64,000 bases of DNA, from positions 124,001-188,000 of the forward strand of contig NZ_JAPZSV010000003.1 of the NCBI RefSeq assembly GCF_027532185.1, given 5' to 3'. The DNA is from Hylemonella sp. GTDB taxonomy: Bacteria > Pseudomonadota > Gammaproteobacteria > Burkholderiales > Burkholderiaceae_C. Positions 1 to 64,000 of this stretch are shown here, in pieces. The notes under the pieces are model-generated. The model saw nothing but the letters and a program-made list of their open reading frames with translations, made no database searches and was not told where the DNA came from. Made by a program: the position numbers and the translations under genes. Each line of letters begins with the position of its first letter. Positions within the stretch are counted from its first letter, which is position 1.

Positions 1-1420
<1,420 letters not shown>

Positions 1421-1455
1421 GGTTTCCCTCAGGGAATTTTTGAACTGCCCCACAG

Positions 1456-1483
1456 CGTGAGGGTGATCCGGACGGATTTCAAG
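1456..1483 (-). promoter_or_regulatory. Candidate sigma-32 (heat-shock) promoter of clpB
   Basis: Read on the minus strand, an exact CTTGAAA -35 element (1477-1483) is followed after 13 bases by CCCTCACG (1456-1463), a partial match to the sigma-32 -10 consensus CCCCATNT. It lies 36 bases upstream of the clpB start, as expected for a heat-shock gene. Confidence 0.6.
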
Positions 1484-1539
1484 AGCGCCTGCGGTCCGAC
1501 AAGCATACTTGTGACGCAGATCAAATCCGGAGTCCCGTC

Positions 1540-2658
1540 ATGCCCCGCTTCCTGCCCTCTCTGATCGCGGCCCTGCTGACCCTGGGCTCAACCAGTCTGG
1601 TGAACGCCCAGACCACGACCCGCACCATCGCTCAGGGTCTGGCCCATCCCTGGGCCCTGGCCTTTCTGCCCGACGGCAACTTCCTGGTGACCGAACGAAA
1701 GGGCAGCTTGCGGGTGGTGGAGCCCGGCGGACGCATCCGTGCACCTGTGCAAGGGGTCCCGGTGGTACAGGCACGCGGCCAGGGTGGCCTGCTTGATCTG
1801 GCGCTGGACCGCGATTTCACCAACAACCGCACGCTCTACCTCTGCTATGCCGAGCCCTCGGCTGACAGTCGAACGGCAGGCACGGCCTTGGCACGGGCGC
1901 GCCTGAGCGAGGATGCCACGCGGCTGGAAGCGCTGCGCGTGATTTTCCAGCAGCACCCCAAGGTCAGCGGCGGCAACCATTTCGGCTGCCGCATCGCCGA
2001 GGTGCCGGACGGCACGCTCTTCCTTGCGATGGGCGAGCGCTACGGCGAGCGCGACCAGGCGCAGACCCTGGACAACCACCTGGGCAAGGTCGTGCGCATC
2101 CACAAGGACGGCAGCGTGCCGCCCGACAACCCCTTCGTGAGCCGTGCCGGCACGCGGCCCGAGATCTGGAGCTATGGGCACCGCAACCCGCAGGGCCTGG
2201 CTTTCAGCCCGCGCGGCGCGCTCTGGCTGCACGAGCACGGCCCCATGGGCGGTGACGAGATCAACCGGCCCGCGGCCGGCGCCAACTTCGGCTGGCCGCT
2301 GGTGAGCCATGGCCGCAATTACAACGACACCTCGGTGGGTACGGGCGAACGCGCACACCCTGGCACGGCGCAACCGCTCCACACCTGGGTGCCTTCGATC
2401 GCGCCCTCGGGCATGGCCTTCGTGACGAGCGAACGCTACGGCAAGGACTGGGTGGGCAATCTGCTCGTGGGTTCACTCAAGTACAAGCGCCTGGTGCGCC
2501 TGGAGCTGGCCCAGCCCTACGACGGGCCAGTACAGCGCGAGACCCGCTTGTTGCCCGACCTCGGTGAACGCGTGCGCGACGTGCGCCAGGGACCAGACGG
2601 CTACATCTATCTGCTGACCGACCACCCCGAGGGCCGCCTGCTGCGCCTGGATCCCTGA
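1540..2658 (+). CDS. Periplasmic PQQ-dependent sugar dehydrogenase (YliI/Asd family)
   Basis: This is a predicted six-bladed beta-propeller quinoprotein that oxidises aldose sugars in the periplasm. A signal peptide covers residues 1-23 (cleavage after VNA). Family hallmarks follow in order: GLAHPWALAFLPDG near residue 34, a GGNHFGCRI segment near 146, YGHRNPQGLAFSP near 208, EHGPMGGDEIN near 232 and a final blade ending in GRLLRLDP. Its length of 372 residues matches E. coli YliI. The start is supported by GGAG seven bases upstream of the ATG. It stands alone, divergent from clpB. Whether PQQ is made or scavenged cannot be judged here. Confidence 0.9.
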   Translation: MPRFLPSLIAALLTLGSTSLVNAQTTTRTIAQGLAHPWALAFLPDGNFLVTERKGSLRVVEPGGRIRAPVQGVPVVQARGQGGLLDLALDRDFTNNRTLYLCYAEPSADSRTAGTALARARLSEDATRLEALRVIFQQHPKVSGGNHFGCRIAEVPDGTLFLAMGERYGERDQAQTLDNHLGKVVRIHKDGSVPPDNPFVSRAGTRPEIWSYGHRNPQGLAFSPRGALWLHEHGPMGGDEINRPAAGANFGWPLVSHGRNYNDTSVGTGERAHPGTAQPLHTWVPSIAPSGMAFVTSERYGKDWVGNLLVGSLKYKRLVRLELAQPYDGPVQRETRLLPDLGERVRDVRQGPDGYIYLLTDHPEGRLLRLDP

Positions 2659-2728
2659 GAGGTCGCAGGCATAGGCTATGCTTGCAACCATCAGGGCCTC
2701 GCGTGCCCGCCTTTCCGAGGACATTCGT

Positions 2729-3193
2729 ATGCGCACCCTCCTCCGTTCCTGCCTCGTGCTCAGCCTGGGTCTGGCCGCCCTGCCCGCGCTGGCCTCGTTT
2801 GAAATCTCGTCCTCCATTTCCGATTCCATCTCCGAATCGGTGGGCAGCGTGTCGGCCTCGATCCGCACCTCCAGCGAGAGCGTGTCCGGCGACACCAAGA
2901 CGGCCCAGGGCCCCTACGAGGTCATGGGCGTGCAGCCCGTCGCCGAGCGGCCAGGCAGCGTACGTCTGGCACTGCGGGCCTTGCAGGAGGGCGCACAGGA
3001 CATCGAGCTGACCCTGCCGCAAGGGGCCATGGAGCGCGGACGCATCGTCGTGGGCAGCGTGATCGAGGCGCAGCCGCGCGAGTTCGGCATCGCTTTCGCG
3101 GCGCGCGACGCCACCGGCCAGGCCCAGCCCTTCTTCCTGGTCGTGCATGACGCGCGCTACCGTGAGTTCGCCACGCAGCGTGTGACGCTTTGA
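2729..3193 (+). CDS. Secreted hypothetical protein, serine-rich N-terminus
   Basis: The product is a 154-residue exported protein of unknown function. The ATG at 2729 was chosen because GAGG sits eight bases upstream and the product then opens with a clean signal peptide (residues 1-22, cleavage after PALA). An in-frame start further upstream would bury the signal. The mature protein begins with a low-complexity Ser/Ile/Asp/Glu stretch (about residues 23-55). A compact, probably beta-rich domain follows. It lies 10 bases upstream of the DUF2145 gene on the same strand, so the two are probably co-transcribed and act together in the periplasm. Confidence 0.75.
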   Translation: MRTLLRSCLVLSLGLAALPALASFEISSSISDSISESVGSVSASIRTSSESVSGDTKTAQGPYEVMGVQPVAERPGSVRLALRALQEGAQDIELTLPQGAMERGRIVVGSVIEAQPREFGIAFAARDATGQAQPFFLVVHDARYREFATQRVTL

Positions 3194-3203
3194 AGCCGCG
3201 CCC

Positions 3204-4127
3204 ATGCGCCTGAACCCGGCCAGCGTCCTGCTGGCTTTTTTATGCCTGCTCGGCTCCGCGCAGGCGGGATCGCTGCGCTACTGCGACCCGCAGCGCAGCA
3301 TCGGGCCCGCCGGACTGGAGCGCATGATGCGCGTGGCCGATGTGGTGAAGTCCGAACTCGAGGCCAGCGGCCAGCCCGTGGCCCTGGTATCGCGTTCCGG
3401 TCTCGCTCTGGGCCTGCTGGGGCAGCGCTATTCGCATGCCGGCTTGAGCCGGCGCGACCACGAGGCCTCGCCCTGGGCCGTGCGCCAGCTCTATTACGCC
3501 TGCGACGAGGCGCGCCCGCGCATCTTCGACCAGGGCATGACGGGCTTTGTCATGGGCGTGCACAACGACGCTGAAGGCTATCTCTCGCTCGTGACCCTGC
3601 CCGCGCAGGCCTCACAGCTGCTGCATGCCGCGGTGCGCGATCCGCAGCGCGCCTTGGCCCTGCTCGCGAACGACTACAGTGCCAACGCCTACCCCTATGC
3701 GCTGCGCTACCAGAACTGCAACCAGTGGCTCGTCGAGTTGCTGGCCAGCGCCTGGGACACCGCGCCCGGCGACCCGAGCCGCGCCCGGGCGCAGGCCTGG
3801 CTGCAGGCCCAGGGCTATGCGCCCACGGAGCTTCGGCTCTGGCGGCCGGTGCTGGCCTTTGCCCATCTCTTGTCCTATCTGCAATTCGACGACCATCCGC
3901 CCGTGCTGCTCGATCAGGGCCGCCTGCAACTGAGCCTGCCGCAGGGCATCGAACAGTTCGTGCGCCAGCGCTGGCCCGAGGCCAGACGTGTGGAGGTCTG
4001 CTACACAAGCACACGCGTGGTGGTCCGTCGCGGCTGGCAAGCCCTGGCCGAAGGCTGTGTGCCCGCTGCGGGGGATACCGTGATCCAGCTCGCGCCCGAG
4101 CCGACGGCAGACGCCAGCCCCTGGTGA
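3204..4127 (+). CDS. DUF2145 family exported protein
   Basis: This is an exported protein of about 307 residues with a signal peptide (residues 1-21, ending SAQA). It matches the DUF2145 family of Burkholderiales and other proteobacteria: SLRYCDP near the mature N-terminus, then SGLALGLLGQRYSHAGLS, the RQLYYACDE segment, FDQGMTGFVMG and YQNCNQWLVELLAS. The spacing of conserved His, Cys and Asn residues (YSHAG, NCNQW) resembles a papain-like or NlpC/P60-like fold, but that is inference and no function is established. It follows the serine-rich secreted protein and converges on moaE. Confidence 0.85.
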   Translation: MRLNPASVLLAFLCLLGSAQAGSLRYCDPQRSIGPAGLERMMRVADVVKSELEASGQPVALVSRSGLALGLLGQRYSHAGLSRRDHEASPWAVRQLYYACDEARPRIFDQGMTGFVMGVHNDAEGYLSLVTLPAQASQLLHAAVRDPQRALALLANDYSANAYPYALRYQNCNQWLVELLASAWDTAPGDPSRARAQAWLQAQGYAPTELRLWRPVLAFAHLLSYLQFDDHPPVLLDQGRLQLSLPQGIEQFVRQRWPEARRVEVCYTSTRVVVRRGWQALAEGCVPAAGDTVIQLAPEPTADASPW

Positions 4128-4137
4128 GCCAGCAGGC

Positions 4138-4611
4138 TCAGGCGTTGCGCGCCGTGATGCCCCAGCGGGCCAGGGCCGCGTCGTCGCTGACGCGCGCGTC
4201 GACCCAGCGCGCGCCCTCGGGCGTCTGTTCCTTCTTCCAGAACGGAGCCTGGGTCTTGAGGTAATCCATGAGGAACTCGCAGGCCTGGAAGCTCTCGCCA
4301 CGGTGCGCCGAGGTGACGACCACGAGCACGATCTGGTCCAGCGGCTGCAGCGGCCCCACACGGTGGATCACACGCGCGCCGTAGATGTCGAAGCGCCGGA
4401 AGGCTTCATCGATCATCTGCTCGATGGACTGTTCGGTCATGCCGGGGTAGTGCTCGAGCTCCATGGCACTGACCGACAGCCCGTCGTTGCGGTCACGCAC
4501 GGTGCCGATGAAGGAGCAGACCGCACCCACACGCTTGTCCTGCGCACGCAGGGCGGCGATCTCGGCGGCGACGTCGAAGTCCTGGGTCTGGATCGTGACG
4601 CGCGCAGTCAT
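4138..4611 (-). CDS. moaE: Molybdopterin synthase catalytic subunit MoaE
   Basis: MoaE is the large subunit of molybdopterin synthase. It converts cyclic pyranopterin monophosphate to molybdopterin using the thiocarboxylated C-terminus of MoaD. The 157-residue protein has the expected GAVCSFIGTVRDRN segment near residue 29, SAHRGESF at 101-108 and the catalytic lysine region KTQAPFWKKE (119-128, with Lys119 and Lys126). It lies four bases downstream of moaD at the end of the mobB-moeA-moaD-moaE operon, so its partner is translated from the same message. Confidence 0.96.
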   Translation of the reverse strand: MTARVTIQTQDFDVAAEIAALRAQDKRVGAVCSFIGTVRDRNDGLSVSAMELEHYPGMTEQSIEQMIDEAFRRFDIYGARVIHRVGPLQPLDQIVLVVVTSAHRGESFQACEFLMDYLKTQAPFWKKEQTPEGARWVDARVSDDAALARWGITARNA

Positions 4612-4615
4612 GGCT

Positions 4616-4867
4616 TCAGCCTCCCGTCACGGGCGGAAAGAAAGCGACCTCGCAGCCCTCGCTCAGGGCCGCGTCTTCGGCACTCATGGTCTGGTTCAGG
4701 GCCACGCGCACGGCGCGGCCGCGCGCCAGCGCCTGGGCATGGGGACCGCCGCGCGCAATCAGCTCGTCGCGCAACGCGCCCAGGGTGCCTGCAGCGGTCT
4801 GCAGCTGTTCGCTGCCCACGCCCACGGCCTCGCGGATGGAGGCAAAGTATTTGATCTGGACCTTCAT
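4616..4867 (-). CDS. moaD: Molybdopterin synthase sulfur carrier subunit MoaD
   Basis: This is a small ubiquitin-like sulfur carrier of 83 residues. Its C-terminal Gly-Gly (82-83, in PPVTGG) is adenylated and thiocarboxylated by MoeB-type enzymes and then inserts into MoaE. The N-terminus MKVQIKYFASIREAVG is typical. The start overlaps the moeA stop by four bases, indicating translational coupling. No MoeB gene is present in this window. Confidence 0.95.
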   Translation of the reverse strand: MKVQIKYFASIREAVGVGSEQLQTAAGTLGALRDELIARGGPHAQALARGRAVRVALNQTMSAEDAALSEGCEVAFFPPVTGG

Positions 4868-6111
4868 GCCATCAATTCTGCAAAAACCAGGAAGTGCACG
4901 ATGTCACCATGGGCTATGGTGCCGCCCGCTGGGTTGTCCACCAGACCGTCGCCCCACACCGTGGACGTCAGCACGCCCGAACTCTGGTTGGGATAGAGGT
5001 CCAGCCCGCCGGCCGCATTGCGGCGCACGCGCAAGAATTCGCGGCGTTTGTCGCCGCGCTGGATCTCGAAGTGCGCGGGCAGGGCCATGCGCACGGGCTC
5101 CACGTTCGTCGCGCCCTGCAGCCTGAGCAGGAAGGGGCGCACGAGCAACATGAAGGTGACGTAGCTCGAGACCGGGTTGCCGGGCAGACCGGCAAAGTGG
5201 CAGGCGTCCTGCGGGCCGCTGCGGTAGAGCTTGCCGTAAGCAAAGGGCTTGCCCGGCTTCATGGAAATCTGCCAGAGGTCGAGCTCACCGAGCTGCTGCA
5301 CTGAAGGCTTGATGTGGTCTTCCTCGCCCACGGAGACACCGCCACTCGTGAGCACGAGGTCGTGGCCTTGCGCCGCCTCGCGCAGCGCGTTCAGCGTGGC
5401 CTCGCGCCGGTCCGGCACGATGCCGCAGTCCGTGACCTCACAACCCAGGCGCTGCAGCAGCGCGCGCAGGAAGTAGCGGTTGGAGTTGTAGATGGCGCCC
5501 GGCGGCATCTGCTCGGGGGGCAGCTCGCCAGGCATGACGAGTTCGTCCCCGGTGGAGAAGAGCGCCACCCGCGGGCGGCGGGCGACGCTCAGGCGCGCCA
5601 TGCCGATGCCTGCCGCCAGGCCCAGGGCCGCGGGGTTGAGACGCTGGCCGCGTGCAAGCACCACGGCGCCACGGGCCACGTCCTCGCCCGCACGGCGGAT
5701 CCATTGGCCGTTTTGCGGCACGACATTCACGCGCACACTGCCCTCAGCCACCGCCTCGCAGTCCTCCTGCATGACGATGGCATCAGCGCCTGCGGGCACG
5801 GGGGCCCCCGTGAAGATACGCGCGGCTTCGCCGGGCCTGAGCGGCTGGCCGTGGTGGCCCGCAGGAATACGCTGGGTCACGGGCAGCACCACGCCAGCCT
5901 GGGGCACATCGGCGCATCGCAGGGCGTAGCCGTCCATGGAACTGTTGTCCTGTGGCGGCACATGCAGGGCCGAGACCAGGTCCTGCGCCAGCACACGACC
6001 GTCGGCATCGAAGGTGTCCACCTCCTCGGTGCCCGTCAGCGGCTGCGCCTGTGCCAGTAGCTCGGCCAGGGCCTGGTCGAGCGACTTCAAGGGCGCGCGA
6101 GGAGCGTTCAT
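4864..6111 (-). CDS. moeA: Molybdopterin molybdenumtransferase MoeA
   Basis: MoeA inserts molybdate into adenylated molybdopterin, the last common step of Mo-cofactor synthesis. The 415-residue protein has the family landmarks in order: DNSSMDGYALR near residue 57, FTGAPVPAGADAIVMQED near 99, the MoCF-domain FSTGDEL near 184, TSGGVSVGEEDHIK near 257, the KPGKPFAYG loop near 286 and FAGLPGNPVSSYVTF near 308. It overlaps mobB by four bases upstream and moaD by four bases downstream, so the operon is tightly coupled. Confidence 0.96.
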   Translation of the reverse strand: MNAPRAPLKSLDQALAELLAQAQPLTGTEEVDTFDADGRVLAQDLVSALHVPPQDNSSMDGYALRCADVPQAGVVLPVTQRIPAGHHGQPLRPGEAARIFTGAPVPAGADAIVMQEDCEAVAEGSVRVNVVPQNGQWIRRAGEDVARGAVVLARGQRLNPAALGLAAGIGMARLSVARRPRVALFSTGDELVMPGELPPEQMPPGAIYNSNRYFLRALLQRLGCEVTDCGIVPDRREATLNALREAAQGHDLVLTSGGVSVGEEDHIKPSVQQLGELDLWQISMKPGKPFAYGKLYRSGPQDACHFAGLPGNPVSSYVTFMLLVRPFLLRLQGATNVEPVRMALPAHFEIQRGDKRREFLRVRRNAAGGLDLYPNQSSGVLTSTVWGDGLVDNPAGGTIAHGDIVHFLVFAELMA

Positions 6112-6644
6112 AGCGCGTAGAGCTCGGGGTTGTAGTCGAAGCGCTCGCCGTGCGCCACGAGCCAGCCGGCCACGGCGTCGGGGTCGTTGAGGTCGAGCAG
6201 GTCCAGGCCCGTGGGCACGGGCAGGCGCGCCGGATCATCGGTGGCAACCGCGGCAATGAAGTCGTCGTCCGGGTAGCGCACAGGCTTGCCGTTCTCGGCG
6301 CGCCAGACCTCGATCTTCAGCAGGTCGCTGCTCTTGAAGCCTTCGACCAGCACCCAGTCCACACCGTCGTAAAGCTCGGCCAGCAGATGGTGCACCTTGG
6401 GCACATGTTCGCGCTCGTACTCGCGCATCAGGGCCATGCGACGGTTGGAGGCAATGACGACCTCGAAGGCGCCCGCCTCGCGGTGGCGGTGGCTGTCCTT
6501 GCCCGGGTGGTCGATATCGAACTTGTGGTGGGCGTGCTTGACCACGGAGACGCGCAGCCCTCGCAGCTTGAGCGCGGGAATGAGCTTTTCCACCAGCGTG
6601 GTCTTGCCCGACCCCGAGTAACCTGCAAATCCCACGACCTTCAT
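6108..6644 (-). CDS. mobB: Molybdopterin-guanine dinucleotide biosynthesis adaptor MobB
   Basis: MobB is a P-loop GTP-binding protein that assists attachment of GMP to molybdopterin. The ATG at 6644 gives MKVVGFAGYSGSGKTT, placing the Walker A loop at residues 8-15. An in-frame start 17 codons upstream would add a non-conserved tail with no ribosome site, so it was rejected. The product is 178 residues, with a DWVLVEGFKSSDLLKIEV segment near residue 96 typical of the family. It is the first gene of the Mo-cofactor operon here. MobA, the transferase itself, is not in the window. Confidence 0.93.
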   Translation of the reverse strand: MKVVGFAGYSGSGKTTLVEKLIPALKLRGLRVSVVKHAHHKFDIDHPGKDSHRHREAGAFEVVIASNRRMALMREYEREHVPKVHHLLAELYDGVDWVLVEGFKSSDLLKIEVWRAENGKPVRYPDDDFIAAVATDDPARLPVPTGLDLLDLNDPDAVAGWLVAHGERFDYNPELYAL

Positions 6645-6703
6645 GTCTCCATCACTCCAATGATGCTGTTTTGAGTGCCATCTGCCGGAATGCACCGGCC
6701 GCG

Positions 6704-8119
6704 TCAGGCACAGTGACGGGCGATGTAGTCCTTGACCCTCTGCACATCGGCCGGAATCACGGTGACGCGCTTGGGCAGCGCCTCGATGCCGATGAACTTG
6801 GCCGGACGCTCGGGCTCGCGACCGAGGGCCTCGACGATGGTGGCCGCGAACTTGATGGGCAGCGCGGTCTCCAGCACGATCATGGGCACGCCCGCACTCA
6901 GGTGCTCGCGCGCGACCTTGACGCCGTCAGCTGTATGCGTGTCGATCATCACGCCAAAGCGCTCGTAGGTGTCGCGGATGGTGGTCAGGCGGTTGGCATG
7001 CGTGCTTTTGCCGCTGACGAAGCCGTAGCGCGTGCGCGCCTGGGCGAAGGATGGGTCGGCGCTCAGGTCGAAGCGCCCGGTCTTGCCCAGCTGTGCACCG
7101 AAGAGATTCTGAACCTTGGCGCCGTCGCGGCCCAGCAAGTCGAACACGAAGCGCTCGAAGTTGCTGGCCTTGGAGATGTCCATGGACGGGCTGGAGGTCT
7201 CGTGCGTGTCGGCGCTGCCGCGCACCCGGTAGACACCGGTACGGAAAAACTCGTCGAGCACATCGTTCTCATTGGTGGCCACCACCAGCTTGTCGACGGG
7301 CAGGCCCATCATGCGCGCCACATGGCCGGCACAGACGTTGCCGAAGTTGCCCGAGGGCACTGTGAAGCTGACCTTCTCGGCATTGCTCTTCGTGGCCTGG
7401 AAATAGCCCGCGAAGTAGTACACCACCTGCGCCACGAGGCGGGCCCAGTTGATGGAGTTGACGGTGCCGATCCGGTAGCGGCGCTTGAAGTCCAGGTCGT
7501 TGGAAACGGCCTTGACGATGTCCTGGCAGTCGTCGAACACGCCCTGCACGGCCAGGTTGTGGATGTTGGCGTCCTGCAGGCTGAACATCTGCGCCTGCTG
7601 GAAGGGGCTCATGCGACCATGTGGGCTGGTCATGAAGACGCGTACGCCCTGCTTGCCGCGCATGGCGTACTCGGCCGCACTACCGGTGTCACCGCTGGTG
7701 GCCCCAAGGATGTTGAGCTCTTCGCCGCGGCGGCCGAGTTCGTACTCAAACAGATGACCCAGCAGCTGCATGGCCATGTCCTTGAACGCCAGCGTGGGGC
7801 CGTTGGACAGGGCTTCGAGGTAGAAGCCATCTTCGAGCTTTTTCAGCGGAACGATGGCTTTCGTGCCGAAGACTGCCTCGGTGTAGGTCTTGCGGCAGAT
7901 GGCACGCAGGTCCTCAGCCGGGATGTCATCGATGTAGAGCGAGAGGATCTCAAAGGCGAGATCGGCATAGGACAGGCCACGCCATCTGGTCAGCGTGGCA
8001 TCGTCGACCTTCGGATAGCTCTCGGGCAGGTAGAGGCCGCCGTCGGGCGCCAGGCCTTCGAGCAGGATCTCGCAGAAGCGCTTGCGTTCCGGTGCGCCCC
8101 GGGTGCTCAGGTAGTTCAT
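6704..8119 (-). CDS. thrC: Threonine synthase
   Basis: This PLP enzyme converts O-phospho-homoserine to threonine. The 471-residue protein opens with MNYLSTRG, has the PLP-lysine motif GPTLAFKDMAMQLLG near residue 107, the phosphate-binding SGDTGSAAEYAMRGK near 145 and the PSGNFGNVCAGH segment near 255. The length is that of the long fold-type II class found in proteobacteria and yeast. Its ATG overlaps the hom stop by four bases (8116-8119), so flux from homoserine is coordinated. No separate thrB lies next to it. In this order homoserine kinase is usually encoded elsewhere. Confidence 0.97.
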   Translation of the reverse strand: MNYLSTRGAPERKRFCEILLEGLAPDGGLYLPESYPKVDDATLTRWRGLSYADLAFEILSLYIDDIPAEDLRAICRKTYTEAVFGTKAIVPLKKLEDGFYLEALSNGPTLAFKDMAMQLLGHLFEYELGRRGEELNILGATSGDTGSAAEYAMRGKQGVRVFMTSPHGRMSPFQQAQMFSLQDANIHNLAVQGVFDDCQDIVKAVSNDLDFKRRYRIGTVNSINWARLVAQVVYYFAGYFQATKSNAEKVSFTVPSGNFGNVCAGHVARMMGLPVDKLVVATNENDVLDEFFRTGVYRVRGSADTHETSSPSMDISKASNFERFVFDLLGRDGAKVQNLFGAQLGKTGRFDLSADPSFAQARTRYGFVSGKSTHANRLTTIRDTYERFGVMIDTHTADGVKVAREHLSAGVPMIVLETALPIKFAATIVEALGREPERPAKFIGIEALPKRVTVIPADVQRVKDYIARHCA

Positions 8120-9441
8120 CCGGCCAGCTCTTCCTTGCGGATGCGCACGATGGGCGCGAGCACGGTGGGCAGGGCCTGCAGCTGCGCCATGGCACCGTTG
8201 AGCGTGCCTTCGCGCGCGTCGTGCGTGAGGATGATCACGTCGGTCTGCTGCGAGCCTTCGCCGCCGACCTCGTCGGCCTCGCGCTGCAGCACGGCGTCGA
8301 TGCTGATGCCGGCGCCGGCCAAGATGCCAGTGACCTGGGCCAGTACACCGGCCTGGTCGGCCACGCGCAGGCGCAGGTAGTAGCTGGTGACGACCTCTTC
8401 GATCGGCAGCACGGGCAGGTTGCTCAGCGCGTTGGGCTGGAAGGCCAGATGCGGTACGCGGTGCAGCGGATCGGCGGTGTGCAGGCGCGCGATGTCCACC
8501 AGATCGGCCACCACGGCGCTAGCTGTGGGCTCCGAGCCCGCACCCTTGCCGTAGTACAGCGTGGTGCCCACAGCATCGCCATTGACCACCACGGCGTTCA
8601 TCGCGCCCTCGACGTTGGCCAGCAGCCGCTTGGCCGGCACCAGGCTGGGATGCACACGCAGCTCGATGCCCTTGGCCGTGCGCTTGGTGATGCCCAGCAG
8701 CTTGATGCGGTAGCCCAGCTGCTCGGCGTACTTGATGTCGGCGGCGCCGAGCTTGGTGATACCCTCGACATAGGCCTTGTCGAACTGCACCGGGATGCCG
8801 TAGGCAATGGCCGAGAGGATGGTGGCCTTGTGACCAGCGTCCACCCCCTCGATGTCGAAGGTCGGGTCGGCCTCGGCGTAGCCCAGGCGCTGCGCCTCCT
8901 TGAGCACGACGTCGAAGTCCAGGCCCTTGTCACGCATCTCGGACAGGATGAAGTTGGTGGTGCCGTTGATGATCCCGGCGATCCACTGGATGCGGTTGGC
9001 CGTGAGGCCTTCACGCAGCGCCTTAATGATGGGAATGCCACCGGCCACCGCGGCCTCGAAGGCCACCATCACGCCCTTGGCGGAAGCGGCCGCAAAGATT
9101 TCGGTGCCGTGCACCGCCAGCAGGGCCTTGTTGGCGGTGACCACGTGCTTGCCAGCCGCGATGGCTTCGAGCACGAGCTGCTTGGCAATGCCGTAGCCAC
9201 CAATGAGCTCGACCACGATGTCGATCTCGGGGTTGGCGATCACCGCGCGGGCGTCGTTGACCACCTTGACGCCCGGCCCCACGATGGACTGGGCGCGCGC
9301 CACGTCGAGGTCGGCCACCATGGTGATCTCGATGCCACGACCGGCGCGACGCTGGATCTCTTCCTGATTGCGCTGGAGCACGTTGAAGGTGCCCGAGCCG
9401 ACGGTACCGATGCCCAGCAGGCCTACTTGGATAGCTTTCAT
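8116..9441 (-). CDS. hom: Homoserine dehydrogenase
   Basis: Homoserine dehydrogenase reduces aspartate semialdehyde to homoserine. The 441-residue monofunctional enzyme has an N-terminal NAD(P)-binding fold with LLGIGTVGSGTFNVL (residues 9-23), NKALLA near residue 104, the catalytic-domain segment GIINGTTNFILSEM near 173 with EADPTFDIEGVDAGHK near 204, and a C-terminal ACT domain (about 350-430, beginning YYLRLRVADQAGVLAQVTG) that normally senses threonine. It lacks an aspartokinase domain. It sits between alaA and thrC on the same strand. Confidence 0.97.
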   Translation of the reverse strand: MKAIQVGLLGIGTVGSGTFNVLQRNQEEIQRRAGRGIEITMVADLDVARAQSIVGPGVKVVNDARAVIANPEIDIVVELIGGYGIAKQLVLEAIAAGKHVVTANKALLAVHGTEIFAAASAKGVMVAFEAAVAGGIPIIKALREGLTANRIQWIAGIINGTTNFILSEMRDKGLDFDVVLKEAQRLGYAEADPTFDIEGVDAGHKATILSAIAYGIPVQFDKAYVEGITKLGAADIKYAEQLGYRIKLLGITKRTAKGIELRVHPSLVPAKRLLANVEGAMNAVVVNGDAVGTTLYYGKGAGSEPTASAVVADLVDIARLHTADPLHRVPHLAFQPNALSNLPVLPIEEVVTSYYLRLRVADQAGVLAQVTGILAGAGISIDAVLQREADEVGGEGSQQTDVIILTHDAREGTLNGAMAQLQALPTVLAPIVRIRKEELAG

Positions 9442-9483
9442 CTTCTCTCTGTCCGGAGGCCCTGTGGGCCTCTCATCAAAACT

Positions 9484-10713
9484 TCAGGCGCGCGCGTGGC
9501 GCTTGCGATAGGCCTCGAGAAACTTGGCGACGCGCCCGATGGCATCGCGCAGATCGTCCTCGTGCGGCAGGAAGACCACCCGGAAATGCTGGTTGTCCGG
9601 GTAGTTGAAGCCCGAACCCTGCACCAGCAGCACGCGCGTCTCCTCCAGCAGCTCCAGGATGAACTGCTTGTCGTCCTCGATGGGATAGACCTTGGGATCG
9701 AGGCGCGGGAACATGTAGAGCGCGGCTTGCGGCTTGACGCAGCTCACGCCGGGAATGGCCGTGAGCAGCTCGTAGGCGATGTCACGCTGACGGCGCAGGC
9801 GGCCGCCTTCGGCCACCAGGTCGTTGATCGTCTGGTAGCCGCCGAGCGCCGTCTGGATGGCCGACTGCCCGGGCACGTTGGCGCACAAGCGCATCGAGGA
9901 CAGCATGTTCAGCCCCTCGATGTAGTCCTTGGCCTGCTTCTTGTCACCCGAGACCACCAGCCAGCCGGCACGGTAGCCGCAGGAGCGATAGCTCTTGGAC
10001 AGGGAGTTGAAGGTCAGCGTGAGCACATCGCTCGACAGGCTCGCCAGGGCCGTGTGCTTGACGCCGTCGTAGAGCACCTTGTCGTAGACCTCATCGGCCA
10101 TGATGACCAGGTTGTGCTCACGGGCGATCTCGATGATGCCCTTGAGCAACTCGTCGGAGTACAGCGCCCCCGTGGGGTTGTTCGGGTTGATGACCACGAT
10201 GCCCTTGGTGCGCGGCGTGATCTTGGCGCGGATGTCCGCCAAGTTGGGCATCCAGCCATTGGCCTCATCGCACAGATAGTGCACGGGCGTGCCACCCGAG
10301 AGGCTGACCGCGGCCGTCCACAGCGGGTAGTCCGGTGCCGGCAGCAGCATTTCGTCACCGTCGTTGAGCAGGCCGTTGGTGGCCATGACGATCAGCTCGC
10401 TGGCGCCATTGCCCAGGTAGATGTCGTCGAGCCCCACGCCCTTGATGCCCTGCTCCTGGGTGTACTGCATCACCGCCTTGCGCGCGACGAAGATGCCCTT
10501 GCTGTCCGAGTACGCCGCCGCGTTGGGCAGGTTGCGGATCATGTCCTGGCGGATTTCCTCGGGTGCATCGAAGCCGAACACCGCCAGGTTGCCGATGTTG
10601 AGCTTGATGATGCTGTGCCCCTCCTCCTCCATCTGCTTGGCGCGCTCCATGATGGGGCCGCGGATGTCGTAGCAGACGTTGGCCAGCTTGTCCGATTTGC
10701 GTATGGTCTTCAA
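9484..10713 (-). CDS. alaA: Alanine-synthesising aminotransferase AlaA
   Basis: This fold-type I PLP aminotransferase transfers amino groups to pyruvate to make alanine. The sequence follows E. coli AlaA closely: KLNIGNLAVFGFDAPEEI, GNGASELIV, PAPDYPLWTAAVSLSGG, INPNNPTGA and the PLP-lysine motif SLSKSYRSCGYRAGW. I chose a TTG start at 10713 because GGAGG lies about five bases upstream and the protein then begins at the conserved KTIRKSDKLANVCYDIRG with 409 residues (E. coli AlaA has 405). The only alternative in-frame extension adds 25 unconserved residues that overlap the promoter region of the divergent gene. Confidence 0.93.
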   Translation of the reverse strand: MKTIRKSDKLANVCYDIRGPIMERAKQMEEEGHSIIKLNIGNLAVFGFDAPEEIRQDMIRNLPNAAAYSDSKGIFVARKAVMQYTQEQGIKGVGLDDIYLGNGASELIVMATNGLLNDGDEMLLPAPDYPLWTAAVSLSGGTPVHYLCDEANGWMPNLADIRAKITPRTKGIVVINPNNPTGALYSDELLKGIIEIAREHNLVIMADEVYDKVLYDGVKHTALASLSSDVLTLTFNSLSKSYRSCGYRAGWLVVSGDKKQAKDYIEGLNMLSSMRLCANVPGQSAIQTALGGYQTINDLVAEGGRLRRQRDIAYELLTAIPGVSCVKPQAALYMFPRLDPKVYPIEDDKQFILELLEETRVLLVQGSGFNYPDNQHFRVVFLPHEDDLRDAIGRVAKFLEAYRKRHARA

Positions 10714-10802
10714 AGTCCCTCCGGGGTGCGCAGGATGGCGCACAGACACCGCCCTGTAGACGAGGCGAAACCTATAATTTGACCACACTTCCCTCTCGTT
10801 CT

Positions 10803-11177
10803 ATGAAACTCCAGCCCGACAAATCGTCCGTCCAGACCATCCGGGGCTATGGTCCGGGCTGGATTGCGGTGGATGCCGAAAAATTCAGCACCAGCCTCGT
10901 GCTTGGTTCGCATGGCGAACGTCAGGTCTGGGATTGCAGCCGCTACGAGACCTTGAGCGCCGCGCACTTCGCGCCGCTGGCAGAGATGCGCCCGGAACTG
11001 GTGCTCTTCGGCAGCGGGGAGCGCCTTCGCTTTCCGCGCCCCGAATGGCTGCGCCCCCTGGTGGAGCGGGGCATCGGCCTGGAGACCATGGACACGGCGG
11101 CAGCCTGCCGCACCTACAACATCCTGGCCGGCGAGGGGCGCCATGTGGTGGTGGCGCTCCTGCTGGAAACCCCCTAG
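10803..11177 (+). CDS. Mth938-like (NDUFAF3/DUF498) domain protein
   Basis: This small cytosolic protein of 124 residues belongs to the Mth938/DUF498 family, related to the mitochondrial complex I assembly factor NDUFAF3. It contains the typical YGPGWIAVD near residue 17, PELVLFGSGERLRFP near 64 and the C-terminal GIGLETMDTAAACRTYNILAGEGR. The biochemical role in bacteria is not known. It is divergent from alaA, and a TATAAT sequence at 10773-10778 lies 24 bases before its ATG. Confidence 0.9.
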   Translation: MKLQPDKSSVQTIRGYGPGWIAVDAEKFSTSLVLGSHGERQVWDCSRYETLSAAHFAPLAEMRPELVLFGSGERLRFPRPEWLRPLVERGIGLETMDTAAACRTYNILAGEGRHVVVALLLETP

Positions 11178-11306
11178 GCCTGCCCGGTCTGGGGCCATGG
11201 TTTTCAGGGTAAAATCACGGTCTTGTGTCGGGCGTGAAGCCGAGCTGTCACGGCAACCTTCCGACCTTCTCCCACGACAGCTGCTGTCACAAAAGATCAG
11301 AGTCCT

Positions 11307-11798
11307 ATGGCGATTGTTGTCAACAAACCTATCCCGGAATTCGAAGCCAACGCCACCGGTGGCATCAAGGTTTCCAACACCTCTCATCTCGGACAGACGC
11401 TGGTTCTGTACTTCTACCCCAAGGACAACACCCCGGGCTGCACGACCGAGGCCATGCAGTTCCGCGACAAGTACAAGGATTTCGTCAAGGCCGGCGCCAT
11501 CGTCTTCGGTGTCTCGCGCGACAACATGAAATCCCACGACGATTTCAAGGCCAAGCTCGAACTGCCCTTCGAACTCATCGCCGACACCGAAGAGAAGATG
11601 TGCCACATGTTCGGCGTGGTCAAGAACAAGATCATGTACGGCAAGAAGGTCAAGGGCATCGAGCGCAGCACCTTCCTGATTGGCGCGGACGGCATCCTCA
11701 AGCACGAGTGGCGCGGCCTCAAGGTGCCGGGCCATGTGGACGAGGTCCTCAAGGCCGCCAAGGCCCTGAAAAAGGCTGCTGCCGCAGCTGCCGCCTGA
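11307..11798 (+). CDS. bcp: Thiol peroxidase, peroxiredoxin Q/Bcp family
   Basis: This cytosolic peroxiredoxin reduces hydrogen peroxide and organic hydroperoxides with electrons from thioredoxin. The 163-residue protein has the active-site motif YFYPKDNTPGCTTEA, with the peroxidatic cysteine at about residue 46. No second cysteine lies five residues later, so it is not the classical E. coli Bcp arrangement. Another Cys (in KMCHMFG, near residue 99) could resolve it. The C-terminus carries an alanine run. A TAAAAT -10-like element lies at 11210-11215. A terminator hairpin follows about 100 bases downstream. Confidence 0.93.
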   Translation: MAIVVNKPIPEFEANATGGIKVSNTSHLGQTLVLYFYPKDNTPGCTTEAMQFRDKYKDFVKAGAIVFGVSRDNMKSHDDFKAKLELPFELIADTEEKMCHMFGVVKNKIMYGKKVKGIERSTFLIGADGILKHEWRGLKVPGHVDEVLKAAKALKKAAAAAAA

Positions 11799-11835
11799 GT
11801 TCCGACACCCCTGATGCTTTTGAGCAACAGGGGGA

Positions 11836-11939
11836 TTGCGAGTCACACGGCTCATGCATAATGAATTCATGCCGTTGAGGATTGCAACTGCAAGCAGCGA
11901 GACAAGCCGCCCAGGTTTACCGGGCGGCTTTTTTGTTTT
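11836..11939 (+). ncRNA. Candidate short transcript or phoH leader attenuator
   Basis: In the 182-base gap between bcp and phoH, a possible promoter (TTGCGA 11836-11841, CATAAT 11857-11862, 15-base spacer) precedes a strong intrinsic terminator at 11904-11939. A transcript starting near 11869 would be about 70 bases long. It could be a small RNA, or a leader that limits readthrough into phoH, which has no evident promoter after the terminator. The spacer is suboptimal, so this is only a candidate. Confidence 0.3.
11904..11939 (+). terminator. Intrinsic terminator upstream of phoH
   Basis: A perfect 9-base stem, AAGCCGCCC (11904-11912) with GGGCGGCTT (11922-11930), is followed by a T-rich run on the plus strand. 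It falls inside a longer open frame that joins phoH. This argues that phoH really starts downstream, at 11981. Confidence 0.85.
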
Positions 11940-11980
11940 CCGACCGGCAGCCTCTCCACTTCCGCCGAGCTCCACGCCCC

Positions 11981-13675
11981 ATGCCCCTGCCTCCTGCCCC
12001 CACCAAGCGCGCCGCCCTTCTCTCCCCTGAAGCCTTCGAAGCCCCGGCCCGCGGCAAATCCCGCACCGGCCGCAAGGCGACGGCTGTGTTCGACGACAGC
12101 CGGGACTCCCCCGACGACCAAACCCAGGCCCGTGACCTGTTTGAGCACGGCGGTGGCCTGGGCGCTGCTGTAGCCCCGGCCCCGCTGATTCAGGTGGAGA
12201 CCCGGCGTCCGCAAACGCCCCGCCCTACGCGGACCTCGGAGCACCGGGAGCAGACCCGGCCCCGTGCGAAAAAGACAGCGCCCACGGGTCCGACCAAACT
12301 CTTCGTGCTCGACACCAATGTGCTCATACACGACCCGATGTGCCTGTTCCGCTTCGAGGAACACGACATCTTCCTGCCCATGATCGTGCTGGAAGAGCTC
12401 GACGGCCACAAGAAAGGCATGACGGAAGTGGCGCGCAACGCCCGCCAGACCAGCCGTACGCTCGACGCTCTGGCCGGCGCCCAGGGCGCCGACATCGCCA
12501 CCGGCCTCAAGCTCGACAGCACCGGCCACCGCGAAGCCGGCGGCAAGCTCTTCTTCCAGACCCAGCCGCTGGACTACAAGCTGCCCACCAGCCTGCCCCA
12601 GGGCAAGGCCGACAACCAGATCCTGGGCGTGGTGGAGGCGCTGCGTGTGCAGTACGCGCCGCGCGAGGTGGTGCTGGTCTCCAAGGACATCAATATGCGC
12701 GTCAAGGCGCGCGCCCTGGGCCTGGCGACCGACGACTACCAGAACGACAAGACGCTGGAAGACGGCGACCTGCTCTATTCCGGCTCGCTGGCGCTGCCGC
12801 CCGACTTCTGGACCACCGAGGGCCAGAGCGTGGAGAGCTGGCAGCAAGGCCCGCACACCTTCTATCGCATCACCGGCCCCATCGCCGTGCAGCTGCTGAT
12901 CAATCAGTTCGTCTATTTCGAGGCGCCGGGCGAGCCCAGCTTCTACGCCCGCGTGACCGAGATCCGCGGCAAGAGTGCCGTGCTCAAGACGCTCAAGGAC
13001 TACACCCACCTCAAGAATGCGGTCTGGGGCATCACGACGCGCAACCGCGAGCAGAATTTCGCCATGAACCTGCTCATGGACCCCGAGGTGGATTTCGTCA
13101 CGCTGACCGGCACGGCTGGCACCGGCAAGACCCTGATGGCCCTGGCCGCGGGCCTGACCCAGGTGCTTGACGACCGGCGCTACACCGAGATCATTGTCAC
13201 CCGCGCCACGGTGAGCGTGGGCGAGGACATCGGTTTCCTGCCCGGTACCGAGGAGGAAAAGATGGGCCCCTGGATGGGCGCGCTCGACGACAACCTCGAA
13301 GTGCTGTCCAAGACCGACACGGGTGCCGGCGAGTGGGGTCGCGCTGCCACCAGCGAGCTGATCCGCAGCCGCATCAAGATCAAGAGCATGAATTTCATGC
13401 GCGGGCGCACCTTCCTGAACAAGTACGTGGTCATCGACGAGGCGCAGAACCTGACCCCGAAGCAGATGAAGACCCTGATCACCCGCGCCGGCCCCGGCAC
13501 CAAGATCATCTGCATGGGCAACCTGGCGCAGATCGACACGCCCTACCTCACCGAAGGCTCCTCGGGCCTGACCTTCGCGGTCGACAAGTTCAAGGGCTGG
13601 CCGCACGGCGGGCACATCACGCTGGCCCGTGGCGAGCGCTCGCGGCTGGCGGATTTTGCGAGCGAAGTGCTCTGA
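11981..13675 (+). CDS. PIN domain-PhoH ATPase fusion (PhoH2-type)
   Basis: This is a probable RNA helicase/ribonuclease of the PhoH2 class. An N-terminal PIN nuclease domain begins near residue 106 (FVLDTNVLIHDP, with acidic residues for metal binding). The PhoH P-loop ATPase follows, with Walker A GTAGTGKT near 376 and Walker B VIDEAQNLTP near 484. The 564-residue product has a disordered basic N-terminus of about 100 residues. The ATG at 11981 was preferred to an upstream in-frame start because a terminator hairpin occupies the intervening DNA. Its ribosome site is weak. It converges on dnaB. Confidence 0.92.
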   Translation: MPLPPAPTKRAALLSPEAFEAPARGKSRTGRKATAVFDDSRDSPDDQTQARDLFEHGGGLGAAVAPAPLIQVETRRPQTPRPTRTSEHREQTRPRAKKTAPTGPTKLFVLDTNVLIHDPMCLFRFEEHDIFLPMIVLEELDGHKKGMTEVARNARQTSRTLDALAGAQGADIATGLKLDSTGHREAGGKLFFQTQPLDYKLPTSLPQGKADNQILGVVEALRVQYAPREVVLVSKDINMRVKARALGLATDDYQNDKTLEDGDLLYSGSLALPPDFWTTEGQSVESWQQGPHTFYRITGPIAVQLLINQFVYFEAPGEPSFYARVTEIRGKSAVLKTLKDYTHLKNAVWGITTRNREQNFAMNLLMDPEVDFVTLTGTAGTGKTLMALAAGLTQVLDDRRYTEIIVTRATVSVGEDIGFLPGTEEEKMGPWMGALDDNLEVLSKTDTGAGEWGRAATSELIRSRIKIKSMNFMRGRTFLNKYVVIDEAQNLTPKQMKTLITRAGPGTKIICMGNLAQIDTPYLTEGSSGLTFAVDKFKGWPHGGHITLARGERSRLADFASEVL

Positions 13676-13688
13676 CCGCACGGCTGAC

Positions 13689-13732
13689 GCATGCGCAAGA
13701 AAGGGGCCCGCGGGCCCCTTTCTTGCGCATGC
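13689..13732. terminator. Bidirectional terminator, perfect 44-base palindrome
   Basis: The left arm (13689-13710, GCATGCGCAAGAAAGGGGCC plus CG) is the exact reverse complement of the right arm (13711-13732), with no loop bases. A GGGGCCC core is flanked by AAAG and CTTT. It lies between the convergent phoH and dnaB stops, so it can end both transcripts. Confidence 0.8.
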
Positions 13733-13738
13733 AGCGGG

Positions 13739-15148
13739 TCAGAAATCGCCGCTGCCGTAACCAGCCGCCAGGTTCTCGAAACGCGTCAGCGGCTTCAGGA
13801 AGGCCAGCTTGACCGTTCCCGTCGGGCCGTTACGCTGCTTGGCGATGATGATCTCGGCCACGCCCGGCTCCTTGCAGGCTTCCTTGGTGTAGTACTCATC
13901 GCGGTAGATGAACATGATGATGTCCGCGTCCTGCTCGATGGCGCCGGATTCGCGCAGATCGCTCATCATCGGGCGCTTGTCGGGGCGCTGCTCCACGCTG
14001 CGGTTGAGCTGCGAGAGCGCGATCACCGGGCAGCCCAGCTCCTTGGCCAGCATCTTGAGGCCCCGGGAAATCTCGCCGAGCTCGGTGGCGCGATTCTCGT
14101 CGCTGCCGCCGGAGCCGCTCATGAGCTGCAGGTAGTCGACGACGATCAGGCCGAGCTTGCCGCACTGGCGTGCCAGCCGGCGCGCATTGGCACGCAGCTC
14201 GCTGGCCGTCAGGCCGGCGGTCTCGTCGATGTGGAGGGAGATGGTGCGCAGCTTCTCGATGGCCTCGGTCAGGCGCGGCCACTCCTCGTCGGTCAGCTTG
14301 CCGGTGCGCAGATGGCCCTGGTCGATCCGACCGATGGAGCCCACGATACGCACGGCCAGCTGGGCCGCGCCCATTTCCATGGAGAACACGGCCACGGGCA
14401 GGCCCTCGTTGAGCGCCACGTGCTCGGCAATGTTGATGGCAAAAGCCGTCTTGCCCATGGAGGGACGCGCGGCCAGCACCACCATGTCACCGGCCTGCAG
14501 GCCGGCCGTCATGCGGTCGAGATCGTAGAAGCCGGTGGGCACGCCCGTGACGTCGTTCGGGTTGTCGGCCATCTCCTGCACGCGGTCCAGCAGGTCCACC
14601 ACCAGGGTGTCCATGGACTGGAAGCCGCGTTTCATGCGCGAGCCTTCCTCGCCGATGTTGAAGATCTTCTGCTCGGACTCGTCCAGGATCTGCGCCACCG
14701 GCTTGCCCTGGGGGTTGAAGGCATTGGTGGCGATCTCGTCGCTGGCCGCCACCAGCTTGCGCAGGATGGCGCGCTCGCGCACGATCTCGGCGTAGCGGCG
14801 GATATTGCCTGCACTGGGCACGTACTGCGCCAGGGCGTTGAGGTAGGCCAGCCCGCCCACTTCCTCGGCCTTGCCCAGGCTCTGCAGGTGCTCGAAGACG
14901 GTGATCACGTCGGCCGGCCGGCTGGCGTTGATCAGGGTGGCCATGGCCGCGTAGATCAGGCGATGCTCGTAGCGGTAGAAGTCGCCATCGCCCAGCAGGT
15001 CGCCCACGCGGTCCCAGGCGCCGTTGTCCAGCAGCAGCCCCCCCAGCACGCTGGATTCGGCCTCGATGGAGTGCGGGGGGACGCGCAGCTGCGCGATCTG
15101 GCGGTCGGGGCTGTAGCCCTCGTCTACAGCGGTCAAAACGGCTGACAT
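13739..15148 (-). CDS. dnaB: Replicative DNA helicase DnaB
   Basis: DnaB is the hexameric 5'-3' helicase of the replication fork. The 469-residue protein has the DnaB N-terminal domain (about 20-125, PPHSIEAESSVLGGLL) and a RecA-like C-terminal ATPase: Walker A ARPSMGKTAFAINIAEH near residue 226, Walker B LIVVDYLQLM near 335, and SQLNRSVEQRPDKRPMMSDL with the arginine finger region near 388. No intein interrupts it. It lies downstream of rplI on the same strand but behind a terminator, as commonly seen for rpsF-priB-rpsR-rplI-dnaB. Confidence 0.98.
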   Translation of the reverse strand: MSAVLTAVDEGYSPDRQIAQLRVPPHSIEAESSVLGGLLLDNGAWDRVGDLLGDGDFYRYEHRLIYAAMATLINASRPADVITVFEHLQSLGKAEEVGGLAYLNALAQYVPSAGNIRRYAEIVRERAILRKLVAASDEIATNAFNPQGKPVAQILDESEQKIFNIGEEGSRMKRGFQSMDTLVVDLLDRVQEMADNPNDVTGVPTGFYDLDRMTAGLQAGDMVVLAARPSMGKTAFAINIAEHVALNEGLPVAVFSMEMGAAQLAVRIVGSIGRIDQGHLRTGKLTDEEWPRLTEAIEKLRTISLHIDETAGLTASELRANARRLARQCGKLGLIVVDYLQLMSGSGGSDENRATELGEISRGLKMLAKELGCPVIALSQLNRSVEQRPDKRPMMSDLRESGAIEQDADIIMFIYRDEYYTKEACKEPGVAEIIIAKQRNGPTGTVKLAFLKPLTRFENLAAGYGSGDF

Positions 15149-15282
15149 GCGGTGTGATTTCCTCGTGGTTTCCGATCCTACGTCGCCCGCGCGCCCGCGG
15201 CAAATGAAAGGCTGTGGACAAGCCTGTGAAGATCGGTGGACAGGCTGTGGGTTGGTCGGGACAAGTCCGGCGCAGGCAAAGA

Positions 15283-15316
15283 AAAAGCCGCCCGGGCTCG
15301 CACCCCGGCGGCTTTT
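15283..15316 (-). terminator. Intrinsic terminator after rplI
   Basis: A stem of AAAAGCCGCC (15283-15292) with GGCGGCTTTT (15307-15316), read on the minus strand and followed by a T-rich run, sits 17 bases after the rplI stop. It separates the ribosomal operon from dnaB. Confidence 0.85.
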
Positions 15317-15332
15317 CAGACGATCGCGATGA

Positions 15333-15785
15333 TCAGGCGGTTTCGCCGTAGACCGAGATGTTGATCTCGACCACCACGTCGGTGTGCAGGGCCACGCTGA
15401 CGGTGCTGTCGCCGACCATCTTGATCGGGCCGTTGGGCATGCGCACGGCCGCCTTGCTCACCTGGTAGCCGGTCTTGACCAGCTCTTCAGCGATGTCGTA
15501 GTTGGTGACGGAGCCGAACAGGCGACCGTCCACGCCGGCCTTCTGGGTCAGCTTGAGCGTGGTGCCGGCCAGCTTCTCGCCCAGAGCCTGGGCTTCGGCC
15601 AGCTTGGCGGCGGCGGCCTTCTCGAGTTCGGCGCGGCGGGCTTCGAAGTCCTTCTTGGCCTCTTCGGTGGCGCGGCGGGCGCGGCCCGAGGGGATCAGGA
15701 AGTTGCGGGCGTAACCGTCCTTGACCTTGACGATTTCGCCGAGGTTGCCGAGGTTCACGACCTTGTCGAGCAGAATCACTTGCAT
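15333..15785 (-). CDS. rplI: 50S ribosomal protein L9 (bL9)
   Basis: bL9 is a large-subunit protein that bridges 23S rRNA and limits frameshifting. The 150-residue protein shows the bL9 signature [19 protein letters not shown], then [15 protein letters not shown] near residue 22, the long connecting helix (about 45-75) and a C-terminal domain with [23 protein letters not shown] lies just upstream of the ATG. It is the last gene of the rpsF-priB-rpsR-rplI operon. Confidence 0.98.
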
Positions 15786-15796
15786 GGTCGTTCTCC

Positions 15797-16078
15797 TTAG
15801 ATCTTGTGCTGGTCGCTGTACGGCAGCAGGGCCAGGAAGCGCGCGCGCTTGATGGCCGTGTTGAGCTGACGCTGGTAGATGGCGCGGGTGCCGGTCAGGC
15901 GGGCCGGGATGATCTTGCCGTTTTCGGCGACAAAGTCACGCAGGGTGTCGATGTCCTTGTAGTCGATCTCTTCGACGCCAGCGACCGTGAAACGGCAGAA
16001 ACGCTTGCGCTTGAACAGCAGCGACTGGGTGTTGCGCTTGGGGCGCTTGTCCTTGTTGAACTTCTTGAACGTGGCCAT
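15797..16078 (-). CDS. rpsR: 30S ribosomal protein S18 (bS18)
   Basis: bS18 is a small-subunit platform protein that pairs with bS6. The 93-residue product contains [24 protein letters not shown] and ends [30 protein letters not shown], matching the family. The segment KRFCRF keeps only one of the Cys residues that form a zinc site in some bacteria. AGGAGG precedes the ATG. It sits between priB and rplI. Confidence 0.98.
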
Positions 16079-16090
16079 GGGGCCTCCTGT

Positions 16091-16390
16091 TTAAATCTGA
16101 CTGAACTCTTGGATGTGGAACACCAGGATCTTGCCGTTGCGGGGAGTGGCGACAAAGCCTTGGAACCTCCAGCTGCTGCCGATGGCCTGCCTGGCAAGCC
16201 GCTCGGCCTGGGCGCCAAAGGCCACAGCCTTGACGCTGGCCTTCACCTGCCTGTCCTGACCTGCTTCCTGGAGCAGCGACTCGTGTTCGAGTCTCAGATC
16301 CAGGGCCGGCAATCCGGCCGGCGTGTATCGTGGAGCACCTAGCTCGACGATGGTGGCAGTCAGAACCAGCTGGTTGGCGCCGGGGTTCAC
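16091..16390 (-). CDS. priB: Primosomal replication protein PriB
   Basis: PriB is a single-stranded-DNA-binding OB-fold protein of the PriA restart primosome, about 99 residues. Typical features are NQLVLTATIVELGAPRYTPAGLPALDLRLEH near the N-terminus and GSSWRFQGFVATPRNGKILVFHIQEF at the end. The start is a GTG at 16390. GAGGA abuts it closely, leaving little spacer, and no other start fits the family. The gene lies between rpsF and rpsR, its usual position in beta- and gammaproteobacteria, which couples replication restart to ribosomal protein supply. Confidence 0.93.
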   Translation of the reverse strand: MNPGANQLVLTATIVELGAPRYTPAGLPALDLRLEHESLLQEAGQDRQVKASVKAVAFGAQAERLARQAIGSSWRFQGFVATPRNGKILVFHIQEFSQI

Positions 16391-16405
16391 TCCTCGCTGA
16401 CGGGC

Positions 16406-16771
16406 TTAGGCCTGGAACTCTGCCTGCTGGGCCTTGCGGGCGTCTTCGCGCTCGACGGTCTTCATCATGGAAGACGGACCGGTCTCGGCCTTCTTCTTGA
16501 CGACGGTCAGGTGACGCAGCACGGCGTCGTTGAACTTGAAGGCGTGCTCCAGTTCAGCCATCACGGCCTGGTCGGCCTCGATGTTCAGGCACAGATAATG
16601 GGCCTTGGCCAGCTTGTTGATCATGTAGACCATCTGGCGACGGCCCCAGTCTTCAACGCGGTGGATCTTGCCGTTGCCGGCGGTGATCATGCCCTTGTAG
16701 CGCTCGAGCATGGCGGGAACCTGCTCGCTCTGATCCGGGTGGATCATGAGGACGATTTCGTAATGACGCAT
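16406..16771 (-). CDS. rpsF: 30S ribosomal protein S6 (bS6)
   Basis: bS6 is a small-subunit platform protein binding 16S rRNA together with bS18. The 121-residue protein opens [20 protein letters not shown] and includes [21 protein letters not shown] near residue 42. The start at 16771 has AAGGAG upstream. A much longer open frame that extends upstream is not protein-like and was discarded. It is the first gene of the rpsF-priB-rpsR-rplI operon. Confidence 0.98.
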
Positions 16772-16874
16772 GGATACTCCTTGTGGATCGCCGCCGCTCT
16801 GCGGCTGGCAGCGCGACGGCATGGTGAGAGCCGCCCCCGGCGTCAACTGGGGTGCGGCAAGGCGGGAACCCAGC

Positions 16875-16880
16875 ATTATA
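16875..16880 (-). promoter_or_regulatory. Probable -10 element of the rpsF operon
   Basis: A consensus TATAAT on the minus strand lies 104 bases upstream of the rpsF ATG, in a 155-base leader. No good -35 is visible. The leader is long enough to carry the S6:S18 type autoregulatory structure known for this operon, but I could not fold it to confirm that. Confidence 0.5.
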
Positions 16881-16926
16881 GCCCATCCGGTCTGAGCCCC
16901 CGCCCCGCCCCCCGCCTGGAGCCACC

Positions 16927-17577
16927 TCAGGCCCGCGCGATCCAGCGCTGCTGCCGGGCCAGACGCTCCACATCGGCCCAGCGCCGGCACTGCCCGGCCA
17001 GCCGGGGCCAGACGCGCAAGAGCAGCTCGCACTCGGCCAGGGTGTCGGCCGCCGCCTGGTGGCGCACCGTGCATTCGATGCCGAAATGACGCATCCACTC
17101 GTCCAGGGAGCGGGCCCGCACCTTTTCATGGGTGACGGCGCAGAGCTGCTCGATGTCCACCCAGGGATTGGGCAGGGAGCGCCCCAGGTGCAGCTTCATG
17201 TGGCGCAGGATCAGGGTCTGGTCGAAGGCGGCATGGAAAGCCAGCAGGGGCGAAGCCCCGACATAGCCGGCGAAGGCCTCCAGCGCCTGCACCGGCTCCA
17301 TACCCTCGCGCTGGCTCTGCACACCGATGCCGTGCAGCAGGATGTTGTCCTTGGCGTTGGTGACCTGCGCCTGACGCAGCACGACCTCGAAACTGTCGCC
17401 CAGGTCCACGCTCAGGCGCTTGCGCTCCCAGTCCACCTTGAGGGCGATGGCCGCAAGGGCCAGCAGGCGGTCCTGGTAGGGATCGAGGCCGCTGGTCTCC
17501 ACGTCCAGCATGACCCAGCGCTGCTCGTTCACCCCGCTGTGCCCGCGTGCGCCGGGCCACCAGTCCAGCCAGCCCAT
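16927..17577 (-). CDS. DnaQ-family 3'-5' exonuclease
   Basis: This is a DEDDh exonuclease of 216 residues similar to the proofreading subunit of DNA polymerase III but shorter. Exo I is [21 protein letters not shown] near residue 23, with Asp25 and Glu27. Exo II is the region around [12 protein letters not shown] near residue 112. Exo III is [15 protein letters not shown] near 173, with the catalytic His. It lies two bases downstream of the DUF294 gene. This exonuclease/DUF294 pairing next to a DUF4212/symporter pair recurs in many proteobacteria, so it may act on a nucleotide-type signal rather than in DNA repair. That role is inference. Confidence 0.88.
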
Positions 17578-17579
17578 GC

Positions 17580-19490
17580 TCAGCGCTCGTAGTCCAGCTG
17601 CAGACGCTGCTGCAGGCTGCGCGCCACCCGGAAGGTCTCCTTCAGGATGCGGCGATCGATGTCGTTGAGGCTGTCAACCACGATGTGGTTGGGCTGCTCC
17701 CCCTTGGCCGCCCCCTCGAGCTGGATCTGCAGGCGCAGCATCTGCAGGAACTCGAAGCCGCGCACCCAGGCCTCGTACTCGGCCGCCGTCACCCCGAGAA
17801 CCGGGCCCACGGCCTCCAGGCGTTCGCGTGTCGCGGTTGCGGGTAGGCCCTGGGACAGCGCGTAGAGGCGCGCGGCGTCGACGAAGAGCGCCGTGCCCTG
17901 CAGCTTGAGGTCGATGTAACCATTGTCGTCAGCCGCGATCCCGCCCATCCAGTTCAGCGGCGGCTCGCGCGTTAGCGCATTGAGCGCGAGCTGCTTGAGG
18001 AAGCGTGGCACCCGGCTGGCGGACCGGTTGACCTCGGCACGCAGACGCTGGGCCAGCGTCAGATCGCCGGCCAGTGGCCGGAAATCGAAATAGATGCTGG
18101 CGTTGAGCAGATCCTGCGGGGCGCCGTGCTCGATCCATTGCGAGAAGCGTTCGCGCCACTCGCGCAGGGTCAGGCAGCAGGCCGGGTTGCCGGCCATGAT
18201 GCCGCCCTTGCACAGCGGGTAACCGCAGTCATCCAGCGCCTGATTGACGGCACGCGCGAAAGCCAGCGCGGCCTGGCGGTGCGCCGCGCTGCTGTCGTCG
18301 GGCAGGATCAGCGCATTGTCCTGGTCGGTCGCAATCGTTTGCTCGCTGCGGCCCTCGGAACCCAGCGCCAGCCAGCACAGGCGGTTCAGGTCGACCCCAT
18401 GCTCGGCCGCCTTGAGCTCGAGCAGGCGCTCGGTCAGCACGTCGTTGAGGTGGCTGATCAGGGCCGTGAGCTGGCGCGCCTGCACGCCCTGGCTTAGCAG
18501 GCTGCGGGCGAAGCGGCGGATGTCCTGGGCCACGAGCTTGAGCATGTCCACGTCGACCGCGGCGCGGATCGAGGTGCTGACGTGCTTGAGGCTGAGCCGC
18601 TGCATGGCGAAGAGATCACGCTCGGAGACGATGCCGATCACCACGCCGTCACGCGTGATCGGGACATGGCGGATGGTGTGGCGGCTCATGAGCAGGGCCG
18701 CGTCCTCGGCGGTGTGCTCGTGCGAGAGGTGGTGCACCGGCGAGACCATGACCTCGGCGATCGGCGTCTCCAGCGGCACGGCGCCCAGCGTCACGCGGCC
18801 CAGCACATCCTCGCGCGAGAGGATGCCCAGCGGTTCGCCGCGCTCGCTGGTCACCAGCATGGAGCCGATGCGGCGCTCGTGCATCTCGGTCAGCGCGGTA
18901 CGCAAGGGAGTCTCAGGACGGCAGGTCACGGGCGCGCGCTGCACGAGGTCGCCCAGCGCGGTCTCCAGCGATTGCTCGGCCAGCGTCTGGGAGGAATAGG
19001 CCACCTGCAGTGCCTGGCGCGAGAGGTCGAGGAACTTGAGCACGCGGCGGTTGAGGAAATCGGCGAAGGGCACACTCTGCTGCGCCAGCGTCTGCATGGC
19101 CTCCACCGCCAGGGCCAGCACGAAGGTGTCCTCCGTGGCCTCGTAGGTGGCCGTCACGGCGCGGTGGGCTATGGCCGCACTGATGGGAAACAGGTCGCCG
19201 GTCTCGTACTGGAAGGCGCCGCCTTCAAGATCGGCCAGGCCGCTCTTGCCGCTGACGGCGCCACGGCGGATCAGGAAGAGCCGGTTCACCTCGCCGCTGC
19301 CGGGTTCGACCAGGATCTCGCCGGGGGCGAAGTAGAGCTGCTCGGCATGCGACAGGAAGAAATCCAGATCGGCCACGGCCATCAGCGAGAACGGGGTGTA
19401 GCGCGCGAGTTCCTGGCGCAGGTTGGCCAGCAGGCTGCCCGATGGGGTCTGTGCAGAGGCCATGGTCGCGGAAGCAGTCGCTTGTGTCAT
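17580..19490 (-). CDS. cNMP-binding/CBS/DUF294 nucleotidyltransferase-like protein
   Basis: This is a 636-residue cytosolic regulator with four parts: a cyclic-nucleotide-binding domain (about residues 25-145), a pair of CBS domains (about 165-300, e.g. REDVLGRVTLGAVPLETPIAEVM and RHTIRHVPITRDGVVIGIVSERDL), a DUF294 nucleotidyltransferase domain (LGSEGRSEQTIATDQDNALIL near residue 377, a GS-x-D-x-D type site) and a C-terminal DUF294 helical domain. It may be a GlnD-like enzyme that modifies a partner in response to nucleotides. Neighbours are the DnaQ-like exonuclease downstream and a sodium/solute symporter upstream behind a terminator. Confidence 0.88.
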   Translation of the reverse strand: MTQATASATMASAQTPSGSLLANLRQELARYTPFSLMAVADLDFFLSHAEQLYFAPGEILVEPGSGEVNRLFLIRRGAVSGKSGLADLEGGAFQYETGDLFPISAAIAHRAVTATYEATEDTFVLALAVEAMQTLAQQSVPFADFLNRRVLKFLDLSRQALQVAYSSQTLAEQSLETALGDLVQRAPVTCRPETPLRTALTEMHERRIGSMLVTSERGEPLGILSREDVLGRVTLGAVPLETPIAEVMVSPVHHLSHEHTAEDAALLMSRHTIRHVPITRDGVVIGIVSERDLFAMQRLSLKHVSTSIRAAVDVDMLKLVAQDIRRFARSLLSQGVQARQLTALISHLNDVLTERLLELKAAEHGVDLNRLCWLALGSEGRSEQTIATDQDNALILPDDSSAAHRQAALAFARAVNQALDDCGYPLCKGGIMAGNPACCLTLREWRERFSQWIEHGAPQDLLNASIYFDFRPLAGDLTLAQRLRAEVNRSASRVPRFLKQLALNALTREPPLNWMGGIAADDNGYIDLKLQGTALFVDAARLYALSQGLPATATRERLEAVGPVLGVTAAEYEAWVRGFEFLQMLRLQIQLEGAAKGEQPNHIVVDSLNDIDRRILKETFRVARSLQQRLQLDYER

Positions 19491-19541
19491 GGGAAGAATC
19501 CTGCCTTGGACTGACAGGACAGCTTAGCGCATATTCATACG

Positions 19542-19572
19542 AAAAAAGCCCGGCAACTCGCGTTGCCGGGCT
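19542..19572 (-). terminator. Intrinsic terminator after the symporter gene
   Basis: The 11-base perfect stem AGCCCGGCAAC (19547-19557) and GTTGCCGGGCT (19562-19572) has a TCGC-type loop and a six-T run on the minus strand. A second perfect inverted repeat, CATCTGATC/GATCAGATG (19577-19596), stands between it and the symporter stop. Confidence 0.9.
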
Positions 19573-19610
19573 CCTTCATCTGATCAGGATCAGATGTGGT
19601 TCACAAACAC

Positions 19611-21749
19611 TCAGGTGGCCTGGGTGTTGATGTCGCCCTTGAGGCTGGGGTAGCGCACGTGGTCGACCAGTTCCTGGATCTTCTTGCTCGGGGCCGGGGT
19701 GACCAGGCTGACGAGAATGATGACCGCGAAACCGACCGGCACGCCGAACAGGCCCGCCGAGATCGGCTGGATGTCCCACCACAGCTGCACCGGCGAGGTC
19801 ACGCCGAACACACCGCGCAGCCAGGGCTGGGTCGTCACCATGTAGTAGAAGGTCACACCCAGGCCGGCGACCATGCCCAGCGAGGCACCGATGCCGGTCG
19901 CGCGCTTCCAGAAGATGCCCAGAACCAGGCAGGGGAAGAACGCAGCGGCGGCAAAGGAGAAGGCTGCAGAGACCAGGAACAGGATGTCGGCCGGCTTCTG
20001 GGCGGCCACGTAGGCGGCAGCCAGCGCCACGACCAGCAGCAGGACCTTGGAGATGGTCACGCGGCGGGCGGTCGAAGCATTGGGATCGATCATCTTGTAG
20101 TACAGGTCGTGCGACAACGCGTTGGCGATGGTCAGCAGCAGGCCATCCGCCGTGGACAGCGCAGCAGCCAGACCACCGGCCGCCACCAGGCCCGAGATCA
20201 CGTAGGGCAAGCCACCGATTTCGGGCGTGGCCAGCACGATGATGTCACCGCCGATGCTCATCTCGTTGAGCTGGAAGATGTTGTCCTTGTTGATGTCGGT
20301 GAAGGACAGCAGCGTCGGATCGACCTTGTTCCAGGCGGCCATCCAGGCCGGCAGCTGGTCAAAGGGCGTGCCCACGAGGACATGGAACACCTCGTACTTC
20401 ACCAGCACAGCCAGGGCCGGGGCGGTGAAGTAGAGCAGGAAGATGAAGAACAGCGACCAGGTCACCGACTCACGAGCTTCCTTCACGCTGGGCACGGTGT
20501 AGTAGCGCATCAGGATGTGCGGCAGCGCAGCGGTACCGACCATCAGGCAGAAGATCAGCGCCAGGAAGTTGCGACGGGAAACGTCGTAGGCCTTCTGGGC
20601 GGCAGCATCGCCATTCGGGTCACCCGCGTACTGCGCAGCGTGGGCCGGCATGCCGTTGAGCGGACGGGACTTGGTGTCGGCAGCAGCCTTGGCGGCCGTC
20701 CAGGCCTTCTTGGCCGCGTCGGCGTCCTTGGGCAGGGCGGCAAGCGCCTTCTCGGCTGCAGCGATATCGGCACCCGGCGCATTGGCAGCCTTGAGCTCGG
20801 CCAGCTTCTGCTCGGCAGCGGCCTTGTCTGCGGCCAGGGCAGCAGCGGGATCCTTGAGCTTCTCGGCCAGGGCGGCAGAACGCTGCTTGAAGATCTCGCG
20901 GACTTCGAGTTCCTTGGGATCGGTGGCCAGCTGCTTTTCCTTGGCGGTGACCTTCTCGAGCTGGAAGCCGTAGACGGCTTGCGGCACGGGCACATTGGTC
21001 TGCTTGACGGACAACCAGACCACGGGGATCAGGTAGGCCACGATCAGGATGATGTACTGGGCCACCTGCGTCCAGGTCACGGCGCGCATGCCACCGAGGA
21101 AGGAGCAGACCAGGATACCGGCCAGGCCCATGAAGATACCGATCTCGAAGGCCACGCCGGTCAGGCGGGCGGTGATCAGGCCCACGCCGTAGATCTGTGC
21201 CACCACATAGGTGAAGGAGCAGAGGATGGCGGCAGCAATGCCCAGGAAGCGCGGCAGATGGCCGCCGTAGCGCTCACCGAGGAAGTCGGGAATCGTGAAC
21301 TGGCCGAACTTGCGCATATAGGGCGCGAGGAACAGCGCCACCAGGCAGTAGCCGCCGGTCCAGCCCATGATGAAGGCCAGGCCACCATAGCCGGTCAGGT
21401 ACAGGGTACCCGCCATGCCGATGAAGGAAGCGGCCGACATCCAGTCCGCGCCCGTGGCCATGCCGTTGTAGACGGCGGGCACGCGACGACCGGCCACATA
21501 GTATTCGGCAGCGTCGGTGGTGCGGCTCATGATGCCGATACCCGCGTACAGGCCGATGGTGGCGATCAGGAAGATGAAGCCGATCCACTGGCGCGGCAGC
21601 CCCAGCTGCTCGAGGATCGCCAGCGCGACCACGAACACCAGGAAACCGCCGGTGTACCACTTGTAAACCTTGTTGAGGTTTTGCTTGAACGCCTTATTGG
21701 CAGCCGCATTGGACTGGCCACCGGCGTCGGAACCAAACATTCCAGCCAT
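19611..21749 (-). CDS. Sodium/solute symporter, VC_2705-like (ActP-related)
   Basis: This inner-membrane Na+-coupled carrier of the SSS family is 712 residues long and is probably for acetate or another short organic acid. Conserved segments include AAEYYVAGRRVPAVYNGMATGADWMSAASFIGMAG (about 80-114), TIPDFLGERYGG and LSTADGLLLTIANALSHDLYYK. Between membrane helices, about residues 251-390 form a charged, alanine-rich insertion rich in EKA/KAA repeats, probably coiled-coil. It follows the DUF4212 gene after three bases, its usual partner. GAGGAG lies before the ATG. The substrate is inferred from context only. Confidence 0.9.
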   Translation of the reverse strand: MAGMFGSDAGGQSNAAANKAFKQNLNKVYKWYTGGFLVFVVALAILEQLGLPRQWIGFIFLIATIGLYAGIGIMSRTTDAAEYYVAGRRVPAVYNGMATGADWMSAASFIGMAGTLYLTGYGGLAFIMGWTGGYCLVALFLAPYMRKFGQFTIPDFLGERYGGHLPRFLGIAAAILCSFTYVVAQIYGVGLITARLTGVAFEIGIFMGLAGILVCSFLGGMRAVTWTQVAQYIILIVAYLIPVVWLSVKQTNVPVPQAVYGFQLEKVTAKEKQLATDPKELEVREIFKQRSAALAEKLKDPAAALAADKAAAEQKLAELKAANAPGADIAAAEKALAALPKDADAAKKAWTAAKAAADTKSRPLNGMPAHAAQYAGDPNGDAAAQKAYDVSRRNFLALIFCLMVGTAALPHILMRYYTVPSVKEARESVTWSLFFIFLLYFTAPALAVLVKYEVFHVLVGTPFDQLPAWMAAWNKVDPTLLSFTDINKDNIFQLNEMSIGGDIIVLATPEIGGLPYVISGLVAAGGLAAALSTADGLLLTIANALSHDLYYKMIDPNASTARRVTISKVLLLVVALAAAYVAAQKPADILFLVSAAFSFAAAAFFPCLVLGIFWKRATGIGASLGMVAGLGVTFYYMVTTQPWLRGVFGVTSPVQLWWDIQPISAGLFGVPVGFAVIILVSLVTPAPSKKIQELVDHVRYPSLKGDINTQAT

Positions 21750-21752
21750 GAT

Positions 21753-22013
21753 TTACTCCTCGCCTTCTTCGACACCGTGCTCGATGTCGAGTTTGTTCAT
21801 GTAGTGGGCGTAGTAGCCAATGATCAGCACGTAGATGATCAGGGAACCCTGTGCCCCCATCCAGAAGCTGAAAGGCCAGCCGAAAAAGTTAAAGCTCAAG
21901 TCGCGGGCGAAAAAGCCCACGACAAAGGTCACAACGAACCATATCGCCAGCAGGATTGCCGTGATATTGAGGTTCTTTCGCCAGTAGCGGCGGTGGCTTT
22001 CGGTCAACTCCAT
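21753..22013 (-). CDS. DUF4212 small membrane protein (symporter partner)
   Basis: This is an 86-residue inner-membrane protein with two predicted helices (about 18-40 and 48-70), matching the DUF4212 family related to E. coli YjcH. Typical segments are RRYWRKNLNITAILLAIWF and FPFSFWMGAQGSLIIYVLIIGYYA. GGAGGTAGGT precedes the ATG. It is the first gene of a two-gene unit with the downstream symporter and probably forms a complex with it. Confidence 0.93.
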   Translation of the reverse strand: MELTESHRRYWRKNLNITAILLAIWFVVTFVVGFFARDLSFNFFGWPFSFWMGAQGSLIIYVLIIGYYAHYMNKLDIEHGVEEGEE

Positions 22014-22144
22014 GTTTACCTACCTCCAACAAAGTCACCCTCGCGGGCAATACACAACCGCCACTTGTCTCCTCGTGGCCTGCAGCCGGGTTGCGGCTTA
22101 TCGTTATCTGTCCCCGGCTCGCGCCAGGGCCATCAAGTACCCGC

Positions 22145-22732
22145 TCAGCTGGGCTGCGAAGCGCGGCTTGCAAGCAAGCCTGTCTCGCGCTCCAGCTGGG
22201 CGGCCACTTTGGGCTCGAACCCCTTGAGGTGGCGAATGATCTTCACCGCCTCGTCGGGCTCGTGCCGGTCGACATGAACCCGGGCCAGCTGGTACCAGCC
22301 GAAGGGGCTCATGGGCTGCAATTCCGTGTTTTTCTTCAGGGCCGCAACGGCTTCGTCGAAGCGGCGGTCCTGGATCAGGACGAGCGCCAGGCCGTACCAG
22401 GCGCGGTCCATCTTGGGGTCGAGTTCGATGACGCGGCGAAAGGCCGCCTCGGCCCGCAGGTGCTGACCGGCCTCCTCGAGCATGAACCCGAGGTTGAACC
22501 AGGCGGCGAGATTGTCGGCGTGACGGTCGACGAGCTGCTCCTGGGCCGCCAGAGCCGCGGCCTTGTCGCCCAGCTGGGCCAGCACGTGGGCACGGCTGGC
22601 CAGCGCATAGAAATCATTCGGGCGCATACCCAGCATCTGCTCGAAGCGCGACAGGGCCGCCGCCTTTTGACCGAAGACCAGCAGGGTGATGGCCTGCAGC
22701 TTGAGGAAAAGGTAACTCAGGGTGACGCTCAT
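22145..22732 (-). CDS. Tetratricopeptide repeat protein
   Basis: This is a 195-residue protein made largely of TPR repeats (about residues 20-160; recurring patterns such as AWFNLGFMLEEAGQHLRAEAAFRRVIELDP and AWYGLALVLIQDRRFDEAVAALKKN). A hydrophobic N-terminus (SYLFLKLQAITLLVF) could anchor it to the membrane. TPR proteins serve as binding scaffolds, and the partner is unknown. Its ATG overlaps the stop of the upstream membrane protein by four bases, so the two are probably a functional pair. An upstream in-frame extension would cover that gene and was rejected. Confidence 0.82.
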   Translation of the reverse strand: MSVTLSYLFLKLQAITLLVFGQKAAALSRFEQMLGMRPNDFYALASRAHVLAQLGDKAAALAAQEQLVDRHADNLAAWFNLGFMLEEAGQHLRAEAAFRRVIELDPKMDRAWYGLALVLIQDRRFDEAVAALKKNTELQPMSPFGWYQLARVHVDRHEPDEAVKIIRHLKGFEPKVAAQLERETGLLASRASQPS

Positions 22733-23025
22733 TTGCACAGCTCCACGCCGATCTGGATGCAAGTCTGGATCTTGTAGATCGTGGCACCCAGCCAGACGAA
22801 AAACAGCAGGAAGAAAGCGACCAGGGGGACGTGGCGGTCGAGCACGAACTTGGGCGTGAGGTAGCGGGCCGTCAGCACGAAGGGGCGGCTGACCATGGCC
22901 AGGATCTGATAGAAAAGGTTCTGATCTTTCTTGGCCCCGGCCAGCAAGCCGAGTAGCCATTGGCCGGCCATGGCCATGAGGGCGATCTCGGCGATCAGTT
23001 TGATGATGTTGGCGGCGAGCAGCAT
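22729..23025 (-). CDS. Small membrane protein of unknown function
   Basis: The 98-residue product has two hydrophobic segments (about residues 1-29 and 65-88, LVAFFLLFFVWLGATIYKI). A basic stretch lies between them. I recognise no family. Translational coupling (four-base overlap) with the downstream TPR gene suggests that the two act together at the inner membrane. Confidence 0.7.
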   Translation of the reverse strand: MLLAANIIKLIAEIALMAMAGQWLLGLLAGAKKDQNLFYQILAMVSRPFVLTARYLTPKFVLDRHVPLVAFFLLFFVWLGATIYKIQTCIQIGVELCK

Positions 23026-23148
23026 GGAGACCTAGCAATGCAGTTCAAGGCATTGTGGTTTTGGCTCTTACCGCTTTCTTACAAGCGTCGTGTAAATGCC
23101 GACAGTCGCGGGCAAGTCCTGTCAGGGTTTTCCCGGGACTCCAGGCAC

Positions 23149-23180
23149 AAGGGGCCGATCCCTTGCGGCATCGGCCCCTT
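23149..23180 (-). terminator. Hairpin downstream of ppsA
   Basis: The 11-base perfect arms AAGGGGCCGAT (23149-23159) and ATCGGCCCCTT (23170-23180) form a stable hairpin about 46 bases after the ppsA stop. The T-run on the minus strand is poor, so termination may be partial. Confidence 0.55.
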
Positions 23181-23225
23181 GATTCAGTCGCAGCTTATGG
23201 ATGGGCTGCCTGCGCGTGGCGCAGA

Positions 23226-25616
23226 TTACTTGGCCAGCTTCTGCCAGGTCTCCACCACCGAGTCGGGGTTGAGCGAGAGCGAGGTGATGCCCTTCTCGAC
23301 CAGCCACTTGGCGAAGTCCGGGTGGTCGCTGGGGCCCTGGCCGCAGATGCCCACGTACTTGTTCTGCTTGCGGCAGGCGGTGATGGCGCGCTCGACCATG
23401 GCTTCCACGGCCGGGTCGCGCTCGTCGAAGTCGGCCGCCAGCAGCTCCATGCCGGAGTCGCGGTCCAGACCCAGGGTGAGCTGGGTCAGGTCGTTGGAGC
23501 CGATGGAGAAGCCGTCGAAGTATTCGAGGAACTGGTCGGCCAGGATGGCGTTGCTCGGCACCTCGCACATCATGACGATCTTCAGGCCGTTCTCGCCACG
23601 CTTGAGGCCATGCTTGGCCAGCAGGTCGATGACCTTCTTGGCCTGGCCCAGGGTGCGCACAAAGGGCACCATGAGCTCGACGTTGGTCAGGCCCATCTCG
23701 TCACGCACGCGCTTCATGGCTTCGCACTCCATCGCGAAGGACTCGGCGAAGTCGGCGCTGAGGTAGCGCGCGGCGCCGCGGAAGCCCAGCATGGGGTTCT
23801 CTTCCTCCGGCTCGTAGCGGCTGCCGCCAATGAGCTTGCGGTACTCGTTGGACTTGAAGTCCGACAGGCGCACGATCACCGGCTTGGGCCAGAAGGCGGC
23901 GGCAATGGTCGCCACGCCCTCGGTCACCTTGTCGACGTAGAAGGCGCGCGGCGAGGCGTGGCCACGGGCCACGGACTCGACGGCCTTCTTGAGGTCGGCG
24001 TCGATATTCGGGTACTCCAGGATGGCCTTGGGGTGCACACCGATGTTGTTGTTGATCACGAACTCCAGGCGTGCCAGGCCCACGCCATGGTTGGGCAGCT
24101 GGGCGAAGTCGAAAGCCAGCTGCGGGTTGCCGATGTTCATGGTGATCTTGACGTCGATGTCGGGCATGGCGCCGCGCTGCACCTCGGTCACTTCCATCTC
24201 GAGCAGGCCGTCGTAGATGCGGCCGGTGTCGCCCTCGGCGCAGCTCACCGTGACCAGCGTGCCGTCCTTGAGCGTTTCCGTGGCATCGCCGCAGCCGACC
24301 ACGGCCGGGATGCCCAGTTCACGCGCGATGATGGCGGCGTGGCAGGTGCGGCCGCCGCGGTTGGTGACGATGGCGCTGGCGCGCTTCATCACGGGCTCCC
24401 AGTTCGGGTCGGTCATGTCGGTGACCAGCACGTCGCCGGGTTGGACCTTGTCCATCTCGCTGACGTTGTGCACCAGGCGCACGGGGCCGGTGCCGATCTT
24501 CTGGCCGATGGCGCGGCCTTCGGCCAGCACGGCGCTCTGGCCCTTGAGCTTGTAGCGCATCTCGGCCGTGGCGCCAGCCTGGCTCTTCACCGTCTCGGGA
24601 CGGGCTTGCAGGATGTAGAGCTGGCCGTCGGTGCCGTCCTTGCCCCACTCGATGTCCATGGGACGGCCGTAGTGCTTCTCGATCACCAGGGCGTAGCGGG
24701 CCAGCTGCTCGACGTCGGCGTCGGTCAGGGAATAACGGTTGCGCTGCTCGGTGGGCACGTCAATGGTCTTGACGAGCTTGCCGCCGGCCTTCTTCTCCTC
24801 GGGCGTGGAGAAGACCATCTGGATCAGCTTGGATCCGAGGTTGCGACGCACCACGGCCTTCTTGCCGGCGTTCAGCATGGGCTTGTGCACGTAGAACTCG
24901 TCAGGGTTCACGGCGCCCTGCACCACCGTCTCGCCCAGGCCATAGCTGGAGGTGATGAAGACCACGTCCTCGAAACCCGACTCGGTATCGATGGTGAACA
25001 TCACGCCGGCGGCACCCAGGTCGGAGCGCACCATGCGCTGCACACCGGCCGACAGGGCCACGTCGGCGTGGGCAAAACCCTTGTGCACACGGTAGCTGAT
25101 GGCGCGGTCGTTGTAGAGGGAGGCGAAGACCTCCTTCATCTTGTGCAGCACTTCCTCGATGCCCACCACGTTCAGGAAGGTTTCCTGCTGACCGGCGAAC
25201 GAAGCATCGGGCAGATCTTCCGCGGTGGCGGAGGAGCGCACGGCAAAGGAGGCCTGGGGGTTGCCGGCGGAGAGCTTGGCAAATTCTTCGCGGATGGCCT
25301 TCTCCAGATCGGCCGGGAAAGGCTGGGCCTCGACCATGGCGCGGATCTCGGCGCCGACGGCGGCCAGGGCGCGCACGTCCTCGGTGTCCAGCGCATCCAG
25401 CTTGGCGTTGATGCGATCGGCCAGGCCGCCGTGCTTGAGGAATTCGCGGAAAGCGTGGGCGGTGGTGGCGAAGCCCGTGGGCACACGTACGCCCTGAGGC
25501 AGTTGCGAGATCATTTCGCCGAGGCTGGCGTTCTTGCCGCCAACCACCTCGACGTCGCTCATTCTCAGGTTTTCAAACGGTACGACCAGGGCGGTCGGGC
25601 TGAAAAGTGCAGACAT
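23226..25616 (-). CDS. ppsA: Phosphoenolpyruvate synthase
   Basis: PpsA makes PEP from pyruvate and ATP (with AMP and Pi as products) for gluconeogenesis. The 796-residue protein has the N-terminal ATP-grasp domain ([15 protein letters not shown] near residue 25, [20 protein letters not shown] near 125), the swivelling phosphohistidine domain ([21 protein letters not shown] near 420, with the catalytic His), and the C-terminal PEP/pyruvate TIM barrel ([16 protein letters not shown] near 703 and [15 protein letters not shown] near 756). It is divergent from ppsR, whose product switches it on and off, across a 233-base control region. GGAG precedes the ATG. Confidence 0.98.
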
Positions 25617-25849
25617 GGGAAAGCTCCAGAGTTTAAAAACCGGGTCGCGCAGGACGGCTCGCTGCCGCTTGCGCCCATGCCGACGGCCAGCCTTTGCTCT
25701 TGTTTTAGTGGGGCGGGGCAGGACATGGAAGAATTCGGGGTACGGGGCCAGACAGGGCCAGCCGGAATTCTAAGGCCGGGCTGATGGAACCGCCCGGTTT
25801 TTCCGATGTAACTCAATAACATTTTCCAGCCCCAAGGCCTGACCTGACC

Positions 25850-26671
25850 ATGCCCAACCGCACTGTCTTCTTCATCTCCGATGGCACCGGCATCACGGCC
25901 GAGACCTTTGGCAACGCCATCCTGGCGCAGTTCGAGATCAGCCTGCACCATGTGCGCCTGCCCTTCATCGACACCGTGGACAAGGCCCACCAGGCGGTGC
26001 GCCAGATCAACCACACGGCCGAGGTCGAGGGCAAGCGCCCCATCGTCTTCACCACGCTGGCCAACGAGGCCGTGCACCAGGTCATCACCGAGGGCTGCAG
26101 GGGCATGCTGCTGGACATGTTCGGCACCTTCGTCAACCCGCTCGAGGACGAATTCGGCATCAAGTCCAACCACCGCATCGGCCGCTTCAGCGATGTGAGC
26201 AAGAGCCAGGCCTACCACGACCGCATTGAGGCCATCAACTTCTCACTCGCGCACGACGACGGCCAGTCGAACAAGGATCTGGAGAGTTCGGACATCATCC
26301 TGGTCGGCGTGAGCCGCAGCGGCAAGACACCGACCTCGCTCTACCTGGCCATGCAGTACGGCCTCAAGGCCTCGAACTATCCGCTGATCCCCGAGGACTT
26401 CGAGCGCCGCACCCTGCCCCCGGCCCTGGTGCCGCACAAGGCCAAGATCTTCGGACTGACCATCAACCCCGAGCGCTTGAGCGAGATCCGCAACGAGCGG
26501 CGACCGAATTCCAAGTACGCCTCGCTGGAGAATTGCCGCATGGAAGTGGCCGAGGCCGAGGCCATGATGCGCCGCGCGGGCATACGGTGGCTCTCGACGA
26601 CGACCAAGTCCATCGAGGAGATCGCCACCACCATCCTGCAGGAGATCAGGCCCGAGCGGCTGAGCTACTGA
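25850..26671 (+). CDS. ppsR: PEP synthetase regulatory protein (kinase/pyrophosphorylase)
   Basis: This bifunctional DUF299 enzyme inactivates PpsA by ADP-dependent threonine phosphorylation and reactivates it by Pi-dependent phosphorolysis. The 273-residue protein has the N-terminal signature RTVFFISDGTGITAETFGNA and a P-loop GVSRSGKTPTSLYLA near residue 152. The segment IPEDFERRTLPPAL lies near 180. Its position divergent to ppsA makes the pairing near certain. The ribosome site is weak (AAGG about 12 bases upstream). Confidence 0.97.
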   Translation: MPNRTVFFISDGTGITAETFGNAILAQFEISLHHVRLPFIDTVDKAHQAVRQINHTAEVEGKRPIVFTTLANEAVHQVITEGCRGMLLDMFGTFVNPLEDEFGIKSNHRIGRFSDVSKSQAYHDRIEAINFSLAHDDGQSNKDLESSDIILVGVSRSGKTPTSLYLAMQYGLKASNYPLIPEDFERRTLPPALVPHKAKIFGLTINPERLSEIRNERRPNSKYASLENCRMEVAEAEAMMRRAGIRWLSTTTKSIEEIATTILQEIRPERLSY

Positions 26672-26691
26672 GCCCGGAGCGGGCGGCACAT

Positions 26692-26730
26692 AAAAAAGGC
26701 CAACGCGGCAAGGAACATGCTGCGTCGGCC
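26692..26730 (-). terminator. Intrinsic terminator of the chelatase operon
   Basis: Read on the minus strand, GGCCGACGCAGC (complement of 26719-26730) pairs with GCCGCGTTGGCC (complement of 26698-26709) with one mismatch and one wobble, followed by a six-T run. It lies 27 bases after the DUF2149 stop and ends the receptor-cobN-chaN-exbB-like-DUF2149 transcript. Confidence 0.85.
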
Positions 26731-26756
26731 GGCCCTTTGGAGAGCATCAATCTTGC

Positions 26757-27071
26757 CTATTCGGGGACGTAGACAATGCTGCCGTCCTTCATGCGATAGG
26801 CTGTGCCAGCCTTGTCGCCCTCGCCCTGGCCGATCTGGCCGCTGGCCTTGTAGCGTTCGATCTTCTCCCCCTTCTTGATCATCATCTCCATGGTCGGCTT
26901 GCCGGGATCGGTGATGACGGTCACGTCGCGCTGGCTGAAACTGTTGAGCAGCGGGTTCTGCGCCACGGTGATCAGCAACGCGGCGATGATGACGAGGAAG
27001 ATGTCGATGATGTTGACCACCGACAGGATGGGATCGTCGCTGTCAGATTCGTGCAGCAGCTTGAGGCTCAT
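26757..27071 (-). CDS. DUF2149 protein, ExbD-like membrane partner
   Basis: The 104-residue protein has one N-terminal membrane helix (about residues 18-39, VVNIIDIFLVIIAALLITVA) and a periplasmic C-terminal domain. The topology and an Asp just inside the helix (NIIDIF) mirror ExbD, where LVDVMLV carries the proton-conducting Asp. DUF2149 genes are known beside CobN-like and ExbB-like genes. Its ATG overlaps the ExbB-like stop by four bases, so I infer that the two form one proton channel. HmuV of Porphyromonas/Bacteroides haem operons is, as I recall, of this family. Confidence 0.85.
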   Translation of the reverse strand: MSLKLLHESDSDDPILSVVNIIDIFLVIIAALLITVAQNPLLNSFSQRDVTVITDPGKPTMEMMIKKGEKIERYKASGQIGQGEGDKAGTAYRMKDGSIVYVPE

Positions 27072-27562
27072 GCCGTCTTCCCCTTCTGCTGCAGCAGCAC
27101 CAGCTCCTCGGCCAGCCAGCGGCGACGCACGTTGGCCACCCAGTAGGTGATGCTGGCAGCGATCAGCGCCAGGATCACGGCCGAGAAAGCCACCGTCAGA
27201 CTGCCTGAGACCTGGGCCAGATTGCCGTCGGACAGCGACTTGAGCGCCGGGCCCATGGGGATCATGGTGCCTACCAGGCCCAGCATGGGCGCGACCCGGC
27301 TGGCCAGACGCTCGGGTTCGAGCAGTTTGTGGGCATAGAGGTCGAGCTCGTCTTCGGTGGCTTCAGGCTTTCGCTCGACATAGCGCAGCAAGGGGAAGCC
27401 GCGCTGTCGACCTGTGTCCCGGCGCTGCCAGGCCTGCACGGCAAAGCCACCGAGCACGTAGAGCGAGTAGAGAAAAAGCAAGGCCACCAGCACGAGCACG
27501 GGCAGAAGAAACAGTTGCCCGATCTGGTACATCAGGGTTTCGATCATGGAGCTGGAGCTCAT
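27068..27562 (-). CDS. MotA/TolQ/ExbB-family proton channel protein
   Basis: This is a short (164-residue) inner-membrane ExbB/TolQ relative. A first helix spans about 16-42 (PVLVLVALLFLYSLYVLGGFAVQ). The conserved pair of helices lies at about 94-115 (RVAPMLGLVGTMIPMGPAL) and 125-150 (GSLTVAFSAVILALIAASITYWV). It is distinct from the full ExbB of the tonB operon. Its stop overlaps the start of the DUF2149 gene and its start overlaps the chaN stop, each by four bases. It probably forms a dedicated ion-driven motor for the periplasmic chelatase encoded upstream. That role is inference. Confidence 0.9.
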   Translation of the reverse strand: MSSSSMIETLMYQIGQLFLLPVLVLVALLFLYSLYVLGGFAVQAWQRRDTGRQRGFPLLRYVERKPEATEDELDLYAHKLLEPERLASRVAPMLGLVGTMIPMGPALKSLSDGNLAQVSGSLTVAFSAVILALIAASITYWVANVRRRWLAEELVLLQQKGKTA

Positions 27563-28488
27563 CGGGATTCCTTGGAAGCGGGTTGGGGAGACACAGGGTT
27601 GGAGGATTTGGGGCCGGCCAGACCGGGCAGCGGCATGGCACAGGGATCGGGGCGCTGCTTGCCGGTCGTGAACCAGAGCAGATCGAGACCCGCGCTGTCG
27701 TAGTCCTTGGGCACGGTCTGCCCCGCGTTCACCTCGACCAGGCCGATGGCGAGCGCACGTGCGGGCTCGACCAGGTGGCGCGGCACGGCGCGGTCGCGCC
27801 GGACATGACCGGCACCGGCGATCAGCACCACGGGGCCGGGCACACTGTCGAGCACGGCAGCCATGCGCGCATCCCGCGCACGCTGCGCACCTACCATGCC
27901 GGCCAGGATGGCTGGCGAGGGACGGTGGCCACAGTGGCCCTGGATCACATCGGTTTCCATCAGGCGCTGCTGCTCAGCATCGGCTGCTGGTGGTGCGGGC
28001 TGTTCGCCCAGCACGATGCGGCGCGCCTCGGCACGCGAGAGATTGGCCGCCAGCAGGGGCCAGCCCTGCTCGGCCGCGTGGGCGATGAGGTCACGGTACA
28101 TGGGCCAGCGCCAGCCCTTGCGGTTCAGCTGCCCGGCATCGGCCAGGGCTTCCGCATCGCGCAAACCAGCCTGCTGGGCCTGCCTGAGGGCGGCCTGATG
28201 TTCGGTGTCGAATTGCTCCAGGGCCAGTGCCGGCTTGAGACCGCGCGCGCTCAGGGCCTGCAGCATCTGCAGCTGGCGTGCATGGTGGGCTTCGCTGTCA
28301 TGCTGTTCGCCGAGCAGGACATAACGCGAGGCTGCGGCGCGCTGGAACAACTCGTCCAAGCGGATGTAAGCGCCGGCGTGCACGTCCCAGACGCGGTCCA
28401 GCAAGGGGTGAGGTTCTGTGGTCTGGGCCTGCGCTGCGGCCATCAGGCCCAGCGCCAGGGCCCAGGCCCCCAAAGTGCGTCGTTTCAT
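27559..28488 (-). CDS. ChaN-family haem-binding protein (exported)
   Basis: ChaN proteins are haem-binding members of the EreA/Tiki-like fold, and Campylobacter ChaN is iron-regulated and binds stacked haems. The 309-residue product has YVLLGEQHDSEAHH near residue 47, a GxxHD-type metal/haem site, and PVVLIAGAGHVRRDRAVPRHL near 218. The signal peptide ends AQA at residue 21 with no lipobox Cys, so it is probably soluble in the periplasm rather than a lipoprotein. I chose the ATG at 28488, which overlaps the cobN stop by four bases like its neighbours. An ATG 12 bases earlier is possible. Confidence 0.9.
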   Translation of the reverse strand: MKRRTLGAWALALGLMAAAQAQTTEPHPLLDRVWDVHAGAYIRLDELFQRAAASRYVLLGEQHDSEAHHARQLQMLQALSARGLKPALALEQFDTEHQAALRQAQQAGLRDAEALADAGQLNRKGWRWPMYRDLIAHAAEQGWPLLAANLSRAEARRIVLGEQPAPPAADAEQQRLMETDVIQGHCGHRPSPAILAGMVGAQRARDARMAAVLDSVPGPVVLIAGAGHVRRDRAVPRHLVEPARALAIGLVEVNAGQTVPKDYDSAGLDLLWFTTGKQRPDPCAMPLPGLAGPKSSNPVSPQPASKESR

Positions 28489-31400
28489 GCGCGTTTCCAC
28501 TGTCGCCAGCCTCCAAAGAACACCGCAGCGCCCAGGCAGGCCAGCATCAGCAGCATGCCCAGAGCCTGCACCACGGTCTGGGCCTCGGGCAGCACCTGCT
28601 CCAGCCGCATGCCCTCAACAATCGGCGGTGTCGGCGGCGCGGCTGCGGCCACGGCCTGGGCGTTGGCCGGCTGGGCCGCAATCGGCTTGCCCAGGCCGTA
28701 ACCAGGGAGGCCCACGTACTCCTGGAAGGTCATGTTGTCGCTGCGCACGTCGTGGCGGCGCGCGAGCTCACGGTAGCGCGCCTTGAGCTCTTCCAGCGTG
28801 GCGCGGTCGGGCTGCCAGTAGTCCTGGCGTGCAGTCTCGATCATGCGTTCCATCATCTGGGCCAGCGCGTGCGGGTTGTTCTTCTCGAACCAGTCCTTCA
28901 GGCCCAGCTTGTGCTTGTCGCGCACATAGACGTCGACGAACTCCTGCCACTGGTCGCTGCGCACGATCTCGCGTGCCACCGTGGTCCAGCCCGTGAAGTT
29001 GTTCATGCTGTCGAGCATCTGCAAGGTGCCAGCGTAACCCTCCTTCATCAGGCCCTGGATATGGCCCGGGTGGAAGTTGCGCGTGCCCAGCTCCTTGGCC
29101 AGGAAGTTGCTGGCGTGTTCAGCCTTGCCCGAACCGCTTCCGCGCAGGTTGGAGATGAAGAGTTCGGGCGCCTTGCCATCGAGGTAACGCACGGCCGTGG
29201 AGATGCCACCCAGGTACTGGAAGGGGTCGTCCGTGGTCAGCATGCCGTAGAGGTTGGAGGTGCGCGCCAGCACGGCGGCCTGCGTGCCCTTGAGGTGGGC
29301 GGCGTAAAGATTCAACTCCCCCGCGCCGCGTCCGCCGGCCTCCCGGGCCAGCTCGGCGCCGCTCTTGCCCCACTCGGTCTCGTCGGGACCGAAGGCGTAC
29401 TGCATGCGGCGCAGATAGAGCTCGGCCAGCCTGCGGTCCCCCTGCTCCTTGCCCTTCCAGGTGTCGGTGGCCAGGGCCGCGTCGTCCAGGCCCGATCCGT
29501 ATTCACCCGAGGCGCCCGAGTAGATGCGCGTCTCTCCCGCGCGCTGCGCGGCGTCGTGCCGCCAGCCCTGGGCCACGAGTTGCGCTGCGATGCGGCGACT
29601 GTTGGCCGCCACCGGGTTGTCGCCCTCTTCCACCGCCTGCGCCGCCAGCTGCGCGGCGCGCGCGAGCTGCTTCATGGTGTTGGGAAAATGGTCGCGGTAC
29701 AGGCCGGTGGCCGAGAGCACCACGTCGATGCGCGCACGGCCGAGCTGTGCGCGCGGCACGAGCTTGACGCTGACCACGCGCCCTCCCGCGTCCCATACCG
29801 GCTCCACCCCCAGTGCCCAGAGCGCCTGGGCCTCGAGCATGCCCTGGTGGCGCATGGTCTCGACCGACCAGAGCGTGAAGGTGAACTTGCTCGGCGTCTC
29901 GCCGGTCTTCTCGCGGTGGGCTGCGACGAGCTTGTCCAGCGCCTCCTTGCCCGCGGCCCAGGCCGCCCGGGTGGGCACACGCGAGGGGTCGAAGCCGTAG
30001 AGGTTGCGCCCCGTGGGCAGGCTGTCCGGACTCTTGACCGGATCACCACCATAGGAGGTGGGGATGTAGCGGCCACCCAGGGCCGCCAGGAGCGCGCTGG
30101 TTTCGCCCTCAGCCTTGAGATCGTCGTGCCAGCGACGGCCCTGCTCCAGCTGCTTCTTCAATTCGGCGGGCAGGCCATCCAGGGGCCGCCCTTCAGCCAG
30201 ATGGCTGCGCAGCAGAGTGTAGGGAGCGGTCTGCGTCATCTTCTGGTAGTCGGCGATCAGGGCCTCGTCTGCATCCTCTTGCCGGCCGTTGACATGGCGT
30301 GCCGCGGCTTCCCAGAATGGCTTGCCGAGCATCATCATCACGGTGTACAGGCGCCCCTGCTCGTCGGCGCCTCGGCCGAAGGTGTGCAGCCCCAGCGGGT
30401 GCACCGTCTGAGCCAGCTCGTGCAGGTGGTCGTGCAGCAGGGTGATGAAGGCCGGGAAGTCGGCCGTGATGCGCTCGCGGCTCCAGCCCATGTCCAGGGC
30501 GATGCGTTCCTTGATCACGGCAGCGGTGACCCGCTCGCGCAACTGCTCCTTTACGGCCCCCTCGTCCTGCGCCACCCATGCGTGCAGATCGTCGTGGATG
30601 GTGTTGAGCACGCTGTGCAGCCCGGCTGGTGCCATGGGCGGTGTCTGATGGCTCACGTTGACCGCGCGCCCGCGACGCTTGGTCTGCACCGCCTCGCCGA
30701 TGTTGTCGACGATGTAGGGATAAATCACGGGGATGTCCCCTAGGGCCAGCAGCGGGTCGTCGTCGACCGCGAGACCACGCTCCTTGCCTGGCAGCCACTC
30801 CTGCGTGCCATGGGTGCCATAGTGCACCAGCGCATCGGCGCGGAACTGCTGGCGCATCCAGAGATAGGCCGCCATGTACGAATGCGGCGGCGCGGCGCTC
30901 GTGGAATGGTAAATCTCCTTGGTCTTGGCATAGACGCTCTGCACCACGGGTTCACCGCGCGGTGGCTGCGGCGTGATGATGACGTTGCCCAGCTTGAGGC
31001 GCGGGATCACAAAAAACAGTTCACCCTTGCGACGCACCAGTAGCACGGAGTCTTCGGGCTTGCCAGCGGCGGCGATCCAGGCCTCGCGCCTGGCCTTGGG
31101 CAGGCTGTCCAGCCAATGCCTGTAGCTCGAGAGCGGCAGCAGATCGGCCAGGTCGTCACGCAACAGGGCCTCGAGCTCCTGCGTCGCCTGGCCCGGGCGG
31201 TAGTAGGGTTTGAGCAGGCGCTGCAAACTGGCCAGCAGCGGCTCGGCTGCCGGCGCCTCGGTACGGTAGCCTTGGGCCTTCATCACCGCCAGCGTCTGCT
31301 CGAAGCTCTTGGGCAGGTTCATATAGGACGCACCCAGGTTCTTCTCGCCCGGCGGGTAATTCCAGAACATGAAGGCCACGCGCTTGTCCGCCGGGCTCGT

Positions 31401-32513
31401 GTGCGCGAGTCGCGCGAGGGCCAGCGCCTTGTTCGCCACGGCAGAAGCCTGCTCGGGGATGGGCTGGAGCTGGTCGTTGGCGTCGTTGGCCGCGGCCACC
31501 ATGATGTCGTGCACACCCGCATACTCGGACTGGGCCAGATAGAAAGGCACATCCATCAGGGGAATGCCCACAGGGTCGTTGCGCCAGGCCTGCTCACCCC
31601 CCTTGCGGTAGGCCATGGCCTGGATCACCGGGATACCCAGCTGCTCAAAATCCGACCGACGGCCCTCGGGGTCCAGCGTGATCTGGGTGTTGATCAACAC
31701 ATCCGCCAGTCGCTTACCACCCGGTGCCAGCAAGGCCGGCAACTGGCCCTTGCCCATCACCGGGTTGTAGTAGGCCAGGGCCACGCCACCACCGGCTTCG
31801 ATGCGCGCGATCAGGTCATCGACCAAGCCGCTCTGCTCGGCCGCGATCGCTTGCTGGTGGAAAGCAATGGCCACCACAGGCTGCCCCGGCGCCACCGGGC
31901 CGCGCCAGTGCAGATAGGACGCCGTGTCTGGGAAGACCAGCGTGGGCGCCTTGGGGTGGTAGATGGCCGTGGCCGGAAAAACCTGAGGCGCCGTGATGCC
32001 CACCCAGGGCTTGCCCGCCAGATGCGCGGCCGCAGTGGCGAAGAAATTCGCACTGTTGGCGCGCCCGCCGTTGACGTAATAGGCATGTAGACGCAGGGCC
32101 AGCTCGTCGGGCAGACGGCTCCAGCGCGGCTGGGTGGTGTGCAGCCATAACACGGGCGTCTCGGATTGGGCCAGCGCGGGCAGCGCTGGTGCCAGACGCG
32201 CACCCATCTGTTCCTGGATGTGATCGCGCGGGGCGTCGAAGAACACCATGTCGTAGCCGGCCCAGAGGCTGGCATCGATGGTGCCCAGCTTCTCGACGAA
32301 GCGGGCCTCGACCTTGAGTCCATGCGGGGCAGCCGCCTCGGCCAGGATCTTGAACTTGCCGGGGCTGATGGGGGCTGTGGTGACGAAGAGCAGCGTACCC
32401 GCCGCCCAGGCTGCGGCCGGCATGAGCCAGGCCAGCAGCGTGAGCAGGACACGCCAGGGTGCAAAACACCTGCCCCCCCCTGATTTCGCCTTGTTGTGTG
32501 TAGTGGCTTGCAC
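28485..32513 (-). CDS. cobN: CobN-like tetrapyrrole chelatase, exported and membrane-anchored
   Basis: This is a 1342-residue protein of the CobN/BchH family, whose members insert metals into tetrapyrroles, and in the HmuS type reportedly remove iron from haem. The CobN motif HYGTHGTQEWLPGKERGLA lies near residue 565. Unlike cytosolic CobN it begins with a signal sequence (hydrophobic residues 21-38, ending AAAWA) and ends with a membrane helix (about 1308-1336) followed by a short basic tail. The main domain is therefore probably periplasmic. The start is a GTG with GAGAGG seven bases upstream. Codons 11-14 contain a run of eight G. It follows the receptor gene by 17 bases. No CobS/CobT ATPase partners are nearby. 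Confidence 0.92.
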   Translation of the reverse strand: MQATTHNKAKSGGGRCFAPWRVLLTLLAWLMPAAAWAAGTLLFVTTAPISPGKFKILAEAAAPHGLKVEARFVEKLGTIDASLWAGYDMVFFDAPRDHIQEQMGARLAPALPALAQSETPVLWLHTTQPRWSRLPDELALRLHAYYVNGGRANSANFFATAAAHLAGKPWVGITAPQVFPATAIYHPKAPTLVFPDTASYLHWRGPVAPGQPVVAIAFHQQAIAAEQSGLVDDLIARIEAGGGVALAYYNPVMGKGQLPALLAPGGKRLADVLINTQITLDPEGRRSDFEQLGIPVIQAMAYRKGGEQAWRNDPVGIPLMDVPFYLAQSEYAGVHDIMVAAANDANDQLQPIPEQASAVANKALALARLAHTSPADKRVAFMFWNYPPGEKNLGASYMNLPKSFEQTLAVMKAQGYRTEAPAAEPLLASLQRLLKPYYRPGQATQELEALLRDDLADLLPLSSYRHWLDSLPKARREAWIAAAGKPEDSVLLVRRKGELFFVIPRLKLGNVIITPQPPRGEPVVQSVYAKTKEIYHSTSAAPPHSYMAAYLWMRQQFRADALVHYGTHGTQEWLPGKERGLAVDDDPLLALGDIPVIYPYIVDNIGEAVQTKRRGRAVNVSHQTPPMAPAGLHSVLNTIHDDLHAWVAQDEGAVKEQLRERVTAAVIKERIALDMGWSRERITADFPAFITLLHDHLHELAQTVHPLGLHTFGRGADEQGRLYTVMMMLGKPFWEAAARHVNGRQEDADEALIADYQKMTQTAPYTLLRSHLAEGRPLDGLPAELKKQLEQGRRWHDDLKAEGETSALLAALGGRYIPTSYGGDPVKSPDSLPTGRNLYGFDPSRVPTRAAWAAGKEALDKLVAAHREKTGETPSKFTFTLWSVETMRHQGMLEAQALWALGVEPVWDAGGRVVSVKLVPRAQLGRARIDVVLSATGLYRDHFPNTMKQLARAAQLAAQAVEEGDNPVAANSRRIAAQLVAQGWRHDAAQRAGETRIYSGASGEYGSGLDDAALATDTWKGKEQGDRRLAELYLRRMQYAFGPDETEWGKSGAELAREAGGRGAGELNLYAAHLKGTQAAVLARTSNLYGMLTTDDPFQYLGGISTAVRYLDGKAPELFISNLRGSGSGKAEHASNFLAKELGTRNFHPGHIQGLMKEGYAGTLQMLDSMNNFTGWTTVAREIVRSDQWQEFVDVYVRDKHKLGLKDWFEKNNPHALAQMMERMIETARQDYWQPDRATLEELKARYRELARRHDVRSDNMTFQEYVGLPGYGLGKPIAAQPANAQAVAAAAPPTPPIVEGMRLEQVLPEAQTVVQALGMLLMLACLGAAVFFGGWRQWKRA

Positions 32514-32530
32514 CCCGGAACCTCTCGCTC

Positions 32531-34750
32531 TCAGAAACTGCGTGTCAGGCTGACTGTGAAATTGCGACCCGGCTGGCTGTAGGCGTCAATAACGTTGCTC
32601 GTAGCGCTCAGCCCACGGACATCAGCCCATTCGACATACTTCTTGTCAAAGAGGTTGCGCAGCCCCACATGCAACGTAGTGGCCTTGCTGAAGCTGTACC
32701 AGCCCGTGACATCAAACACCGCGTAACCCCCGGGCGTTGCCGCAGTGGTGCTGGCCGGTCGGTCCTGACGATGGACGGCCGTCATGCGAGTGACAGCCCC
32801 CCAACGGGCACCGCGCGCATAGCCCAGTCCCAGCACCAGTTTGTCAGGATCGACTGTTGCCAACGGCGTGGCGCCAGTCGCAGAGTAGGAGTCTCCCTTG
32901 ACGTGGGCATAAGCCGCCAGCACGTTCCAGCGCGGCGTAAATGCCCAGTCCCCCCGCAGTTCAAAGCCGCTGATCTTGACGCGGCTGAGGTTGATCGACT
33001 GGTAGACGTCGGGCGTCGGTGCCGTGTTGTCCTGCACCAGCTGGTTGTCCGCGATGAAGTTCTTGTAGCGTCCCTGAAACACCGCCATGCTGTAGCGTCG
33101 TTCGCTGTCGCGCCCGCGCAAGCCCAGCTCCAGGGTGTCGCTGGTTTCCGACTTGAGGTTGGGGTTACCAATCGAGGTATAGGGCTGCGCTGCCGTCAGG
33201 TTGGTCACGCCACCGTTGACCTGACTGGCCTTGGGCGCGCGAAAGCCACGCGCGTACTGTGCAAAGGGCTGCGCGAAAGGGGCAAGTTTCCAGATCGCGC
33301 CGAGTCGCGGCGAGACCGCCGAGTCGCTCAGCGTTGCAGGCTCAGTCGTGTTGTTTACACGGTAGTAGGCGTCGGGTTTGGGCGTGAGCTTGAAACTGTC
33401 GAAACGCACCCCCGGAGTGACACTGAATTGACCCACGCCGATCTCATCCTGGACATAGGCGCCGACCGTCTGGTAGTCGGTATCGGGAAAACTCTTGTTG
33501 GGAACAAACGCCGTGCCAGAGCTGTTGTAGCCATCCTTGAAAGACGTCACCTCGGTCTTCGCCAGATCCACGCCATAGACCAAGCGATGCTTGACGTCTT
33601 GACCGAGGTGGGTCTCCATCTGCACGTTTCCGCCGATGGTGTTCTCGCCATACTGGGTGTCACGCGTGCGCACCAGCGGTGCCGCTGATCGCGCCTCAAA
33701 GCCAAACTGCTTGTTGCTGCTCTCCTGGCTGTACAGACTGGCCGTCAGCAGATCAAACCAGGCATGCTGCGGCGCAAAGCGGTAGTCCAGCTTGACCAGA
33801 TCGCGCCGGATGTTTTCTTTCACCTCCACATCGGTCAGCGTGGCTGCGGCAAACGGGTCGCCGAAAAAGCTCAGGATGTCGGTGTTGTTCTCGCGTCGCA
33901 GTGACTCGGCGGAGATCTTGAACTGATGCGTCACGCTCGGCGTGAGCACCAGCTTGGCGAGGACGTAGTCCGACTGCGTCTCGGCCGGGTTGGGCGTCGT
34001 CCGGGAGCTGTTCGCCGCGTCATTGCTACCCATGTTCGAGGTCTCGTGGCCCCGACGCAGACTGGCCAGCACCATGCCCGAAACCGTGTCTCCCTTGAAG
34101 GCAAAGCTGGGGGCAAGTTGCCAGGAGCGGTCCACCGATGCGTAACCGGCCTTGAGATTGAATTGCGTGGGCTTGCCCAGGGTCAGCAGGTCTTGCGGGT
34201 CCTTGGTCACGAAGCTCACGGCGCCAGCCAGGCCATCGGAACCATACTGCGTGCTCGACGCCCCGCGCAGGATCTCGACCCGCTTGTAGCCTTCGGGGTC
34301 GATCATGTCACCGCGGCCTGCGGCATACGGACCGCTGGCGTAGGTGGACGGAAGGCTCACGCCATCGACCTGCAGGCGAACCTGATCGCCTTCGAGGCCC
34401 CGGATGTTCACGCCCTCGTTACCGGCACGCCCCGTCGCACTGAAGACGCCGGAGGCCCGATTGGGCTGTGCCCTCACCGAAACCCCGACCTCGTTGCGCA
34501 TCAGCTCTTCGAGATCCGTCGGGTTCTCGCGCGCTATGTCCTCGGCAGTGATGGAGGTGATCGTCGCCGGCACCTCATCGATCTCCTGCTCCACCCGGCT
34601 ACCGCTGACCACAACCTCCTTCATGGTGCGTCCCTGCGCCAGCTGTACGTCCGTGCTCTGCGCCCAGGCAACGCCGCCGCAGGCCAGGCCTACACCCAGC
34701 GCCAGCCGACTCAGGGAAAAACGACAGTTGCGTTCAGTCTGTGTGTTCAT
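32531..34750 (-). CDS. TonB-dependent receptor, haem/haemoglobin receptor family
   Basis: This is an outer-membrane 22-strand barrel receptor of about 739 residues. It has a signal peptide (ending AWA), a TonB-box-like MKEVVVSGSR, a plug domain with NIRGLEGDQVRLQVDGVSLP and RVEILRGASSTQYGSDGLAGAVSF, and a barrel ending in aromatic Phe. FRAP and NPNL boxes are present (about residues 555-590), as in haem receptors, but no His lies between them, although haem receptors usually carry one there. The ligand may therefore be another tetrapyrrole or metal complex. A Fur-like site lies 113-130 bases upstream. It heads the cobN operon. Confidence 0.92.
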   Translation of the reverse strand: MNTQTERNCRFSLSRLALGVGLACGGVAWAQSTDVQLAQGRTMKEVVVSGSRVEQEIDEVPATITSITAEDIARENPTDLEELMRNEVGVSVRAQPNRASGVFSATGRAGNEGVNIRGLEGDQVRLQVDGVSLPSTYASGPYAAGRGDMIDPEGYKRVEILRGASSTQYGSDGLAGAVSFVTKDPQDLLTLGKPTQFNLKAGYASVDRSWQLAPSFAFKGDTVSGMVLASLRRGHETSNMGSNDAANSSRTTPNPAETQSDYVLAKLVLTPSVTHQFKISAESLRRENNTDILSFFGDPFAAATLTDVEVKENIRRDLVKLDYRFAPQHAWFDLLTASLYSQESSNKQFGFEARSAAPLVRTRDTQYGENTIGGNVQMETHLGQDVKHRLVYGVDLAKTEVTSFKDGYNSSGTAFVPNKSFPDTDYQTVGAYVQDEIGVGQFSVTPGVRFDSFKLTPKPDAYYRVNNTTEPATLSDSAVSPRLGAIWKLAPFAQPFAQYARGFRAPKASQVNGGVTNLTAAQPYTSIGNPNLKSETSDTLELGLRGRDSERRYSMAVFQGRYKNFIADNQLVQDNTAPTPDVYQSINLSRVKISGFELRGDWAFTPRWNVLAAYAHVKGDSYSATGATPLATVDPDKLVLGLGYARGARWGAVTRMTAVHRQDRPASTTAATPGGYAVFDVTGWYSFSKATTLHVGLRNLFDKKYVEWADVRGLSATSNVIDAYSQPGRNFTVSLTRSF

Positions 34751-34862
34751 GTGTTCTGCCATCCAAGGAAGGGAAAAAAGGGTTGCTTTCGTCTCTGGCT
34801 GGCTGAACGACACAGCCCGGTGGGCCGCAGGTCTGGCTTGCTATGAAGAAACAGTATTTTAC

Positions 34863-34880
34863 ATGAGAATCATTTGTATT
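34863..34880 (-). promoter_or_regulatory. Fur-like box upstream of the haem-receptor/cobN operon
   Basis: ATGAGAATCATTTGTATT resembles overlapping NAT(A/T)AT Fur hexamers (consensus GATAATGATAATCATTATC). A minus-strand TAAAAT (34857-34862) next to it could be the -10 element, so Fur binding would block it. The rest of the 184-base gap between the two receptor genes shows nothing else recognisable, and no cobalamin riboswitch boxes. Confidence 0.65.
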
Positions 34881-34934
34881 TAATAAATTGACGACAAAAT
34901 GCCACGACGGCCGGAACAGCCAGGCACCTGCTGC

Positions 34935-36980
34935 TCAGAAACTGATCTGCAGCCCGGCCCGCAAGCTGCGCCCGGGCAAGGGCGCACGCCCCGGCACCGA
35001 CTGGGTCAGGATGGAACTGGCCGAGTAGGCCAGGGTGTTGCCGATGTTCTCCAGTCGCGCATACCAGAGCAGTGTGCTGCGCTCCACCTTCGTACGGTAG
35101 CTGGCACCCGCATGCCACAAGGTATAGCCCGCCGTGGCCCGTTGTCCCTCGGGCACACGGTCCTGCGCGGCCAGGCGATCTGCACCGATGCGTGCGCTCC
35201 ACTTCCCTTCACTCACCACGAAAGTGGCCCCCAGGCGCATGGGTGCAATGCGCGGCAGCGGCTGCCCCGTGCTCAGGTTGTCGGCGCGCACCACATCGCC
35301 CCGCAGGTTCAGATCCAGACGCCGCGGCCCGGACATCAGGCGCAGATCCGAGCCGGCCTCCAGGCCGCGAAAGCGGGCCTGCATCTGGTCGTAGCGGTAA
35401 GTAGCCGGGTTGGTCGATGCATCGCTGAGCATCAGGCCGATGTAGTTGTCGAACTCGTGCAGAAAGGCCTGCAGCTGCACCCGGTCGGCGCCCTGCTTCC
35501 AGGCCAGCCCCAGGTCCAGATTGCGCGAGCGCTCCAGGCCGAGGTCTGGGTTGCCCACGTCGGTGGTGTTGGTCGCCACGTGGTAGCCGTTGACGAACAT
35601 CTCGTAGTCGCGCGGCGCGCGTTGCGTGGATGAGAAGTTGCCCGTCAGTTGCCAGGCTGGCGCGAGCTGCCATAGCGAACCCAGGGCAAAGCTGCGCGGC
35701 TGGAAACTGCGCTGGCCGACAAAGAAGCCCGAGGCCGTTGGATGCCCCTGGGACGCCACCTGCACCGACTCGGCGCGCACCCCCACGCTCAACCGTCCCC
35801 AGGTGCGCGGCAGATCCTCCTGCACGAACACGGCCGACTGGCGCGTACGACTGAAGGGCGCGAGCACGGTGTCGCCATCGGCCGAGTAGCGCGAACTCTC
35901 GGCCTGCAGGCCCAGTACGCCCTCGAAGGGTCCGAGCGGCGCATGACGCGTCTGCAGGCGCAGGTCGCTGCCGTCGCGGCGAAACAGGGTCAGCGGCGCG
36001 CCGGCGTCGAGCTCGGTGTGGCGATACTCCGTGCGGCTGGCCTGAACCTTCAGCGACTGCAACGGGCCTTGCAGGCGGCGGCGCTCGCCTTCCAGGGCCA
36101 CGCGCACGGTCTGCATGTCGATCATCACGTTCTCCTCTGCCACCGTGCCGTACTCGCTGCCATAGCTGGTGACAGACAAGCCGAAGTAGCCTTCGTCACC
36201 GAAAACCGAGGCCCCCAGCGCCCCACCCCAGGACCGGGCGGCCGAGTTACACAGGCGCTGAGCCTGGATGGTGGCGCCACCACGTGAGCAGCTCAACGTG
36301 ATCGGTACCGACATGTCCTGCGCGTTGCGCGACATCACGTCGGCGTGCACGGTGTAACGCGCATTGCCGGCTTCCAGCACCAGGGCGCCGGCGCGCTCGC
36401 GGTTGCCCGTGGCCAGGCTTGCATCGGCGCGGCCGCTGACGCCGCCGGCCGCGTCGAACTGCGGCTCGCGCGGGATGCGGTTGTCGATGACGTTGACCAC
36501 ACCGCCCACGGCGTTGCCGCCGTACTGCAGGGCCGCCGGCCCGCGCACCACCTCCACGCGCTCCATCACCAGAGGGTCCATGGGCACGGCATGGTCATAG
36601 CTCTGCCCCGAGAGATCGGTCGTCGGCGCGCCATTGCTCAGCAGTCGGATACGCTCGCCGTCGAGCCCGCGGATCACGGGGCGACTGGCATTGGGACCGA
36701 AATAGGTGCTGCTGACCCCGGGCAGGCCATCGAGCGTCTGTCCCAGGGTGGACTGACCGCGCTGTGTCAGTTCCTCACCGGCCAGCACGCTGACAGGCGC
36801 GATCTGCTCCGCAGCCCCCAGCGGATTGGCAGTGACCGTGACAGGCGCCAGCGTAGCGTTGCCTTCTTCGGCCACCGCCTGGGCTCGGGCGTCCTGGGCC
36901 GCCCACCCTAGCAGAGAGATCCCAAGCAGGCCGCAGGCAGGCACCACACGCAACATTCGAGTTCGGACCGCGCGACTCAT
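34935..36980 (-). CDS. ZnuD-like TonB-dependent receptor
   Basis: This outer-membrane receptor of about 681 residues is similar to Neisseria ZnuD (zinc uptake, also linked to haem). Diagnostic segments are TYFGPNASRPVIRGLDGERIRLLSNG near residue 85, SGQSYDHAVPMDPLVMERVEVVRGPAALQYGGNAVGGVVNVIDNRIP near 124, and a barrel with QRAP then GYHVATNTTDVGNPDL. A signal peptide ends AQA. The ATG at 36980 was chosen because the in-frame TTG further upstream would overlap the Fur-like operator. No ribosome site is visible. It is transcribed divergently from tonB. Ligand is uncertain: Zn, haem or another metal complex. Confidence 0.88.
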   Translation of the reverse strand: MSRAVRTRMLRVVPACGLLGISLLGWAAQDARAQAVAEEGNATLAPVTVTANPLGAAEQIAPVSVLAGEELTQRGQSTLGQTLDGLPGVSSTYFGPNASRPVIRGLDGERIRLLSNGAPTTDLSGQSYDHAVPMDPLVMERVEVVRGPAALQYGGNAVGGVVNVIDNRIPREPQFDAAGGVSGRADASLATGNRERAGALVLEAGNARYTVHADVMSRNAQDMSVPITLSCSRGGATIQAQRLCNSAARSWGGALGASVFGDEGYFGLSVTSYGSEYGTVAEENVMIDMQTVRVALEGERRRLQGPLQSLKVQASRTEYRHTELDAGAPLTLFRRDGSDLRLQTRHAPLGPFEGVLGLQAESSRYSADGDTVLAPFSRTRQSAVFVQEDLPRTWGRLSVGVRAESVQVASQGHPTASGFFVGQRSFQPRSFALGSLWQLAPAWQLTGNFSSTQRAPRDYEMFVNGYHVATNTTDVGNPDLGLERSRNLDLGLAWKQGADRVQLQAFLHEFDNYIGLMLSDASTNPATYRYDQMQARFRGLEAGSDLRLMSGPRRLDLNLRGDVVRADNLSTGQPLPRIAPMRLGATFVVSEGKWSARIGADRLAAQDRVPEGQRATAGYTLWHAGASYRTKVERSTLLWYARLENIGNTLAYSASSILTQSVPGRAPLPGRSLRAGLQISF

Positions 36981-36982
36981 CG

Positions 36983-37003
36983 TAATGAGAATTAATAGCA
37001 ATT
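36983..37003 (-). promoter_or_regulatory. Fur-like box at the ZnuD-like receptor start
   Basis: TAATGAGAATTAATAGCAATT fits tandem Fur hexamers better than a Zur palindrome. It abuts the chosen start codon and overlaps a possible minus-strand -10 (TATTAA, 36992-36997). This implies either a very short leader or a start slightly further downstream (an ATG at 36956 is available). Confidence 0.55.
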
Positions 37004-37116
37004 AAATCCAGGATTCTGACATGCATCACAGCCCAGCCCGGAGAATGAGAAGAATCAAGGCCCAAGACATGGAGATGTCTCGCCCTGAGCATGAATTTTG
37101 AGAAATCTCAACAAAC

Positions 37117-37138
37117 AAGAATAGTTCTCATTTATAAT
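37117..37138 (+). promoter_or_regulatory. Fur-like box and -10 element of the tonB operon
   Basis: AAGAATAGTTCTCATTTA (37117-37134) resembles a Fur box and overlaps a perfect TATAAT at 37133-37138. Its reverse complement TAAATGAGAACTATTCTT makes the NATNAT pattern clear. Repression by iron-loaded Fur would cover the promoter. The predicted transcription start is near 37145, almost at the first codon of the next ORF. Confidence 0.65.
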
Positions 37139-37147
37139 GCTCCCATC

Positions 37148-37219
37148 ATGTCGATCCTGATCCTGCTGGGTAGTCTGGTGTTGGTCGCTCTGGCCAGTTG
37201 CTGGATCTTCCGCAAATAG
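37148..37219 (+). CDS. 23-residue membrane micro-protein at head of tonB operon (candidate)
   Basis: An ATG at 37148 opens a 23-codon frame encoding a single hydrophobic helix (MSILILLGSLVLVALASCWI, then FRK) with positive residues at the C-terminus, then TAG. The TATAAT ends only nine bases before the ATG, so the message would be nearly leaderless and no Shine-Dalgarno is present. It is 27 bases upstream of tonB. It could be a real small membrane protein or a leader peptide affecting tonB expression. I recognise no family. Confidence 0.45.
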   Translation: MSILILLGSLVLVALASCWIFRK

Positions 37220-37246
37220 GACAGGGAAGCGACCTCCTCCGAGAAT

Positions 37247-37924
37247 ATGAGTCTGTCCCTCACTGCACCGCCCGCGCCTCACATGAACCGTCGCCTGCTG
37301 ATTGCCACCAGCGTGGTCCTGCTGCACGTCTTCGTGCTCTGGGCTCTCCAGACCGGCCTGATGCGCCGCGCGGTGGAGATCATCGTGCCCGGCGAAATCC
37401 TCAGCGAGTTCATCAGCCCGCCAGCGCCGCCCGCGCCCCAGCCGCAGGCCCCCGCACCGCAGCCGGTCAAGCAGGAGGTGAAGCCGGTGGTGAAACCCAC
37501 CCCGACCCCACCGCTGCCCGCCCCCACTCCTGAGCCTGCGCCTATGGTGGCACCCGCTGCCCCGGTGCCGGCCCAGCCTGCCATTGAAGCCAGCACGGTG
37601 GCCGCCGCGCCCGCCGCACCGCAGGCACCGGCCCCGGCACGCATCGAACTGCCCTCCAGCGATGCGGCCTATCTGAACAACCCCAAACCCTCCTACCCGG
37701 CGCTGAGCCGCCGCCTGGGCGAACAGGGCAAGGTGGTGGTGCGCGTGCTCATCGGCGTGGACGGCACGGCCCAGCAGGCCGAGATCCGCACGTCCAGTGG
37801 CTACGAACGCCTGGACCAGGCCGCGTTGGCCACCGTGCGCAGCTGGCGCTACGTGCCCGGCAAGCGCAACGGCACGGTTGAGGCCATGTGGTTCAACGTG
37901 CCGATCAACTTCGTGCTCGAATAA
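37247..37924 (+). CDS. tonB: TonB energy-transducing protein
   Basis: TonB couples the inner-membrane proton gradient to outer-membrane receptors. The 225-residue protein has an N-terminal anchor (about residues 16-33), a long Pro/Ala-rich periplasmic spacer (about 60-140, with PAPPAP and PTPTPP repeats) and a C-terminal TonB domain (YPALSRRLGEQGKVVVRVLIGVDG near 146, YERLDQAALATVRSWRYVPGKRNG near 186). An internal ATG at 37283 (MNRRLLIA) is an alternative start and gives a more usual N-terminus. exbB follows 20 bases downstream. Confidence 0.95.
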   Translation: MSLSLTAPPAPHMNRRLLIATSVVLLHVFVLWALQTGLMRRAVEIIVPGEILSEFISPPAPPAPQPQAPAPQPVKQEVKPVVKPTPTPPLPAPTPEPAPMVAPAAPVPAQPAIEASTVAAAPAAPQAPAPARIELPSSDAAYLNNPKPSYPALSRRLGEQGKVVVRVLIGVDGTAQQAEIRTSSGYERLDQAALATVRSWRYVPGKRNGTVEAMWFNVPINFVLE

Positions 37925-37944
37925 TTTTTCCTTTGGAGTCTGCT

Positions 37945-38658
37945 ATGGAATCGCATTTCGGTCTGTACAACGTCTGGGCTCAGGGTGACTGGGTTACACG
38001 CGGGGTCGCCCTCCTCCTGCTGGGCATGTCCCTGGCCACCTGGATGGTGATCCTGTTCAAGGCCATGGACCTCGTGCGTTACAAGAAGCTGGCGCGCCAG
38101 GCCGAGGGCTTCTGGCATAGCGCCGATCTGGCCGAGGGCCTGAACCGCCTGGGCCCGCCCGAGGACAACCCCTTCCGCGCCCTGGCTGAGGAAGGCCGCG
38201 AGGCCGTGGCACACCACCGCAACACCAAGTCGCATCTGCATGACAGCCTGGACGTGAGCGACTGGGTGACACGCTGCCTGCGCAACAGCATCGACCACGC
38301 CACCGCCCGCCTGCAGTCGGGCCTGGCCGTGCTGGCCTCGGTGGGCTCCACCGCCCCCTTCGTCGGCCTGTTCGGTACGGTCTGGGGCATCTACCACGCG
38401 CTGCTGAGCATCGGCATGGCCGGCCAGGCCACCATCGACCGTGTGGCTGGCCCCATCGGTGAGGCGCTGATCATGACGGCCCTGGGCCTAGCCGTGGCCA
38501 TCCCCGCGGTGCTGGGCTACAACGCCCTGGTGCGCGGCAACAAGGCCGTGCTGGGCACGCTCAACAGCTTTGCGCACGACCTGCACGCCTACTTCGTCAC
38601 CGGTGCCCGCGTGGGCGGCGGCGCAGACGCCAAGATCGTGCCCATGAAGAAGGCCTGA
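37945..38658 (+). CDS. exbB: Biopolymer transport protein ExbB
   Basis: ExbB is the inner-membrane proton-channel scaffold of the TonB complex. The 237-residue protein has three predicted helices: about 22-42, then the conserved pair at about 127-150 (GSTAPFVGLFGTVWGIYHAL) and 170-192 (IGEALIMTALGLAVAIPAVLGYNAL). GGAG six bases before the ATG fixes the start. A longer open frame begins inside tonB and was discarded. It lies between tonB and exbD. Confidence 0.97.
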   Translation: MESHFGLYNVWAQGDWVTRGVALLLLGMSLATWMVILFKAMDLVRYKKLARQAEGFWHSADLAEGLNRLGPPEDNPFRALAEEGREAVAHHRNTKSHLHDSLDVSDWVTRCLRNSIDHATARLQSGLAVLASVGSTAPFVGLFGTVWGIYHALLSIGMAGQATIDRVAGPIGEALIMTALGLAVAIPAVLGYNALVRGNKAVLGTLNSFAHDLHAYFVTGARVGGGADAKIVPMKKA

Positions 38659-38662
38659 TGCC

Positions 38663-39073
38663 ATGGCTTTCGGAACCCAGGACGACACCGACGAGGTGAT
38701 GAACGAGATCAACATGACGCCGCTGGTCGACGTCATGCTGGTGCTGCTCATCATCTTCATCATCACCGTGCCGGTGATGAAGCACTCCGTCAACGTGGAT
38801 CTGCCGCAGGCCAGCAGCCAGCGCGAAGAGGTCAAGCCCGAGACGCTCAACCTCTCGGTGGACGCCAGCGGCAACTACTTCATCAACGAGTCGCGCGTCA
38901 GCGATACCGATCTGCCCCGCCTGCTGCAGGCCGAGGCCGCGCGCCAGCCCCAGCCCGACTTGCACATCCGTGGCGACAAGGCGGTGCGTTACGAGCGCGT
39001 CGCCCAGGCCATGGCCATGGCCCAGCAGGCGGGCCTGCGCAAGATCGGCTTCATCACCGAACCCGCACGCTGA
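38663..39073 (+). CDS. exbD: Biopolymer transport protein ExbD
   Basis: ExbD is the periplasmic-domain partner of ExbB. The 136-residue protein has one N-terminal helix (about 21-38, LVDVMLVLLIIFIITVPV) with the essential Asp23, preceded by EINMTP. A periplasmic domain ends in AMAMAQQAGLRKIGFITEP. It starts four bases after exbB and is followed by hemP, all apparently one Fur-controlled operon. Confidence 0.97.
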   Translation: MAFGTQDDTDEVMNEINMTPLVDVMLVLLIIFIITVPVMKHSVNVDLPQASSQREEVKPETLNLSVDASGNYFINESRVSDTDLPRLLQAEAARQPQPDLHIRGDKAVRYERVAQAMAMAQQAGLRKIGFITEPAR

Positions 39074-39087
39074 GGGCGGCCCAGGCC

Positions 39088-39297
39088 ATGGACTCCAGCC
39101 GTGATCACCGCCCGGCACAAGAGGCGCAGCGCCCGGCCCCGCCAGCCGGCGGGTCGGCCACACTGCGCCTGCCCGGCGGCCCCTCGCTGGACAGCCAGAC
39201 GCTGCTGCAGGGCGGCCGGGCCGTGAGCATCCGCCACAATGGTGAGGTCTACCGCCTGCAAGCCACGCGCCAAGGCAAGTTGATCCTGACCAAGTAA
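39088..39297 (+). CDS. hemP: Hemin uptake protein HemP
   Basis: HemP is a small protein of 69 residues. The conserved C-terminal half reads QTLLQGGRAVSIRHNG then EVYRLQATRQGKLILTK. The N-terminal half is variable and proline-rich. HemP-family proteins are iron-regulated and required for haem use in several proteobacteria, and in Burkholderia-type bacteria act as positive regulators of haem receptor genes. It lies 14 bases after exbD and ends directly before a terminator. Confidence 0.93.
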   Translation: MDSSRDHRPAQEAQRPAPPAGGSATLRLPGGPSLDSQTLLQGGRAVSIRHNGEVYRLQATRQGKLILTK

Positions 39298-39329
39298 AAG
39301 AAAAGGGCCCCGCGGGGCCCTTTTCTTTT
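39296..39329. terminator. Bidirectional terminator, perfect 34-base palindrome
   Basis: AAAAGAAAAGGGCCCCG (39296-39312) and its exact reverse complement (39313-39329) meet without a loop. GC-rich core and A/T-rich ends give T-runs in both directions. It lies between hemP and the convergent HbpS-like gene and overlaps the end of hemP by two bases. Confidence 0.88.
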
Positions 39330-39342
39330 GGCAGGATGGCTC

Positions 39343-39750
39343 TCAGAGACCGATGGCCGCGATGCCGGCGCGCGCGATCTGGGCGTCTTCCACCGATTTC
39401 ACACCACTCACGCCCACGGCGCCCAGGCACTGGCCGTCCTTCATGATCGGCACGCCGCCTTCGAGCAGGCCGTCCAGGCCCGGGGCGCTGAGGAAGGAGA
39501 CGCGGCCGCCGTTGATCATCTCTTCATAGATGCGGCTTTCGCGCCGGCCCAGGGCGGCCGTGTGGGCCTTGGCCGGGGCGATCTGGGCCGAGATGGGCGC
39601 GGCGCCGTCCAGGCGCTGCAGCCACAGCAGATGGCCGCCATCATCGACGATGGAGATGCTCACAGCCCAATTGTTCTTCAGGGCCTCGGCCTCGGCGGCA
39701 GCGGCGATGGTCTTGATGTCGGCAAGCTGGAGACAGGGTTTGGTTTGCAT
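39343..39750 (-). CDS. HbpS/GlcG-family protein (possible haem-binding)
   Basis: This 135-residue protein of the GlcG/HbpS (DUF336) family has SISIVDDGGHLLWLQRLDGA near residue 33, APAKAHTAALGRRESR near 60, and the C-terminal GGVPIMKDGQCLGAVGVSG then EDAQIARAGIAAI. Streptomyces HbpS binds and degrades haem, but many family members have no known role. No signal peptide follows the chosen ATG at 39750. An upstream in-frame extension looks non-conserved. Position next to hemP suggests a part in haem handling, which is inference. Confidence 0.88.
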   Translation of the reverse strand: MQTKPCLQLADIKTIAAAAEAEALKNNWAVSISIVDDGGHLLWLQRLDGAAPISAQIAPAKAHTAALGRRESRIYEEMINGGRVSFLSAPGLDGLLEGGVPIMKDGQCLGAVGVSGVKSVEDAQIARAGIAAIGL

Positions 39751-39934
39751 GGTGGGAAGTCCAGAGAAAAACACCCGCAAGCATAGCCCCAGAACGGTGC
39801 CCTGCAGCAGGGCAGCGTCGCAAAACTGCCATGACAAATACGCAGGAACCGTGGTGGATTGCGGGCTGGCGCTTGAATCCGCCTAGAATGGCCGCAACTA
39901 GGTACGGTCCGTGCCTACAGACAAGGAGAGACAG

Positions 39935-40627
39935 ATGAACGATCAAGTCCAAACCTACGGCCAGACCGGCTACGGCCTGTCGGCCACCGAGCGCAACAAG
40001 GTTCTGCGCAATACCTACTGGCTGCTGGCCCTGAGCCTGCTGCCCACCGTGCTGGGCGCCTGGATCGGCGTGGCCACGGGCATCACCGCCTCGCTGACGG
40101 GCTTCGTCGGCCTGATCGTCTTCCTCGGCGGCGCCTTCGGCTTCATCTACGCCATCGAGAAGACCAAGAACTCGGCCGCCGGCGTGCCGGTGCTTCTGGG
40201 CTTCACCTTCTTCATGGGTCTGATGCTCTCGCGCCTGATCGCCATGGTGCTGGGCTTCAAGAACGGCGCCGATCTGGTGATGACCGCCTTCGCGGGCACG
40301 GCGGGCGTGTTCTTCGTCATGGCCAGCCTGGCGACGGTGATCAAGCGTGACCTGTCGGGCATGGGTAAGTGGCTGATGGTGGGCGCCATCGTGCTGCTGG
40401 TCGGCTCGGTGATCAACGTCTTCGTCGGTTCGAGCACCGGCATGATCGTGATCTCCATGCTGGCCATCGGCATCTTCAGCGCCTTCATGCTCTACGACAT
40501 CAAGCGCATCATCGACGGCGGCGAGACCAACTACATCAGCGCCACCCTGGCCCTGTACCTGGACATCGTCAATGTCTTCCAGAGCCTGCTGGCCCTGCTG
40601 GGCATCTTCGGCGGCGAGCGCGAATAA
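39935..40627 (+). CDS. Bax inhibitor-1/YccA family membrane protein
   Basis: This inner-membrane protein has seven predicted helices, 230 residues and the BI-1 family pattern (NKVLRNTYWLLALSLLPTVLGA near residue 23, then SAFMLYDIKRIIDGGETNYISATLALYLDIVNVFQSLLALLG near 182). The E. coli relative YccA modulates FtsH and other members leak Ca2+, but the role here is unknown. AAGGAG upstream fixes the ATG at 39935. It is a single-gene unit with its own terminator. Confidence 0.95.
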   Translation: MNDQVQTYGQTGYGLSATERNKVLRNTYWLLALSLLPTVLGAWIGVATGITASLTGFVGLIVFLGGAFGFIYAIEKTKNSAAGVPVLLGFTFFMGLMLSRLIAMVLGFKNGADLVMTAFAGTAGVFFVMASLATVIKRDLSGMGKWLMVGAIVLLVGSVINVFVGSSTGMIVISMLAIGIFSAFMLYDIKRIIDGGETNYISATLALYLDIVNVFQSLLALLGIFGGERE

Positions 40628-40646
40628 GCTTCCGCACCTCTGACAG

Positions 40647-40676
40647 AAAGGCCCCTTTCCGGGGCCTTTTTCTTTT
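40647..40676 (+). terminator. Intrinsic terminator after the BI-1 gene
   Basis: AAAGGCCCC (40647-40655) pairs with GGGGCCTTT (40661-40669), followed by TTTCTTTT. The stem is nine perfect pairs with a five-base loop. Confidence 0.92.
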
Positions 40677-40747
40677 GGGGCCTGCACGCCGGCTTAAGCT
40701 ATAGCCCCGACTGCCGATAACCTCAGTAAGCCATGTCTGTCCGTACC

Positions 40748-41089
40748 ATGAACCCCCGCCTGCTCATCGCCTGCTCCGCCCTGTTGCTGGCCGGCTGCGA
40801 CATCCCTGGGATGGGCCCGGATCCGCGCATCGCCATGCGCGAGGCCGAGGGCAAGGCCATCGGCGGCGCCTGCCGCTACGCCGTGCGCGGCATCGAAGAG
40901 TGCTACGAGCTCAATCCCAAGGCCCTCAAGACCGCGATCTTCGAAGGCTGGCGCGAGATGGATCAGTACATGCGCGAGAACAAGATGGAGGGTCAGCCCA
41001 CACCCTCGCCGCAAGGGCAGGAGGCCGCTGCGGAAAAGAAGCCAGCCCCCGCCCCTAAACCCGCCGCGGCCGGCCAGAAATCGTCCTGA
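40748..41089 (+). CDS. Small putative lipoprotein
   Basis: The 113-residue product has a lipoprotein signal: MNPRLLIACSALLLAGC with lipobox LAGC at residues 14-17. The mature part contains a conserved-looking helical segment (AEGKAIGGACRYAVRGIEECYEL and FEGWREMDQYMRENKMEG) with two more cysteines, then a Lys/Pro/Ala-rich tail. I know similar uncharacterised proteins in Comamonadaceae but no function. The ATG at 40733 would add five residues. Neither start has a strong ribosome site. Confidence 0.7.
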   Translation: MNPRLLIACSALLLAGCDIPGMGPDPRIAMREAEGKAIGGACRYAVRGIEECYELNPKALKTAIFEGWREMDQYMRENKMEGQPTPSPQGQEAAAEKKPAPAPKPAAAGQKSS

Positions 41090-41212
41090 TACTGCAGACC
41101 GATCCGGCGCGCCCGGCGACGCCTGAGCGACGGCTGCCCCTGCGACGCCATCGCGCCCTGCGCTCAAGCTGCCAGGTCGAAAACAGCCTTGCCTTGGTTC
41201 CGGCTCACATGG

Positions 41213-42670
41213 CTAGGCCGTCTGACCCTGTCCCGAAGCATCGAGATCAAAAACGGCGATGCTTTCCACGTGCGCGGTGTGCGGGAACATGTTCACCACC
41301 CCTGCCGCCGTGCAGCGGTAACCCGCCTGGTGCACCAGCAGGCCGGCATCACGCGCCAGCGTGGCGGGGTTGCAGCTCACGTAGACGATGCGTTGTGGCG
41401 GCGTCCAAGCGGCGCCACCCGGTGTGGCCGGGTGCTCGGCCGGATGGACCTTCTGCTGGTGCAGGTCCGCCAGTGTCTTGGCCAGGGCAAAAGCGCCTTC
41501 ACGCGGCGGATCGACCAGCCACTTATCGGCCACCCCGTCCTGGATCAGCAGCTCCGGCGTCATCTCGAAGAGGTTGCGCGCCACGAAATCCGTGGACGCC
41601 AGGGCCTGCCCCGGGGGGCGCACCGCCTGGTTGTGCTTCAGGTTCTCGCGTGAACGCGCCACCAGCGCTTCACTGCCCTCGATGCCCAGCACCTCGCGCG
41701 CCTGCGTGGCCAGGGGCAATGTGAAGTTGCCCAGGCCGCAGAACCAGTCGATGACGCGCTCGTGTTGCTGCACCTCGAGCAGACGCAGCGCACGGGTGAC
41801 CAGCACGCGGTTGATGTGCGGATTGACCTGGGTGAAGTCGGTCGGCTTGAACGGCATGGTGATGCCGAACTCGGGCAGGCCATAGGCCAGCTGCGGGGCG
41901 CCCTGCGGGTCCAGCAGGTGCACGGTGTCCGGGCCCTTGGGCTGCAACCACCATTGCACACCGGGATGCGCCTGTGCAAAGGCGCGCAGCCGGTCCTGAT
42001 CACCGGCGCTCAAAGGCTCCAGATGGCGCAGCACCAGGGCCGTGACCTCGTCCCCGCAGGCCAGCTCGATCTGCGGGCAGGTCTCGATGGCATCCATGGA
42101 CGCGATCAGTGCACGCAGCGGCATGAGCATGGCGTCCACGTGCGGAGGCAGCACCGGACAGCTCTGCATGTCCGCCACATATCGGCTCTTGCGCTCGTGG
42201 AAGCCCACCAGCACCGTGCCCTTCTTGTGCACATGACGCACCGACAGGCGCGCGCGGTAGCGGTAGCCCCAGGCTGGGCCTTCGATGGGACGCAGCACGG
42301 TCTCGGCCCTGACCTTGCCCAGATGCCAGAGGTTGTCCTCCAGCACACGCTGCTTCACAGCCACCTGAGCCACCGGATGCAGGTGCTGCATCTTGCAGCC
42401 ACCGCAGGCGCCAGCGTGCAGGCCGAAATGGGGGCAGCCTGGGCGCACACGCTGCGAGGACTCGCGATGGATGGCCGTGACCACGCCGGCCTCCCAGTTG
42501 TTCTTCTTGCGGTGCACGCTGGCGCTGACCACCTCGAAGGGCAGCGCCCCTTCGACAAAGACCACCTTGCCATCGGGCCGGTGGGCGATGCCCTGGGCCT
42601 CGATGTCCAGGGATTCGATGCTCAGGGCATTCTCAGGATAGACGGGAGATGGAACGCGGGAATCTGACAT
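41213..42670 (-). CDS. rlmD: 23S rRNA (uracil-1939-C5)-methyltransferase RlmD
   Basis: RlmD methylates U1939 of 23S rRNA using SAM. The 485-residue protein has an N-terminal TRAM-like domain ([22 protein letters not shown]), the 4Fe-4S cysteines ([18 protein letters not shown] near residue 78, with the fourth Cys in SCPVLPP near 167) and a C-terminal methyltransferase domain ([16 protein letters not shown] near 307 and the catalytic Cys motif [16 protein letters not shown] near 430). It ends with a somewhat longer tail than E. coli RlmD (433 residues). A 123-base gap downstream shows nothing recognisable. Confidence 0.95.
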
Positions 42671-42695
42671 CCCCCGATTGTCTCAGAGGACCTGC

Positions 42696-43481
42696 TCAGA
42701 CCCAGGCACGCAGGTATTCATCCCAGTGCGGCTCGGTCGCCGCGAGCTGGCCCAGTGTGGCCTTGACCGTGGCGATCTCCTGCTCGTATTCCTTCTCGAG
42801 TAAGCCACCGCGCATCTTCTGGAAGCGGCAGTAGAGCAGGTAAGTGTTCATCACATCCGTCTCGCAGTAGCGGCGGATGTCTTCGAGCTTGCCGTCCTTG
42901 TAGGCGCCATAGACGGCCGAGCCATCCATACCCAGCTTGCCGGGAAAACCGCAGAGCTTGGCCATGGCATCCAGAGGCGCATTGTTCTTCGGCTGGTAGA
43001 GGGCCAGCAGGTCCATCAGGTCCAGGTGCCGCATGTGGTAACGGCTGATGTAGTTGTTCCACTTGAAGTCGCGGTCGTCCTCGCCCTGGTCCCAGTACTT
43101 GTCGGCCACCACGCCGTGCTGCAGGCCGCGGTAGTGCAGAACCGGCAGATCGAAACCACCGCCGTTCCAGCTCACGAGCTGGGGCACGTGCTTTTCCAGC
43201 GTGTTGAAGAAGGTCTGGATGACCTTGCCCTCGCTCTTGCCGTCGCGGTCGACGAAGGAGTGGATGCGCAGGCCCTCGGCGTTGCGGAACACGGCGCTGA
43301 TCACCAGGATGCGCTGCAGGTGCAGGGGGGCGAAATCGCTCTGCCCCTTTTCCTTGCGCTCTTCAAGCCAGGCGGCGTAGACCTGTTCGTCCGTGCTGTC
43401 GGCTGGCATGTCGCGCAGGGCGCGCAAACCAGCCACATCAGGAATCGATTCGATGTCAAAAACCAGTACCGGAGAGATCAT
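42696..43481 (-). CDS. PolB-like 3'-5' exonuclease
   Basis: This is a predicted DEDDy exonuclease domain protein of 261 residues, similar to the proofreading domain of family B DNA polymerases. Exo I is VFDIESIPDV (residues 7-16, Asp9 and Glu11). Exo II is LVSWNGGGFDLPVLHYRG near residue 102. Exo III is RRYCETDVMNTYLLYCRF near 205, with the catalytic Asp. There is no polymerase domain. Its start codon lies inside one arm of a large inverted repeat (43471-43515). It follows rpoS on the same strand. Confidence 0.9.
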   Translation of the reverse strand: MISPVLVFDIESIPDVAGLRALRDMPADSTDEQVYAAWLEERKEKGQSDFAPLHLQRILVISAVFRNAEGLRIHSFVDRDGKSEGKVIQTFFNTLEKHVPQLVSWNGGGFDLPVLHYRGLQHGVVADKYWDQGEDDRDFKWNNYISRYHMRHLDLMDLLALYQPKNNAPLDAMAKLCGFPGKLGMDGSAVYGAYKDGKLEDIRRYCETDVMNTYLLYCRFQKMRGGLLEKEYEQEIATVKATLGQLAATEPHWDEYLRAWV

Positions 43482-43515
43482 GATCTGACTGTACCAGCCA
43501 GATCATGATCTCTCC
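43471..43515. repeat. Inverted repeat with two 12-base palindromes at exonuclease start
   Basis: The 17-base arms GGAGAGATCATGATCTG (43471-43487) and CAGATCATGATCTCTCC (43499-43515) are exact reverse complements with an 11-base loop. Each arm contains AGATCATGATCT, itself a perfect palindrome, at 43475-43486 and 43500-43511 (25 bases apart). The start codon of the exonuclease (43479-43481) is inside the first arm. It could be a paired operator or an RNA hairpin hiding the start. Confidence 0.8.
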
Positions 43516-43577
43516 GACAGAGGCTTCAGGAACCCCCTCCTTGCCCGCCCCCGGCGGGGTGGGTTCAAAGCCGTCCG

Positions 43578-44558
43578 TCAAAGCAGGGCCTCGCGCGTGA
43601 TGCCGCGGCGTGCCAGATGGCGCTTGAGCTTGAACAGGGCCTCGTTCTGCACCTGACGCACGCGTTCGCGCGTCAGACCCAGGCGCTGGCTCAGCACGTC
43701 CAGGGTCTCGGGCTCGCGGTCGTGCAGGCCGTAGCGGCCTTCGAGCACCTCACGCTCGCGGGCCGAGAGGCTCAGCAGCCAGTCTTCGAGCATACGTTCG
43801 ACCTCATGGGTATGGGTGATGCCGCTGGGATCGAGCGCCAGCTCGTCGACGACGGTCTCGCCCAGGGTCTGCTCGCCATCGGTGCGTTCGATGGCGGCGT
43901 CCAGCGAACGCGGCGTCTCGGCCAAGGCCAGCAGTTCGGCGACCTCATGGATGTCACGTCCGAGGAAGTCGGCAACATCCTCCACGCGCACACCGTCGGG
44001 ACGACGGGCCGTGAAGTGCGCGTCGTTCTCCAGTTCGCGGCGCGCGCGCAGCACCTGCTGCAGCTCGCGTACCACGTTGACCGGCAGGCGGATGACGCGA
44101 CCCTGCTGGTGCAGCGCGCGCTCCACCGCCTGGCGTATCCACCAGGTGGCGTAGGTCGAGAAACGGAAGCCGCGCTCGGGCTCGAACTTCTCGATCGCGT
44201 GCATGAGCCCGAGGTTGCCCTCCTCGATCAGGTCCGACAGCGGCACGCCGCGGCCCAGGTAGAGCTTGGCGATGCTGACGACCAGGCGCAGGTTGTGCTC
44301 GATCATGCTCTGGCGCGCTGCGAAGTCGCCGGCCCGCGCGCGCACGGCGGTGGCGTACTCCTGCTCGGGCGTGAAGAGTTCTGTGCGCCGCACCTGGCGC
44401 AGGTAGGAGGTCAGCGCATCGCCGGAATCCCCCCCCAGCTCGCTCGCCGCGGCGGGCGGGATCTCGCCATCGGACGTGAGCGGTGTCGGCGCACCGTCAT
44501 CAAGCACCCGGGGTTCAGGGCGCGCAGCAGGCTGGCCGTGGAGGGTGCGTCGGGGCAT
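43578..44558 (-). CDS. rpoS: RNA polymerase sigma factor RpoS
   Basis: RpoS is the stationary-phase/general stress sigma factor. The 326-residue protein has region 1.2 ([18 protein letters not shown] near residue 51), region 2 ([61 protein letters not shown] near 88), region 3 ([16 protein letters not shown] near 157) and region 4 ([39 protein letters not shown] near 270). It lies downstream of surE-pcm-nlpD as in most proteobacteria. A run of eight G (44429-44436) lies in the variable N-terminus (residues 41-43). Confidence 0.97.
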
Positions 44559-44586
44559 GGCGGTTCCTCACGGCTTGTCGGTCTGC

Positions 44587-45465
44587 CTAGCGCGGCGGCA
44601 GGTACTTGGTCGGATCGACCGGCTTGCCCTGGCGCCGCACCTCGAAGTGCAACTTCACGCGATCGGCATCGCTGTTACCCATCTCGGCGATCTTCTGTCC
44701 CCGGCGTACGGCCTGGTCTTCCTTGACCAGCAGGGTCTTGTTGTGGGCATAGGCCGTGAGGTAGACGTTGTTGTGCTTGAGGATGATGAGATTGCCATAG
44801 CCGCGCAGGCCCGCGCCCACGTAGACGACCCGGCCGTCGGCGGCGGCCAGCACGGGCTCGCCGGCCGTTCCCCCCAGGTCCAGGCCCTTGTTCTTGACCT
44901 CGTCGAAGCCGGCGATCACCGGGCCGGGCACGGGCCAGATCCAGCTCAGGCCGGATTCGTTGGCAGGCTCAGGCGTGGCGGCGGCGGCCGGCGCTGCAGC
45001 GGGACGCGCCGCCGTGGATGTCTGGCCCGGCTGGACCTGTGTGGCCGCGACGCTGCCCGAGCCGATAGGCCGGGTCACGACGCCGTTGCCATCGGGCGTG
45101 CCAGCGGCCGCCGCGGTCAGTGCCGCCGTGGGGGGCAGCACGCGCAGCACCTGGCCCACGCTGATCTGGTTGGGTTGTTCCAGGTTGTTCCAGGCCGCGA
45201 TGTCTTTCCAGTTCTGCCCGGTCTCCAGGCCGATGCGGATCAGGGTCTCGCCGGGCTTGACGGTGTAGTAGCCCGGCTTGCCGGCATTCTCGAAACCCGG
45301 GGGCTGCTTGACGGCGGCGGTGTTGGGGTCCAGCACAGGACGGGCCACAGGCGCACGCCGATCCTCGACGGGCGCGGTGCCGGGACCGGTGCCGCAGGCC
45401 GCCAAAAGCAGCGCGCCCGACAGCAGCAGGACCACCAGCCCAGATCGTCGCGTCGTATCCGTCAT
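44587..45465 (-). CDS. nlpD: NlpD-like lipoprotein (LysM + degenerate LytM)
   Basis: This envelope lipoprotein is the presumed activator of a cell-wall amidase at division. It has a lipobox ending at Cys24 (LLAAC), a LysM domain (about residues 66-109, YYTVKPGETLIRIG), an Ala/Pro/Thr linker and a C-terminal LytM/M23 domain (about 170-292). Zinc ligands are missing: NKGLD replaces HxGxD and VKLHFEVR replaces the usual HLH, so it is probably not a hydrolase, as in E. coli NlpD. AAGGAG ten bases upstream favours the ATG at 45465 over one six codons earlier. It lies between pcm and rpoS. Confidence 0.93.
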   Translation of the reverse strand: MTDTTRRSGLVVLLLSGALLLAACGTGPGTAPVEDRRAPVARPVLDPNTAAVKQPPGFENAGKPGYYTVKPGETLIRIGLETGQNWKDIAAWNNLEQPNQISVGQVLRVLPPTAALTAAAAGTPDGNGVVTRPIGSGSVAATQVQPGQTSTAARPAAAPAAAATPEPANESGLSWIWPVPGPVIAGFDEVKNKGLDLGGTAGEPVLAAADGRVVYVGAGLRGYGNLIILKHNNVYLTAYAHNKTLLVKEDQAVRRGQKIAEMGNSDADRVKLHFEVRRQGKPVDPTKYLPPR

Positions 45466-45479
45466 TGGGGAGCTCTCCT

Positions 45480-46310
45480 TCATGCGATGCCCGATTTTAG
45501 AGGGACAAAGTGCACAGCCTCAAGCAAGCTGTGCTGCACACCTGTAGGGGTTTTATCGAGCACCAGCAGAGCCTGCGCTCCACCGGCCGCACGGGCCACG
45601 GGTGCCACCAGACGCCCGCCCACCGCCAGCTGTTCAACCCAAGCGGAGGGCACGGCCTCACCTCCCGCCGCGGCAATGATGCCCGCGTAGGGTGCGCCCT
45701 TGGGAAAGCCCACCATGCCGTCGCCAAAGAGCAGATGCACATTGGGCAGGCGGAAGTGGCGCAGGTTGGCGCGCGCCTTCTCGTGCAGGCCACGCAGACG
45801 CTCGATGCTGTAGACCTCCCTGGCCACCAGGCTCAGCACGGCGGCCTGGTAGCCGCAACCGGTGCCGATCTCGAGCACGCGGCCCAGGCGCGCGCCCGGT
45901 GCCAGGCCAGGGCAGGCCAGCAAGAGCTCGATCATGCGCGCCACGACGTTGGGCTTGGAGATGGTCTGGCCCAGGCCGATGGGCAGGCTGGTGTCTTCAT
46001 AGGCCTGGGGCGCGAGCGCCGTGTCGACGAAACGGTGCCGTTCCACCCGCCCCATGGCGTCGAGCACGCGCGCATCCTTGATGCCCTGGGCTGCAAGTTT
46101 CTGCACCATGGCCAGCCGCACGGTCTGCGAGTCCAGTCCCAGCCCCTGGGGCATGGACGGCAACGGCGCGGCGCGCATGGCCACCGGATCCCGCGCCGGT
46201 GCGGGGGCGCTGCTGCGCGGCGGCGCCAAGGGCTGCGTGCGTGCGCGCGATGCCGCATCGGCCGGACGGTCCAGCCTCGCCGGGAAGCCGGGACGCTGGC
46301 GTGTGCTCAT
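45480..46310 (-). CDS. pcm: Protein-L-isoaspartate O-methyltransferase
   Basis: Pcm methylates isoaspartyl residues so that damaged proteins can be repaired. The 276-residue product has an N-terminal extension of about 60 Pro/Ala/Arg-rich residues not present in E. coli Pcm (208 residues). The catalytic domain follows, with [18 protein letters not shown] near residue 117, the SAM motif [18 protein letters not shown] near 147 and [21 protein letters not shown] near 199. The ATG at 46310 overlaps the surE stop by four bases. A longer frame across surE was discarded. Confidence 0.95.
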
Positions 46311-47077
46311 GCCGCGGCTTTCACGGCGAGCTGCGCGATGGACTGGGCCCAGTAGCCCAGCTTGTCGTGGTCGGCCAGGTCCACCTTGAGCGGCGTCACC
46401 GAGACATGGCCATGTGCGGTGGCGTGGAAATCCGTGCCCTCGCTCTCGTCGAGCACGGGGCCGGCGGCGCCGATCCAGTACATGGTCTCGCCACGCGGGC
46501 TGGTCTGGGTGATCACGGGCTCGGCCGCGTGACGCCGGCCGAGACGGCAGACCTTGGCCGGCTTGAGTTCCTGCAGCGGCAGGCAGGGAATGTTGACATT
46601 GAGCAGCCAGGGCTGCTTGCCCACCATGTTCTGCAGCAGCATCTGCTGCACCAGTTCGCGCGCTCGCAAGGCGGCGGCATCCAGATGCTTCCAGCCTTTC
46701 TCGGTCTGCGAGAAGGCGATGGCCGGGATCCCGAAGAGGTAGCCCTCCATGGCCGCGCCGACCGTGCCGGAGTAGATGGTGTCGTCGCCCATATTGGCGC
46801 CGTTGTTGATGCCCGAGACCACGAGGTCGGGCCGGTAGCCCAGCAGGCCGGTGAGCGCGATGTGCACGCAATCGGCCGGCGTGCCGTTGACGTAACGGAA
46901 ACCGTTGGCCGCGCGGTGCACATAGAGCGGGGAATGCAAGGTCAGCGCGTTGGACTTGGCACTGTTGTTGTGCTCGGGGGCCACCACCTCCACCTCGGCC
47001 ACATCCTGGAGCGCCTCGTAGAGCGCCACGATGCCCGGGGCCTGGTAACCGTCGTCGTTGGAGATCAGGATCTTCAT
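46307..47077 (-). CDS. surE: 5'/3'-nucleotidase SurE
   Basis: SurE is a metal-dependent nucleoside monophosphate phosphatase (survival protein). The 256-residue protein shows [16 protein letters not shown] with the metal-binding Asp8-Asp9, [15 protein letters not shown] near residue 34 (Ser42), and [26 protein letters not shown] near 86. It is the first gene of surE-pcm-nlpD-rpoS, all on the minus strand. Confidence 0.98.
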
Positions 47078-47174
47078 GCTTGCGTCAATTGTAGGGGGAC
47101 GTCACCCGAGGGACATCACGAGCCACAGGCACGCACGTATCATGCCCGGCTGACATCCAAACTGGAGACACACA

Positions 47175-48149
47175 ATGCACGCATGGCTCTGCACTGACCC
47201 CACCGGCGTCGAGGCCCTGGAGTGGAAGCAACAACCCACACCGCAGCCTGGCCCGGGCCAGGTGCTCGTCGAGATCAAGGCCGCCAGCCTGAACTTTCCC
47301 GATCTGCTGATCGTGCAGAACAAGTACCAGATCAAGCCGCCGCTGCCCTTTGTGCCGGGCGCCGAATACGCGGGCGTGGTGCAGGCCCTGGGCGAGGGGG
47401 TCACGAACCTGAAGGTCGGCCAGCACGTGGCCTGCCTCTCGGGCACAGGCGGCTTCGCCACCCACACGCTGGCGCCGGCCGCGCTGTGCATGCCGCTGCC
47501 GCCGGGCTTTCCGTTCGAAGATGCCGCCGCCTTCATCATGACCTACGCCACCTCGCACCACGCGCTGATCGACCGCGGCCAGCTCAGGGCCGGTGAGACG
47601 GTGCTGGTGCTGGGTGCCGCCGGTGGTGTGGGCACGGCAGCCATCCAGATCGCCAAGGCCCAGGGCGCACGCGTGATCGCCGCCGCCTCCAGTGACGACA
47701 AGTGCGCGCTGTGCAAAAAAATCGGCGCCGACGAGACCACCAACTACAGCACGCAGGATCTGCGCGAGCAGCTCAAGGCCTTGACCGGCGGCAAGGGCCC
47801 TGACGTGGTCTATGACCCCGTGGGCGGCGAGCTGGCCGAACCGGCCCTGCGCTCCATCGCCTGGCGTGGTCGTTACTTGGTCATCGGCTTCGCGGCCGGC
47901 CCCATCCCGGCCCTGCCCTTCAACCTGCCCCTGCTCAAGGGTGCGTCCATCGTGGGCGTGTTCTGGGGCGACTTCGCCAAGCGCGAGCCGCAGGCCAACG
48001 CGGCCATGATGGGTGCGCTGGCCCAGTGGTACGCGCGAGGCTTGGTCAAGCCCGTGCTCGACAGCGTGCTGCCCATGGCCGAACTCAAGGCGGCCTATGC
48101 CCGCATGGGCGCGCGCGACGTGAAGGGTAAGCTGGTGCTGGTCAACTGA
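47175..48149 (+). CDS. NADPH:quinone oxidoreductase family protein (zinc-independent MDR)
   Basis: This cytosolic medium-chain reductase of 324 residues has an N-terminal GroES-like domain (SLNFPDLLIVQNKYQIKPPLPFVPGAEYAGVV near residue 38) and a Rossmann fold with LVLGAAGGVGTAAIQIAKAQGARVIAAA near 143. The catalytic-zinc Cys/His ligands of alcohol dehydrogenases are absent, so a quinone or enoyl reductase role is likely, with unknown substrate. GGAG precedes the ATG. It is divergent from surE. Confidence 0.9.
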   Translation: MHAWLCTDPTGVEALEWKQQPTPQPGPGQVLVEIKAASLNFPDLLIVQNKYQIKPPLPFVPGAEYAGVVQALGEGVTNLKVGQHVACLSGTGGFATHTLAPAALCMPLPPGFPFEDAAAFIMTYATSHHALIDRGQLRAGETVLVLGAAGGVGTAAIQIAKAQGARVIAAASSDDKCALCKKIGADETTNYSTQDLREQLKALTGGKGPDVVYDPVGGELAEPALRSIAWRGRYLVIGFAAGPIPALPFNLPLLKGASIVGVFWGDFAKREPQANAAMMGALAQWYARGLVKPVLDSVLPMAELKAAYARMGARDVKGKLVLVN

Positions 48150-48257
48150 GAACTTGCGCATCCATCGCCTGCGCGACCTGATCGCTGAGATGTCCGCCGA
48201 AGTTCTGCGCGCCGGACAAGACTTGTCGAAAATCCGGGGCTTGCTTCGTCGTGCATC

Positions 48258-50817
<2,560 letters not shown>

Positions 50818-50847
50818 GTGAGCCGGAGATTATAGCCCGAATCGCCG

Positions 50848-52761
50848 TCAGGAACCGGCGCCTGCCGGGCGCGGGACCTTGATCTGGACCTCGAGCCTGT
50901 CTTGCAGCAGACGGTAATAAGCCTGGCCTTCGGCCTGCATCCACCACTGGGCGTACTGGGCACGCTCCTGGCGCTGTGCATCGGCTGCAGACGTCGGGCG
51001 CTCGACGCGTTTGTTCACGCGGGCCACGGCATAGCCTTGCGGCCCCAGGTCCACACCCACCCACTGGGGCAGCTGGGCGCTGTCGGCGCGCAGCACGGCG
51101 TCCAGCACGGCCTGCGGCAGGTTCTGCAACTGGTCACGCGAGAGCACCTGAGGCGCCGAGAGTCTGGCGCTGGCCGGCTCGGCCTTCCAGGCGGCCAGCT
51201 TCTGCTGCCCCTCCTGGCGCGCCAGCTCCGCAGCGCGGGCCTGCACGACGCGCTCGCGCACGGTGGCGCGCACCTCGGTCAACGGCAGGGTGCGCGCGGG
51301 TGCATGCTCGACGATGCGCGCCGCTGCGAGCTGGCTGGGGGCGATCTCCACGGCCTCGGTGTTGCGCTTGTTGCTGACCGCGTCGGGGCTGAAGACGGCT
51401 TCCAGCAGCTTGGCACTGGCCAGCACGCCACGGGCGCCGGGTGCCGGCTCGCGCTGCAGGGCGCTGGCGGTCTGGATGGTCAGCCCGAGCTTGTCGGCCA
51501 CAGGCTTGAGGCTGTCGGACTGCTCGTAGACACCGTTGGTGAAGATCTCGGCAGCTTCGGCGTACTTGGCGCGGGCTTGCTGATTCTTGAGGTCTTCCTC
51601 CAGGCTGGCGCGCAGCTCGGCAAAGCTCTTGGTCTTGGGAGCCTTGATGTCGGTGACGCGGATGATGTGGAAACCGAAGTCGGACTCGACGACGCCGCTG
51701 ATCTCGCCCTTCTTCAGGGCGAAGGCTGCATCCTCAAAGGGCTTGACCATGGCGCCGCGCCCGAAGTAGTCGAGGTCACCACCATTGGGAGCCGAGCCCG
51801 GGTCCTGCGAGTGCTTCTTTGCCAGCTGCGCGAAGCTCTCGGGCGCCTTGCGGGCCTGAGCCAGCAGCTCCTCGGCCTTGGCGCGGGCTTGCTGACGTTC
51901 GTCAGCCGGCGCGTCCTTGGCCACGGAGATCAGGATGTGGCTGGCGCGGCGCTCTTCTGGGCCGCTCAGGCGCGCCGCGTTCTGCTCGTAGTAGCTGCGC
52001 ACATCGGCCTCGTTGAGGCGGACGGTCTTGCGCACGGCGTCGATGTCCAGCACGATGTATTCGATGCGCGCCTGCTCGGGCGCCTGGAACAGGCTCTGAT
52101 TGGCCTGGTAGAAAGCCTCCAGCTCGGCATCGGTCGGCTGCACGCGAGCGGCGTAGTCGGCCGTGGCAAAGCGGGCCAGTTGCACTTCGCGGCGCTCGAA
52201 CCAAGCGCCCAGGGCCAGATCGGCCGGCACGCCGGCGATGAAGGCGGTCTGTGCCACACCGGCCTGCACCTGGCGCGCGGCCAGATCGGCGCGCATGCGG
52301 GCCTCGAACATCTCGGGGCTCATGCCCTGGCGGCCCAGCAGGTCGCGGTAGCGCTCCATGTCCAGGCTGCCATCGGCGCGGCGCAGCTGGGCAATGGCGG
52401 GAATGGATTGCAGTTCGCGGGCCAGGCGCACGTCACTGGCGCCCAGGCGCGCATCCTGCGCGGCCTGCTGCAGCACGCGTTCGCGCACCAGACGCTCGAG
52501 CGTGGCGTAGCGTACGGACTCCGAGTCCAGCAGCTTGGCGTCGATCGTGGGCATGAGTTGGCGCACGCGCTCGACCTCCTCGCGGTGCGCGGCCTCCCAC
52601 TCGCCGTTGGTGATCTCCACCTTGCCGACGCGGGCCACCGTACGATCCTTCTCGATCATGCGGTTGTAGCCGTCGACGCCAACCAGCACAAAGGACGGGA
52701 TGATCAACAGGAACAGCACGACCATCAGGATCTTGTTGTGCTTGCGGACGTGTTCAAACAT
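50848..52761 (-). CDS. ppiD: Periplasmic folding chaperone PpiD (SurA N-domain, PPIC)
   Basis: PpiD is an inner-membrane-anchored periplasmic chaperone with a parvulin domain. The ATG at 52761 gives [28 protein letters not shown], one membrane helix at about 11-31, then a SurA-like N-terminal region. The PPIC domain spans about 255-360 ([52 protein letters not shown]), and a C-terminal chaperone part follows. The product is 637 residues, close to E. coli PpiD (623). GGAG about ten bases upstream supports the start. It lies between tRNA-Val and tRNA-His. Confidence 0.93.
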
Positions 52762-52817
52762 GAGCGCGCTCTCCGATAAAAAACAAAAGGCGAACACACT
52801 GTTCGCCTTCGCCTGGG

Positions 52818-52893
52818 TGGTGGGTGCTGACGGGATCGAACCGCCGACCTACGCCTTGTAAGGGCGCCGCTCTACCAGCTGAGCTAAGCACCC
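52818..52893 (-). tRNA. tRNA-Val (TAC)
   Basis: Minus-strand cloverleaf of 76 bases including encoded CCA. It starts GGGTGCTTAGCTCAGCTGG and has the anticodon loop CCTTACAAG with anticodon TAC. The T arm is GGTTCGATCCC and the acceptor stem GGGTGCT pairs with AGCACCC. It begins only 12 bases after the hupB stop, so the two are probably on one primary transcript. Confidence 0.98.
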
Positions 52894-52905
52894 CACCGGA
52901 ACAGG

Positions 52906-53178
52906 TCAGTTCAGTGCATCCTTCAGGGCCTTGCCCGGACGGAACTTCGGCACCTTGGCGGCCTTGATTTTAATCGCAGCGCCGGTGCGGGGATTGCGAC
53001 CGGTGCGGGCAGCGCGCTTGCCAACGGCAAAGGTGCCGAAACCCACCAGAGACACCGAGCCACCTTTTTTCAGCGTGGTCTTGACGGCGCCAATGGTGGA
53101 CTCCAGAGCACGCGTGGCAGCAGCCTTGGAGATGTCGGCGTGCTTGGCAATGTGTTCGATCAGTTCAGTCTTGTTCAC
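52906..53178 (-). CDS. hupB: DNA-binding protein HU
   Basis: HU is a nucleoid-associated histone-like protein of 90 residues that bends and wraps DNA. The sequence is canonical: [25 protein letters not shown], then [54 protein letters not shown], with the DNA-contacting arm (RNPRTG) and its Pro at the tip. A strong sigma-70 promoter lies about 120 bases upstream. tRNA-Val and ppiD follow downstream. Confidence 0.98.
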
Positions 53179-53300
53179 AAAGATCCCCTTGTAATGGAAA
53201 CGACATTAATCAGTTTGTCTCTTGAGTAATTCTGGCTCTCCGATCCGGCGGGCTGACCGGATGCGGTTGGCTAGGCCGGCCGCTTGCACGGCTGCATGGA

Positions 53301-53329
53301 ATTAGAGCTACGGACTTCGACCGTGTCAA
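53301..53329 (-). promoter_or_regulatory. Sigma-70 promoter of hupB
   Basis: On the minus strand a perfect TTGACA (53324-53329) is followed after exactly 17 bases by TCTAAT (53301-53306), five of six matches to TATAAT. The predicted start near 53294 leaves a leader of about 115 bases before hupB. The rest of the 287-base gap up to the EamA gene shows no gene or clear structure. Confidence 0.8.
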
Positions 53330-53465
53330 CAAGCCATGCGGCATAACAACAGCGTGGGGGCGAATTCTAGACGCATTTCATGCGCAAACTCCTGAGCCGG
53401 AACACAAAAAAGTTCATGCATGGCATCCCGCCTTCACGTGCGCACCAAAATCGGTTAGTCCCCGC

Positions 53466-54368
53466 TCAGCGCGCCGCACGCACCACAAGACTCACGCCGA
53501 GCGCCGTCAGCGCGGTGCCCACGATCGTCGTCAACGTGATGGGCTCGGCAAACAGCATCCATGCCATGAGCGCCGTGGTGGGTGGCACCAGATAGAGCAG
53601 GCTGGTGACGCTGGTAGCCGCACCGCGCTGGATCAGCAAATAAAGCAGCGAGCTGCCGCCCAGCGTGAGCCCGAGCACCGACCAGGCCATGGCGCCCGCC
53701 AGCTCCCAGTTCACGGCCCCGTGAGCATCGACCCATCGCACGGCCTCGGTCTCGAACAGCGCCAGAGGCAGGGTCACGACGAGCGCCGCGAGCAACTGGA
53801 CGGCATTGGCGCTGCGCACATCACAAGGTGCTACAAACTGTTTCTGGTACAGCGTGCCGACGGTGATGCTCAGCAGGGCCAGGACGGCCAGCCCCATATT
53901 GAACGCAGTGGCCTCGCCGCCAGCACCGAACTTGCGGGCCACCACCAGGGTCAAACCCGCAAAACCCAGGGCCAGGCCCAGCCACTGGCGCCGTGTCACC
54001 GAGGAGCCACGGGACGAGAGCCAGATGGCCGTGAGCACCGGCTGCAGACCGACGACCAGAGCCACAAGACCCGAGCCCATGCCCGCCTTGACGGCTGCCC
54101 ACACGCCACCCAGGTAACCTGCGTGCATGAGCACCCCGGTCACGCCCAGGTGCAGCCATTGCGCGCGTGTGGCGGGCCAGGCGACGCGCGCCAGCAGGAT
54201 CCAGGGCAGGAAACAGAGGATGGAGAGCACATACCGCCAGGCCAGAAAGGACAGCGGCGGCGCATGGGGCATGCCGTAGCGCGCCACGATGAAGCCCGTG
54301 CTCCAGATCAGCACGAAGACCAGAGGCATGGCCCGCAGCAGGGCCCGGCTGTCGCCGCGGTGACTCAT
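53466..54368 (-). CDS. EamA/DMT-family transporter
   Basis: This inner-membrane protein of 300 residues has about ten predicted helices in two EamA repeats (about 14-145 and 160-295; for example VFVLIWSTGFIVARYGMPHAPPLSFLAWRY near the start and GGSSLLYLLIQRGAATSVTSLLYLVPPTTALMAWMLFAEPITL in the second repeat). Such proteins export amino acids or other metabolites. The substrate cannot be predicted. It lies 13 bases upstream of pgsA. Confidence 0.92.
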   Translation of the reverse strand: MSHRGDSRALLRAMPLVFVLIWSTGFIVARYGMPHAPPLSFLAWRYVLSILCFLPWILLARVAWPATRAQWLHLGVTGVLMHAGYLGGVWAAVKAGMGSGLVALVVGLQPVLTAIWLSSRGSSVTRRQWLGLALGFAGLTLVVARKFGAGGEATAFNMGLAVLALLSITVGTLYQKQFVAPCDVRSANAVQLLAALVVTLPLALFETEAVRWVDAHGAVNWELAGAMAWSVLGLTLGGSSLLYLLIQRGAATSVTSLLYLVPPTTALMAWMLFAEPITLTTIVGTALTALGVSLVVRAAR

Positions 54369-54381
54369 GGGCTGGCCCGGT

Positions 54382-54948
54382 TCATTTCACGCGGGCACGG
54401 ATTTCCGGCAGCGCCTTCTGCAGGTAATAGACCATGGACCAGACGGTCAGCACGGCAGAGATCCAGATCAGGCCGGTACCCCAGAGATGGGTATCGATCA
54501 GGCCGAAGAGATGGTCGTCGTAGAGCAGGAAGGGAATGGCCACCATCTGCACCGTGGTCTTGACCTTGCCCAGCATGTGCACGGCCACGCTGCGGCTGGC
54601 GCCGATCTGCGCCATCCACTCGCGTAGCGCCGAGATCGCGATCTCGCGGCCAATGATGATGAGCGCGACGAAGACGTCGATGCGGTCCAGGTGCACCAGC
54701 ACCAGCAGGCTGGCGCAGACCAGAAACTTGTCGGCCACCGGATCGAGGAAGGCGCCGAAGGAGGACACCTGGTTGAGCTTGCGCGCGAGATAGCCATCGA
54801 GCCAGTCGGTCAGCGCGAACAGTACGAACATCACGGTGGCAATCAGGTTGCGGGTGGCAGGCTCCAACGGCAGGTAGAACACCCCGACGATGAGTGGAAT
54901 CGCGACGATGCGCGTCCAGGTCATGAGGGTGGGGATGGTAAAAAACAT
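54382..54948 (-). CDS. pgsA: CDP-diacylglycerol-glycerol-3-phosphate phosphatidyltransferase
   Basis: PgsA makes phosphatidylglycerophosphate, the committed step to phosphatidylglycerol and cardiolipin. The 188-residue membrane enzyme has the CDP-alcohol phosphotransferase signature DWLDGYLARKLNQVSSFGAFLDPVADK (DG-x2-AR-x8-G-x3-D-x3-D) near residue 48 and several membrane helices. The ATG at 54948 (MFFTIPTLMTW) matches the usual N-terminus. An ATG three codons earlier is also possible. It lies between uvrC and the EamA gene. Confidence 0.95.
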   Translation of the reverse strand: MFFTIPTLMTWTRIVAIPLIVGVFYLPLEPATRNLIATVMFVLFALTDWLDGYLARKLNQVSSFGAFLDPVADKFLVCASLLVLVHLDRIDVFVALIIIGREIAISALREWMAQIGASRSVAVHMLGKVKTTVQMVAIPFLLYDDHLFGLIDTHLWGTGLIWISAVLTVWSMVYYLQKALPEIRARVK

Positions 54949-54980
54949 GATCCGCATTGTGGCACGGCGGCCGGGACACC

Positions 54981-56957
54981 TCAGTGCAGCGCGCGGTAGA
55001 TGGCCTCGGCGAGTTCGTGTGAGACGCCGTCCACCGAGGCCAGGTCCTCCACGCTGGCCCCTGCCACACCACGCACGCCACCGAAGCGCTGCAGCAGGCG
55101 TGCGCGCCGTTTGGGGCCGACGCCTGGAATGTCTTCGAGCTTGCTGCTCCCCGTGCGGACCTTGGCGCGCGCCGCGCGCATGCCGGTGATGGCGAAGCGG
55201 TGCGCCTCGTCGCGGATCTGCGCCACCAGCATCAGCGCGGCCGAGTCCTTGCCCAGATAGACCTTCTCGCGCCCGTCGGCAAAGACCAGCTCTTCCAGAC
55301 CGACCTTGCGGCCCTCGCCCTTCTCGACACCGACGATGAGGCCCAGGTCCAGGCCCAGTTGCTCGAAGACCTCGCGTGCCATGGCCACCTGGCCCTTGCC
55401 GCCGTCCACCAGCACGAGGTCGGGCAGACGGTCCGTGCCCTCGGTGGCCATGCCGCCCTCGCCTTCGCCGCCTTCACGCAGGGCCTGGGCCAGACGCGCA
55501 TAGCGGCGCGTCAGCACCTGGCGCATGGCGGCGTAGTCGTCACCGGGCGTGATGCCGTCAATCTTGTAGCGGCGGTACTCGCTGTTCTGCATCTTGTGGT
55601 GATGAAAGACCACGCAGGACGCCTGGGTGGATTCGCCGGCCGTGTGCGAGATGTCGAAGCACTCGATGCGCAGCTCGTCGAGCCGGTCCTGCGGCAAGGC
55701 CAGGGCCTCGGCCAGCGCGCGCGTGCGTGCCTGCTGCGAGCCCTCCTCGGCCAGAAGGCGGGCCAGCTGCAGACCGGCATTGGTCTGCGCCATCTCCAGC
55801 CAGATGCGGCGCTGTTCGCGCGGCTGGTGCACGGCACGAATCTTGATGCCCGTCTGCTCGGACAGCGCCTCGACCAGGCGCTTGTTCACCGGCACGCTGG
55901 TGATCAGCGTGGGCACGGCCGGCACCTCGACATAGTGCTGCGCGATGAAGGCTTCGAGCACCTGCACCTCGACCGGCGGCGGTGCGACGCCATCGTCTTC
56001 GCTGAGCTGCAGGGCCGCGGCATCGTCGACGTGGGTGGGGAAATAGGCCCGATCGCCCAGGTGGCGGCCGCCACGCACCATGGCCAGGTTGACGCAGGCG
56101 CGGCCACCCTGCACCTGCACGGCGAGGATGTCCACGTCACGGTCGTCCGCGCTCTCCACGGCCTGCTGGTGCAGCACGTTGGACAGGGCCGAGATCTGGT
56201 CGCGCAGCTCGGCCGCCTGCTCGAACTCCAGTTGTTCCGAGTGCCGCAGCATGCGTCCTTCGAGCTGTTGCAGCACCTGCTGGGTTTCGCCGCGCAGGAA
56301 GGCCTCGGCATGCGCCAGATCCTCGGCATAAGCCTCGGCGCTCACCAGGCCCACGCAGGGGCCGGAGCAGCGCTTGATCTGGTACAGCAGGCAGGGTCGC
56401 GTACGGTTGGCAAACACCGTGTCTTCGCAAGTCCGCAGGCGGAACACCTTCTGCAGCAGCAGGATGCCCTCCTTGACCGCCCAGGCGCTGGGATAGGGTC
56501 CGAAGTAGTGGTGCTTCTTCTCCACGGCCCCGCGGTAATAGGCCACGCGCGGCCAGGCGTTGGCCGAGCGCGGCTCACGGGACTGTGCCACGGTGATCTT
56601 CAGATAGGGATAGCTCTTGTCGTCACGGAACAGGATGTTGTAGCGCGGATGCTGGGTCTTGATGAGGTTGTTTTCCAGCAGCAGGGCCTCGGCCTCGCTG
56701 CGCACCACCGTGGTCTCCAGCCGCACGATCTTGCCCACCATGTGGCCGATGCGTGTGCCATCGTGGCTCTTCTGGAAATAGCTTGAGACGCGCTTCTTGA
56801 GGTTGCGCGCCTTGCCCACGTAGAGCAGGCCACCCTCGGCATCGAAGTAGCGGTAAACCCCCGGCAGTCCGGGCAGGGCAGCGACCTGGGCCAGCAGCTC
56901 GGCGCTGTGCTGGGCCACAGTCTCCTGCGTCTCGTCATCAAGCTCTTCGTTCTGCAT
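54981..56957 (-). CDS. uvrC: Excinuclease ABC subunit C
   Basis: UvrC makes both incisions in nucleotide excision repair. The 658-residue protein has the N-terminal GIY-YIG nuclease ([31 protein letters not shown] near residue 31), a Cys-rich region, a UVR motif, the RNase H-like endonuclease ([21 protein letters not shown] near 423 and [15 protein letters not shown] near 523) and tandem C-terminal HhH motifs ([21 protein letters not shown]). The ATG at 56957 starts at MQNEELDDE. An upstream in-frame extension would run into earP. It is divergent from earP. Confidence 0.97.
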
Positions 56958-56982
56958 AGGCCGTATTGTGGACAATCCCGGC

Positions 56983-58056
56983 ATGCAATCCGGGCAACGC
57001 TGGGACATTTTCTGCAAGGTCATCGATAACTACGGCGACATTGGTGTCTGCTGGCGCCTGGCGCGCCAGCTCGCGGCGTGCGGCCAGACCGTGCGCCTGT
57101 GGGTGGACGACGCCAGCGCCCTGCGCTGGATGGCGCCGCAGGGCTGCCCCGGCGTGGAGGTGCAGCCCTGGACCACGCCGCTGACGCTGGACGGCCTACC
57201 TTCGGGTCAGGTGCTGGTCGAGGCCTTCGGCTGCGAGGTGCCAGCTGAATTCGTGCAGCGTTACGTGGATTGGCGCGCTGCCGACGCACAGCCCGCACGC
57301 TGGATCAACCTTGAGTACCTCTCGGCCGAGCCCTATGTGGAACGCAGTCATGGCCTGCCCTCCCCCGTGATGCAAGGACCGGGGCGTGGCCTGAACAAGC
57401 GTTTTTTCTACCCGGGCTTCACGCCCGCAACGGGCGGCCTGCTGCGCGAGCCGGATCTGATGCGGCGCCAGGCCCGCTTCGACCCCCAGGCGTGGCTGGC
57501 GGCACAGGGCATCCCCCCCCGCCCGGAGCGGGCACGGGTCTCGCTCTTCTGTTACGAACCCGCGGCCCTGCCCGAGCTGCTGGACCGGCTGGCTGGCCGG
57601 CAGGCGCAGCTGCTGGTCACCGCGGGCCGCGCCACGGCCGCTGTGCGGGCCTGCAAGCTGCCCGCCGGGCTGGAAGTGCACGAGCTGCCCCATCTCACAC
57701 AGGACGACTACGACCACCTGCTCTGGGCCTGTGACCTCAATTTCGTGCGGGGCGAAGACTCGCTGGTCCGCGCGCTCTGGTCCGGCCGTCCCTATGTCTG
57801 GCAGATCTACCCGCAGGACGACAACGCCCACCACGCTAAGCTGGACGCCTTTCTGCGCCAGATCCAGGCTCCGGTCTCGCTACAGGCCTGGCACCGCACC
57901 TGGAACGGCATGGACACCCGCCCTCTGGCGTGGCCAGATCTGCCCACTTGGCAGACCGCCGCCCTGCAGACCCGGCAAGGCCTGCAGGACCAGCCCGACC
58001 TGCTCAGCCGGCTGCTGGAATTCACCGCCGCAGCTGCAGCGCGCCCAGCGCCCTGA
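56983..58056 (+). CDS. earP: EF-P arginine rhamnosyltransferase EarP
   Basis: EarP transfers rhamnose from TDP-rhamnose to Arg32 of elongation factor P, activating it to relieve polyproline stalling. The 357-residue GT-B type protein has [25 protein letters not shown] near the start, [22 protein letters not shown] near residue 107, NKRFFYPGF near 139 and [28 protein letters not shown] near 253, which carries the nucleotide-sugar-binding Arg/Glu. The ATG at 56983 was preferred to the upstream GTG at 56968. A C8 tract lies at 57513-57520. efp is next, 137 bases downstream. Confidence 0.96.
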
Positions 58057-58193
58057 AAAAACGATAAAATTCAAGGCTTTGCGGAAAGCACCCGGCGCGC
58101 CCGGCGGCTTTTCGACTGCCGCACGCACGAACACCGTCCCACCGGGAAGCAGGGAGTCTGAGCGGCCAACCGAATCAGCACTACGGAAACATT

Positions 58194-58748
58194 ATGAAAA
58201 TCGCTCAGGAAATTCGCGCCGGCAACGTGATCATGCACGGCAAGGACCCCATGGTCGTGCTCAAGACCGAATACAGCCGCGGTGGCCGTAACGCCGCCAC
58301 CGTGCGCATGAAGCTCAAGAGCCTGATCGCCAACTTCGGTACCGAAGTGGTGTTCAAGGCCGACGACAAGATGGACCAGATCATCCTGGACAAGAAGGAG
58401 TGCACGTACTCCTACTTCGCCGATCCCATGTACGTCTGCATGGACGCCGACTACAACCAGTACGAGGTCGAGGCCGAGAACATGGGCGACGCCCTGAACT
58501 ACCTCGAAGACGGCATGCCCGTCGAAGTGGTGTTCTACGACGGCAAGGCCATCTCGGTCGAACTGCCTACCAGCGTGGTGCGCGAGATCACCTGGACCGA
58601 ACCCGCCGTCAAGGGCGACACCTCGGGCAAGGTGCTCAAGCCGGCCAAGATCGCCACCGGTTTCGAAGTGGCCGTGCCGCTGTTCGTCGACCAGGGCGAC
58701 AAGATCGAGATCGACACGCGCACCGGCGAATACCGCAAGCGCGTCTGA
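58194..58748 (+). CDS. efp: Elongation factor P (Arg32 type)
   Basis: EF-P binds stalled ribosomes and promotes peptide bonds at consecutive prolines. The 184-residue protein has three beta-barrel domains. The loop at residues 28-34 reads SRGGRNA, placing Arg at position 32 instead of the Lys modified by EpmA. This agrees with the neighbouring earP and predicts rhamnosylation. The leader carries a TAAAAT -10 candidate at 58065-58070. A terminator follows. Confidence 0.98.
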
Positions 58749-58767
58749 TCGTCCACCGATCCAGAAC

Positions 58768-58793
58768 AAGGCTCCTGCGGGAGCCTTTTCTTT
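58768..58793 (+). terminator. Intrinsic terminator after efp
   Basis: AAGGCTCC (58768-58775) pairs with GGAGCCTT (58780-58787) around a four-base TGCG-type loop, followed by TTCTTTT. It closes the efp transcript. Confidence 0.9.
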
Positions 58794-58824
58794 TGGCCTG
58801 GCGGATTCGGTGTAGGCTATCCGC

Positions 58825-60420
58825 ATGAGCGAAGACGATATCGCCCGCCCCGAAGATGCCCAGGCGGGTAACGGCACCCTGCCCTCGCGGCTGGCGCTGC
58901 GCCGCGTGCTGATCGACACCTGGCACGAGAACGTGGCCTACATGCACCGCGACTGCGAGATCTACCGGGCCGAGGGCTTCAAGGCCCTGTCCAAGGTCGA
59001 GGTCCGCAGCAACGGGCGTAGCGTGCTGGCCACGCTCAATGTGGTGGACGATGCGGGCATCGTGGCCTGCGGGGAACTCGGGCTGTCCAAGGCCGCCTTT
59101 GCGCAGCTGGACGTCGCCGACGGCCACACGGTGACGGTGGCGCAGGCCGAGCCACCGGCCTCCATCGGCGCCCTGCACCGCAAGCTCGGCGGCGAGCGCC
59201 TGAGCCTGGAGGACTTCCGGGCCATCGTGCACGACATCAGCGCCCACCACTACTCCAAGATCGAACTCACGGCCTTTGTCGTCGCCACCCACCGCGACGA
59301 GCTGGATCGCGAGGAGGTGCTGTTTCTGACGCAGTCCATGGTCGAGGCCGGCTCCCGGCTGGACTGGCAGGAGCCGCTGGTGGTGGACAAGCACTGCATC
59401 GGCGGCATTCCGGGCAACCGCACCTCCATGCTGGTCGTGCCCATCGTGGCAGCGCACGGCATGCTCTGCCCCAAGACCTCCTCGCGCGCCATCACCTCGC
59501 CGGCCGGTACCGCCGACACCATGGAGGTGCTGGCCGACGTCGAGCTTCCGATCGAACACCTGCAGCAGATCGTGCAGCAGCACCGCGGCTGCCTGGCCTG
59601 GGGCGGCACGGCCCAGCTCTCGCCGGCCGATGACGTGCTGATCTCGGTGGAACGTCCGCTGGCACTCGATGCCCCGGGCCAGATGGTGGCCTCCATCCTG
59701 TCCAAGAAGATCGCCGCGGGCTCCAGCCATCTGGTGCTGGACATCCCCATCGGACCCACGGCCAAGGTGCGCTCCATGCCCGAGGCACAGCGCCTGCGTC
59801 GCCTCTTCGAATACGTGGCGCGGCGCATGAAGCTCTCGCTCGACGTGGTCATCACCGACGGCCGCCAACCCATTGGCCAGGGTATCGGCCCGGTGCTGGA
59901 GGCGCGCGACGTGATGCGCGTGCTCGAAAACGATCCGCGCGCGCCCATGGATCTGCGCCAGAAGGCCCTGCGCCTGGCGGGCCGTATGCTGGAGGCCGAT
60001 CCCGACGTGCGCGGGGGCGACGGCTATGCCATCGCGCGCGACATCCTCGACTCGGGCCGCGCACTCAAGAAGATGAACGACCTCATCGACGCCCAGGGCC
60101 GACGCCCCTTCGACCACCACCATCCGCCGCTGGGCCGGCTCAGCTTCGAGGTCCTCGCACATGGCAGCGGCGTGGTCTGCGGCATCGACAACCTGCAGCT
60201 GGCCCGCATCGCGCGCTTCGCGGGTGCCCCCAAGGTCGCAGAGGCCGGCGTGGACCTGTGCGCCAAGCTGGGCGACGACGTGCGCGACGGCCAGGTGCTC
60301 TACCGCGTCCACGCCAGCTTCCCCGCCGACCTGGAATTCGCACGCCAGGCCTGTGCGCGCCACAGCGGCTACCAGATTGGCCGCGCCGAAGACGTGCCGC
60401 ATGCCTACGTGGAGTTCTGA
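58825..60420 (+). CDS. Thymidine/AMP phosphorylase family protein (long type)
   Basis: This phosphorylase of the nucleoside phosphorylase II family is 531 residues, longer than E. coli DeoA (440). It has an extra N-terminal domain of about 90 residues like archaeal AMP phosphorylase. Family segments are [32 protein letters not shown] near residue 150, [17 protein letters not shown] near 187, [23 protein letters not shown] near 221 and [25 protein letters not shown] near 455. It cleaves a nucleoside or nucleotide with phosphate, but the substrate is not settled by sequence. Its stop shares a base with the start of the PRPP-synthetase-like gene. Confidence 0.9.
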
Positions 60421-61295
60421 TGCGCCCCGCCCTCCTGTTGCACTTTGAAGATGAGTCAGACCAGGCCGCGCGTATCGCCGCGGCGGCTGGCATCGCCACG
60501 GCCTGCATCGCGCGTCACCGTTTTCCCGACGGCGAGCTCAAGCTGCGCCTGCCCGAACAACTGCCGCCACGCATCGCCCTGCTGCGATCCCTGGCCCAGC
60601 CCAACGAAAAGCTCGTGGAGCTGCTGCTGGCCGCGCGTACCGCGCGTACCCTGGGCGCGACGCAGCTCACGCTGATCGCGCCCTACCTGGCCTATATGCG
60701 CCAGGACATGGCCTTCACCGCCGGCGAGGCTGTGAGCCAGCGCATCGTGGGCTCCTTCCTGGCCGACCTCTTCGACGCTGTGATCACCGTGGATCCGCAC
60801 CTGCACCGCATCCAGACGCTGGGAGAAGCCGTGCCGGTGCCACGCACCGTGGTGCTCAGCGGTGCGCCGCTGCTGGCCGATCTGATCGCGCAGCGGCGGC
60901 CCGACGCCTTGCTGATCGGCCCCGACGAGGAATCGGCCCAGTGGATCGCCCAGGCCGCCACGCGCCATGGTTTCGACCAAGCGGTCTGCCGCAAGGTACG
61001 CCACGGCGATCGTCATGTCGATATCGCCCTGCCAGCGGTCACCGTACGTGGCCGCGCCGTCGTGCTGCTCGACGACATGGCCAGCAGCGGCCACACCCTG
61101 GCGCAGGCCGCACGCGCGCTGCTGGCCGCCGATGCCGCCAGCGTGGACGTGGCCGTGACCCACGCGCTTTTTTCCGACGATGCCGGCCCCTTGCTCTGGC
61201 AGGCGGGCGTCCGCCAGGTCTGGAGCACGGATTGCATCGCCCACCCCAGCAACGCCGTGCGCATGGCGCCGGCCATCGCTGCCGCTCTCCAGTGA
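60420..61295 (+). CDS. Ribose-phosphate diphosphokinase family protein
   Basis: This protein of the PRPP synthetase family has 291 residues and is probably distinct from the housekeeping PrsA, which is longer (about 315) and usually linked to ispE and rplY. It has RHRFPDGELKLRL near residue 37, PYLAYMRQDMAF near 88, VDPHLHR near 124 and the PRPP-binding loop VVLLDDMASSGHTLAQAA near 216. It starts within the stop of the phosphorylase gene (TGATG), so the two are translationally coupled. It likely converts the phosphoribosyl product of that enzyme, which is inference. Confidence 0.9.
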   Translation: MRPALLLHFEDESDQAARIAAAAGIATACIARHRFPDGELKLRLPEQLPPRIALLRSLAQPNEKLVELLLAARTARTLGATQLTLIAPYLAYMRQDMAFTAGEAVSQRIVGSFLADLFDAVITVDPHLHRIQTLGEAVPVPRTVVLSGAPLLADLIAQRRPDALLIGPDEESAQWIAQAATRHGFDQAVCRKVRHGDRHVDIALPAVTVRGRAVVLLDDMASSGHTLAQAARALLAADAASVDVAVTHALFSDDAGPLLWQAGVRQVWSTDCIAHPSNAVRMAPAIAAALQ

Positions 61296-61302
61296 GTCCC
61301 GT

Positions 61303-62184
61303 ATGAAGACCCCGCACGATCTCAGCACCCGCACCCTGGCCGATGCCTGGGCCGATCTCAAGGCTCACGCCGACGCCGGCATCCCCCTGCAGGCCGATGC
61401 CTACCGCCTGGCCTTCGCCGACCCCGAGTTCCTGCTGCGCCGCGAGACGCGCGGCATCCGCTTCCAGCTTGAGCTGCTCAAGCCGGACCTAGAGCAGCAG
61501 GCCCAGGGCGTGACCAGCACCATCGTCGTCTTCGGCAGCGCGCGCTTTGTCGATGCGGAGGAAGCCCAGCGCCGCCTCGCCGCCGCGCGCGCTGGCGGTG
61601 ACGCCCGCGCCCTCGCACAGGCCGAGCGCGACGCCCGCAACGCGCAGTACTACGAACAGGCGCGCCGCTTCGGCCGCCTGGTCGCGGAGCACAGTGCAAA
61701 GCTGTCACATGCCGAGCGGCTCTACATCTGCACCGGCGGCGGCCCGGGCATCATGGAAGCGGCCAACCGCGGTGCGTACGAGGCCGGCGCACTCAACGTG
61801 GGGCTCAACATCGCCCTGCCGCACGAGCAGTCGGGCAACCGCTACATCTCGCCCAGCCTGTGCTTCAAGTTCCACTACTTCGCGCTGCGCAAGATGCACT
61901 TCATGATGCGCGCCAAGGCCCTCGTGGCCTTTCCGGGCGGCTTTGGCACGCTGGACGAGCTGTTCGAGATCCTGACCCTGGTGCAGACCGGCAAGTCCGA
62001 GCCTGTGCCGGTGGTGCTCTTCGGCAGCAGCTTCTGGCAGCGCCTGATCAACTTTGACCTGCTGGTGGAGGAAGGCGTGATCTCGCCCGAAGACACGCAG
62101 CTCTTCAAGCTCGTGGACACGCCCGAGGCGGCCTGGGACGCTATCCAGTCCTACTATCGGCTGGGGGCGGGACCGGCGCCCTGA
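61303..62184 (+). CDS. LOG family protein (nucleotide phosphoribohydrolase-like)
   Basis: This is a 293-residue member of the LOG/TIGR00730-like family, whose characterised members hydrolyse nucleoside 5'-monophosphates to base plus ribose-5-phosphate. It has TGGGPGIMEAANRGAYEAGA near residue 145, the family signature FPGGFGTLDELFEIL near 208 (PGGxGTxxE) and an N-terminal extension of about 100 residues. It follows the PRPP-synthetase-like gene by seven bases. The 3' end overlaps the convergent MFS gene by 44 bases. Confidence 0.9.
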   Translation: MKTPHDLSTRTLADAWADLKAHADAGIPLQADAYRLAFADPEFLLRRETRGIRFQLELLKPDLEQQAQGVTSTIVVFGSARFVDAEEAQRRLAAARAGGDARALAQAERDARNAQYYEQARRFGRLVAEHSAKLSHAERLYICTGGGPGIMEAANRGAYEAGALNVGLNIALPHEQSGNRYISPSLCFKFHYFALRKMHFMMRAKALVAFPGGFGTLDELFEILTLVQTGKSEPVPVVLFGSSFWQRLINFDLLVEEGVISPEDTQLFKLVDTPEAAWDAIQSYYRLGAGPAP

Positions 62185-63370
62185 GCTGCCAGGCGGTGCG
62201 GCTACCCAGGCCCACAGCGGCGCCGACCACCCAGAACACGATGGACACGCCAACCACCGCGCCGATGCTGCCGAAGAGCAGGGGCATGAGCACGCTGGAG
62301 CCGTTGAGTGACATCAGGCGCAGGCCCAGGGCCTCACCGTGGCGGTCGGCCGGGGTGATCTGGTGCAGGGTGCTCATGATCATGGGCTGCACCGAGCCCA
62401 ACACCAGGCCCAGCAGCACCGAACACACGCCCATGGTCAGGGCACTGGGCATCAGCGGATAGAGACCGAAAAGCAGCGCCGTGGCCACCATGGCGCTGCT
62501 GACCACCACCCACTCGCGCAGATGCCGCGCCAGCCAGGGCATGAGCAGACGCACCACGGTGGCCGCGATGGCAAAGGAGCCGAGCAGCATGCCGATGGTG
62601 GACGCGCTGTAGCCGCGCTCATGGCCCAGCACGGGCAGCACGAAGGTGTGCACATCCCAGCACGAGGAAAGAAACCAGTTGACCAGCAACAGGCGACGCA
62701 TCATGGGATCGCGCAGCAGGTCCCAGGCTCGGCGGCGGCCCTGCTCGGCCGCGGATGCCTGCGAGGGCAGATCGGGCGTACGCCGCACCAGCCACCAGGT
62801 CAGCAGGGGCAGCAAGGCCATAAGCAGAAAGGCGCTGCGGTAGCCACCGAGATCACCCGCCTCACCGCCGAGCCAGACACCGGCGTGGTCGATCAGCAGG
62901 CCCGCGAGCAACGGGCCCAGGAAGTTGGAAGTAGCCGGCCCGATGGACAACCAGCTGAAGACCTGCCGCAGTTCTGCGGCGTCGCGCGCCGCGCGCCCCA
63001 CATGGCGTTGCAGCGTGATCGAGGCCGCCCCGGTGGCCCCGCCGCTGAGCAGCGCCGCCACGCACAAGGCGGGAAAGACTGGGAAGAGCACGGCCAGTGC
63101 CGTGCCTGCACTGGCGGCGATCACGCACCAGGCGATCGGGCGACGCAGGCCGTGCCGGTCCGCATAGCGGCCGGCAGGCAGCGCCAGAAAGACCTGGGCC
63201 AATGCGAACAGGGCCATGAGCAGCCCCACAGCCAGCGCGCTGTAACCCTGCGTGAGTGCCAACAGCGGGGCCGCCATGCGCAGACCCGCCATGCAGGCAT
63301 GCAGACAGATGTGCCCGCCGATCAGGCGTGGCAGCTGATGGTGCGGGGCCGCCGTGTCCGTGACGCTCAC
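62141..63370 (-). CDS. MFS transporter
   Basis: This inner-membrane protein of 409 residues has about 12 predicted helices in the major facilitator pattern. It has LALPAGRYADRHGLRRPIAW near residue 62 (motif A), SWLSIGPATSNFLGPLLAGLLIDHAG near 139 and a second-half segment LGSVQPMIMSTLHQITPADRHGEALGLRLMSLNGSS. The substrate is unknown. The 5' end overlaps the rmuC stop by four bases and the 3' end overlaps the LOG gene antisense by 44 bases. Confidence 0.9.
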   Translation of the reverse strand: MSVTDTAAPHHQLPRLIGGHICLHACMAGLRMAAPLLALTQGYSALAVGLLMALFALAQVFLALPAGRYADRHGLRRPIAWCVIAASAGTALAVLFPVFPALCVAALLSGGATGAASITLQRHVGRAARDAAELRQVFSWLSIGPATSNFLGPLLAGLLIDHAGVWLGGEAGDLGGYRSAFLLMALLPLLTWWLVRRTPDLPSQASAAEQGRRRAWDLLRDPMMRRLLLVNWFLSSCWDVHTFVLPVLGHERGYSASTIGMLLGSFAIAATVVRLLMPWLARHLREWVVVSSAMVATALLFGLYPLMPSALTMGVCSVLLGLVLGSVQPMIMSTLHQITPADRHGEALGLRLMSLNGSSVLMPLLFGSIGAVVGVSIVFWVVGAAVGLGSRTAWQLRAPVPPPADSRTG

Positions 63371-64000
63371 CCCTCGTCGGCCTCTTTGTCCAGCGGCAGC
63401 AGGGTCTGGGCCTGGGCCTCGGGCAGGGCCTCGACCTGACGCAGGGCGCGGCCCATGGCGCGGCTGCGCACCTCGGCACTGCTCAGCGTGTTGAGCACGG
63501 TCTCGGTCTGGGACTTGACCTTGGCGAGCACGTCACCGAACTTGCCGAACTCGGTCTTGACCGCGCCCAGCACCTGCCAGACCTCGCTGGAACGCTTTTC
63601 CAATGCCAGGGTGCGAAAGCCCATCTGCAGGGAGCTGAGCATGGCCAGCAGCGTGGTGGGCCCGGCCAGCGTGACGCGGTGCTCGCGCTGCAAGGCTTCC
63701 ATCAAGCCCGGGCGCCGCAGCACCTCGGCATACAGGCCCTCGGTCGGCAGGAAGAGGATGGCAAAGTCCGTCGTGTACGGCGGCTCCACGTATTTTTCCG
63801 CGATGGATTTCGCCTCGAGGCGGATGCGGGCCTCCAGGGCCTTGGCGGCAGCTTCGGCGGCCAGGGCATCGGCGCGCTGCTGCGCATCGAGCAGGCGCTC
63901 GTAGTCCTCGTTGGGAAACTTGGCGTCGATGGGCAGCCACAGCGGCGTGCCGTCATCCGCCTTGCCGGGCAGGCGGATGGCGAAGTCCACCACGTTCTTG
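63367..64000 (-). CDS. rmuC: DNA recombination protein RmuC, C-terminal part (runs off window end)
   Basis: RmuC limits inversions and other rearrangements and has a PD-(D/E)XK-like nuclease core. The visible 210 or so residues carry the family segments VDFAIRLPGK then PLWLPIDAKFPNEDYERLL (the Asp-Lys pair), an alanine-rich helix, EPPYTTDFAILFLPTEGLYAEVLRRPGL and LAGPTTLLAMLSSLQMGFRTLALEKRSSEVWQVLGAVKTEFGKFGDVL. The N-terminal membrane anchor and coiled coil lie beyond the window. It is coupled to the downstream MFS gene by a four-base overlap. Confidence 0.95.
   Translation of the reverse strand, partial: KNVVDFAIRLPGKADDGTPLWLPIDAKFPNEDYERLLDAQQRADALAAEAAAKALEARIRLEAKSIAEKYVEPPYTTDFAILFLPTEGLYAEVLRRPGLMEALQREHRVTLAGPTTLLAMLSSLQMGFRTLALEKRSSEVWQVLGAVKTEFGKFGDVLAKVKSQTETVLNTLSSAEVRSRAMGRALRQVEALPEAQAQTLLPLDKEADEG

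Follow-up and report, generated by a model that had tools for sequence, protein, structure and literature searches.

A CobN-like chelatase encoded together with a TonB-dependent receptor raises the questions of which metallated compound such a pair would handle, in which direction, and with what source of energy. The window analysed here, a 64,000-nucleotide stretch of a Hylemonella sp. contig, contains a five-gene minus-strand operon coding, according to ORF calls and Pfam matches, for a TonB receptor, a CobN-type protein, ChaN, an ExbB/TolQ-type subunit and a DUF2149 protein (Table 1), as a sequence-only reading of the DNA had proposed. All five proteins exceed the curated Pfam cut-offs for their families, including PF02514 (CobN), PF09919 (DUF2149) and PF04187 (ChaN), for which that reading had suggested an HMM search. 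The receptor gene and cobN are separated by 17 bases, and the four-base overlaps claimed from cobN onward are present at the cobN/chaN (counting from the ATG at 28488; a GTG at 28500 is an alternative chaN start), chaN/exbB and exbB/DUF2149 junctions.

Table 1. Coordinates of the operon, its control elements and the neighbouring uptake genes in the window
Feature	Position	Strand	Basis
Hairpin terminator with T run	26692..26730	-	Fold of 26752-26686
HmuV-like DUF2149 protein, with Asp23 in its one membrane helix and a small C-terminal domain	26757..27071	-	PF09919, 102 bits
Short ExbB/TolQ-type proton-channel subunit (HmuU-like)	27068..27562	-	PF01618
ChaN-family (Tiki superfamily) putative haem-binding protein, signal-like N terminus	27559..28488	-	PF04187, 130 bits
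CobN C-terminal tail, GMRLE motif and membrane helix, proposed motor docking element	28488..28619	-	Tail profile
Putative periplasmic CobN/HmuS-superfamily chelatase or dechelatase	28485..32513	-	PF02514, 951 bits
TonB-dependent receptor, haem type (PhuR-like)	32531..34750	-	TIGR01786, TIGR01785, PDB 8THE match
Fur-like operator, upstream of receptor gene	34862..34874	.	AATGATTCTCATG, read 34874-34862; 11/13 to consensus AATGATAATCATT
ZnuD-like TonB receptor, neighbour upstream of operon, same strand	34935..37001	-	NF038289, 279 bits (cut-off 950)
tonB, exbB, exbD, ordinary TonB energiser adjoining operon	37247..39073	+	PF03544, PF01618, PF02472, ORFs

The Fur-like site that had been claimed ahead of the operon is a sequence match that was equalled in none of 100 shuffles, and relatives carry comparable Fur-like sites upstream. 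The proposed terminator has the support of folding (-26.8 kcal/mol, z -3.06, with two of 200 shuffles as good, and a long stem followed by UUUUUU), but a strict pattern scan for terminators did not list this hairpin. A scan of the window for cobalamin riboswitches found none.

The assignment of the receptor to the haem family is supported by score: it passes the NCBIfam haem/haemoglobin receptor models TIGR01786 and TIGR01785, and its nearest solved structure is PhuR (PDB 8THE, 327 bits; the runner-up scores 83). Tyr524, at the FRAP-NPxL loop position, is a likeness to PhuR and lies in a column that is tyrosine in 54 of 55 haem-type receptors, but the PhuR histidine in the aligned plug stretch is absent from the operon receptor. 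The neighbouring ZnuD-like receptor gene has Fur-like sequences, read by eye, at 36984-36996 and 37120-37132, and the tonB-exbB-exbD set diverges from it; a cluster in Trichlorobacter likewise includes such a set.

A profile search of the whole genome with PF06213 gave no CobT match, which bears out the CobT part of the claim that CobST would be unavailable to power a periplasmic CobN. Searches of this genome also returned neither an HO-1-type haem oxygenase nor HemS and, in a further point of difference from PhuR, the single FecCD permease gene found is clustered with genes for CobB, CobQ and a B12-type receptor, at a place that also has a cobalamin riboswitch; among haem oxygenases these searches cover the HO-1 family, and among permeases the FecCD type. 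HO-1-type haem oxygenase is present in three of ten other haem-type genomes searched. Because HO-1, HemS and any FecCD outside the cobalamin cluster were not found and FeoB is present, the simplest course for haem iron would be release in the periplasm followed by uptake as Fe(II).

The CobN-like protein has a C-terminal membrane tail and an N terminus that is signal-like as judged by hydropathy (maxima over 16 residues of 2.5 and 1.9, respectively). The motor-linked CobN share both hydrophobic segments, whereas BchH and six cytosolic CobN are without them; the six BchH rows have N-terminal hydropathy of at most 0.4 and no C-terminal extension. The HYGTHG motif with His568 corresponds to HFG(T/A)HG with His538 in HmuS, but since 100 of 101 superfamily rows have a histidine in this column it is not diagnostic of HmuS. 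Elsewhere the two proteins part: the HmuS haem-site-1 ligands Met79 and His254 are replaced by Pro95 and Gln277 (none of the 17 hemeChaN rows has Met or His in these columns); the HmuS LSLDHxxEFMGG motif with His1209 and Glu1212 reads LTTDDPFQYLGG, with Asp1096 and Gln1099, which are the residues of cobaltochelatases and also of the cobalamin-riboswitch group; and the Met-rich domain IV insertion is absent, residues 650-860 comprising 210 aa with five Met, against 457 aa across the aligned stretch of the HmuS-type protein L043. The window protein scores 353 bits against HmuS (PDB 9D26), where the HmuS-type L043 and L231 score 1108 and 1272, and NCBIfam classes it, above cut-off, as CobN. In a quick IQ-TREE phylogeny, computed with no mixture model and with PA1923 not among its rows, six rows each of cytosolic CobN and BchH, together with four CobN-like x rows, make up a separate 100* set of 16 rows; the branch of the window CobN lies apart from BchH and cytosolic CobN, and HmuS occupies a separate branch. 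Neither the clustering with cytosolic-type enzymes nor the CobT elsewhere in the genome that the sequence-only reading had named as contrary evidence was thus found. We conclude from these alignments that the window CobN is not a canonical HmuS, despite its conserved catalytic histidine.

The comparison that had been drawn with the hmu operons of Bacteroidota (PDB 9D26; PMC12583661, PMC13227078) consequently needs to be divided. It holds for the receptor, the tailed CobN-superfamily enzyme and the ExbB-like and DUF2149 partners, R-, S-, U- and V-like members of hmuYRSTUV being present, and the enzyme is like HmuS in its signal peptide-like start, C-terminal membrane helix and catalytic histidine. 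It does not extend to HmuY and HmuT, which are not among the five genes, nor to most HmuS-defining residues or tree position, and ChaN is extra. HmuS is a demonstrated haem dechelatase (PMC12583661). We note also that there is no evident electron donor among the five operon genes; HmuS is reportedly NADH-dependent. CobNST and ChlHID/BchHID, which are cytosolic and ATP-driven (PMC7689651), have the large-subunit family and catalytic histidine in common with the window enzyme, whose Asp/Gln pair is that of CobN, but which differs in its signal-like N terminus, its tail and a genome without CobT.

Energy could come from the last two genes of the operon. The ExbB-type model (pLDDT 95.5) has TolQ/ExbB as its best Foldseek matches (E 0.017 or weaker, probability up to 1.00), and Thr99, invariant in 46 rows, aligns with the channel threonine of genuine ExbB, while Asp23 of the DUF2149 protein is invariant across 40 aligned sequences. 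Comparison of DUF2149 with the ExbD profile aligns 17 membrane columns, including the Asp helix (probability 29.8, E 5.6e-4), and a fold search with the DUF2149 model (pLDDT 70) gave no match; as these comparisons do not establish homology, our claim of likeness to ExbD is limited to layout, and a plain ExbD homologue, at which the membrane helix hints, was not adopted as an identification. The pair resembles ExbB-ExbD, TolQ-TolR and MotA-MotB in having an ExbB-type subunit with the channel threonine and a partner with one Asp-bearing helix, but has a shorter ExbB, a different C-terminal domain in DUF2149, no TonB or TolA, and a tailed chelatase as its proposed target.

Two genomes without CobN bear on that target, as in these ExbB-DUF2149 sits beside a Sel1-repeat protein having the C-terminal tail of CobN; the tail profile matches the two Sel1 proteins with E values of 4e-5 and 0.0016 among 9781 ORFs (0 of 400 shuffles each), and the fetched stretches yielded no receptor gene. 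The tail being common to CobN and the Sel1 partner, it is probably the docking element of the ExbB/DUF2149 motor; the Sel1 pairing and the shared tail are new observations. Against this, the tail profile leaves many relatives out: it covers two of seven cobalamin-riboswitch rows (three of them cut at the stretch end), two of 12 mixed 'other' rows and none of ten HmuS-like rows. For two Cupriavidus-type CobN that carry the tail, the fetched stretch contains no motor gene.

We compared 122 distinct CobN places, of which the 90 with a classed receptor enter the counts and the 32 without do not; sorted by plug and loop motifs, the receptors are 55 haem-type, 30 CirA-type and five of Zur type. ChaN is found at 24 of the 55 haem-type loci and at none of the 35 others, a comparison that counts loci as independent although they are not; the haem/ChaN label nevertheless requires at least seven changes on the CobN tree and is thus not one inherited block, and ChaN occupies three different operon positions. 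Seven of the 31 haem-type operons without ChaN end within 2.5 kb of CobN, and two loci outside the 90 also have ChaN (L187, with a partial receptor and a weak ChaN match, and L200, with an unclassed receptor). The sole solved relative of the window ChaN at E <= 0.001 is PDB 2G5G (E 2e-14), ChaN of Campylobacter jejuni; the two belong to one family, the window protein, a putative haem binder, being distinguished by its place within a chelatase operon. Fur-like sites (p <= 0.05) precede 17 of the 24 ChaN-bearing operons, where about one is expected, and 15 of 28 CirA-like loci, in a scan of 420 bases at 89 of the 90 loci (one has fewer than 300 bases upstream) that uses an earlier sorting by score cut (62 haem, 28 CirA, seven misplaced); L035 and L039 fail because their Fur-like sites fall outside this stretch. 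The CirA-like receptors accompany closely related CobN and have a loop His in place of Tyr. Membrane-tailed CobN, ExbB and DUF2149 occur together at loci headed by Fur-like sites, Zur-like sites (zinc) or cobalamin riboswitches (cobalt) and at loci adjoining hydrogenase genes (nickel), and on these comparisons the window CobN is a member of this wider family. Rhodoferax, Azospira oryzae and Rubrivivax gelatinosus each have related CobN loci.

The genes and their families, likely topology, operator-like site, searched absences, co-occurrence and shared tail are all read from sequence, and from them we infer haem as the substrate, motor coupling and a FeoB route, with iron removal favoured over insertion by context. 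At low iron, Fur would let go of the operon, and haem would cross to the periplasm through the PhuR-like receptor, powered by the adjoining tonB-exbB-exbD; ChaN may hold haem or pass it on; the membrane-tailed CobN would take iron out of the porphyrin, with His568 (His538 of HmuS) catalytic; and ExbB/DUF2149, as a dedicated stator-type proton motor docked on the CobN tail, would drive the CobN cycle, substituting for the ATP-driven CobS/CobT or ChlI/ChlD rings, with the released Fe(II) taken in by FeoB. We give this scheme as a whole a probability of roughly 0.55. Removal of iron from haem has a precedent in gut bacteria; this CobN branch and the motor link look new.

The same machine might instead strip or exchange the metal of another iron or cobalt chelate, for example a corrinoid, some modified form of haem or a different metallated tetrapyrrole. 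The Asp1096/Gln1099 pair, the service of close CobN relatives to loop-His CirA-like receptors with Fur-like sites, and the cobalamin, zinc and nickel settings of related motor-linked CobN lend this some plausibility, but with PhuR by far the nearest solved receptor, ChaN restricted to haem-type receptors among the 90 classed loci, and a locus without a cobalamin riboswitch, we think it unlikely. A cobalamin reading for this locus was rejected, there being no riboswitch and no CobT in the genome. It is a little less likely again that ExbB/DUF2149 is an accessory energiser of the outer-membrane receptor and that CobN is unpowered, as might be supposed from the legend to Fig. 1 of PMC12583661, which gives HmuU/HmuV a receptor-energising role, from the presence of receptor and motor in one operon, and from the NADH-dependent conversion of haem reported for heterologous HmuS (same paper). 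An ordinary tonB-exbB-exbD set adjoins the operon, however, and another occurs in the Trichlorobacter cluster; there is no TonB among the two motor genes; the pairing with Sel1 proteins lacks a receptor gene in the fetched stretches, and the shared tail indicates a periplasmic effector as the motor target.

That the enzyme puts metal into a periplasmic tetrapyrrole is suggested by active-site residues common with inserting CobN, but is improbable at a locus with an iron-starvation operator and an importing receptor, and HmuS, the characterised relative of like topology, takes metal out (PMC12583661). Least probable, and to our minds barely credible, is a zinc system of the kind represented by PA1922-PA1925 of P. 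aeruginosa, a single metal-starvation operon, controlled by Zur and devoted to zinc, that likewise codes for a TonB receptor, a CobN-like protein and one annotated as ExbD (PMC4542158). The set of modules is similar and the adjoining receptor is ZnuD-like, but the operator is Fur-like rather than Zur-like, and Zur-like sites belong to other operons, of which five fall in a group whose active site has His/Glu; with no Zur-like site, a zinc reading was rejected for this locus.

Beyond haem-iron release by a Fur-controlled, motor-driven CobN, we tentatively propose, at somewhat short of even odds, a general periplasmic machine for proton-driven (de)metallation, in which a tailed, signal-peptide-bearing CobN and a minimal ExbB-DUF2149 motor would be adapted to its metal, whether iron, zinc, cobalt or nickel, through exchange of the receptor, the operator and the accessory protein (ChaN for haem). 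Its separable, tail-recognising motor would also drive at least one unrelated effector, the Sel1-repeat protein, and the machine would be a third way of operating a tetrapyrrole chelatase, beside AAA+ rings and the unaided HemH/CbiK types. If the scheme is right, extracytoplasmic haem-iron stripping, lately demonstrated in gut Bacteroidota, would extend to environmental Betaproteobacteria through a different enzyme branch; DUF2149, and 'cobaltochelatase CobN' annotations in CobT-less genomes, would gain a function; chelatases would join the short list of tasks of ExbB/Tol/Mot motors; and the tail would offer a direct and cheap handle on how a motor locates its target. One scan for the window CobN among viral contigs turned up no relative, and a true HmuS is present in another genome from the family to which this bacterium belongs.

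All five genes that the sequence-only reading had assigned to one minus-strand operon were located, and the four-base overlaps that it described from cobN onward are present at the last three gene joints. The Fur-like site that it placed in front corresponds to a sequence match approximately 110 bases upstream of the receptor start, and the terminator behind to a hairpin and T run downstream of the DUF2149 gene, which a computed fold recovers although a simple terminator pattern scan of the window did not have this hairpin among its matches. The operon has two neighbours, the gene of a ZnuD-like receptor (34935-37001) and, divergent from it, a tonB-exbB-exbD set. Fur-like sequences lie between the two, and those near the receptor gene resemble Fur sites, not Zur sites.

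Positions of the window operon genes and of related loci in other genomes
Feature	Locus	Positions	Strand	Remark
TonB-dependent receptor	window	34750-32531	-	Pfam family match above cut-off
CobN-superfamily protein, 1342 residues	window	32513-28485	-	Pfam family match above cut-off
ChaN-family protein	window	28488-27559	-	Pfam family match above cut-off
ExbB/TolQ-type protein, 164 residues	window	27562-27068	-	Pfam family match above cut-off
DUF2149 protein, 104 residues	window	27071-26757	-	Pfam family match above cut-off
ExbB-DUF2149 pair beside tailed Sel1-repeat protein	L045	3927-5613	-
ExbB-DUF2149 pair beside tailed Sel1-repeat protein	L049	3976-5866	-
Triad and weak-NicO membrane protein	L230	3095-11129		Runella plasmid

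The nearest solved structure to the window receptor is PhuR (327 bits, the next 83), in which a His-Tyr motif is described as coordinating haem (PMC12670364). Haem-type receptors account for 55 of 90 related loci, and 54 of these 55 have a tyrosine at the column of window Tyr524, between FRAP and NPxL, where all 30 CirA-like receptors have a histidine. We take the loop at this column to carry the haem ligand; the plug histidine of PhuR is not kept in the aligned plug stretch of the window receptor, which weakens the haem case somewhat. For the window ChaN, 2G5G is the one solved relative that reaches E ≤ 0.001. Of the 55 haem-type operons 24 carry ChaN, and none of the 35 others does (Fisher 8e-7, with loci counted as independent despite their kinship); its absence is only partly judged in seven of the 31 ChaN-less haem-type loci, which end within 2.5 kb of CobN. 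It sits after CobN, after DUF2149, or between receptor and CobN, and looks to have been recruited repeatedly for one cargo.

The host genome (3.33 Mb) has two PF02514 genes, the window CobN, whose closest named loci are mostly from Rhodoferax (70-72 percent identity), and BchH, which bchL and bchM adjoin. Genome-wide searches gave zero matches to CobT, and none to HemS or to haem oxygenase of the HO-1 type, the only type sought. The single FecCD permease gene clusters with CobB, CobQ, a B12-type receptor and a cobalamin riboswitch; there is therefore no recognised FecCD-type permease for periplasmic haem and, since HO-1 is not matched, no HO-1-type cytosolic degradation for it. FeoB is encoded.

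The window CobN scores similarly against HmuS (353 bits), CobN (314 and 306) and ChlH (287), and in the tree it stands apart from cytosolic cobaltochelatases, in agreement with the earlier proposal: one set of 16 rows with full support unites BchH and cytosolic CobN with a related group, and a second such set, of 66 rows, contains the window CobN together with the cobalamin, zinc and Fur-type operons. The haem-plus-ChaN, haem, CirA and L044-type groups together comprise 54 rows, all with a hydrophobic segment at both ends (16-residue hydropathy maximum at least 1.4 each); the six rows of BchH and the six of cytosolic CobN have it at neither end. Among other motor-linked rows, the N-terminal stretch is missing from the ORF used for L043, and the C-terminal segment from several that run to the edge of the fetched sequence. 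The suggestion that this is a tetrapyrrole (de)chelatase built from the hmu modules holds only in part. Among the HmuS-defining features set out in the EMBO J paper (PMC12583661), His538 is kept, but Met79, His254, His1209, Glu1212 and the Met-rich insertion are all missing. His/Glu at 1209/1212 is found in 7/7 of the L044-type group, to which the five loci with Zur-like sites belong. The HmuS-type proteins of L231 (Aureibacter, 1272 bits) and of L043 (1108 bits to 9D26), whose genome belongs to the same family as the window's, are placed elsewhere in the tree than the window CobN. At L043 (177-9424), HmuS is accompanied by a haem receptor, ExbB, DUF2149, a FUR-family gene and one gene in the HmuT position, and this locus is an hmu-like operon outside Bacteroidota. 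A further class of membrane-tailed CobN proteins of about 1500 residues, with ExbB, occurs at L106-L112 and L145-L148; it has Asn-Asp and Asp at 1208, 1209 and 1212 (nine aligned), with a divergent DUF2149 at all but L148, where a DUF2149 profile search found none, and the tail motif described below is absent.

The ExbB-type model is confident (pLDDT 95.5), and in Foldseek it matches TolQ and ExbB best (E 0.017 or weaker, probability up to 1.00). Thr99 of this protein does not vary across 46 rows and is aligned with the threonine of genuine ExbB. DUF2149 combines one membrane helix, in which Asp23 is almost invariant, with a small domain at the C terminus. The layout is similar to that of ExbD, although neither profile nor fold comparison establishes that the two are related. 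Among 150 genomes of the family there are 26 DUF2149 loci; ExbB adjoins all 26 and CobN is present in 24. The two genomes whose DUF2149 loci are without CobN have zero PF02514 matches, and in both (L045 and L049) the pair adjoins a Sel1-repeat protein whose N-terminal stretch is hydrophobic and whose C terminus has a membrane segment; we read the pair as a motor with another client. A profile of 52 CobN tails (a motif of the kind V-x-G-x-x-L-E, a helix, then G-A-W-x-Q-R-R) was searched against 9781 ORFs, 763 of which have a C-terminal hydrophobic segment. Its best non-CobN matches are the two Sel1 proteins (E 4.1e-5 and 0.0016, with the same two genes represented a second time by L020 and L022). 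A CobN profile showed the remaining unlabelled matches, up to E 0.028, to be fragments of CobN at short-locus edges, and for each of the two Sel1 tails 0/400 block-shuffled versions score as high. The tail is also found in CobN outside the profile set, both within the main groups (L162, L202 and L207) and outside them (L141, L233, L102 and L232). There is no match in BchH, six cytosolic CobN or four CobN-like sequences that group with them, and the profile misses 5/7 rows of the cobalamin-riboswitch group (three of which end at a stretch edge), 10/12 mixed rows, several with a similar V-x-G-x-x motif by eye, and 10/10 HmuS-like rows. In the window's branch the CobN tail is probably the element on which the motor docks. 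We note that at L102 (1143-9211; Cupriavidus campinensis) and L232 (7446-16510; a genome of the window's order) a tailed CobN directly adjoins a cytosolic CobN, with no ExbB or DUF2149 in the stretch fetched; one DUF2149 lies elsewhere in the genome of L102.

We propose that the receptor and TonB would import haem, that ChaN would hold it, that CobN, cycled by the ExbB-DUF2149 motor, would remove the iron, and that FeoB would import the Fe(II); HmuS was shown to turn haem into protoporphyrin IX and Fe(II) (PMC12583661). It is possible instead that the motor helps the receptor, as the same paper draws HmuU/HmuV, but the TonB set adjoining the operon and the occurrence of CobN-free motors both speak against such a role. 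For Bacteroidota, receptor operons with a periplasmic CobN-type dechelatase are already published (PMC12583661), as is a zinc operon of comparable composition for P. aeruginosa (PMC4542158). Among the open-licence PMC papers listed by our searches, none describes in its title or the start of its abstract the ChaN-bearing, Fur-type branch of Betaproteobacteria, the spread of the CobN-ExbB-DUF2149 triad over several metals or the tail shared by CobN and Sel1 proteins.

A scan of 420 bases upstream of each of 89 receptors found Fur-like sites (p ≤ 0.05) for 17/24 haem-type operons with ChaN, 12/37 other loci first sorted as haem by score (seven of the 37 being misplaced), and 15/28 CirA-type loci. 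Zur-like sites lie within this distance at L097, L098, L101, L143 and L144, where the receptors form another type, neither haem- nor CirA-type. These five loci are likely to be zinc versions, and perhaps resemble PA1922-PA1925; in P. aeruginosa a receptor gene, a CobN-like gene and one annotated as ExbD are reported to share a Zur-controlled operon (PMC4542158). All five are CobN-ExbB-DUF2149 operons with a His/Glu active site. Where the order is ExbB-DUF2149-CobN, a cobalamin riboswitch is present in 7/9 family-survey loci and in one of seven further loci (L104). On the Runella plasmid, a receptor, a membrane protein with weak, below-cut-off NicO and DsbD matches, ExbB, DUF2149 and CobN lie within a hydrogenase-maturation cluster, and by its setting this triad is likely a nickel version. 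An Azospirillum plasmid has a triad about 7 kb from nikR, and on a Trichlorobacter plasmid cobalamin genes adjoin a triad, as does an exbB-exbD-tonB set distinct from it. Some haem-type operons have a DUF4019-type protein between CobN and ExbB (L089, 13338-14186; L183, 12891-13799, the weaker match).
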